This document shows positions 1-28,153 of a stretch of 28,153 nucleotides of DNA, piece after piece. This DNA comes from a virus. A program made the translations under genes and the position numbers. The first letter of the stretch is position 1. The number at the start of each line of letters is the position of its first letter. The notes under the pieces are model-generated. The model was given only the letters and a program-made list of their open reading frames with translations, searched no databases and was not told the DNA's origin. The stretch covers positions 1-28,153 of IMG/VR virus record IMGVR_UViG_3300028392_001475. One strand, written 5' to 3'.

Positions 1-44
1 TCTTCTCCGGTGATCAATCTTATAATTTTTACTTTATCATCCAT
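1..44 (-). CDS. Partial small conserved gene downstream of uvsW (N-terminus only)
   Basis: The first 14 codons of a gene that runs off the left edge; it reads MDDKVKIIRLITGE. Its ATG overlaps the uvsW stop codon by 8 bases, a spacing typical of translationally coupled phage genes. I recall small proteins starting with a similar KIVRLI(S/T)GE stretch near uvsW in marine T4-like phages, but 14 residues are too few to name it. The call rests on position and the overlap. Confidence 0.5.
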   Translation of the reverse strand, partial: MDDKVKIIRLITGE

Positions 45-1542
45 TTTTCAATTTTATTTTATATATCTTAAAAGGAAATTTCTCATCTGAATAAATTTTT
101 GATCTTTCCACAAAATGTTTCAGTGTGAAATTCATATGATTTTTATGACGCAAATCATCAGCAATGTCATAAAGAGTCGCTTGATTTTTGCCTTCACCCT
201 TTCTCAATCCTCTTCCGATTGATTGTAAGTTTCTAACTCTACTTTTCGATGGAGATGCGAATATAATATTATGCAGATTGCGAATATTAATTCCAGTAGA
301 AAAAGTGCCAAAAGAAGCGACAACAATAGCATCATTTTCTATCTCCATAATTCTTCTAATCTCTTCTCTATCTGCGGTGTCTGTTCCACCGTGAACAAAA
401 AATACTTTCCTATTACCAATTTTCTCAGTATTCTTTATCATATTATACAGTATTTTACCATGTTTATCAACCATTTGGTACAAAATAAGTGTATTTTGTT
501 TTAGACTTACCGCAAGATTTTTTATGAATTTGTTTCTTTCTTCATTGAGAATCAAGTATTCTATTTCTTCCTGATAAGATTTTTTGGACATACTCTCACA
601 TATTGTGTCACTGTGTTTTAGAACCAAACATTTAATATTGAAATCTGCAAGTTGTCCTTTATCGATAAGTTCTTTTGTTGTGGTAACTTTTTCAATAGGT
701 CCAAAAAGGCCTTCGAGTACCAATTTGTGTGTCTTGGTTCCGTCCAATGTTCCCGTCAAACCAATTCTATATTTGGTATTAACACAAGATGTTAGAATGT
801 GGACCAGAGATGTTGCCTTGAAAAGATGTGCTTCGTCACCAATGACATAATCAAATTGGTGAAAATATTCTTCTGGCATTTTAAAAATGGATTGCCATGT
901 TGAGATAGTCAAAGATTTGTCAGCATTTTTTGACATTCCTTGATAAATCCTGTGTACATGATCTTGTACATTGAAATCTGTTTCTGATGCATAGTCAGCA
1001 AAATCCGAATATAATTGTTCAACAAGTGATGTTGTGGGAACAACAATGAGACCTTTTAGATTTTGATAATCAAGGAATTGTCTGAACAAGAGATATATGA
1101 TGAGTGATTTACCTGACGCAGTAGGAGACAACAGTAGTGTTCTTCTATTTTGTAATGCAGTAATAAATGCTTTTACTTGATGTTCTCTTATACCAATTGG
1201 TTTACCCAAAGAGTGCAAGTTTAGACTTTCTGCAAACTTTTCGCAATGATATGTACTGAATTCATCTTGAATATCCGGACGTGTTGAATCATATTCGTAA
1301 ATATAATCACGTTCCTCGCAAAACAATTCAATGTATTTCAATAATCCCAGATAAATTAAATTTGACTGTAGATTCAAAAGACGTATTTTTCCGTCCCATA
1401 TTTTATTACGAAATGCCGGAGTAAATTGATGACCGGGAACAAAGAATGTAAAATACTCTGATAGTTCTCTCAGAATATATTTTTCTGCAAGTATTTTGGC
1501 ATAAACTTCGTTATGTTTCGATATCGTTATATCACACGCCAT
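37..1542 (-). CDS. uvsW: UvsW-type RNA-DNA and DNA helicase
   Basis: A 501-residue superfamily 2 helicase, the same size as T4 UvsW, which unwinds R-loops and branched recombination intermediates and helps switch replication from origin-dependent to recombination-dependent. The N-terminal accessory domain contains the FRNKIWDGKIRLL stretch (about 44-56), matching T4 FRYGNWDGRIRLL. Visible motifs are Walker A SPTASGKS (139-146), DEAH box (236-239), a GLTGTLDG motif III region and motif VI QSIGRGLRKG near the C-terminus. The start overlaps the uvsY stop by 11 bases, so the two genes are probably co-translated from the sigma70-like promoter upstream of uvsY. All motifs look intact. Confidence 0.95.
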   Translation of the reverse strand: MACDITISKHNEVYAKILAEKYILRELSEYFTFFVPGHQFTPAFRNKIWDGKIRLLNLQSNLIYLGLLKYIELFCEERDYIYEYDSTRPDIQDEFSTYHCEKFAESLNLHSLGKPIGIREHQVKAFITALQNRRTLLLSPTASGKSLIIYLLFRQFLDYQNLKGLIVVPTTSLVEQLYSDFADYASETDFNVQDHVHRIYQGMSKNADKSLTISTWQSIFKMPEEYFHQFDYVIGDEAHLFKATSLVHILTSCVNTKYRIGLTGTLDGTKTHKLVLEGLFGPIEKVTTTKELIDKGQLADFNIKCLVLKHSDTICESMSKKSYQEEIEYLILNEERNKFIKNLAVSLKQNTLILYQMVDKHGKILYNMIKNTEKIGNRKVFFVHGGTDTADREEIRRIMEIENDAIVVASFGTFSTGINIRNLHNIIFASPSKSRVRNLQSIGRGLRKGEGKNQATLYDIADDLRHKNHMNFTLKHFVERSKIYSDEKFPFKIYKIKLKNG

Positions 1543-1966
1543 TGATGAATTTTTCCCAATTGATATAGTCTCTAAGCTGATAAGTTCTGCTTTTTAGCTC
1601 AGAAAGGATTGCTTCAACGACAGAAATAATTTCGTCGTGTACAATCTTTTTTCTGAGAAGTGCAATTAAGTCATCATCACTTTCAAGATATAAATTGATG
1701 TCTGATTTTAATACAAATGGAAATGGTTCCCAACCAAATTCGTCCAATTCCTCTTTTGATAATTTACCCGTGTAATATTCCCATTTGGACTTTTTCAATT
1801 TTAAATAATCAAAGTGTGCTTTTCTCGAAGAAAGTTTACTTCTAGTCAACGCATTCAGATATTTACTGTGTAAAATTGGGATACGAAGTAATTCGCGAGA
1901 CGGTTCAGTTGAATCTATGACCGCATCTTTTTCCCAATTTTCTAAAACTTTTTCTAAAGAATCCAT
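1532..1966 (-). CDS. uvsY: UvsY recombination mediator
   Basis: A 144-residue protein (T4 UvsY is 137). In T4, UvsY loads the UvsX recombinase on single-stranded DNA coated with gp32. The alignment to T4 is weak but continuous: an N-terminal KDAVIDSTEP-like stretch matching T4 KDVFIDST, then a conserved HSKYLNALTRSKL (T4 YSKWLNKHSS), a DYLKLKKSKWEYYTGK segment (T4 RLDYYSGR), and a C-terminal helix with LKSRTYQLRDYI (T4 IKSRGFAIKHIQ). It sits directly before uvsW, as in T4-like genomes. No strong Shine-Dalgarno precedes the ATG. A TTGACT/TATAAT promoter lies just upstream. Confidence 0.88.
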   Translation of the reverse strand: MDSLEKVLENWEKDAVIDSTEPSRELLRIPILHSKYLNALTRSKLSSRKAHFDYLKLKKSKWEYYTGKLSKEELDEFGWEPFPFVLKSDINLYLESDDDLIALLRKKIVHDEIISVVEAILSELKSRTYQLRDYINWEKFINGV

Positions 1967-1987
1967 AATAATACCAATAACAAAAAA

Positions 1988-2015
1988 ATTATATATTAAG
2001 AGTCTAGGAAGTCAA
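1988..2015 (-). promoter_or_regulatory. Sigma70-like promoter for uvsY-uvsW
   Basis: On the minus strand TTGACT (2015-2010) and TATAAT (1993-1988) are separated by 16 bases, close to the host sigma70 consensus. The -35 lies in the last codons of gene 3. Recombination genes are needed before late genes, so an early promoter here fits. No MotA box was seen. Confidence 0.55.
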
Positions 2016-2526
2016 AATATTTAACAGAGAAAGATGCATCCGCAGTAATGATATGGTCTGAGGATAAAGTTGTGTCGAATTGAATGTCTGAAAGTGCCAT
2101 GGGAAATAATCCCACAAGTTGTACTCTCAGAATAGGATTGTTGAGATTCGAAAGAACTGTTAATACGGCATCTGAGTACTGTGGAAACGAGGTTGACTTG
2201 AACTCGTTCTGCAATCTAGTTAAATAATTTCTTTCTTCTGTGCCGTGTGGTGATGCGATAGACAGTAACCATTCGTGTATGTTTTTCCATGAATTTACTT
2301 TTTCATCTACCATAAATTTGATGTTGAACGTACTGTACGAGAGTTTATTGCCCGCAAGATGATAATCTAAACCAGGAGACGGCACAACTATAGCAGGTAA
2401 TTGTATGCCAGGAATATTGACTTCTTGGCAAAAATAAGTTACTTCAGGAACTCTATCAAAAGTCAAAAGAAATTTGGTAGGTTGTAAAAGATTTGTATTT
2501 TCTGGGGTTCTATTTAAAACAGACAT
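1996..2526 (-). CDS. 3: gp3-like tail completion / tail terminator protein
   Basis: A 176-residue protein, the same length as T4 gp3, which caps the head-proximal end of the tail tube and stabilises it. Key resemblance: NIPGIQLP followed by PGLDYHLAGNKLSYSTFNI and KFMVDEKVNSWKNIHEWLL, matching the T4 pattern IPGIRIP ... PGVTFEYDPLIVRFIVDEELKSWIGMYEWML. It has the tail-tube (gp19-like) fold signature, so a gp19 paralogue is the alternative reading, but the length and its position between 23 and uvsY favour gp3. A strong AGGAGG ribosome binding site sits 6-7 bases before the ATG, and a TATAAATA late promoter lies just upstream. Confidence 0.8.
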   Translation of the reverse strand: MSVLNRTPENTNLLQPTKFLLTFDRVPEVTYFCQEVNIPGIQLPAIVVPSPGLDYHLAGNKLSYSTFNIKFMVDEKVNSWKNIHEWLLSIASPHGTEERNYLTRLQNEFKSTSFPQYSDAVLTVLSNLNNPILRVQLVGLFPMALSDIQFDTTLSSDHIITADASFSVKYFDFLDS

Positions 2527-2546
2527 TTATAATCCTCCTATTGGAG

Positions 2547-2554
2547 TATTTATA
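2547..2554 (-). promoter_or_regulatory. T4-type late promoter TATAAATA (gene 3)
   Basis: Exact TATAAATA on the minus strand, about 20 bases upstream of the gene 3 ATG and directly downstream of the gene 23 terminator. In T4 this box is read by a gp55-type late sigma factor together with the sliding clamp; no -35 element is needed. Confidence 0.7.
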
Positions 2555-2559
2555 TGTAT

Positions 2560-2583
2560 AAAAAAGGGGGACCGAAGTCCCCC
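2560..2583 (-). terminator. Rho-independent terminator after gene 23 (TTCG tetraloop)
   Basis: On the minus strand GGGGGAC, loop TTCG, GTCCCCC, then six T. This is a 7-bp GC-rich stem with the very stable C(UUCG)G loop and a U tract, the classic T4-style intrinsic terminator. It lies 44 bases after the gene 23 stop codon. A minor 5-bp hairpin (ACCAT/ATGGT) precedes it. Confidence 0.93.
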
Positions 2584-2626
2584 AATACCATTCTTACGAT
2601 GGTTTCACTGTAAGTTATTGATTTCC

Positions 2627-3964
2627 TTACATCAAATTTTTGACGCCAAATAAGCGGTAATAAACGTTAGAACGCTCATTCAGATGTCCATTACCTTGAA
2701 CCAGGCCTTGTGCAAATGGGTTTGCAACCATGCCGTAACGAGTCTTGAATCCAATCTTAGGTTGGAATGTGTACTGATCAACAGCACGAACCATCTGGAG
2801 AGGAACATATGGGCAGTAGAACAGACCAGCGTCATAAGGAGAAGAACCCTTATATCCGACAGTAACAAGTTCTTGATTGTTGATATAACCACCGAAGTAT
2901 GGGTCAATATAGACCTTAATACGACCGTGAAGCATACCAGCAAAGGTGTTACCAGTGTCATCTACTTGCAGGTCAGCCTGAAGAGCAGGTGTGTACTGGA
3001 GAACGCCAGCCATAGCCATTGCAGATGCAACGTCTGAAGAAACGATCATGACATTACCTTTACCACGACGAGTCTGCTTAGCAATTACGTTAGCATCACG
3101 TTCGATTTGGAAGATAAGACCCTTGAAACGTTCAACTGACCAACGACCATTTGAATCTGTGTCAAGATCGAAGTAACCAGGAGTTGTAGTACCATACTGA
3201 GCACCAGCAACAGCGCAGGTGTAGATAGTACGAATAACTTCACGGTTGATTTCAGCAAGGATTTCAGTAGACAGAATGTTAGACAATTCTGTTTCTGCAT
3301 CCAGACCATGAATCGCCTTCAAGTCTTGTGCAAGTTCAAGTGAGTATTCTGCCTTCAGAGCACGTGATTGTGCAGTAACAGAAACCTTTTCAATGGTGAA
3401 AGCCATTTCTGCAAAGGTACGACCAACGTCTGAACCAAGAAGTTCAGCCTGGGCAGTAGGCATTGCAATACCAGTGGTGGTTGCCTTAGATGAAGGATCT
3501 TGGAAGCTATTAGCCTTATCAGATGCCTGTGATCCAACGAAACCGTATGGGTTTGTAGATGAATTAACACCAGAGAAAATGGTGTTTGCTTCGTTATAGA
3601 ACGCTTCTGTGCCGCTACTTGCAGGATCAGTATTCTGACTGTTGTAACGAGCGCGCATTGCGAAAATCAAACCAGTAGGACCAGTCATTGGCTGAACGCC
3701 AGCAACGTCATACGCAATCAGGTTAGGAAGTGAACGGCGAACAAGAGAGATCAAGATAGGATCGAAGTTCTGTACACCACCAGCAACGTTGGTAGGACCA
3801 TTGTCTGTTTCGTGTAGTTGGTGACGATCTGCTCTCATTGCAGCCTGTTGATTTTCCAATACAAGAGTAGTTACTGCTCTCTTGTAAGGATCCTTAATGG
3901 CTTCAAGTTCTGGATGTTCCAGAACAGGCTGCCATTTCTTTTGTAGTTCTTCAGTTAAATACAT
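2627..3964 (-). CDS. 23: Major capsid protein gp23
   Basis: A 445-residue capsomer subunit of the T4 gp23/HK97-fold family (T4 gp23 is 521; aquatic T4-like versions are shorter). The body has the family hallmarks: FDPILISLVRRSLPNLIAYDVAGVQPM, GPTGLIFAMRARY, and the C-terminal NPFAQGLVQGNG-like region. The N-terminal about 52 residues form the propeptide. LHE at 50-52 fits the gp21 protease site (Leu/Ile-x-Glu), so mature protein would begin at Thr53. A good ribosome binding site (AAGGAG) precedes the ATG. The gene is followed by a strong terminator and preceded by AATAAATA late boxes, consistent with high late expression. Confidence 0.97.
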   Translation of the reverse strand: MYLTEELQKKWQPVLEHPELEAIKDPYKRAVTTLVLENQQAAMRADRHQLHETDNGPTNVAGGVQNFDPILISLVRRSLPNLIAYDVAGVQPMTGPTGLIFAMRARYNSQNTDPASSGTEAFYNEANTIFSGVNSSTNPYGFVGSQASDKANSFQDPSSKATTTGIAMPTAQAELLGSDVGRTFAEMAFTIEKVSVTAQSRALKAEYSLELAQDLKAIHGLDAETELSNILSTEILAEINREVIRTIYTCAVAGAQYGTTTPGYFDLDTDSNGRWSVERFKGLIFQIERDANVIAKQTRRGKGNVMIVSSDVASAMAMAGVLQYTPALQADLQVDDTGNTFAGMLHGRIKVYIDPYFGGYINNQELVTVGYKGSSPYDAGLFYCPYVPLQMVRAVDQYTFQPKIGFKTRYGMVANPFAQGLVQGNGHLNERSNVYYRLFGVKNLM

Positions 3965-3995
3965 TTGTTTAACTCCTTGTTGTACTTAAAATTGT

Positions 3996-4007
3996 TATTT
4001 ATTTATT
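3996..4007 (-). promoter_or_regulatory. Candidate late promoter AATAAATA (gene 23), overlapping double box
   Basis: Two overlapping AATAAATA boxes (4003-3996 and 4007-4000) cover the gene 22 stop codon, about 32 bases before the gene 23 ATG. The box differs from the T4 consensus TATAAATA only in its first base, and the same variant recurs upstream of other late genes here. AT-rich chance matches are possible. Confidence 0.42.
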
Positions 4008-5159
4008 TACAGTTTGTGAGATAGCTTTTGTGTAGTATGCCATTTCTGGATCTACATAACCACCTTTTCTATCTTCTTCGATAAGTTGTACTTCATCATC
4101 TAGAGCAGAACTATCGGCAGATTTTACAGTAGAACCAATATAAGATTCTTTAATTGTTTCTAATTTTTCTGCAAATTCTTCCTCGGAGGTAAAATCGATA
4201 CTTTCTGCAAGTCCCTTGATTTTTTCCACCTGTGTCTGCGTCAGGCCTTCACATGCTGCGTAAATAGCCTCAAATTTCATATGTTCGTCGATGATTGATG
4301 AAAGTTCGACAGATTCTTTGATCTGTTCATTCAGCGCACCTTCCAATTCTTCAATCTTGGAAGTTAATTCTTCGACGATATCGACCTTGTCTTCTGGAAT
4401 GTCAATGTAATGTTCGATGAACAGATTACGGAGACCGTCAATGAAATCTTCTACGATTTCTGCACGAAGACCTTTGGTGATAGCAATTTCGTTTTCTTTA
4501 ACCCATTCCTTGACCATATAATCAAGATATGAATCAACTTTATTGGACATCTCTTCGGTGACTTCTTCCAATGCATCATTGAATTGATCTTCAAGTTCAG
4601 CAATTGCTTCTACAACAACATCTTCAGCAATAGAAGTTGCCTTGGCAGAAACCGCAGCTTCAAAAATCATTGATGCTTTGTTCTTGAAATCTTCTGAAAG
4701 ATTTTCACCAGATAACATAGCTTCAATATCTTCATGATAAGATTGGAAGGTTGCACCTGGGTTAGCTTGCATGGTCTGTGGTGCCAACTTAGATGCTACG
4801 CGGTCACGAATGTTCGCATATTGATTTGCATCTTGTTGTGCAGTTGCACGAAGATCTGCACGACCTTGTGTTTCTTGTGGTTGATTCTTTGGTGATGTGT
4901 AACCAACACCATCTTTTTCAGAACCAACTGGAGGAGTTGCACCTGGAGGAGTTGCTTGTGGAGTTCCTTTCAGGTAATTAGGTAATTCGTCATCTTCTTT
5001 TTCCGGAGAATGACCAATAACGCCTGCGTCTTTTTGTCCGTAAGCGACAGATGTGTTTAATTTTGTTTCACCGACACCGCCTTCTTGGCCAGACTTCTTA
5101 GCTGCAATATTTGCATTTAAGATTTCCTTAGCGGCTTCGGATAGATTAAGTTTTCCCAT
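3999..5159 (-). CDS. 22: gp22-like prohead core scaffolding protein
   Basis: A 386-residue acidic, helix-rich protein in the gp22 position between protease 21 and capsid 23. T4 gp22 is the main internal scaffold (269 residues), degraded by gp21 at maturation. Residues about 130-360 are long amphipathic Glu/Lys/Ile helices predicted to be coiled coil (for example VEELTSKIEELEGALNEQ), matching a scaffold. Residues 1-130 are a low-complexity Pro/Gly/Gln/Lys-rich segment not seen in T4 gp22, accounting for the extra length. Several Leu/Ile-x-Glu tripeptides (LSE at 6-8) could be protease sites. Ribosome binding site AAGGAG precedes the ATG, with TATAAATA upstream. Recognition depends on position and composition more than on residue identity. 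Confidence 0.82.
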   Translation of the reverse strand: MGKLNLSEAAKEILNANIAAKKSGQEGGVGETKLNTSVAYGQKDAGVIGHSPEKEDDELPNYLKGTPQATPPGATPPVGSEKDGVGYTSPKNQPQETQGRADLRATAQQDANQYANIRDRVASKLAPQTMQANPGATFQSYHEDIEAMLSGENLSEDFKNKASMIFEAAVSAKATSIAEDVVVEAIAELEDQFNDALEEVTEEMSNKVDSYLDYMVKEWVKENEIAITKGLRAEIVEDFIDGLRNLFIEHYIDIPEDKVDIVEELTSKIEELEGALNEQIKESVELSSIIDEHMKFEAIYAACEGLTQTQVEKIKGLAESIDFTSEEEFAEKLETIKESYIGSTVKSADSSALDDEVQLIEEDRKGGYVDPEMAYYTKAISQTVNK

Positions 5160-5193
5160 TTTTGAAAATCTCCTTGATTTTTTTTATATTGGA

Positions 5194-5201
5194 TATTTAT
5201 A
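5194..5201 (-). promoter_or_regulatory. T4-type late promoter TATAAATA (gene 22)
   Basis: Exact TATAAATA on the minus strand between the gene 21 stop and the gene 22 ATG (35 bases upstream of the ATG). It would give a separate 22-23 transcript for the two most abundant prohead proteins. Confidence 0.7.
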
Positions 5202-5202
5202 C

Positions 5203-5847
5203 TTAAAGTGATTTTAGGAAGTTTTCGAAGATCTTTAGACTTACTGCTTCGATATCGTTTTTAGAAGCTGAAATGATCTGCTTCTTCGCCGTATCGTAAT
5301 GCATTTCTGTCCATACACCATCAACTAACATCCAATCTTTTCCTTCCATAATTCCTTGTACGAAAGCACCAGGAGCAGAAGGGTCTGCTACAATATCCGC
5401 CGCTGTGGCCAGATAGAAATCATCTTGAACAATGTTAATTCCATTGACATTTTTGAGTGAACCCATACCTCTAGAAGATACTCCTAATTGAGCACCACCT
5501 TCAATAAGATTTCTCGCAATGTTACCCATAGGGGTTTCAAGAATTTTAGCTTTGCCTATCCAATCAGTTCCTTCTTGACGTAGGGACACGATAAGGTGTG
5601 ATACTCTATCTAGATTGATTGATGGAGAATCTGGATGACCCAATTCTCCAAAGGCACGATTTTTATTTATATATTCTTCGGAGTAACGGTGAACCTCTTT
5701 ACGCATGGTTTCTTCTTTGTACATACGACCGTTACGATTTGTTCGTTCCGAAACCAGAAAAGGACCTTCAATGAAAAGTGAACGTTTTCCGTCCGACTCT
5801 TCAATGAGATAATTGACCGATTCGGTTATTTCTTTAATGAGTTTCAT
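5203..5847 (-). CDS. 21: gp21 prohead maturation protease
   Basis: A 214-residue serine protease (T4 gp21 is 212) that cleaves prohead proteins after Leu/Ile-x-Glu during head maturation. Family features visible: FIEGPFLVSERTNRNGRMY at about 25-43, AFGELGHP with the likely catalytic His71, and GVSSRGMGS with the likely catalytic Ser at 124 or 125. The N-terminal FIEGPFL segment is typical. The start overlaps the stop of the upstream gene by one base (TAATG), so translation is probably coupled. A GGAG ribosome binding site lies just before it. Confidence 0.95.
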   Translation of the reverse strand: MKLIKEITESVNYLIEESDGKRSLFIEGPFLVSERTNRNGRMYKEETMRKEVHRYSEEYINKNRAFGELGHPDSPSINLDRVSHLIVSLRQEGTDWIGKAKILETPMGNIARNLIEGGAQLGVSSRGMGSLKNVNGINIVQDDFYLATAADIVADPSAPGAFVQGIMEGKDWMLVDGVWTEMHYDTAKKQIISASKNDIEAVSLKIFENFLKSL

Positions 5848-6368
5848 TAAGGAGTTACTCCATATGGAGGATAATTGAATGCCGCAGGATCAGTAAACTG
5901 ACCTGAACTGAAATATGTTCCGTTTTTATGCAATTCAATAATTAATGTGTATGCTGCATTTCCTGTGGTTCCAACCGTTGTAATTGTTACATTTCCTGTT
6001 GGATTAGTAGCATTATTCCAAATTGCCGGCAGGTTATCATTTGGATTTGTATCGCCAGCTCCAACTCCAAGCGCAACGATTGTTTTGTTTGTGTCACCTT
6101 GCCATTTCATTTGTAAATGGCCAATCTCCTGGTCGACATTGTAAACAATTCTCTTAATGGTAAATGCATTTGCACCAAATCCCGCAGGTAGTGTATTTCC
6201 TGTTTGATATAATGCACCATTAGCATTTAAGCAACCACTTAATGTTCTTGGATCAATGATGACCGTTTCAACTTCATTTCCACCGGCAGAATCAAAAATT
6301 CCAACGCGCTTGATGACGGTTCTTTTTGTTGTGTCAATTAATATTTGTTGACTGTTTGATGTTGCCAT
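5847..6368 (-). CDS. Unidentified beta-rich protein in the head gene cluster
   Basis: A 173-residue protein, rich in Thr, Gly, Asn and Ala, without Cys. It looks like an all-beta protein: alternating segments such as TVIKRVGIFD, TFKRIVYNVD-like strands, then a region with TGNVTITTVGTTGNAAYTLIIE and an aromatic C-terminus (FNYPPYGVTP). There is no transmembrane segment or signal peptide. It occupies the place where T4 has gene 68, but does not resemble a prohead core protein. Its location between 67 and 21, with a TAATG coupling to gene 21, suggests a head-associated structural protein such as a decoration protein; that is inference. I do not recognise the family. Confidence 0.75.
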   Translation of the reverse strand: MATSNSQQILIDTTKRTVIKRVGIFDSAGGNEVETVIIDPRTLSGCLNANGALYQTGNTLPAGFGANAFTIKRIVYNVDQEIGHLQMKWQGDTNKTIVALGVGAGDTNPNDNLPAIWNNATNPTGNVTITTVGTTGNAAYTLIIELHKNGTYFSSGQFTDPAAFNYPPYGVTP

Positions 6369-6381
6369 TGTTTAATACCTT

Positions 6382-6708
6382 TTATTCGTCTTCGGAAAAT
6401 TCGTCAGATTCCTCGTCATCTTCGTCAAAACCATCCTCTTCATCGCCATCGACATCTTCTTTAGTCAGACAAGTTTTCTTGATCATCTTTTTGATCATTG
6501 CTTTGTCTTCCTTTTCGTCATCGTGATCTTCTTCTTTTTCCATATCACAACCAGCGCCTTCTCTTGCCAGTAATCCACCAGCAAGTTCTAATTTCATTGT
6601 TTCAATATGTGACATTACACGATCATGAATTTCTGCGTAAAGAATTTCTCTAGCCGCACTACCGTCGTCCTGAAAAGTGTAATCCACAAAAGATTTAATA
6701 TTAGACAT
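6382..6708 (-). CDS. 67: Acidic prohead core protein, gp67-like
   Basis: A 108-residue protein in the T4 gp67 position directly after portal gene 20. The N-terminal half is helical (FVDYTFQDDGSAAREILYAE, HDRVMSHIETMKLELAGGLL), comparable to the T4 gp67 N-terminus. The C-terminal 30 residues are almost entirely Asp/Glu with Gly and Ser, the same architecture as T4 gp67 (80 residues). In T4 it is an essential prohead core component cleaved by gp21. The start chosen is the ATG at 6708, preceded by GGAG at good spacing; an in-frame TTG 12 bases upstream overlaps that ribosome binding site and is unlikely. TATAAATA lies 20 bases upstream. Confidence 0.75.
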   Translation of the reverse strand: MSNIKSFVDYTFQDDGSAAREILYAEIHDRVMSHIETMKLELAGGLLAREGAGCDMEKEEDHDDEKEDKAMIKKMIKKTCLTKEDVDGDEEDGFDEDDEESDEFSEDE

Positions 6709-6727
6709 TTTTATCTCCAAATAAGAT

Positions 6728-6735
6728 TATTTATA
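6728..6735 (-). promoter_or_regulatory. T4-type late promoter TATAAATA (gene 67)
   Basis: Exact TATAAATA on the minus strand overlapping the gene 20 stop codon and placed 20 bases upstream of the gene 67 ATG. It would start a 67-hypothetical-21 transcript independent of gene 20. Confidence 0.7.
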
Positions 6736-8503
6736 GTATTTTCTTTATTTTACTAAATGTTCCTTCGTCTTCCAACTGAACATCTGGATAATTTATTTTG
6801 TTTGGAAGTTCTTGTTTATTGCTTCCTTTTGATGAACCTTTTGGGTTGTCTTTTTTAGAATCTTGTTTTGGTTGTGCAGTAGATTGCTGAGGTGTCATTT
6901 TTGTCTGCAACGACATCTGTTTTTTCATCATATCATATTGCTGATCATTCTGAATGTCGCCAATCATCTGCTGTTGTGCAACAGTATTTGTAACTTCTGT
7001 GGGAATCCCAAGACCCTCTTTCTTCTCTTTTTCAATTTCTTTCTGCATCAACTTGATTTCGTCGTCTGACATACGCAATACGCTGCGTTGAATCCAGGCT
7101 TGAGAATAATATCTGCCCGTATATGAATCGACTTGTTCTAAAAGACCCAATCTTTCTTTCATTAATTCAGCTTCTTTCAATTCCGTGAAATTGTTGTCTT
7201 GAATGAAATCATAGTGAATTTGTTCTTTAAATAACTCCCATTCTTCTGAAGTACATATACCCTTCAGTACACACTGGGCCCTAAGTGCTTGATCAAATAA
7301 ATCAGAAAATCTATTGCGAAGTCTCGCTACAAATTTTGAAAACTTTAATTCGTCTCTGGTGACTTCAGCGACTCTTCCAATAGTAAAACCTGATGTTTCT
7401 GGATTTAATCTACCAACAGGAACATTGAGTGCCTTATATAATTTCTTTTCAAAATACTTTACGTCTTCCAGTTCACCTAGATTTTGTCCACCAGGTAAGG
7501 TGGAGATCTCTGTACCCTTACCACCCTCTCTTCTTGGTAACCAGAAGTCTTCCATCATGGAAAGAAACTTCCTGTCGTCACGAACTTCACCAGTGTTTGC
7601 ATCATATACAAGTTTGTTCTTGTATTTGACCATGATATCACGCATATATTGTTCTGCCTTCTGTTTAGGAAGATTACCAACATCGATGTAAAAAATTCTA
7701 CGTTCAGGTGCGCGAGAGATACGGTAGATAACCGTTGCATCTTCAATCATACGCAACTGATTTAATGGCTTAATTGCTTTATGTAAATAAGAAAGTACCA
7801 CAGCGCGTCTTGAATCCATAAGACCTGATACGACAGATATAATAGAATCTGTAGTAATACGGACACCTAGAGGACCATAGTTGGACGAAGATCCCGAAAC
7901 AACCTTATCATTATAGATGTAATATTCGTTAACAACATCCATAATTTCAGCGCCGGTTTTTTCATCTTTTCTTTTTTTGATTTCCCTAACCTTTCTTAAT
8001 TTTCTAGGATCAATATATCGAAGTTCTTTGACCCCCGCCATTGGATTTTCTCTGTCGATAATAATATGATAGTTCATTCTACCATCAATATAATATCTAC
8101 GGAAAATATCATGGGACATGTTGTTGAAATTCAACATTCGGAGAATAGTTTGAAACTCTTCTCGAATTGAGTTTTTAATTCTGTCTGGTTGTTTTAAATT
8201 GTCCAGAACAATATTGATGGTGACTCCATCATCATCTTGACAAATGGCCTCATTCACAATATCATCAATGGCAGATTCAATTTCTGGTTGCATTGCCATT
8301 TCCCTATATCGAGAAATTAATTCAACTTCATTTTTGGCTGTACCATCCAAATCAACGTAAGTGCCATAATATGCTGCCGATGTAATGGTGAGAGCACCAT
8401 CATCGTTCTGTGGTGGAGTAAACGATTGCTGAACCGCATTATCAAGATCAGTCTTGTTGCGAGCAATCGAAAAACCAAAAAGCGAAAATTTATTACTTGC
8501 CAT
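6731..8503 (-). CDS. 20: Portal protein gp20
   Basis: A 590-residue portal vertex subunit (T4 gp20 is 524), forming the ring through which DNA is packaged and to which the neck attaches. Characteristic segments include LISRYREMAMQPEIESAID, IDGRMNYHIIIDRENP, GIKELRYIDPRKLRKVRE-like text, the crown/wing region with IEDATVIYRISRAPERRIFYIDVG and LPKQKAEQYMRDIM, and LNVPVGRLNPE. The C-terminal about 90 residues are Gln/Lys/Ser-rich and probably disordered. The ATG at 8503 (MASNKF) is chosen because AAAGG precedes it; extending to an upstream in-frame ATG at 8548 would translate through a strong hairpin. Confidence 0.96.
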   Translation of the reverse strand: MASNKFSLFGFSIARNKTDLDNAVQQSFTPPQNDDGALTITSAAYYGTYVDLDGTAKNEVELISRYREMAMQPEIESAIDDIVNEAICQDDDGVTINIVLDNLKQPDRIKNSIREEFQTILRMLNFNNMSHDIFRRYYIDGRMNYHIIIDRENPMAGVKELRYIDPRKLRKVREIKKRKDEKTGAEIMDVVNEYYIYNDKVVSGSSSNYGPLGVRITTDSIISVVSGLMDSRRAVVLSYLHKAIKPLNQLRMIEDATVIYRISRAPERRIFYIDVGNLPKQKAEQYMRDIMVKYKNKLVYDANTGEVRDDRKFLSMMEDFWLPRREGGKGTEISTLPGGQNLGELEDVKYFEKKLYKALNVPVGRLNPETSGFTIGRVAEVTRDELKFSKFVARLRNRFSDLFDQALRAQCVLKGICTSEEWELFKEQIHYDFIQDNNFTELKEAELMKERLGLLEQVDSYTGRYYSQAWIQRSVLRMSDDEIKLMQKEIEKEKKEGLGIPTEVTNTVAQQQMIGDIQNDQQYDMMKKQMSLQTKMTPQQSTAQPKQDSKKDNPKGSSKGSNKQELPNKINYPDVQLEDEGTFSKIKKIL

Positions 8504-8523
8504 GTTTGCCTTTATATCAAGAT

Positions 8524-8549
8524 AATGGAGGACCTTCCGATCCTCCATT
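8524..8549 (-). terminator. Strong intercistronic hairpin between genes 19 and 20
   Basis: On the minus strand AATGGAGGATC and GGTCCTCCATT pair over 11 bp (one T-G wobble) closing on a GGAA loop, a GNRA-type tetraloop. There is no U tract after it, so it may be an attenuator, an mRNA 3'-end stabiliser for gene 19, or an RNase processing site rather than a full terminator. It lies 14 bases after the gene 19 stop and 21 bases before the gene 20 ATG. Confidence 0.6.
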
Positions 8550-8563
8550 TTGTTATTACATCA

Positions 8564-9106
8564 TTAAGTAGTAGTATTGGATTCCCAGTACTGATATGCA
8601 AATGTCACTGAATATTCTTCAATTGTATCATTCGAGCTCCAATCAAGATCGATCGGAGCAACATCAATCGGGAACATACCAACGAAAGAATATGTCTTTA
8701 TGCCATCACCTGATTTTCCATACTGTGTAACGTCGGCGTCTGAAGTGTAACTTGTAGGATTTAATGCCGCAGAACTGCGAACATTACCCGCATGACTGTT
8801 GACGTTGTTCATCCAAACTTCAAGTGCATTGCGAATGGAAAAATCTTCATCGTTGATGATTTGAAGTGTCCAATCTGCAAAAGTTCTGTTTCCTGCAAAC
8901 TTCAGTTCACGTCCAAAATAGTAAACAGGAACAGTGCCGATAGAAGAGCCTGGAAGTTGTGCTGCTCTAGCCATGAAAGATATCTTTCTACTTGGAGCGG
9001 ACACAGTATTCAGAATCGTTGGAAATGTTAGATTTACTTGAAATAGATTGGGACGGGCTCCGTCACCAACCATATTCGATCTAAATGCAGCTACGTTAAA
9101 TGCCAT
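8564..9106 (-). CDS. 19: Tail tube protein gp19
   Basis: A 180-residue tail tube subunit (T4 gp19 is 163) that stacks as hexamers inside the contractile sheath. Recognisable pieces: ARPNLFQVNLTFP near the N-terminus, MARAAQLPGSSIGTVPVYYFGRELKFAGNRTFADWTLQI at about 45-85, a FSIRNALEVWMNNVN helix, and the C-terminal strand DWSSNDTIEEYSVTFAYQYWE. Position directly after the sheath gene 18 matches T4. A TAGGAG ribosome binding site precedes the ATG, and AATAAATA overlaps the gene 18 stop. It shares the tube fold with the gp3-like gene in this window. Confidence 0.96.
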   Translation of the reverse strand: MAFNVAAFRSNMVGDGARPNLFQVNLTFPTILNTVSAPSRKISFMARAAQLPGSSIGTVPVYYFGRELKFAGNRTFADWTLQIINDEDFSIRNALEVWMNNVNSHAGNVRSSAALNPTSYTSDADVTQYGKSGDGIKTYSFVGMFPIDVAPIDLDWSSNDTIEEYSVTFAYQYWESNTTT

Positions 9107-9128
9107 CTTTATTCTCCTATTATTTCTT

Positions 9129-9136
9129 TATTTATT
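9129..9136 (-). promoter_or_regulatory. Candidate late promoter AATAAATA (gene 19)
   Basis: AATAAATA on the minus strand, formed partly by the gene 18 stop codon, 22 bases before the gene 19 ATG. The geometry resembles that of the exact TATAAATA boxes before genes 3 and 67. Confidence 0.45.
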
Positions 9137-10823
9137 AAGCAGCACCAACGATAGTCTTGAAATCAACACCAGTACCAACCGCAACAAAATTCAACTGAAT
9201 ATAGTTGATTGAACGTGCTGGTTTGATGTAGATATCACCAACAAACTGATTACTATCAATGACTTGTCCAGTATTATTTGTTCCATCACAAACTACCTTA
9301 AAGTCTGTAATGCCACGGCGGCCCTGAACATCTCTCAAGAATGGAGTTACTAATGCAACAAATTGTGCTCTTGTGAACTCGTCATTCAATTCAAACAGAG
9401 AATATTGTGAAGCTTTCGCAATTGCCTTTTCAAGTACAATGAACAGTCTGCGAACATTAATTCTATCGAATGCTGACGGTTTGGATTGCAGCGTTTTGTC
9501 ACCGAACAGTACAATTCCCTGACCAGTGAAAGAAACAACAGGATTAACACCCAAAGCATATAAACCGTCTCTAAATGTTTTAGATGGATTCCAAGATAAC
9601 TTGATTGCGTTCTTGATTCCGCCACGATTAAATCCTGCGGGTGAATACCATGGATCTTGTGCTGTGTCTGTTGATGCACAAAGACCAGCAATATCTGAAT
9701 TTAAAGGAACCCAGCGATATACGTTGTTATAAACATCGAATTGATATTTCCATCCGGAATCCGCAACAACATAAGATGATGATCTTGCAAGAGATCCTAA
9801 CCAAGATTGTATTCCTGCATATTCAATACCCAAATTATTGACAACCGTTTCATATGGCGGAGAAATGAATGCTACGCAATCTTTTCTCACATTTACAATA
9901 TTGTCAATAACATGTTGTTGTGTTGGTGTGCTAACTGGACCAGTAATCAACAAAGAAATGTCATAAGTTTCTTTGTTTTCAAAAATCGACCAACCATCAT
10001 TGATGTCTGAATTTGATGGTAACGAATCTGAACCTCCAGTCAAATTGAATTTAATCAACTTTGGTGAAATTGGATCAAAAATGGTTCCCGAAGCAGATTG
10101 TCCCCAAGTAGTACTTGTATTGGAATAGTCAACAGAATCAACAGCGTAGATATATCTAGAACTATTGAAAATGACTTGTTTGTAGTAGTTTGAAGAACCG
10201 CTGTTCAAATTTACTGCATCTACAGCTTTCGATACGAACGGAAAGGTTTCTAGAACAGTATTCTTTATTCCAGTAAAGAGTCCACCAGCATCTGTAACGA
10301 CGATATGAATTTCATCATTTGCACCACCTAGATTTGCAACGTAATCTGAAGTGCCTGGCGCGGAAGTGAAAATGTCTGATCGTGCAGTATTACCTGTATC
10401 GATAACCGTAACAGAAAGTGAATTTCCTAATGCACCAGGATAACGAGATATGAATGCGCCATATGTATTCATATTGTTTGTGGACAAAAGAGTATCTCCG
10501 AATACACTACTGTTCTTAATTTGTACAGCGCCTGTGGTGTTTGAAGATGCATTCAGAGACGATGTGCCGACAGCACGAATAACACTCAGATTATTTCCGT
10601 ATGCAAGGAAGTTTGCAGCTGAAAAGAAAGATGTTGCGGTATTGGAATCTGGTGTTCCAAAAGTTTTAGATAAAGTAATCTCACTGTCAACCAGAATGAC
10701 TTGATTTGCTGGACCCCACTTGAATGCTCCAACGTATGCTCCAGCAGTAGTTAAAACCGAAGGTACGACCGTAGTTAGGTCGATTTCGGATACATTAATG
10801 CCGGGAGAAATTTGATATCCCAT
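9135..10823 (-). CDS. 18: Contractile tail sheath protein gp18
   Basis: A 562-residue sheath subunit (T4 gp18 is 659). Strong family signatures: MGYQISPGINVSEIDLTTVVP and TTAGAYVGAFKWGPANQ at the N-terminus, and the conserved C-terminal core containing FVIVLEKAIAKASQYSLFELNDEFTRAQF-like text, PFLRDVQGRRGITDFKVVCD, and GDIYIKPARSINYIQLNFVAV, which forms the inner domain contacting the tube. The middle, about residues 90-300, is the variable surface domain and is shorter than in T4. Ribosome binding site AAGGAG precedes the ATG. The spacer to gene 17 is 72 bases. Confidence 0.97.
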   Translation of the reverse strand: MGYQISPGINVSEIDLTTVVPSVLTTAGAYVGAFKWGPANQVILVDSEITLSKTFGTPDSNTATSFFSAANFLAYGNNLSVIRAVGTSSLNASSNTTGAVQIKNSSVFGDTLLSTNNMNTYGAFISRYPGALGNSLSVTVIDTGNTARSDIFTSAPGTSDYVANLGGANDEIHIVVTDAGGLFTGIKNTVLETFPFVSKAVDAVNLNSGSSNYYKQVIFNSSRYIYAVDSVDYSNTSTTWGQSASGTIFDPISPKLIKFNLTGGSDSLPSNSDINDGWSIFENKETYDISLLITGPVSTPTQQHVIDNIVNVRKDCVAFISPPYETVVNNLGIEYAGIQSWLGSLARSSSYVVADSGWKYQFDVYNNVYRWVPLNSDIAGLCASTDTAQDPWYSPAGFNRGGIKNAIKLSWNPSKTFRDGLYALGVNPVVSFTGQGIVLFGDKTLQSKPSAFDRINVRRLFIVLEKAIAKASQYSLFELNDEFTRAQFVALVTPFLRDVQGRRGITDFKVVCDGTNNTGQVIDSNQFVGDIYIKPARSINYIQLNFVAVGTGVDFKTIVGAA

Positions 10824-10876
10824 TTTAATCTCCTTAAATTATTATAGGTTTTTTGGTAAATTGTATACCATAGCGA

Positions 10877-10884
10877 TATTTATT
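10877..10884 (-). promoter_or_regulatory. Candidate late promoter AATAAATA (gene 18)
   Basis: AATAAATA on the minus strand in the 72-base spacer between the terminase C-half and gene 18, 54 bases before the gene 18 ATG. One mismatch to the T4 late box. Confidence 0.4.
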
Positions 10885-10895
10885 AATAGGTGAAT

Positions 10896-12110
10896 TTACA
10901 TTCTAAGCAAACGATTTCCGTCAAACTGCCAATGTGAATATTTATTTTCATCATTCAATGAAGAAACATGCCAAACATCTCCATCCATCACTTCATATTG
11001 ACCATCTTCTAATCCATTATCTATAATAGGAGCAGGCATCATATCTTCATCATGTTGATTCATACTCTCTAACTGAATTTGCTTTCTTAGATCGTGGGTT
11101 ACTATTTCTCTGAAATATTTCTGAGTTGTTGCCCATGCAAAAATTACCATAGACATAACTAAGTCATCATTTGCACCTTCTTCCGCAGAAAACGAGTTCT
11201 TATTTGCAACGAACGTTGTCAACTCGGAATAAGTATCAAAATCATTTACTATGAGTTTGTCACCCTCAATCAATGTCTTCAAATTGGAACATCCAATTCT
11301 CTTTACTTGAGGAGACATTTTTAAACCCAACTGAACACCTCTAGCAAATCCTGCTGATAACTGTTGGGGTTTCTTGTTGCCGGTAAACACTTTCATTAGA
11401 TTTTCATATTCTAATTCATGATGCAGTTGATCAGCAACCTGTGGATTATTATTTATTTCAACAATAATGTATGCATCATTATATAGTCTTGCCGCATTGT
11501 ATATAATGGTGGGAAACAACATTAATGGTATCGTGGGACTTTTGTATGTTGCGACTTGTCGATATGGTGTTTCAGAGATATCGAATACATTGAATGCGGA
11601 AGAATCCAAATTTCTGCCTTCCGATGGATCCACAGTGATGCAATATAGATGACTTTTTTTAATATCGTCTCCATTTTCTGTCACAGGATATTCATAAATT
11701 TTGAGATCGTCGTGTTCAGATATGTGATCTCGATAATGCATCATTTGTAGTTTATGACCAGATATCAGAGTATTGGAACTACCCAAGAAATGGGTATTGT
11801 GTGAGACAACACCATTGGAATAATAACTTGAGTGATTTTCTACACCAACCGGATCAAATACTTCAAATTCACCGACAACATAAGATAGATTGGTTACCTT
11901 TTTTCCGGATACATCCTCGTGTATATCCAAATCTCTTGCAAAAACATAACCAGTTTTTGTCAATACCGCATGGTTGGCTGAACATTCCAGTAATGTGCCA
12001 TCATCAAAATTGATAGTATATAATCTATCTACTATTTTTTTCTGCACACCATAAAAGTTTTCATAACCAGTTGGTGTTTTTATTTGGAATCTATTATTCT
12101 TCTTGAACAT
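10896..12110 (-). CDS. 17 (C-terminal fragment): Large terminase gp17, C-terminal half fused to a C-intein
   Basis: A 404-residue protein. Residues 1-105 are a C-intein: block B-like SANH (44-47), block F FDPVGVENHSSYY, and block G NGVVSHN ending in the catalytic His104-Asn105. Residues 106-404 are the C-extein, beginning with the splicing nucleophile Thr106, then HFLGSSNTLISG, and carrying the RNase H-like packaging nuclease: Asp161 in ITVDPSEG, Glu218 in IIVEINNNP, and Asp315/316 in GANDDLV, matching T4 gp17 Asp401, Glu458, Asp542. The gene overlaps the end of the HNH gene by 17 bases and has no clear ribosome binding site, so translation is probably coupled to it. Without splicing the half lacks the ATPase motor. 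Alternative reading as a pseudogene is unlikely because all motifs are intact. Confidence 0.94.
   Translation of the reverse strand: MFKKNNRFQIKTPTGYENFYGVQKKIVDRLYTINFDDGTLLECSANHAVLTKTGYVFARDLDIHEDVSGKKVTNLSYVVGEFEVFDPVGVENHSSYYSNGVVSHNTHFLGSSNTLISGHKLQMMHYRDHISEHDDLKIYEYPVTENGDDIKKSHLYCITVDPSEGRNLDSSAFNVFDISETPYRQVATYKSPTIPLMLFPTIIYNAARLYNDAYIIVEINNNPQVADQLHHELEYENLMKVFTGNKKPQQLSAGFARGVQLGLKMSPQVKRIGCSNLKTLIEGDKLIVNDFDTYSELTTFVANKNSFSAEEGANDDLVMSMVIFAWATTQKYFREIVTHDLRKQIQLESMNQHDEDMMPAPIIDNGLEDGQYEVMDGDVWHVSSLNDENKYSHWQFDGNRLLRM
11796..12110 (-). other. C-intein of an atypically split terminase intein (105 residues)
   Basis: Starts MFKKNNRFQIKTPTGYENF and ends YSNGVVSHN before Thr. From memory it resembles the C-part of the AceL-TerL split intein (104 residues, starting MFRTNTN and ending ITNGVVSHN) found in an Antarctic lake metagenome. 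It carries most of the Hint fold, the opposite of the usual large-N/small-C split. Confidence 0.9.
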
Positions 12111-12675
12111 GTTTTTTCATTAGTGCAATAACTGCTTGTACTGTCACATTGTATTCCTTTGATATTTTTTCACAGAACGCTCTTTTGTATGTGAATAATT
12201 TACCATTTCTTTGGACTTTATTAATTCTATCATCATCAATATCAATTCTATTGTTGTATTGATTTAGTATTGTTTGAGTGATATTGTCGTTTAATGGTCC
12301 AACATTTCTATTGCTGGAACCCATACTCCGTCTTGCATCTTCAGATAAATTCAATTTGTATCCAGATTTTCCTTTATTCCAAGGTATTGTTCCTTTTTTC
12401 ACACCACCAACTCCTGGTCTTTTTATACCAGTTTGTATTTGTGATAAATGCTCGGGTGGCAATTCCATTCTTTTTGCGATCATAACACAAGCACCATAAT
12501 CACCTTGTTCATAATGAATATCATAGTGTTCTTTTATTGATACACACAAAAGATTTTCAATATGGTTATTATTTCTGTCACCATCTTTGTGATGAATTTC
12601 ATAAGAACGACCATCTTCATCCATCGGAATGGGGCCGTAATAATGTTCCCATATTTTTCTATATGATTTTGACAT
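12094..12675 (-). CDS. Free-standing HNH homing endonuclease with NUMOD3
   Basis: A 193-residue protein lying between the two halves of the terminase gene. The HNH nuclease motif is YEIHHKDGDRNNNHIENL followed by EH (His28/His29, Asn-rich turn, His50). A NUMOD3-type DNA-binding module follows (GTIPWNKGKSG, about 96-105), and the last 50 residues look like a helix-turn-helix (KISKEYNVTVQAVIALMKK). Such enzymes cut intein- or intron-less alleles at a specific site so that repair copies the element. Here the presumed target is an intact gene 17. It has its own TATAAATA promoter in the 48-base spacer but only a weak ribosome binding site. Its 3' end overlaps the C-intein start by 17 bases. Confidence 0.92.
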   Translation of the reverse strand: MSKSYRKIWEHYYGPIPMDEDGRSYEIHHKDGDRNNNHIENLLCVSIKEHYDIHYEQGDYGACVMIAKRMELPPEHLSQIQTGIKRPGVGGVKKGTIPWNKGKSGYKLNLSEDARRSMGSSNRNVGPLNDNITQTILNQYNNRIDIDDDRINKVQRNGKLFTYKRAFCEKISKEYNVTVQAVIALMKKHVQEE

Positions 12676-12698
12676 GGTTGTTTTCTGGATATTTTTAT

Positions 12699-12706
12699 TA
12701 TTTATA
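12699..12706 (-). promoter_or_regulatory. T4-type late promoter TATAAATA (HNH gene / terminase C-half)
   Basis: Exact TATAAATA on the minus strand in the short spacer between the stop of the N-half of gene 17 and the HNH ATG (24 bases before it). It would transcribe the endonuclease and the C-half separately from the N-half. Confidence 0.65.
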
Positions 12707-12723
12707 AACCAAAAAACAATGTC

Positions 12724-13620
12724 TCAAATAAAATCATATAAGTCTCTCATTCTTATTTTAAATATTTCATTTGTAACAACATCTTTTATTTCAACAAGTG
12801 TGTTACCATCAACACATTCGAATTCCTGGGCAAACTGCCTTTCGGAAGTATTGCGAATTGTTTCTTCTTTCCAGTCTTCATCTCTACCTGGAACATGTGA
12901 CCAGTGAATTTCGAATGGAACATAATTGCTTCTTTTCTCTACAGCATCTTGCCATAGTTTATAGAATAGATTCATACCGTTTGGTGTTGAAACGATAATG
13001 ATCTTTGTTTTCTTACCGGATGAGATAACGGGATAAACAGCAGTAAAGAATTCGTTTGCAATGTTGTTTGGTACGAATGCAAATTCGTCCAAGAATACTA
13101 GATTGAATGAACCACCACGAATTGCGGAAGATGATGTGGATGATGCAATAATCTTTGATTTGTTCTCAAGTACAACCGTGCCTTTGTTCCACGTATCAAC
13201 ACCTTGTTGTAACCAGTCTGGTAAATTTTCATATGCCAATTGATACTTACCTAAGATATCTCTTGCATTTTGTCCTTTGTTGGCCAAAATGGCAATATTC
13301 TGTTCATTATGAAAAAGTGACATCCACAACATATATGCTACAGTTGTTGTGGTTTTACCAACCTGTCTTGGGCACTTGGTGATAACAAAACGATTATCTT
13401 TGAACATGGATAACATGCTCTTTTGGAAATCCCACATATCAAATTTGATCAGACCTTCATCAACATTGATGATGTGAATATAATTCGTTGCAAAATATAC
13501 AGGATCAGCTGCACATTTTTTATATTCTTCTATCTGTTGTTTGGAGTAATTTGTATTTACTCCAGTTCGTTTCAGTAGTGGATTGTCTCTATATGAATCT
13601 TGTGGACGCAATTCTGCCAT
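12724..13620 (-). CDS. 17 (N-terminal fragment): Large terminase gp17, N-terminal ATPase half fused to an N-intein
   Basis: A 298-residue protein. Residues 1-268 are the packaging motor ATPase: Walker A PRQVGKTT (84-91), Walker B LVFLDEF (174-180), and coupling motif STPNG (211-215), all as in T4 gp17, ending in RNTSERQFAQEFE. T4-like proteins continue here with CEFLGSSNTLI; instead residues 269-298 are an N-intein starting Cys269-VDGNTLVEI and ending in a stop. Trans-splicing with the downstream C-half would give a 567-residue terminase (T4: 610). The start overlaps the gene 16 stop by one base (TAATG). The break lies at the hinge between ATPase and nuclease domains, so each half is a foldable domain. 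Confidence 0.95.
   Translation of the reverse strand: MAELRPQDSYRDNPLLKRTGVNTNYSKQQIEEYKKCAADPVYFATNYIHIINVDEGLIKFDMWDFQKSMLSMFKDNRFVITKCPRQVGKTTTTVAYMLWMSLFHNEQNIAILANKGQNARDILGKYQLAYENLPDWLQQGVDTWNKGTVVLENKSKIIASSTSSSAIRGGSFNLVFLDEFAFVPNNIANEFFTAVYPVISSGKKTKIIIVSTPNGMNLFYKLWQDAVEKRSNYVPFEIHWSHVPGRDEDWKEETIRNTSERQFAQEFECVDGNTLVEIKDVVTNEIFKIRMRDLYDFI
12727..12816 (-). other. N-intein of the split terminase intein (30 residues)
   Basis: Begins with the nucleophilic Cys (codon 12816-12814), block A pattern C-V-D-G-N-T-L-V, and ends at a natural stop codon after DLYDFI. At 30 residues it is far shorter than usual N-inteins (about 90-100). The remembered AceL-TerL N-part (25 residues, starting CVYGDTMVE and containing EDLY) is similar. 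Confidence 0.9.
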
Positions 13621-14057
13621 TACGAATCATCCTTTAACAATTTATTCAAGTCAGCCGCAGTGCCCACAAATATGGCTTTGTCGATTTTAGTATCGCCTGC
13701 TTTCTGTTTATTATTGTCCATATCCCGCATTTGTTTCTGTATGGTTAGAAGTTCTTTATTAGCATCTACCATATTTTTTAACAGTCCAGCGTATACTTCA
13801 AATGCTCGAGGATGTTGTCCTTCTCTGGCGATTTGGAGAAGTTCTTCCATTGCATCTCTGCCATTGTCAATTAAATCTTGGAGATTAGTTCGCGATTGTT
13901 CGTACGCATCAACCAGATCTCCTTTTAGATCTGGTTCAAGGTCATTCGATCTGGGCGCAGGAGTTAATGTGACTTGTTTATCTTTATCAATGTTGGGATT
14001 ACCTTGGAAAGGTGTCACATCAAAAATTTCTTCTATACTTTTTTCAAATTTTGACAT
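13620..14057 (-). CDS. 16: Small terminase subunit gp16
   Basis: A 145-residue protein (T4 gp16 is 164) that recognises DNA and stimulates the gp17 ATPase. Typical features: an N-terminal stretch SIEEIFDVTP, a long central coiled-coil region with LVDAYEQSRTNLQDLIDNGRDAMEELLQIAR, the conserved HPRAFEVYAGLLKNMVDANKELL, and the C-terminal KAIFVGTAADLNKLLK, which matches the gp17-contacting tail of T4-like gp16 proteins. Coupled to gene 17 by a one-base overlap. Only a weak ribosome binding site is visible. Confidence 0.94.
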   Translation of the reverse strand: MSKFEKSIEEIFDVTPFQGNPNIDKDKQVTLTPAPRSNDLEPDLKGDLVDAYEQSRTNLQDLIDNGRDAMEELLQIAREGQHPRAFEVYAGLLKNMVDANKELLTIQKQMRDMDNNKQKAGDTKIDKAIFVGTAADLNKLLKDDS

Positions 14058-14071
14058 AATAATCCATTTTA

Positions 14072-15634
14072 TTAATAACTAGGATACCATTTACCAGTTG
14101 CATTGTCCCATGTCATGATCATTGCTTTACTGACAACTGCGGTGGATGCCAATGCAATATTACCCGCCGTGTTTGTTGTCCACGTGGCAGTTGGTATGAG
14201 TGTTATTTGTCCACCACCAACAGCAATACGAACTGGTGGAGTGATATTTGCAATTGGTGCAGCAGTACCGGAAATGAAAGTAATCATTCTGGTTGGTGCA
14301 ATGTTACCCGTAGCTGCAATGGTTGGTGCAGCAGCATTGGTTGCAATAACACCAGTAACAGTGATATCGCCAGAAAAATAGTTGTTTGCTGATGTATTGG
14401 ATGAATAGAAAGATCCTGTTGTCAATGTTCCAGTGGCAGCATTAAAACTTAGTGATGAGTTGGCATATGTTGCATTATTACCTGAAACACCAAGAGACAT
14501 ACCTGGATAATATGTTCCGGTCACTGCATTGTTTACAATACCATAAGATGTTACATTTGCAACTGGTGATGCACCATCAATAGATGTGATACCGGTTAAC
14601 ACTAAACCCGCAGATGCACGATTCAATGTGATTGCAGTTGTACCAATATATAGAGTTGAATTGCCCAGTATTGGACTTGGTATAGTACCAAAAGACAAAT
14701 AAGAGGCATTCGATGCATTAGTGTTCGCTTGATTTACAGCACCAAATAGATAAACTGTATTGGCTTCGACTGTACCAAGTCGCGTATTCTGAGTTGTGTT
14801 TACATTAGAAACATATGAGATTTGACCATCAGTATAAGATTTCAGTTGGGTATTGGCTGAAGTAATAGCGCCATCAGTATATGATTTTAACTGCGTATTA
14901 GCTGATGTTACAATACCATCAGTATAAGATTTCAGTTGGGTATTGGCTGAAGTAATAACACCATCAGTGTATGCTTTTAACTGTGTATTTGCTAATCCGA
15001 TAGCACCATTAGTGTACGTCTTCAGCTGAGTATTGGCTAAAGCAATAGCACCATCTGTATATGATTTTAACTGCGTATTAGCTGATGTTACAATACCATC
15101 AGTATAAGATTTCAGTTGGGTATTGGCTGAAGTAATAGCGCCATCAGTATATGATTTTAACTGGGAATTAGATGAAATGACATAATTAAATATATCAATT
15201 GTACCACCAACAATAACATTTGATGCATAAACATTGCCCGCAACACCAATACCACCAGAAACTACTAATGCGCCGGTTGATATTGAAGTTGATGGTGCCG
15301 TACTCTGTACAAGTAGTTCTGTTGATGAAGGAAATATAACATTACCTGTACCGTCAGGATCAATAGTTATGTCTTGATTTGAACCGAGAACAGTCGTTAT
15401 AACATTGGAATACAAATTAGAACCCGCAACAACATTTCCGTATGCAGTTAGATTCAGTGTCAGGATTTCATTGTTTGTGTTGTATGTTGTCCTGAAAGCA
15501 TTATAAATTGTACCCAATGGAAGTGCATAAGAAGTATTTGTTCCCGTCTCATCACTCGCCAACAACACAATTTTAGGATTGTTTGCGGACACGGAATCCA
15601 ATACTGGCAACTGTGAAAGTGTTATTCCTGACAT
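14072..15634 (-). CDS. Repeat-rich fibre-like virion protein
   Basis: A 520-residue protein between genes 15 and 16, absent from that position in T4. Residues about 125-145 contain STGALVVSGGIGVAGNVYAS, a stretch I recall from structural proteins of aquatic T4-like phages. Residues about 158-277 are eight 15-residue repeats of the type QLKSYTDGAITSANT, with hydrophobic spacing that suggests a trimeric coiled-coil or beta-stalk. The C-terminal half is Ala/Thr/Gly-rich and beta-like, ending in WDNATGKWYPSY, which looks like a tail-fibre tip. There are no Cys residues and no enzyme motif. AGGAA precedes the ATG. A fibre or whisker on the neck or head is the likely role; that is inference from position. 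Confidence 0.78.
   Translation of the reverse strand: MSGITLSQLPVLDSVSANNPKIVLLASDETGTNTSYALPLGTIYNAFRTTYNTNNEILTLNLTAYGNVVAGSNLYSNVITTVLGSNQDITIDPDGTGNVIFPSSTELLVQSTAPSTSISTGALVVSGGIGVAGNVYASNVIVGGTIDIFNYVISSNSQLKSYTDGAITSANTQLKSYTDGIVTSANTQLKSYTDGAIALANTQLKTYTNGAIGLANTQLKAYTDGVITSANTQLKSYTDGIVTSANTQLKSYTDGAITSANTQLKSYTDGQISYVSNVNTTQNTRLGTVEANTVYLFGAVNQANTNASNASYLSFGTIPSPILGNSTLYIGTTAITLNRASAGLVLTGITSIDGASPVANVTSYGIVNNAVTGTYYPGMSLGVSGNNATYANSSLSFNAATGTLTTGSFYSSNTSANNYFSGDITVTGVIATNAAAPTIAATGNIAPTRMITFISGTAAPIANITPPVRIAVGGGQITLIPTATWTTNTAGNIALASTAVVSKAMIMTWDNATGKWYPSY
14804..15163 (-). repeat. Eight tandem 45-bp coding repeats
   Basis: Each unit encodes QLKSYTDG plus a variable seven-residue linker. 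Copies are not equally related: 14877-14957 and 15057-15137 are identical over 81 bases, and 14826-14893 matches a block 270 bases away. This points to recent duplication of multi-unit blocks. Confidence 0.9.
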
Positions 15635-15662
15635 TTTTATTCCTAAATAATTGAATACATTG

Positions 15663-15670
15663 TATTTATT
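15663..15670 (-). promoter_or_regulatory. Candidate late promoter AATAAATA (fibre-like gene)
   Basis: AATAAATA on the minus strand in the spacer after gene 15, 29 bases before the fibre-like gene ATG. One mismatch to the T4 late box. Confidence 0.42.
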
Positions 15671-16660
15671 TTACTGAAATTCTGTTATAATTGTGTTTGC
15701 TGTCCAGTTATCTGAGACGTTGGCAGTATATGGTTTAACACGAACATCGATCTGTGTCATTTTTCCAGGAGACGGTGATGATGAAGTGTATAAGTAACTG
15801 GCATGTGAAGTGGAACCAATCAATGGTTCTGTTGAGATAAAATCTCCATGTATACCAGTCAATTCCAACACATTATTAGCTTTATCGTGCCTGACAACTG
15901 TTGCTGATGCTGTGGGATATTTTGAATCGTATCCTTGATACACAAACTCATTTTTCAAATATGTTCCGTTTCCAGTATTTGATAGATAAAACTTAAACGC
16001 ATCTGTCGAAGAAATTTCATTATAGATTGATGTGATTGAATGTTTTATGAGTTTACCTGAAGCATCAGTTACTTTACCAAATATGAAACCTTTCACAGTA
16101 AAATGGAATGTGAAAATGATTCTTCTTGGTCCGGATTCTCTGTCACCCTCAAAGTCAATACTTCTATCAACAGAATCCAAAAGAATTGGAATCTCTCTAA
16201 TTACTCCTAATGCCGGTATTAGATTTACCTTAATGGTGTAATCTGGTGTGAAGTATGCCAGTATGTGTTCAACGACCTGATGTGCATCTTCAAATGTTCT
16301 AGAATATAAATTCAATTCAAAATCAAAATCATAAGGAACAGGATTATATTGTGAGAATGTGCCCTGCGGCGTTTGTGAAAAATTTTTGACATTTGTTATT
16401 TGTTTTCTGGAGGCATCATATTTCAATCCTACCATTTCATACGATAATGAAGGAATAATTACCTGTACTCTAGAATCTAGATCCGGATCATCTTGTAATC
16501 TGTGTACATATTGTTCTTTTGGTGCATAAATTAATGAAAGGACAAATCTTTCAAATTCTTGTGTGTCACCATCTTTATATCTGACCAGGGGTAATTGGCT
16601 AAAGATATTGCCAAATGCAAGAATTATTTTTCTAATAACATCGTTGTGTATAATATTCAT
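15671..16660 (-). CDS. 15: Tail sheath stabiliser and completion protein gp15
   Basis: A 329-residue protein (T4 gp15 is 272) that forms the tail terminator ring at the neck end and joins tail to head. The first 220 residues follow T4: LAFGNIFSQLPLVR, YAPKEQYVHRLQDDPDL, VIIPSLSYEMVGLKYDASRK, SQYNPVPYDFDFELNLYSRTFEDAHQVVEHILAYFTP, and a strand with RRIIFTFHFTVKGFIFG. The C-terminal about 110 residues are extra and carry a repeated-looking beta domain (YQGYDSKYPTASATVV) similar in style to one in gp14. The start overlaps the gene 14 stop by one base (TAATG). Confidence 0.93.
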   Translation of the reverse strand: MNIIHNDVIRKIILAFGNIFSQLPLVRYKDGDTQEFERFVLSLIYAPKEQYVHRLQDDPDLDSRVQVIIPSLSYEMVGLKYDASRKQITNVKNFSQTPQGTFSQYNPVPYDFDFELNLYSRTFEDAHQVVEHILAYFTPDYTIKVNLIPALGVIREIPILLDSVDRSIDFEGDRESGPRRIIFTFHFTVKGFIFGKVTDASGKLIKHSITSIYNEISSTDAFKFYLSNTGNGTYLKNEFVYQGYDSKYPTASATVVRHDKANNVLELTGIHGDFISTEPLIGSTSHASYLYTSSSPSPGKMTQIDVRVKPYTANVSDNWTANTIITEFQ

Positions 16661-17547
16661 TATAACGAACCGAATGGATTGGATTCTGAGGTATCAGTTA
16701 CATCACTTCCTTGTGTGTTGATGAAACGATTATCATAAGTATCATTCTTAACCACAACATTCAATGGGTCATAAGATACTAAGTTGTATTGAGCACCTGA
16801 CGTTTGACCATAAATCGGTTGTGTATCAATAAAGTCACCCTTCATATATGTAACTGCCAGTATTTTTGTTGGTGCATTCCAACTTTGAACCGAGGCATAT
16901 GATGTGCAATTTGCATAAGTTCCATCTGGAGATTGATATACAATTTCTCTCAGTTCATAATTTCCAGAACCAGTGTCCATATGGAACTGAATTGTATATG
17001 CAACATCTTGTACAACAGAATCGATTTCGTCGATACCAGTATCGATAATTTCTTGAGAGAAACGATACTGTTCTAGTTTCAGCTCATAGAAATAAGGAAC
17101 CTTTCTACCCAACATAAAGAAGTCTTTGGTGTGGTCGGTAAATGTAATTTCCATTAAGTTACCAACACCGTTGATGACAGGAATATACACCAAATCACCT
17201 TCTCTGGGTCTTACAATATTGGTTGGTATTCGTTGTGTGAAACTTCTTTTTGAAATTATAACTGAAGCTTCGTTGCGAATTTCCAAACCAAATTTTGTGA
17301 AGAAGTCCCTATCACCATCATATTGCATCGCAGTAGAAAGATACATCTCTATTGGATATGCAGATTTGAATTTCTTTAAAGGATCTTCACCAAACAATAT
17401 ATCCCTATCTTCAGGATTAAAAATAGGAATATAATAGGCAGCAAAACCCATTATTTTTATTGATTCGACAATTAAATCCTCTATGAGTCTTTGCTCATTT
17501 TTGGCATTATAATTGTTGAAATAGTGGTTTGTTAATCCGGATGACAT
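16660..17547 (-). CDS. 14: Neck protein gp14
   Basis: A 295-residue head-completion/neck protein (T4 gp14 is 256). It shares with T4 the patterns HYFNNYNAKNEQRLIEDLIVESIKIMGFAAYYIP, DILFGEDPLKKFKSAYPIEMYL, DGDRDFFTKFGLEIRNEASVIIS, PREGDLVYIPVINGVGNLMEI and FFMLGRKVPYFYELKLEQYRFSQEII. The last about 100 residues contain a domain with VYQSPDGTYANCTSYASV and ILAVTYMKGDF that resembles the C-terminal domain of gp15 here, suggesting a shared added module. It starts two bases after the gene 13 stop (TAATATG). Confidence 0.94.
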   Translation of the reverse strand: MSSGLTNHYFNNYNAKNEQRLIEDLIVESIKIMGFAAYYIPIFNPEDRDILFGEDPLKKFKSAYPIEMYLSTAMQYDGDRDFFTKFGLEIRNEASVIISKRSFTQRIPTNIVRPREGDLVYIPVINGVGNLMEITFTDHTKDFFMLGRKVPYFYELKLEQYRFSQEIIDTGIDEIDSVVQDVAYTIQFHMDTGSGNYELREIVYQSPDGTYANCTSYASVQSWNAPTKILAVTYMKGDFIDTQPIYGQTSGAQYNLVSYDPLNVVVKNDTYDNRFINTQGSDVTDTSESNPFGSL

Positions 17548-17548
17548 A

Positions 17549-18328
17549 TTAATTCATATAAAATTCTAGCACGCCGCCGAACTCAGATTCCATCTGATCC
17601 TCTAATTGCTTTATTTCTTCCAGTGCGTCATCATATATTTCATCAGCATTCATTGTTACTCCACCGGGAAGTTGCAGACCCTTGAACTTTTGCAAATTCG
17701 AACCCCACATTCTTTTGATTAATGCTGTGGCATATTGCTTCAACCAACGATCATTCCACATATCAACATATATTTCTGGATTTAATGTCGCATAACATTC
17801 TATGACAGCTACTGTTCCTACTGGCGCTTCAGATTGTCCCCAGTTCCAATCAATGAGCAATCTTCTCATGTGTCTGTTGTAACGAATAGGAACCTCACCA
17901 GTGAACATAAGTTCAAGAGAACGCAGATGTTGCATTGTCAGAGTATAGTTGATGTATGACGCGGAGGTGAAGTCGTACAGTTCGTTTAATCTAAGTTGAT
18001 ATCTCAGGTCAAACATATTAATCGTTGCTTGTGAATCTTGTATGGGAAATATTCTAGTGACACCAACAATATCCAATGAGTTATTGGAACTGTCTTTTAC
18101 GACAGATGGATCCAAATTGATATATCGATTATTGATATCTTCTTGTGTCAAATATTTTATATAAAAGACTTTCTGTGTGCCATCATTGTGTCTATCAATA
18201 AAAAATTGAATAGCATCATCGATGCGATCTTCCACCTGGTCGTCATCCACATTTATATCAATAACGGGAAAGCCCAAACGGCGGAGACAGTAATCTTTGA
18301 ATTGGGATCTGGATGTTATTGTAGCCAT
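17549..18328 (-). CDS. 13: Neck protein gp13
   Basis: A 259-residue head-completion protein (T4 gp13 is 309) that with gp14 seals the packaged head. Recognisable text: SRSQFKDYCLRRLGFPVIDINVDDDQVEDRIDDAIQFFIDRH, then GVTRIFPI, and MWNDRWLKQYATALIKRMWGSNLQKFKGLQLPGGVTMNADEIYDDALEEI, all family hallmarks. The ATG at 18328 is preferred over an in-frame GTG nine bases upstream; neither has a clear Shine-Dalgarno. It is the first gene of the minus-strand neck-to-capsid run and diverges from hldD. Confidence 0.94.
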   Translation of the reverse strand: MATITSRSQFKDYCLRRLGFPVIDINVDDDQVEDRIDDAIQFFIDRHNDGTQKVFYIKYLTQEDINNRYINLDPSVVKDSSNNSLDIVGVTRIFPIQDSQATINMFDLRYQLRLNELYDFTSASYINYTLTMQHLRSLELMFTGEVPIRYNRHMRRLLIDWNWGQSEAPVGTVAVIECYATLNPEIYVDMWNDRWLKQYATALIKRMWGSNLQKFKGLQLPGGVTMNADEIYDDALEEIKQLEDQMESEFGGVLEFYMN

Positions 18329-18348
18329 CTTGTACACTAGGTTGAATA

Positions 18349-18354
18349 TATAAT
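18349..18354 (+). promoter_or_regulatory. Possible -10 element for hldD
   Basis: TATAAT on the plus strand 20 bases before the hldD ATG, in the 45-base divergent spacer. No convincing -35 is present at proper spacing (TTGTAC at 18330 is only 13 bases away), so this is weak. Confidence 0.3.
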
Positions 18355-18356
18355 TC

Positions 18357-18364
18357 TATTTATG
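18357..18364 (-). promoter_or_regulatory. Possible late promoter CATAAATA (gene 13)
   Basis: CATAAATA on the minus strand 29 bases upstream of the gene 13 ATG; one mismatch to the T4 late box. The spacing equals that of the better boxes in this window. Confidence 0.38.
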
Positions 18365-18373
18365 TGAGTATTT

Positions 18374-19207
18374 ATGATAGTTGTAACTGGTGCATCCGGA
18401 TTTATTGGTTCCAATTTAGTTAAGGAACTTGTGAACAGAGGAGAGAAAAACATTATGTGTGTGGACTATGTAATGCGTCCCGAATATTTTAAAGATTTAC
18501 CTGTGATATTCACACCATCCGAAGAATTCTATAAACATATAGAAAAATATGAAAATATCGAGTCTATATTTCATGAAGGTGCAATATCTTCAACGACAGA
18601 AACCGATACAAAGAAATTATTCGAGAGAAATGTTCAGTGTACATGGAATTTAATTTATTATTGTAGAGATAATAATATACCATTACAATATGCATCTTCA
18701 GCCTCAGTGTATGGTAATCCATCAATTGAAGAATGGCACAATCCAAATAAATCATTAAATCCATTAAATCATTATGCAAAATCAAAGCAACAGATTGATT
18801 ATGTTGCTCATTTGGTGATTAATAGTAAAAGACCACCAAAATTACTACAAGGTATGAGATACTTTAATGTTTATGGTACCAATGAAGACCATAAGGGAGA
18901 CCAGGCTAGTCCCTATTCTAAATTTGCAAAACAACTTAAAGAAATCGGTAAAATAAAACTATTTGAAGGATCAAAAGAATTCTATAGAGATTTTATTTCT
19001 GTTGAAGAGTTAATTGACAAAAAGTTAAAACTATGGTATAATCAGCCAAATGGCATTTATGATATTGGTACTTCTAAACCAAAATCATTTTACGAAGTTG
19101 CTTTAGAAGTTGGTGGTTCTTCGGATGTTATTGAATGGGTTCCAATGCCAAGTAACCTTGTGGAACATTACCAAAAATATTCTTGTGCTGTAGTTCAGGG
19201 TGTATAG
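18374..19207 (+). CDS. hldD: ADP-L-glycero-D-manno-heptose 6-epimerase (HldD/RfaD-like), C-terminally short
   Basis: A 277-residue short-chain dehydrogenase-type epimerase that would convert ADP-D-glycero- to ADP-L-glycero-manno-heptose, a lipopolysaccharide core precursor. Signatures specific to HldD: TGASGFIGSNL (NAD binding), HEGAISSTTETD, YASSASVYG, the catalytic YAKSK (YxxxK), and RYFNVYGTNEDHKGDQAS with the conserved Lys. It stops at HYQKYSCAVVQGV, where E. coli HldD (310 residues) continues for about 30 more residues, and its end overlaps the convergent gene by 13 bases. Catalytic residues are all present. It is the only plus-strand gene here. GTGAG serves as a weak ribosome binding site. 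Confidence 0.9.
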   Translation: MIVVTGASGFIGSNLVKELVNRGEKNIMCVDYVMRPEYFKDLPVIFTPSEEFYKHIEKYENIESIFHEGAISSTTETDTKKLFERNVQCTWNLIYYCRDNNIPLQYASSASVYGNPSIEEWHNPNKSLNPLNHYAKSKQQIDYVAHLVINSKRPPKLLQGMRYFNVYGTNEDHKGDQASPYSKFAKQLKEIGKIKLFEGSKEFYRDFISVEELIDKKLKLWYNQPNGIYDIGTSKPKSFYEVALEVGGSSDVIEWVPMPSNLVEHYQKYSCAVVQGV

Positions 19208-20604
19208 TATTCCTTTAGTACTTCATCAATATCCACACAAACTTCTGATAGTGGTTTTTTTGATATTAAAATACACAAATTATATTCAAATTCATTGACA
19301 TATCCATTTATTTTTAATTCAGATAAAAGTTGTGTTGCATATTCTGGAGTAAATCCGGTTTTATGATGCATAAAATCGTTATTTTTGGAAAGGTGTACAC
19401 CACCATATAACATGTCCATTGGAGTTATTGGGCCGCCCGGTGATACATATACTGGATGATGTATCAATCCCTCTGAAATTTGTTTTCCTAAACTTTTCAA
19501 ATTTGGAACGAGTATGATACCAAGTCCGTCTTCTTTTAAAATTCTATTCATATTTTTTAATACACCCATAACTTTCAATGTGTGTATATGTTCAAGTACA
19601 TGTGATGCCCAAAAAACATCTATAGAGTTTGTGGGTATGATATCTAAATTTGTGATATCTCCGACAATATCTGGTTTTATGGATACATCAGCATCAAAAG
19701 AAATTTCTTGGAATTGACTTAGACATTTAAAGTTTAATTTGTTCGGACCACAACCAATATTCAGTAAAGATTTAGCTGGAATAATTATTTTGTTTTCTAT
19801 GTCTTGTTTGTTCCACAATGAAACCCAATCGGTATAAGGATCTTTTTCAAATTCAGATTGCATATGCAAGCTTAAACTATTAAATGGTGTTAATCCTAGT
19901 TGTTGTCTATCCACTAAAATTTTATTCAAAGATATGTTTTCTAAGTCTCCTGTTTCTCCTCCGGTGGGATCCAAACTCAAAAAATATTCAAATATATCCC
20001 AATTACGAACAAACTGTTCATGACTTGTTAAGAAAGAACATGAAATGTCATAACACTGTATCCAGTATTGTTTATCTCCAGGAACAATCATTCTTGGTGT
20101 TGATTTGTACCGATAACTTTTACTTTTCCAATAAAGCGGATAGTTGAACGGAGAAACTATTGGCATTGTTTCAATATCATTGAATACTTGCATGAAAATG
20201 TCTATCATTTGGTATATGGCATCTTCTTTAAATAGATAATCATCCTGTACTTGGTATATTAGGTCCTTTCCATTCATCTTCAACCAATCATAACATTTTC
20301 CTATAGAATGCATAATTCCAGATTCGGATAAGGATTCAAACCCAATGATAATATTTTCCGATGAATAATCTTTTACTAAATTCCCAACAAATGAAACCAA
20401 ATCGTCTGATGAGTGATCATTGAATATTTTTATTGTGTGTAGAACTTCTGGTTTTTCTTTTGAAACATATTTAACCGAATCCATAAATGATTTAATACAT
20501 TTTTTGGATATTACAGTTCTATCATTGGAACAGTATCTTTCAGAATGTTCTCTAGAATTTGAAAACGCATCACACATCTGAATCGCATAATGTACATTAA
20601 TCAT
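19195..20604 (-). CDS. Glycosyltransferase-methyltransferase fusion
   Basis: A 469-residue two-domain protein. Residues 1 to about 265 resemble a GT-A type glycosyltransferase, with KCIKSFMDSV, FNDHSSDD and a DXD-like VQDDYLF (119-124); this half is a paralogue of the 235-residue glycosyltransferase upstream (IEDDYL). Residues about 275-469 are a class I SAM methyltransferase: LLNIGCGPNK (280-289) for SAM binding and SHVLEHIH (334-341). It could add and then methylate a sugar. The start overlaps the previous gene by ATGA, making it the last gene of the accessory operon. The 3' end overlaps hldD tail to tail. No signal peptide, so it acts in the cytoplasm. Confidence 0.8.
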   Translation of the reverse strand: MINVHYAIQMCDAFSNSREHSERYCSNDRTVISKKCIKSFMDSVKYVSKEKPEVLHTIKIFNDHSSDDLVSFVGNLVKDYSSENIIIGFESLSESGIMHSIGKCYDWLKMNGKDLIYQVQDDYLFKEDAIYQMIDIFMQVFNDIETMPIVSPFNYPLYWKSKSYRYKSTPRMIVPGDKQYWIQCYDISCSFLTSHEQFVRNWDIFEYFLSLDPTGGETGDLENISLNKILVDRQQLGLTPFNSLSLHMQSEFEKDPYTDWVSLWNKQDIENKIIIPAKSLLNIGCGPNKLNFKCLSQFQEISFDADVSIKPDIVGDITNLDIIPTNSIDVFWASHVLEHIHTLKVMGVLKNMNRILKEDGLGIILVPNLKSLGKQISEGLIHHPVYVSPGGPITPMDMLYGGVHLSKNNDFMHHKTGFTPEYATQLLSELKINGYVNEFEYNLCILISKKPLSEVCVDIDEVLKEYYTP

Positions 20605-21929
20605 AACATTTCTCTCAGTAATTGGTTAACTCTAATTAGGGGTTGCTTCCAGCATCTTGGTGTAGTCTGATCCAATACTGTGAAGTTGTCTCCATACCAA
20701 GGAGTTGTTTCATTCGTTCTGGTTGATATCCAAGTATAATACTTTGCAATCGGTACGCACACAATGGTTTTCTTTCCTATTGCTCCGGATGCATGTGGTA
20801 AACTGGTGCAAGAAGACAATATAACATCCATTTGGTCAATATAATCTAGTGTGTCTTCCCATGTATTCAATTTATCTTTTAGTGATATGGTTCCGGAATG
20901 TTCCTTTTCTTTATCAAAGAAGTAGATACTGAAATCTTTAGGAATTGCAGCTATCATTTCTTCTATAGGAATACTTCTATAAATGTCCTGTTCAAAATAT
21001 GGATTACCACTACATTTGATTCCTATTCTTAACTTGTTTTTGTCTTTTAGATTGTTCTTTGGATTTCTCAATGGTTTTAAATATGGTCCATTCCACAAAT
21101 CTTTTTCTTTTAGACCAAGATATCCTGGAATACTCATCATATGTGTCCATAGATAATCTTTTTTAAAGAAATATGGAGTAGTTACAACAGTATGTCCGTG
21201 TCTCTTGAATAAATCAACAGTATCAGGACGATACATACTCCAAGACGAATATAGAATTGGATTCATACCCCATTCTTTAAATTTGTCCATGAATCTTATA
21301 TTGATAAGTTCGTCACCAATACCACCTTCACCATTAATAACAATAGTTCTTCCTGGCTGCGGAGATCCATCCCAGAATTTTAGTTTTAACTGATCTTCAA
21401 ACAAATGGTTCTTTGGTTTGAAAGAACTGATAAACCCATTGATTCCTTTGGTTGTATGACCTTCTCTCAATAACTTTCCAGATAAAGCAAACTCAATATT
21501 TTCAGCAATTTTTGGATCTGATGTTGAAACATTTTGAATAATCTCTTCTGCTTCTGTTCTTTTGCCCATTAAGGCCAGATTGAATGCTTTATTCAACATC
21601 GTATCCGAATCATTGGGTTTGACTTTAAGGTTTTGTTCAATATAGAACAATGCCTTTTCTGGATAGTTCAGAGTATTGTAACAAGTGTACAGATTTTCTC
21701 TTGCATTAAACAACTGTTCAGATGTTGTTGCTCTAGTATAAGTGTGGATAGCACATCTAAGTCTGAGAGCATGATGTTGTGACTTTAATGCAATTTCACC
21801 TAGAACATCAAAATCTGCGGTACAATCTGCCTTTGAAGCAAATAGATCAAGAACTTCGTGAGCTAATTTTTGTTTTTCGTTTGATGTGAGGTTGGTGATG
21901 ACATATTTTAAACTTTTTCCATCAATCAT
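20601..21929 (-). CDS. TPR protein with GT9-like glycosyltransferase domain
   Basis: A 442-residue protein. Residues about 20-180 are tetratricopeptide-like helical repeats (for example YNTLNYPEKALFYIEQNLKVKPND). From about 185 it follows the TPR-glycosyltransferase family 9 pattern: KFWDGSPQPGRTIVINGEGGIGDELINIRF, then RIGIKCSGNP, YRSIPIEEM, and DVILSSCTSLPHASGAIGKKTIVCVPI, the nucleotide-sugar binding part of the ADP-heptosyltransferase fold. Bacterial versions usually have VWSGNP and SVDTSLAHLAGA; the drift to CSGNP and SSCTSLPHASGA suggests a diverged acceptor or donor. It overlaps the next gene by ATGA and the previous by 8 bases. Confidence 0.8.
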   Translation of the reverse strand: MIDGKSLKYVITNLTSNEKQKLAHEVLDLFASKADCTADFDVLGEIALKSQHHALRLRCAIHTYTRATTSEQLFNARENLYTCYNTLNYPEKALFYIEQNLKVKPNDSDTMLNKAFNLALMGKRTEAEEIIQNVSTSDPKIAENIEFALSGKLLREGHTTKGINGFISSFKPKNHLFEDQLKLKFWDGSPQPGRTIVINGEGGIGDELINIRFMDKFKEWGMNPILYSSWSMYRPDTVDLFKRHGHTVVTTPYFFKKDYLWTHMMSIPGYLGLKEKDLWNGPYLKPLRNPKNNLKDKNKLRIGIKCSGNPYFEQDIYRSIPIEEMIAAIPKDFSIYFFDKEKEHSGTISLKDKLNTWEDTLDYIDQMDVILSSCTSLPHASGAIGKKTIVCVPIAKYYTWISTRTNETTPWYGDNFTVLDQTTPRCWKQPLIRVNQLLREML

Positions 21930-22470
21930 CTTTGATCACTATTAGTTTAATATTCACTTCTTCAATGATGTTATTGTGTTCATGCATATACTGTTCAACT
22001 TCTTGTACAGGTTTGCCTTCAAATACCTTTATATACTCTTTACTTGGAATATTGATAACATCTAGAACTTCAAAGTTTACATTATAGTAATATGCGAGTC
22101 TAGAAGCAGCAGCACCTTGTTCCTTTGCAGTATCATTATATTTTTTACTGAATAACCAAAGTCCACCGGGAGTGATTGCTCTGCGGTGTGTTGGATCGTT
22201 GATAAAATGATCATGTCTATGGTGTGGAACTCTGATATCAATCATTGCACCATGTTTACACACTCTGTATAGTTCTTGGAGGCAATGGAAATAACCTTCA
22301 CCCATATGTTCCAGAACATGATGAGCAATAACTTCTTCTATGGAATTATCTTCAAATGGAAATGGATCTTTTTCTAGGTCAAAAACATAATCTGGATTTG
22401 AATGTTCATCATAATCACAATTCAAAAAACCATTGTACCGAGTATCACCGGCACCAATATTCAATTTCAT
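21922..22470 (-). CDS. Class I SAM-dependent methyltransferase
   Basis: A 182-residue single-domain methyltransferase. Motif I is LNIGAGDTRYNGFLNCD (3-19), a carbohydrate/small-molecule type; then FPFEDNSIEEVIAHHVLEHMG (motif II to post-I) and ELYRVCKHGAMIDIRVPHHRHDHFINDPTHRRAITPGGLWLFS. The HHRHDHF...THRR segment recurs in glycan-linked methyltransferases of phages and bacteria. Its substrate is not shown by the sequence. The 3' end overlaps the TPR-GT9 gene by 8 bases. The spacer to the upstream Cys-rich gene is 7 bases. Confidence 0.85.
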   Translation of the reverse strand: MKLNIGAGDTRYNGFLNCDYDEHSNPDYVFDLEKDPFPFEDNSIEEVIAHHVLEHMGEGYFHCLQELYRVCKHGAMIDIRVPHHRHDHFINDPTHRRAITPGGLWLFSKKYNDTAKEQGAAASRLAYYYNVNFEVLDVINIPSKEYIKVFEGKPVQEVEQYMHEHNNIIEEVNIKLIVIKDD

Positions 22471-22477
22471 AATAACC

Positions 22478-22813
22478 TCAAATAAATTTATTTTCTATAT
22501 TAGGATGATGTCCTAATCTACAGTCAAATTGTCTACACGCCAAAGGTCTATACTCATATATAGTACACAGTTTATTCTCATCCAGATAGATACAACCTCT
22601 ATCTGTTCTGGGAATTGCAATGGCTGGTTTTCTCTCATCGCCAACATTAAGAAAAGTGTAGATGTATTTACCCGAAAGAAATTCCTGTTCTGTTAAAAAA
22701 GGAGAAAGTTTCTCACAACATTCGGTACACTTTACTGAATGACAATCTGGATTTGTTTCCGGAATATCTCTTTCTACTGTGACAGCTTTAAGTTGAAATG
22801 TTTTATATTTCAT
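22478..22813 (-). CDS. YkgJ-like Cys-cluster (metal-binding) protein
   Basis: A 111-residue protein with the UPF0153/YkgJ cysteine pattern: KCTECCEKL, a further Cys in RGCIYL, and LCTIYEYRPLACRQFDCRLG. Such proteins are thought to bind zinc or an iron-sulfur cluster; the family function is unknown to me beyond that. The C-terminus is short and ends NIENKFI. The ATG at 22813 is preferred; it overlaps the end of the upstream glycosyltransferase by 11 bases. An in-frame TTG lies 21 bases further upstream. Its presence inside a glycan operon is unusual. Confidence 0.75.
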   Translation of the reverse strand: MKYKTFQLKAVTVERDIPETNPDCHSVKCTECCEKLSPFLTEQEFLSGKYIYTFLNVGDERKPAIAIPRTDRGCIYLDENKLCTIYEYRPLACRQFDCRLGHHPNIENKFI

Positions 22814-23510
22814 TATTAAATTTTTCCCAATCAATACCTGGAGACATTAGATTATCTACATGAGTTGTTAATCCAGGCATTGGACTCCATAATGGAAATC
22901 CTTGTCTGTGTAGCTCAATAAAAAGACCTATATCCCACATTCCAAAATTTAAAATTTCATTTGATATTTTTTTATAGATATCATTTCTTGTTAACCAAGA
23001 ATGTGTGGTAGATTCAGTTGTTCTCCAATGTAAATTGGTTTGACTATCAAATACTATTTTCAAAGGATATTCCACATCCGGTGGGTTAACCGGAATATAT
23101 CTATAAAGATGGTCATATCCGGTAACCAAACCAAATGTCTTTACCGCTTTTGATAATTTTAAGACAGAATCTACTTGGTGTAAATAATCATCTTCAATAA
23201 AATAGATATCACTTTCTGTGTATGAACATAGATGGTTTGCGATTTCAACAGATTTAAATAAACTTTGAGTTTGATTTGTGAGATTAATTTTAATGATTTC
23301 TGATTTTACTTTACAGTTGTTGATGTAATCAAATAATGGTCCTTCTGGCCCATCATGTAAAAATATTAATTTATCAACATTATTTCCAGCATGTATTACC
23401 GAAGTTAAGAAAGATTTTAAACAGTTTAGTTTATTGAACCAACCAGGTCTACAATCTTTAAAATTACCATCAGTTTCGTTTTCACATACTCTATAAATTA
23501 TATTAATCAT
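22803..23510 (-). CDS. GT-A-type glycosyltransferase-like protein
   Basis: A 235-residue protein with an N-terminal MINIIYRVCE strand, LNCLKSFLTSVI helix, LIFLHDGPEGPL, and FIEDDYL (105-110), a DXD-like metal/nucleotide-sugar motif. The C-terminal part (TTHSWLTRNDIYKKI, FGMWDIGLFIELHRQG) is conserved-looking and ends with PMPGLTTHVDNLMSPG. It is related to the first half of the GT-methyltransferase fusion in this operon. The ATG at 23510 forms an ATGA overlap with the sulfotransferase stop; a TTG six bases upstream is also open. The donor and acceptor are unknown. Confidence 0.72.
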   Translation of the reverse strand: MINIIYRVCENETDGNFKDCRPGWFNKLNCLKSFLTSVIHAGNNVDKLIFLHDGPEGPLFDYINNCKVKSEIIKINLTNQTQSLFKSVEIANHLCSYTESDIYFIEDDYLHQVDSVLKLSKAVKTFGLVTGYDHLYRYIPVNPPDVEYPLKIVFDSQTNLHWRTTESTTHSWLTRNDIYKKISNEILNFGMWDIGLFIELHRQGFPLWSPMPGLTTHVDNLMSPGIDWEKFNNEI

Positions 23511-24280
23511 CGCCAAACTTCAAGGTTTGAAAACTCATTCCAAAGGTCGGGAGGAAGAATTGGATCTCTTTCAATATATTCTATTTTTCTTCTGATTGCA
23601 TGTAGACCATTAATTCCTGCATCCATATCATATTCATCATATGTACATTCTACATTATCAAAGTCATGTTGGTAATATGGTTCATCAATAAAATTATATA
23701 GTGCCTTCATTGTTTGTTCGGGATACTTTGCGAGTTGTTCGTATTCCAAAAGCATAATCATGTGTTTCTGTGGGCCAGTGATTGCTTCTTTGAGTGCATC
23801 ATAAGCAAATCTTACCGTGTGTCCTGGTGACATGGAGGCGTATGCTCTGGTGTAAACAGACTGTGCTTCATCATCAGAATACATTCTGGATAGTTGAAAT
23901 GGATTCTTTCTGAATAGAACTTCAAATGAATCTAGAACCCACCGAATATCTCTGACACAACAAATAATCTTGGAATCAGGATGTGTTTTTTCTAGAATAG
24001 GAAGAAGTGCGGTCCAACCACGATTGGTGTTGAAACAAACTTCTTGTGGAATATCCGAATGATATGTTGAGATTAGATTTTGGATTAGTTCAAATCTTTT
24101 ATTTTCTGGACACTGAAGATGATATCCAGGACCAGCATGAGATTCAGTAATGATTGATCTTACAAATCTAGCAAGAGGATTTGAAATATTAGAATAGAAG
24201 TTTGGGTTTTGATTCAATATTGAAGTCAAAAGGGTTGATCCGGATCTCGGAAGTCCGGATACAAAGTGATAGGATTTCAT
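23507..24280 (-). CDS. Sulfotransferase
   Basis: A 257-residue cytosolic-type sulfotransferase that would transfer sulfate from PAPS to a hydroxyl group of a sugar or other acceptor. The 5'-phosphosulfate loop is GLPRSGSTLL (9-18); the 3'-phosphate-binding region is CVRDIRWVLDSF (about 107-118). The rest (LLEYEQLAKYPEQTMKALYNFI, then EPYYQHDF) matches the family's C-terminal part. Similar genes occur in aquatic myoviruses. First gene of the tight operon; it follows RCC1-A by 25 bases. Its weak ribosome binding site (GGTGA) lies inside an inverted repeat. Confidence 0.88.
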   Translation of the reverse strand: MKSYHFVSGLPRSGSTLLTSILNQNPNFYSNISNPLARFVRSIITESHAGPGYHLQCPENKRFELIQNLISTYHSDIPQEVCFNTNRGWTALLPILEKTHPDSKIICCVRDIRWVLDSFEVLFRKNPFQLSRMYSDDEAQSVYTRAYASMSPGHTVRFAYDALKEAITGPQKHMIMLLEYEQLAKYPEQTMKALYNFIDEPYYQHDFDNVECTYDEYDMDAGINGLHAIRRKIEYIERDPILPPDLWNEFSNLEVWR

Positions 24281-24283
24281 AAT

Positions 24284-24325
24284 TCACCATAGTAAAAGAA
24301 AATATTTAGTATGTTCCTATGGTGA
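24284..24325 (-). promoter_or_regulatory. Inverted repeat covering the sulfotransferase ribosome binding site
   Basis: TCACCATAG (24284-24292) and CTATGGTGA (24317-24325) form a perfect 9-bp stem around a 24-base loop that contains the RCC1-A stop codon. On the mRNA the 3' arm includes GGTGA three bases before the sulfotransferase ATG, so folding could limit its translation. Confidence 0.45.
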
Positions 24326-25487
24326 GGTCTGTGATTGCTGCTGTATGAATATATCCACATGCTACCTGTTTCCAATTGGTACCACCAGCTACTGTTGTTA
24401 CTGGACTGGATTTATTAACAGTGGTATTATCTCCTAATTGACCAGAAATATTATATCCACATGACCATAAAGTACCATCTGTTTTAATAGCTGCTGTATG
24501 AGCATATCCACCTGCTACCTGTTTCCAATTGGTACCACCAGCAACAGTTGTTACTGGACTGGATTTACTAACAGTGGTATTATCTCCTAATCCACCATAA
24601 AAATTATATCCCCATGTCCATAAGGTACCATCTGTTTTAATGGCTGCTGTATGATAAATAACACCCCCTACCTGTTTCCAATTGGTACCACCAGCTACTG
24701 TTGTTACTGGACTAGATTTATCAACAGTGGTATTATCTCCTAATTGACCATAACCATTATAACCCCATGTCCATAAAGTACCATCTGTTTTAATAGCTGC
24801 TGTATGATAAGTACCACCTGATACTTGTTTCCAATTGGTACCACCAGCTACCGTTGTTACTGGACTAGATTTATTAACAGTGGTATTATCTCCCAATTGA
24901 CCTAAACCAGTATATCCCCATGACCATAGAGTACCATCTGTTTTAATTGCTACTGTATGTCTATAACCACCTGCTACCTGTTTCCAATTGGTACCTCCAG
25001 CTACTGTTGTTACTGGACTAGATTTATTAACAGAGGTATTATCTCCTAATTGACCATATTTATTATATCCCCATGTCCATAAAGTACCATCAGTCTTAAT
25101 AACTGCTGTATGGTACTGACCACATGCCACTTGTTTCCAATTGGTACCACCAGTTATAGTGGTTACTGGAGAGGATTTAGTGACAGTGGTATTATCTCCT
25201 AATTGACCAAAATTATTATATCCCCATGTCCATAAAGTACCATCTGTTTTAATAGCTGCTGTACGATAATATCCACCTGATACTTGTTTCCAATTGGTAC
25301 CACCAGCTACTGTAGTTATTGGACTGGATTTATCAACAGTGGTATTATCTCCTAATTGACCCCTAGTACTATTATATCCCCATGTCCACAATGACCCATC
25401 ACTAAAATACTCTCTTCTAATGAGAATATCATCAATGTCAACTTGATAGTTACCGATAGACTGATTTACTTTAAAGTTTGTGGTCAT
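24306..25487 (-). CDS. RCC1-repeat seven-bladed propeller protein A
   Basis: A 393-residue protein made almost entirely of RCC1 repeats of about 51 residues with the core G(T/S)LW(T/S)WGYNxxGQLGDNTTVxKSSPVTTVAGGTNWKQV followed by xxHTAAIKTD. Seven units complete a propeller. The short N-terminus (VDIDDILIRREYF) is probably an attachment segment; the RCC1-B protein has a similar NVYVTKEYI. In aquatic phages RCC1 proteins are usually read as tail-associated adhesins. Framework residues are nearly invariant, whereas the two residues before G-Q-L-G and those before HTAAI vary between units. AGAGGAA before the ATG is a ribosome binding site provided by a 39-bp duplicated segment. Confidence 0.88.
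   Translation of the reverse strand: MTTNFKVNQSIGNYQVDIDDILIRREYFSDGSLWTWGYNSTRGQLGDNTTVDKSSPITTVAGGTNWKQVSGGYYRTAAIKTDGTLWTWGYNNFGQLGDNTTVTKSSPVTTITGGTNWKQVACGQYHTAVIKTDGTLWTWGYNKYGQLGDNTSVNKSSPVTTVAGGTNWKQVAGGYRHTVAIKTDGTLWSWGYTGLGQLGDNTTVNKSSPVTTVAGGTNWKQVSGGTYHTAAIKTDGTLWTWGYNGYGQLGDNTTVDKSSPVTTVAGGTNWKQVGGVIYHTAAIKTDGTLWTWGYNFYGGLGDNTTVSKSSPVTTVAGGTNWKQVAGGYAHTAAIKTDGTLWSCGYNISGQLGDNTTVNKSSPVTTVAGGTNWKQVACGYIHTAAITDLTIGTY
24345..25365 (-). repeat. About 153-bp RCC1 tandem repeats, array A
   Basis: Seven tandem units, period about 153 bases. Each carries a nearly identical block containing CTGTTTCCAATTGGTACCAC (plus-strand reading) and shares long near-identical runs with array B about 2.2 kb away. 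Confidence 0.9.
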
Positions 25488-25488
25488 T

Positions 25489-25527
25489 TTCCTCTAACCT
25501 AAAAATTTGAATTAATCCAGAATCAAA
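25489..25527. repeat. 39-bp direct repeat, copy 1 (relic of the cupin-like gene end)
   Basis: Matches 26003-26041 in 38 of 39 bases. In copy 2 it encodes FDSGLIQIFRLEES of the cupin-like gene; here the same codons are only a relic, cut by the stop of the small upstream gene and supplying the RCC1-A ribosome binding site. Confidence 0.95.
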
Positions 25528-25964
25528 CATTTAATAAAATCTTCCTTACTAACGCCAGCAATGTATAAATCTTTTAGTTCACCATTCATACAAACAAATG
25601 TTTTCTCTAATGTGCCTTCATGTTTCCAATTAGATTTTAATATTAAACTTAAAATCTTTTTATTGGAAAATTTACCATATAATTTGATGGCAGGAGTATT
25701 CTCAAAGATATATTGTGTTATACTTTTAAATGCAATCACAGAACTTTTTTTATTTTCCGAGAATATATGAACTTCTCCTACCCAATTATTAATAGGTTTT
25801 GTTACCATAATGAAATTTTCATATTGTAATGCAAAACTACTTCCCGAATCTAATTCATTACATACTTGTTGAAATATTTGTTCTTTATTGTATTGTGGAC
25901 TTTGTGCAGTCCATTCATCAACATTTCTTTTAATTATATCTCTATTTACATTTCTCATTATCAT
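25512..25964 (-). CDS. Unidentified small protein, possible GNAT-like fold
   Basis: A 150-residue protein between the cupin-like gene and RCC1-A. The middle (NFIMVTKPINNWVGEVHIFSE) and end (KIYG-like AIKLYGKFSNKKILSLILKSNWKHEGTL then FVCMNGELKDLYIAGVSKEDF) are compatible with the last strands of a GNAT acetyltransferase, where a 'Gly-Phe-xx-Glu-Gly' element precedes a D-x-YI ending, but the acetyl-CoA loop is not visible. I do not assign a function. Its last five codons and stop lie in the 39-bp repeat, read in another frame than in the cupin-like gene, so the 3' end looks spliced in by recombination. Confidence 0.65.
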   Translation of the reverse strand: MIMRNVNRDIIKRNVDEWTAQSPQYNKEQIFQQVCNELDSGSSFALQYENFIMVTKPINNWVGEVHIFSENKKSSVIAFKSITQYIFENTPAIKLYGKFSNKKILSLILKSNWKHEGTLEKTFVCMNGELKDLYIAGVSKEDFIKCLILD

Positions 25965-25978
25965 AATATTGTTTAGAT

Positions 25979-26494
25979 TTATCCTTCTGTTACTCGCGTA
26001 GATTCCTCTAGCCTAAAAATTTGAATTAATCCAGAATCAAAAGAATGAAATAACCAAGGTCTAAAAAATACTCCTTGTCCTGGTTTCAGTACATAATTAC
26101 ACATTAAATCCCATTCAAAAAGATTTTGATAATTGAATTGATATTCTTCTAATGCAGTAGTAACACCTGATTGATGTTCAAATATATTAAATGTGGACTG
26201 CTGGATAGCAACTACAAACAACCATTCATTTAATGTATCAAAACCCTCAAAGTGTATGAAATTGGATCTGTTTGGTAATCTGAATACCCCAGATTGTTCA
26301 TCTTTGACTGTTACAGGAAGTTTTAATACTTTGGAGAATAACTCATCAGCATTCTCTGGCACCATATTGAATTGTGGTATTTCTTCACCGAATTCTGTTG
26401 GTACATATTGTAAATTGAAAGTTACATTCTCAAGTCTGGTGGCTTCTTCTTGAGTATAGAAACCATCAATTGTCATAGTTTTCAATATTGACAT
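25979..26494 (-). CDS. Cupin / 2-oxoglutarate oxygenase-like protein
   Basis: A 171-residue protein. The pattern fits a double-stranded beta-helix: SNFIHFEGF (possible His-x-Glu metal pair), DTLNEWLFVVAIQQSTFNIFEHQSG, then YVLKPGQGVFFRPWLFHSF with a second likely metal His, and an Arg 11 residues later (IQIFRLEES), where 2-oxoglutarate enzymes often have the co-substrate Arg. Such proteins occur beside tail-fibre genes in aquatic phages, but substrate and activity are unknown. It follows RCC1-B by 3 bases and precedes the small unidentified gene by 14. Its 3' part is duplicated downstream (39-bp repeat). Confidence 0.6.
   Translation of the reverse strand: MSILKTMTIDGFYTQEEATRLENVTFNLQYVPTEFGEEIPQFNMVPENADELFSKVLKLPVTVKDEQSGVFRLPNRSNFIHFEGFDTLNEWLFVVAIQQSTFNIFEHQSGVTTALEEYQFNYQNLFEWDLMCNYVLKPGQGVFFRPWLFHSFDSGLIQIFRLEESTRVTEG
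26003..26041. repeat. 39-bp direct repeat, copy 2 (inside the cupin-like gene)
   Basis: Functional source copy of the repeat at 25489-25527. Distance between copies is 514 bases, bracketing the unidentified 150-residue gene. Confidence 0.95.
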
Positions 26495-26497
26495 AAA

Positions 26498-27688
26498 TTA
26501 CCAACCTTCGGATTCGGAGATTGCTGATGTATGATTACCACATGCTACCTGTTTCCAATTGGTACCACCACCAGCAGTGGTTACTGGACTGGATTTATTA
26601 ACAGTAGTATTGTCTCCTAATTGACCCCTAGTATTATATCCACAAGACCATAAAGTTCCATCAGTTTTGATAGCTGCTGTATGAACATATGCACCTGCTA
26701 CCTGTTTCCAATTAGTACCACCTGTTACTGTGGTTACTGGACTGGATTTATGAACAGTGGTATTATCTCCTAATTGACCATAAGTATTATATCCCCATGT
26801 CCATAAGGTACCATCAGTCTTAATAGCTGATGTATGTAAACCACATGCTACCTGTTTCCAATTGGTACCACCAGCTACTGTTGTTACTGGACTGGATTTA
26901 TTAACAGTAGTATTAACTCCTAATTGGCCATTAGGATTATAACCCCATGTCCATAAAGTACCATCTGTTTTAATTGCTGCTGTGTGACCAAAACCACATG
27001 CTACCTGTTTCCAATTGGTACCACCAGCTACTGTTGTTATTGGAGATGATCTATTGATCGTGGTTCCGTCACCAAGTTGGCCAAAAAAATTATATCCACA
27101 TGACCATAAGGTACCATCTGTTTTAATAGCTGCTGTATATTGATTACCACCTGCTACCTGTTTCCAATTAGTACCACCACCAGCAGTGGTTACTGGACTG
27201 GATTTAGTGACTTTGGTACCATCTCCTAATTGACCAATAGTATTATATCCCCATGACCATAAGGTACCATCTGTTTTGATAGCTACTGTATGGAAACCAC
27301 CACATGCTACCTGTTTCCAATTGGTACCACCAGCAACAGTCGTTACAGGAGAAGATTTATTAGCAGTAGTATTATCTCCTAATTGGGCATAAGTATTCTG
27401 TCCCCATGTCCATAAAGTTCCATCAGTTTTAATGGCTGCTGTATGATAAACAACACATGCTACCTGTTTCCAATTGGTACCACCTGCTATAGTGGTTACT
27501 GGACTGGATTTATGAACAGTGGTATTATCTCCTAATGCACCATATAGATTATATCCACAAGTCCATAATTGAGGAGTTTGTAACTGGGTCACCAAATCTG
27601 GATACCAATCCATAATATATTCTTTTGTCACATAGACATTAGATAAATCAGTTCCGGTTGAATCCTTATAATTGGTATTAGCTGCCAT
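26498..27688 (-). CDS. RCC1-repeat seven-bladed propeller protein B
   Basis: A 396-residue paralogue of RCC1-A with seven units. The N-terminal about 38 residues (LSNVYVTKEYIMDWYPDLV) are a likely attachment segment. Variable positions differ from A: the loop before GQLG reads NL, NT, NT, NF, NP, NT, NT plus a second variable residue, and the loop before HTAAI also changes and is sometimes one residue shorter. One unit has GVNTTV instead of GDNTTV. Several units have CGYN in place of WGYN. It starts two bases upstream of the fibre gene's stop region (spacer minimal) and is followed by the cupin-like gene. A tail-tip adhesin is the best guess. Confidence 0.87.
   Translation of the reverse strand: MAANTNYKDSTGTDLSNVYVTKEYIMDWYPDLVTQLQTPQLWTCGYNLYGALGDNTTVHKSSPVTTIAGGTNWKQVACVVYHTAAIKTDGTLWTWGQNTYAQLGDNTTANKSSPVTTVAGGTNWKQVACGGFHTVAIKTDGTLWSWGYNTIGQLGDGTKVTKSSPVTTAGGGTNWKQVAGGNQYTAAIKTDGTLWSCGYNFFGQLGDGTTINRSSPITTVAGGTNWKQVACGFGHTAAIKTDGTLWTWGYNPNGQLGVNTTVNKSSPVTTVAGGTNWKQVACGLHTSAIKTDGTLWTWGYNTYGQLGDNTTVHKSSPVTTVTGGTNWKQVAGAYVHTAAIKTDGTLWSCGYNTRGQLGDNTTVNKSSPVTTAGGGTNWKQVACGNHTSAISESEGW
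26525..27560 (-). repeat. About 150-bp RCC1 tandem repeats, array B
   Basis: Seven tandem units of about 147-156 bases in direct orientation with array A. Shared near-identical blocks would allow homologous recombination between arrays, which would delete the 2.2 kb between them and make a chimeric propeller. Confidence 0.9.
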
Positions 27689-27689
27689 T

Positions 27690-28153
27690 TTATTCGTCTA
27701 GTTTGATTGCGTCTAATTCTTCTAAAGTCACGCAATTATTGATCTCAGTACTCTTGGTTACTTCCCAATCAAATTGACTTTGCACATGAGTAACACCTGC
27801 ATTAACAACTTCTCCCAATTCTGCCTTTGTTAATGTTAACCATCCTTCTGGGAATTTCCATTGTACTGTATCAGTATCACCCATTAACAAATACTTCTGC
27901 ACAAAGATATCTCTAGTTCCTCTAGATGTATCAATGGTCACTGTGGTATTCTGTATTACAGTATTGGCACCAGAGACCTCTCTAGTGTATCTAATATCAG
28001 CAACTTGTTGAGATAGTGTGGATTTTACCCAATCAATATCTTTTGGTAGAATCTGAAATGTTCCTGTTGCGAAATCATCAGAGTAATCCCAGAATGGACC
28101 GTGGAGGTATGAAATCTTTTCATTGTGTCCAGGATAAACCAATTGAGCAGCAA
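27690..28153 (-). CDS. Tail-fibre protein C-terminus with DUF4376-like domain (5' end outside window)
   Basis: At least 154 residues, open to the right edge; the only in-window start is a TTG, so the gene most likely begins beyond the window. Residues after RYTREVSGANTVIQN match the DUF4376 pattern found at the ends of phage tail fibres: TVTIDTSRGTRDIF, VQWKFPEGWLTLTKAELGEVVNAGVTHVQSQFDWE, and TEINNCVTLEELDAI. The N-terminal part (YLHGPFWDYSDDFATGTFQ) is not recognised. It sits first in the row of surface-interaction genes and ends one base from RCC1-B. Confidence 0.75.
   Translation of the reverse strand, partial: AAQLVYPGHNEKISYLHGPFWDYSDDFATGTFQILPKDIDWVKSTLSQQVADIRYTREVSGANTVIQNTTVTIDTSRGTRDIFVQKYLLMGDTDTVQWKFPEGWLTLTKAELGEVVNAGVTHVQSQFDWEVTKSTEINNCVTLEELDAIKLDE

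Follow-up and report, generated by a model that had tools for sequence, protein, structure and literature searches.

The terminase large subunit gene (terL) of a T4-like virus is, very probably, interrupted by a mobile split intein of the AceL/GOS-TerL type, whose two parts would ligate the terminase halves in trans and whose cassette would be copied between phages through the action of a regulated endonuclease encoded between them. The gene lies in a metagenome virus record, an assembly of 28,153 bases, which was considered over its full length and is called the window here. The kind of intein is already known; what appears to be new, judging from sequence, is the cassette, with its I-TevIII-type endonuclease, a control region like that of the T4 intron endonucleases and evidence of mobility. 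Split inteins are widely used tools, and their natural origin, movement and persistence are little documented.

According to the mechanism that we propose, the terminase halves would be translated separately, and the 30-residue N-intein (IntN) would dock into the 105-residue C-intein (IntC) and so complete a Hint fold, in which Cys1, Thr+1 and the terminal Asn are expected, from the conserved residues and the solved Cat intein, to ligate a terminase of 567 residues. The HNH endonuclease with its I-TevIII-like head would cut terL alleles that have no insertion, and repair would copy the whole cassette (IntN, endonuclease and IntC) into the cut alleles, a movement that sequence comparison shows. 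A late promoter and a hairpin over the start codon probably keep the endonuclease for late infection, the endonuclease may repress itself through a site resembling its homing site, and the nuclease half, the start of which overlaps the endonuclease gene, is probably translated by coupling.

Organization of the split terminase locus

The packaging, head and tail genes of the window are T4-like and lie on the minus strand (Table 1). An earlier note on this DNA had placed a broken terL at 10896-13620; we recovered the same coordinates, on the minus strand, together with the ORFs and the Terminase_6N and Terminase_6C domains. The ORF of the ATPase half reads ...QEFE, then CVDGNTLVEIKDVVTNEIFKIRMRDLYDFI (30 aa) and then TGA, and that of the nuclease half starts with 105 residues (MFKKN...NGVVSHN), followed by THFLGSSNTLISG (THFLGSS...) and the nuclease domain, so that the division into 30 and 105 residues in separate ORFs, and the Thr that follows NGVVSHN, are as the note had described them.

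When the two exteins were joined for searching, T4 gp17 was matched over both domains, across 495 residues (3ezk, E 4.9e-98), with gp17 K166 and D255 in register with the N-extein of the window, in which Walker A (CPRQVGKT) and Walker B (VFLDE) are both intact. In this alignment the break falls after gp17 residue 353, which belongs to the region linking the ATPase and nuclease domains. The predicted spliced terminase has 268 + 299 = 567 residues, in agreement with the ligated product of about 567 residues anticipated in the note.

Table 1. Features of the split terL locus and its neighbours in the window
Feature	Position	Strand	Length or residues	Evidence or remark
Terminase small subunit gene	13620-14057	-		phrog_445, E 9e-31
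ORF, ATPase half + N-intein	12724-13620	-	298 aa	
N-extein, TerL (gp17-like) ATPase half	12817-13620	-	268 aa	Terminase_6N, E 1.5e-24
N-intein	12727-12816	-	30 aa, Cys1	stop codon TGA at 12724-12726
Homing-site-like box, ACATTGTTTTTTGGT	12708-12722	-		resembles C-extein start; PWM rank
T4-type late promoter, TATAAATA	12699-12706	-		23 nt 5' of endonuclease start
Predicted RNA hairpin	12671-12723	-		covers endonuclease start codon in read-through mRNA
ORF, HNH endonuclease	12094-12675	-	193 aa	HNH_3, E 7.6e-13
Overlap, endonuclease stop / C-intein start	12094-12110	-	17 nt	
ORF, C-intein + nuclease half	10896-12110	-	404 aa	
C-intein	11796-12110	-	105 aa	block B CSANH; SHN end
C-extein, TerL RNase H-like nuclease half	10896-11795	-	299 aa, Thr+1	Terminase_6C, E 4e-10
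Tail sheath gene	9135-10823	-		bounds split terL on the other side from the terminase small subunit

An intein of the AceL/GOS-TerL type

The C-intein of the window matches CatC (6dsl chain B, an engineered TerL consensus intein) with an E value of 5e-12, and a profile of joined inteins retrieves 6dsl at E 1.6e-17, followed by gp41-1, Spl DnaX and VidaL; the start of IntC aligns with MFK.N of CatC, i.e. the break is at the same place. The N-intein by itself, too short as a query, had no match in the PDB. A Hint fold was looked for in a model of the C-intein alone (AF2, pLDDT 90), for which the best PDB match was again 6dsl (TM 0.86, 34% identity in the structural alignment), many other inteins coming next. 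Pfam Intein_splicing was matched by all 12 joined inteins of our alignment, the score of the window's intein being below the curated cut-off.

The catalytic set of the window's intein consists of C1, H77 (the block-B His), H134, N135 and T+1. The alignment of 12 joined inteins shows no variation at Cys1, the block-B His and the terminal His-Asn, nor at G4 and T6 within the N-intein; the block-B His and the His-Asn end are likewise invariant in 21 C-inteins, and the +1 residue is Thr or Cys across loci. Values of dN/dS for IntN and IntC are mostly 0.03-0.2. With sequence, predicted fold, split position and host gene in agreement, we assign the insertion as a further intein of the AceL/GOS-TerL type, and the interpretation of the earlier note, which had seen in it a further atypically split intein like AceL-TerL, is supported.

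Published splits are 25/104 for AceL-TerL, 37/115 for GOS-TerL and 30/104 for Cat, all three with Cys+1 (PMC11766414). Like the window, AceL-TerL (Cys1/Cys+1) and Cat have a TerL host, a very short IntN and a long IntC, and the Cat C-intein also shares the start MFK.N, whereas the window differs from both in its 30/105 split and in having Thr+1 instead of Cys+1. GOS-TerL shares the TerL host and the same kind of split, but it has Ser1/Cys+1 where the window has Cys1/Thr+1, and the IntN and IntC of the window are shorter. Among cultured phages, HY03, kaaroe and Vibrio phage VP-1 also carry an intein that splits TerL, a second gene or nuclease part lying near the break; their C-inteins are about 30% identical to that of the window. 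Unlike the window, HY03 and kaaroe have the intein at the Walker B site (DE/C...HN/C) with another nuclease, and VP-1 has the corresponding EYD/C site but a GIY-YIG stretch in the ORF of the N-half. The present set adds about 20 new inteins with short N-fragments, mostly Cys1/Thr+1, for protein labelling.

Empty alleles and a family of related loci

The IMG/VR sequences most closely related to the C-extein (L060-L064, 78-87% amino acid identity) have an uninterrupted terL with an open frame of 564-572 codons, and their junction, QEFE/THFLGSSNTLI, equals the predicted spliced junction of the window residue for residue. An uninterrupted EFE/CEFLGS is found in Mosig, Melnitz and P-TIM40, and is the reading in cultured Pelagibacter, Methylophilales and cyanophages. 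Insertion followed by splicing would be scarless.

Using the C-intein as query, we obtained 46 loci, to which L086 was added later; of all these, about 23 can be counted as distinct and are sufficiently complete to be read. The same arrangement is present in these approximately 23 distinct viral loci, from many samples, and is therefore not due to chance. The N-intein is 30-34 aa long across loci and a stop codon always stands at its end. The source of the window, a 28-kb metagenome virus record, would allow the split to be an artefact of assembly or sequencing, or a decaying pseudogene; we regard this as very improbable, as the order and the split recur in so many distinct loci and samples and all parts are under purifying selection.

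Between the halves, 18 loci have an HNH gene, three a GIY-YIG gene (L006, L040 and L086) and two no gene (L003 and L016). In L016, a remnant of an HNH endonuclease gene, its final 19 codons, stands directly 3' of the N-intein stop, which we read as loss of the endonuclease gene by deletion, with the intein still split; in L003, the gap from stop to start is 59 nt and another HNH gene lies further upstream. Both loci have intact intein parts without an endonuclease between the halves, and the split thus outlasts its endonuclease. One family therefore offers a natural series: empty alleles, a split intein with an HNH gene, one with a GIY-YIG gene and one with a deleted endonuclease.

An endonuclease gene may in principle have merely split terL, with the two halves cooperating unjoined, as in the mobE-split nrdA of phage Aeh1, and the intein parts persisting as relics. 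There is a precedent in which a ribonucleotide reductase gene was divided by a homing endonuclease gene and the two resulting peptides remain functional (PMC10448857), and the ATPase and nuclease of the terminase are separately folded domains; nevertheless, the splicing residues are invariant in about 20 diverged loci, dN/dS of IntN and IntC is low, and the two loci without a middle endonuclease keep their intein parts intact, which makes unjoined halves improbable. An intein that would be active in trans, in a phage that would depend on splicing, is instead favoured by the conservation of the catalytic residues, by the low dN/dS and by the exact empty alleles of sister phages.

We also considered that a self-splicing intron might remove the interruption from the RNA, the open frames being no more than apparent, given that introns with similar endonucleases occur in T4-like phages, that the endonuclease of the window has an I-TevIII-like head and that phage ICP1 has a terL whose transcript is spliced (PMC10448857). 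The flanks of the insertion are, however, translated intein sequence with a Hint fold, and each half has its own stop or start. An Rfam search of the window matched no family and no intron, and an RNA intron, to which we attach a negligible probability, was rejected.

Mobility of the cassette

In close pairs of loci, the cassette shows far less synonymous divergence than the exteins do, and we compared the third-codon-position differences of the two. No third position differs in the cassette of L023/L025 (0/328, vs 108/565 in the exteins, p 8e-24) or of L036/L038 (0/331 vs 114/570, p 3e-25), and the differences number 10/329 vs 106/534 in L021/L022 (p 4e-14) and 47/326 vs 84/180 in L028/L039 (p 1e-14); this pattern of low cassette and high extein divergence occurs in four separate groups. 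In L023/L025, 1,029 nt are fully identical, the first mismatch on the left lying 10 nt before one splice junction and that on the right 9 nt past the other, and in L036/L038 identity continues on the right side for 581 nt, as co-conversion would give.

The compared contigs are metagenome assemblies, and the sharp borders of identity at both splice junctions disfavour chance joins made in assembly. The pattern has the signature of homing, in which IntN, endonuclease and IntC would move as one unit after a DNA cut that we infer, and the pairs show recent jumps of the cassette between phages. They provide sequence evidence that a split cassette moves between diverged terminases as one precise unit. 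An endonuclease between the halves of a split intein in environmental phage-like DNA is also the arrangement of the 'fractured genes' of Dassa et al. (2009).

An endonuclease with an I-TevIII-like head

The gene between the halves had been described as HNH/NUMOD3; the HNH part stands, with a match to HNH_3, and the NUMOD3 label was dropped for the endonuclease of the window, in which the motif had no match at E 10 (it is weak and below the cut-off in the endonucleases of L006 and L030). The endonucleases of the 'fractured genes' reportedly belong to a Vsr-like family, in contrast to the HNH_3/I-TevIII-like or GIY-YIG endonucleases of the loci of the window's type.

The endonuclease of the window can be subdivided into an I-TevIII-like head (aa 1-82) and a tail (aa 83-193). 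Over residues 4-82 (79 aa) it shares 58% identity with the nrdB-intron endonuclease of T-even phages (I-TevIII), with a match to phrog_12324 at E 9e-29. This head had escaped the earlier note, as had the mobility of the cassette and the region of promoter, box and hairpin. The C-terminal part of I-TevIII had no match in the endonuclease of the window, and no record was found that covers 80% of the query. A structure search with the endonuclease model returned noise alone, I-HmuI being weak and at rank 22. The tail is homologous to the tails of GIY-YIG endonucleases of the same insertion site (L006, L040 and L086), and in L030 an HNH head is combined with a tail that shares 74% identity, over 122 aa, with the tail of the L086 GIY-YIG protein. 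These proteins indicate that different heads have replaced one another on a tail linked to the terL site, which the tail would bind. Where it could be measured, dN/dS of the endonuclease is about 0.14-0.27, i.e. it is under purifying selection.

A putative control region between the halves

Of 20 endonuclease-bearing loci, 19 have the T4 late promoter sequence TATAAATA in the interval from the N-intein stop to the endonuclease, and L086 brings this to 20 of 21; the loci share ancestry, so that neither promoter nor box counts are independent. The window has four further copies, all on the coding strand and three of them 8-35 nt 5' of a gene start. The frequency of TATAAATA in the window alone is not above that in shuffles (5 vs 3.2), and we therefore base the assignment as a late promoter on position and recurrence.

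Upstream of the promoter, at offset +1 after the IntN stop, lies a box (ACATTGTTTTTTGGT in the window) that resembles the first five codons of the C-extein. It is the best PWM match of the window's locus, the extein apart; 19 of 22 loci have their best match at this offset, and its rank in endonuclease-bearing loci is within the top 0.02% (median) of positions. The box is more conserved than the neighbouring sequence and is absent from both GIY-YIG loci tested. A per-locus comparison of 12-mers was not significant for most loci, whereas the fixed offset and PWM rank were significant. The idea that each locus copied its box from its own extein was rejected, own pairs being no better than mixed ones (permutation p 0.4).

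The predicted hairpin of the window has a folding energy of -12.6 kcal/mol (z -3.2; z -3.7 in a 120-nt context), and in a transcript starting at the late promoter it is gone, leaving an unstructured leader (z 0). In the window, the box forms part of the 5' arm of this hairpin; there and in several other loci its pairing partner is the sequence leading up to and including the endonuclease start, and the promoter occupies the loop. The hairpin was rejected as a universal feature, since it is weak in L002, L021, L031 and L045.

The head resembles that of I-TevIII, and the late promoter sequence, the predicted hairpin over the ribosome-binding site (in many loci, though not in all) and the candidate operator box recall the control of T4 intron endonucleases, from which the window differs in having a split intein and not a group I intron, a dissimilar C-terminal part and terL as the presumed target. 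By analogy, the endonuclease of the window would be under control of the T4 intron-endonuclease type, and split inteins would be linked to that control system.

Chances are about even that the box is an operator for autorepression, because part of it may be kept for the hairpin alone. We would hold only tentatively, at slightly less than evens, the fuller reading of a split intein that homes actively in natural phage populations, with swappable HNH and GIY-YIG heads on a site-specific tail, and whose endonuclease represses its own late promoter through a copy of its homing site inside terL. The box could instead be just an arm of the hairpin at the ribosome-binding site, or a relic of insertion, and no operator, the rest of the proposed explanation being unaffected. 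In favour of this, the box can base-pair with the ribosome-binding region in several loci, and it shows no co-variation with the extein of its locus; against it, the box is kept in L002 and L021, in which the hairpin is lacking or weak, keeps one fixed offset, ranks so high as a site match and does not occur in either GIY-YIG locus tested. We give this explanation not quite an even chance. The family makes both self-repression and the swapping of endonuclease heads testable.

Finally, the endonuclease stop and the C-intein start overlap by 1-17 nt in all tabulated endonuclease-bearing loci, and the nuclease half is therefore probably translated by coupling.

TerL inteins and their endonucleases

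TerL inteins at other sites were found in cultured phages (L010, L011, L012, L013 and L014). Since contiguous inteins occur at both Walker A and Walker B in vB_VmeM-32, and split ones at Walker B in HY03 and in kaaroe, the latter with a nuclease within the ORF of the N-half, TerL is a hot spot for inteins, which occupy three or more different sites in it.

Among the endonucleases of the window's terL site, two are of chimaeric build: that of locus L030 has an HNH head and a tail 74% identical to the tail of the GIY-YIG endonuclease of L086. The two halves of the split intein of L003 have no endonuclease between them, and those of L016 enclose a remnant of the deleted one.

Other features of the window

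Three of the four additional TATAAATA sites have a gene start 8-35 nt downstream, a placement that suggests T4-type late transcription in this phage. The 520-aa repeat protein, without match in Pfam or PHROG, is encoded between the terminase small subunit and sheath-stabiliser genes. The repeat type is similar in both RCC1-repeat proteins, and methyltransferases are also encoded near their genes.

Features of the window and of compared loci
Locus	Position	Strand	Feature
Window	2547, 5194, 5664, 6728	minus	additional TATAAATA sites
Window	14072-15634		520-aa protein, tandem NTQLKSYTDG-type repeats
Window	18374-19207	plus	nucleotide-sugar epimerase, near RCC1-repeat genes
Window	23507-24280		sulfotransferase, near RCC1-repeat genes
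Window	24306-25487		long RCC1-repeat protein
Window	26498-27688		long RCC1-repeat protein
L003	872-1648	minus	gene for an unrelated HNH endonuclease, flanked by those for the small and large terminase subunits
L016	748-812		last 19 codons of deleted endonuclease
L030	1269-1877		chimaeric homing endonuclease
L086	2067-2687		chimaeric homing endonuclease

What the first reader, a model, noticed from the sequence alone, without database searches (positions are those of the whole stretch)
12094..12720. Homing endonuclease with its own late promoter, placed so that the terminase C-half depends on it
An exact TATAAATA lies in the 48-base spacer before the HNH ATG, and the C-intein ATG overlaps the HNH stop by 17 bases with no ribosome binding site. 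So the nuclease half may be made only by re-initiation after HNH translation. This ties an essential phage protein to the selfish gene: losing the HNH gene could lower terminase C-half.
Basis: partly seen in the sequence, partly recalled or inferred. Interest (0 to 1): 0.75.

Follow-up and report, generated by a model that had tools for sequence, protein, structure and literature searches.

The report
Self-wired homing gene splitting phage terminase
A selfish DNA-cutting gene sits in the middle of a virus-of-bacteria gene for packaging DNA, has its own switch next to what looks like a copy of its own cutting target, and shares its tail end with the start of the second half of the packaging protein, so it may control itself, although relatives that lost it suggest that the phage does not strictly need it.

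Summary
On the minus strand a T4-like terminase (TerL) is split by an atypical split intein (30 + 105 residues). An I-TevIII-like HNH gene lies between the halves, with an exact TATAAATA in its 48-nt spacer. The C-half ATG overlaps the HNH stop by 17 nt and neither start has a Shine-Dalgarno (SD) sequence. In 52 distinct split relatives the overlap is present in 49 of 49 that carry an endonuclease gene, and an exact TATAAATA in 33 of 49. The stronger claim, that TerL's C-half depends on HNH, is not upheld: three lineages lost the nuclease gene and the box yet keep both TerL ORFs, and split TerLs at another site carry their own SD. New here: the 21 nt before the box (including the N-half stop codon) is an out-of-frame look-alike of the empty intein insertion site FE|TxFLG. 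It ends 1-3 nt before the box in 35 of 38 loci, and matches each locus's own site at codon positions 1-2 far better than sequence before other boxes. This is the layout of the I-TevI operator, so I infer autorepression of the homing endonuclease. Inferred, not shown: binding, repression, reinitiation.

The parts
12724..13620 (-). TerL N-half: ATPase extein (268 aa) plus N-intein (30 aa, coding 12727-12816), stop TGA 12724-12726
   Evidence: ORF; Pfam Terminase_6N 1.5e-24; extein/intein boundary by comparison with uninterrupted relatives L002-L010
12708..12728 (-). Look-alike of the empty intein insertion site (FE|TLFFG against own FE|THFLG), out of frame, overlapping the N-half stop; proposed operator
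   Evidence: 12 of 14 codon-position-1/2 matches and 13 of 21 overall; none of 422 same-gene pseudo-sites does as well on positions 1+2, but 31 of 422 do as well on all 21
12699..12706 (-). TATAAATA, T4-type late promoter box of the HNH gene; begins 1 nt after the look-alike; expected transcript start near 12693 (spacing rule recalled, not from a call)
   Evidence: box enrichment upstream of genes in the window
12094..12675 (-). I-TevIII-like HNH homing endonuclease, 193 aa: HNH domain 1-82, low-confidence linker about 83-125, helical C-terminal domain about 126-189
   Evidence: Pfam HNH_3 7.6e-13; phrog_12324 8.9e-29; 88 named phage records match, the 20 listed all over residues 4-82, two of the names being 'I-TevIII' and 'putative intron-associated endonuclease 3'; model mean pLDDT 84
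12094..12110 (-). 17-nt overlap of the HNH 3' end with the C-half start
   Evidence: overlaps of 1-43 nt in 49 of 49 loci with the gene
10896..12110 (-). TerL C-half: C-intein (105 aa, coding 11796-12110) plus nuclease extein (299 aa)
   Evidence: Pfam Terminase_6C 4.1e-10; C-intein profile hits CatC consensus TerL split intein 6dsl_B, 3.7e-16
13620..14057 (-). Terminase small subunit (context)
   Evidence: phrog_445 8.6e-31

Best explanation
This is a fractured terminase gene: a mobile cassette made of an atypical TerL split intein (30 + 105 residues) with a free-standing I-TevIII-like HNH homing endonuclease in the break. The nuclease would cut intein-less terL at the FE|TxFLG site and be copied in with the intein, while trans-splicing keeps TerL whole. 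The nuclease gene is transcribed from its own T4-type late promoter. The 21 nt just before the box copy the empty target site, so I infer that the nuclease's C-terminal DNA-binding domain sits there and represses its own promoter, as I-TevI does. The late transcript also carries the C-half, whose SD-less start overlaps the nuclease stop, so ribosomes finishing HNH probably restart on the C-half. That coupling helps but is not essential, because the C-half can also be read from terL read-through mRNA. Shown by sequence: gene order, box, overlap, look-alike and its conservation, loss derivatives. Inferred: binding, repression, cleavage, reinitiation, read-through.
For: Split intein membership. 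Empty alleles are among the closest relatives (L002-L010). Box in 33 of 49, variant in 5. The look-alike ends 1-3 nt before the box in 35 of 38. At fixed geometry the look-alike scores a mean of 11.3 of 14 before 28 nuclease boxes against 5.5 (maximum 9) before 63 other TATAAATA boxes of the same loci. Own site against permuted sites: 498 of 630 against 442.8 +/- 7.4, 0 of 5000 as high. Wobble positions are mostly near background while positions 1-2 are mostly 0.66-1.0, which speaks against a recent copy. Overlap in 49 of 49. SD: nuclease starts -4.9 mean, C-half -2.8, random ATG -1.6. Precedent: the I-TevI operator, 15/20 identical to the homing site, overlaps its late promoter (PMC2988022, passages). 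VP-1, where nuclease and N-half are one ORF at the same site, lacks both box and look-alike.
Against: Nothing was measured. 11 of 49 loci have no recognisable box, yet several of those (L161, L162, L173, L170, L177) keep the look-alike, so blocking this promoter cannot be its only role. On the tree the +1 Cys/Thr match is not independent of kinship: 5 supported pairs, 1 going with the target, 0 against, 4 without difference; the Cys sites of L093, L124, L152 and L176 are not followed in their look-alikes. In the window the full match is only 13 of 21, and 13 other places in the window score as high. L036, L172 and L198 have no clear look-alike. The nuclease model found no PDB match at E <= 0.001.
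Confidence: 0.6

Rival explanations
1. One reading: the C-half is made only by re-initiation after HNH translation, so the selfish gene holds an essential protein hostage.
For: Overlap in 49 of 49 loci; SD-poor C-half starts, only 1 of 49 at -6 kcal/mol or stronger against 20 of 49 nuclease starts; 11 of 49 use TTG or GTG; the three loss derivatives each keep the last 45-150 nt or so of the nuclease gene.
Against: Three nuclease-less lineages with open TerL halves; accessible C-half start and SD-less HNH start in the window; C-half starts score better than random ATGs; other split TerLs carry an SD.
Confidence: 0.15
2. The look-alike is a fossil, not an operator: a remnant of the target site left when the nuclease cassette first entered, carried along by descent.
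For: It is homologous across the family; it is kept in loci without a recognisable box; its match to own target is partly shared kinship.
Against: Kept across nuclease genes that fall into 36 clusters at 70% identity (17 of the 36 hold a top-ranked copy), with codon positions 1-2 matching while most wobble positions do not; fixed 1-3 nt to the box; decayed or cut in two of the three nuclease-less lineages, L004 and L186, but kept in L195; absent where the nuclease is fused to the N-half (VP-1).
Confidence: 0.25
3. The look-alike is an extended late-promoter element or an AT-rich coincidence.
For: Sequence before the box is AT-rich; one other window box (2547-2554) scores 9 of 14.
Against: 63 other TATAAATA boxes in the same loci average 5.5 of 14; the real site beats every one of up to 422 same-gene pseudo-sites in 20 of 45 loci, median rank fraction 0.0024.
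Confidence: 0.05
4. The overlap is mere genome packing, with independent initiation at the C-half and no coupling.
For: Overlapping or abutting starts are common in this window (for example 5847, 16660, 20601-20604); the start region is little structured; nuclease-less lineages persist.
Against: Not one of 49 loci shows a gap although overlap length varies from 1 to 43 nt; weak or absent SD.
Confidence: 0.35

Closest known systems
AceL-TerL / GOS-TerL / Cat-TerL atypical split inteins (PMC11766414, passages; 6dsl)
   Same: TerL-named split inteins, about 30-residue N-fragment and 104-residue C-fragment in Cat; C-intein profile hits CatC at 3.7e-16
   Different: The passages read concern splicing chemistry; regulation of an endonuclease in the break is not described there
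Fractured genes of Dassa et al. 2009 (title and citation seen; paper not held; content recalled)
   Same: Gene split inside an intein with a free-standing homing endonuclease between the halves
   Different: Here an I-TevIII-like HNH (or GIY-YIG) enzyme, its own late promoter, and a target-site look-alike before it
I-TevI / I-TevII / I-TevIII operators in T4 introns (PMC2988022, passages)
   Same: Operator resembling the homing site over a T4 middle or late promoter; I-TevIII is of the HNH family
   Different: Those lie in group I introns; this is in a split intein whose downstream gene is the C-half of an essential protein. Binding is untested here
mobE in nrdA of phage Aeh1 (PMC2988022, passages)
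   Same: Homing endonuclease inserted in, and splitting, an essential T4-like gene; several layers of expression control
   Different: No intein there; the two parts assemble without splicing
Split TerL of cultured phages HY03 and kaaroe
   Same: Split terminase, endonuclease between or fused, overlapping starts
   Different: Other insertion site (DE|CAF), different endonuclease, no late box or look-alike seen by eye at the junction, and a good SD before the C-half

Membership tests
Atypical TerL split intein (AceL/GOS/Cat-TerL) | N-fragment of about 25-37 residues starting at Cys or Ser, C-fragment of about 104 residues ending HN | tested here: met
   30 residues from C269; 105 residues ending SHN before Thr+1; hit to CatC 6dsl_B 3.7e-16
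Atypical TerL split intein (AceL/GOS/Cat-TerL) | Protein trans-splicing activity | not testable with these tools
   Needs expression of both halves
Fractured gene with split intein | Endonuclease ORF between the two intein-bearing halves, intein-less alleles in relatives | tested here: met
   empty alleles L002-L010
I-TevIII-like HNH homing endonuclease | HNH domain of this family with intact conserved residues | tested here: met
   HNH_3 7.6e-13, phrog_12324; H28, H29, N37, N41, H50, H54 invariant in 9 aligned proteins
I-TevIII-like HNH homing endonuclease | Cleavage of the intein-less site and homing | not testable with these tools
   Only polymorphic presence was seen
I-TevI-type autorepressor | Homing-site-like sequence overlapping or abutting the enzyme's late promoter | tested here: met
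   abutting, not overlapping, the box
I-TevI-type autorepressor | Enzyme binds the operator and lowers transcription | not testable with these tools
   Needs binding and reporter assays
T4 late promoter | TATAAATA at promoter spacing, gp55-dependent start | tested here: inconclusive
   Box and enrichment met; start site and sigma dependence untested; no gp55 gene was looked for, the record is a 28-kb piece
Translational coupling by termination-reinitiation | Downstream start near the upstream stop, and yield depends on upstream translation | tested here: inconclusive
   First half met in 49 of 49; dependence contradicted as a strict need by three nuclease-less lineages

The most novel reading that the evidence does not exclude
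The homing endonuclease of a split intein is a transcriptional repressor of its own late promoter through a copy of its target site, and because that transcript also delivers the terminase C-half, the selfish enzyme's binding sets how much terminase is assembled late in infection: a homing element that has become a feedback regulator of DNA packaging.
Probability: 0.27. Interest if true: 0.82.

Novelty: new variant of a known kind. Interest (0 to 1): 0.62.

Why it matters
If right, the I-TevI trick (an enzyme that reads a harmless copy of its own target as an off-switch) is not confined to introns but arose or spread in split inteins too, with dozens of natural variants, including swaps of the nuclease domain (HNH or GIY-YIG), to map how binding specificity and target co-change. 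The three nuclease-less derivatives are ready natural tests of whether a homing gene makes itself needed by its host gene. It also gives a reason, regulation, for keeping the endonuclease as a separate gene instead of inside the intein.

Tried and rejected
Strict dependence of the C-half on HNH: rejected as stated, see the nuclease-less lineages. Box enrichment by simple count: not significant, so I tested position instead. A hairpin hiding the C-half start: not seen, the start is open. Phylogenetically independent co-change of the +1 codon: tested and not shown. A second HNH copy elsewhere supplying the nuclease-less phages in trans: none in the 5 records searched, which are fragments. Fold search of the HNH model against PDB: no match at E <= 0.001; I-HmuI appears at rank 11 with E 2.9. 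Dropped before counting: of 57 distinct C-intein loci, 4 had no N-half (L218, L223, L224, L225) and 1 was mis-paired (L165), leaving 52. C-half starts were taken as the ATG, GTG or TTG nearest the C-intein hit; L036, L089, L118 and L160 also have a later TTG that would not overlap. My ORF finder placed the L158 and L172 nuclease starts too late, probably because they begin inside the N-half; their overlap at the C-half end is unaffected. In one search the script stopped on an error part-way; one search is the full rerun.

Full report
What is there. The window is a whole 28,153-nt virus record holding a T4-like late gene cluster, nearly all on the minus strand: gp23 capsid, prohead protease, sheath, neck and connector proteins, small terminase and TerL. 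TerL is in two pieces. The N-half (12724-13620) carries the ATPase extein and a 30-residue N-intein; the C-half (10896-12110) starts with a 105-residue C-intein. An HNH endonuclease (12094-12675) sits between them. The C-intein profile hits the consensus TerL split intein CatC (6dsl) at 3.7e-16, and the 30 + 105 layout is that of Cat-TerL (PMC11766414, passages). The closest uninterrupted TerLs, L002 and L003, are 94% identical in the N-extein and 87% in the C-extein and have no insert, so presence is polymorphic.

The box, the 48-nt spacer, the 17-nt overlap and the missing SD are all as stated. ATAAATA boxes mark gene starts in this phage (8 of 26 starts, shuffled mean 1.24, maximum 6), so the late-promoter reading is sound, although the transcript start is not mapped.

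Relatives. Four scans of viral contigs gave 124 loci with the C-intein (window included), 57 distinct, 52 usable as split TerL. 49 carry a nuclease gene and 3 do not. Of 40 nuclease proteins aligned, 35 match HNH_3 and 4 GIY-YIG in Pfam, sharing a C-terminal part, so the catalytic domain seems to have been swapped on a common, presumably DNA-binding, domain. An exact TATAAATA lies before the nuclease in 33 of 49, NATAAATA or CTAAATA in 5, none in 11. The C-half start overlaps the nuclease stop in 49 of 49, by 1 to 43 nt, 8 and 11 being commonest; 11 of 49 starts are TTG or GTG.

Coupling. Nuclease starts have better SDs (mean -4.9 kcal/mol, 20 of 49 at -6 or stronger) than C-half starts (mean -2.8, 1 of 49), which are still better than random ATGs (-1.6). 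Together with the overlap this fits reinitiation. But three lineages have lost the nuclease gene: L004; L186-188, three contigs; L195-197, three contigs. They keep only about its last 45-150 nt and lack the box, while both TerL ORFs remain open. Five of those records were searched and hold no other copy, two showing only the remnant; they are fragments. The C-half start of the window is predicted to be accessible (0.62 unpaired against 0.34 at the HNH start). In the cultured phages HY03 and kaaroe, split at another TerL site, the C-half has a GGAGG or GAGG before its start. So the overlap probably couples translation, but the C-half does not strictly need HNH.

The new element. Reading the spacer in another frame gives the empty intein site: L001 FE|TEFLG, L083 FE|IEFLG, L134 FE|IEFLG, L092 FE|SEFIG, L145 CE|CEFIG, L111 DG|CEFIG where the host site is FG|CEFLG, L173 YE|CNFIG where it is YE|CEFIG, L210 FN|TEFLR where it is FN|TEFLG; in the window FE|TLFFG against FE|THFLG. 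The stop codon of the N-half lies in or next to it, at two main registers. It ends 1-3 nt before the box in 35 of 38 loci with a box. Matching is high at codon positions 1 and 2 from -6 to +16 (mostly 0.66-1.0, with +10 at 0.42) and mostly near background at wobble positions (-4 being an exception at 0.84). Picking the best alignment should not by itself produce that pattern; binding by an enzyme that tolerates silent changes in its target can. Some copies contain stops in that frame, so it is not kept as protein.

Controls on it. With the position fixed at 0-4 nt before a TATAAATA, 28 nuclease boxes average 11.3 of 14, while 63 other boxes in the same loci average 5.5 and reach 9 at most. Of up to 422 other codon-aligned 21-mers of the same terL gene, none matches the spacer as well on positions 1+2 in 20 of 45 loci, the window included; the median rank fraction is 0.0024. 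On all 21 positions this holds in only 15 of 45, and not for the window (31 of 422 do as well). Own site beats permuted sites in 5000 of 5000 shuffles, but shuffles ignore kinship. The +1 codon is TG- in 14 of 19 Cys+1 loci and 0 of 27 Thr+1 loci, yet on the tree only 5 supported independent pairs exist, 1 with, 0 against and 4 without difference. So co-change is suggested, not shown. Against it: several loci without a box keep the look-alike, a few have none, and in the window the overall identity is a modest 13 of 21. Of 43 distinct nuclease-bearing look-alikes one was left out for a cut-off C-extein; 36 of the other 42 reach 10 of 14 or more on positions 1+2, at their best alignment in an 80-nt region.

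Precedent. I-TevI binds an operator 15/20 identical to its homing site that overlaps its late promoter, and represses itself; I-TevII and I-TevIII have similar putative operators (PMC2988022, passages). Our HNH belongs with I-TevIII by domain. My searches of the open library (listings read, passages of three papers) showed no paper reporting such an operator for a split intein; the key paper on fractured genes is not held, so I cannot say it is unreported.

Judgement. A mobile fractured terminase of known kind, with a conserved target-site look-alike on its own promoter that points to autorepression.

Noticed in passing
L088:2380-3330, L089:1160-2160 (also L085:1-280): A second, contiguous intein (about 300 residues, ending in THN) sits at Walker A of the same terminase N-half, so some phages carry two inteins in one TerL.
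   Followed up: partly
L233 (Vibrio phage VP-1) 846-3062 and about 3001-4188: Same insertion site, but the N-half and a GIY-YIG-like nuclease are one ORF and the C-intein frame overlaps its end with no ATG, GTG or TTG at the C-intein start; box and look-alike are both absent. A frameshift or unusual start may make the C-half.
   Followed up: partly
L011, L036, L111-L114, L209, L211: GIY-YIG-like nucleases in place of HNH on a similar C-terminal domain at the same fracture.
   Followed up: partly
L230 and L231 (phages HY03 and kaaroe): Cultured Tequatrovirus and Krischvirus phages have a TerL split at the DE|CAF site, with a different endonuclease and overlapping starts; annotators left the parts as separate or hypothetical genes.
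   Followed up: partly
window 24306-25487 and 26498-27688: Two RCC1-repeat-like proteins in a T4-like structural region; the first matches Pfam RCC1 at 1.3e-73, the second by eye; role unknown.
   Followed up: no
window 18374-19207 (+): The only long plus-strand gene of the cluster, epimerase-like by eye, beside glycosyltransferase- and methyltransferase-like genes.
   Followed up: no
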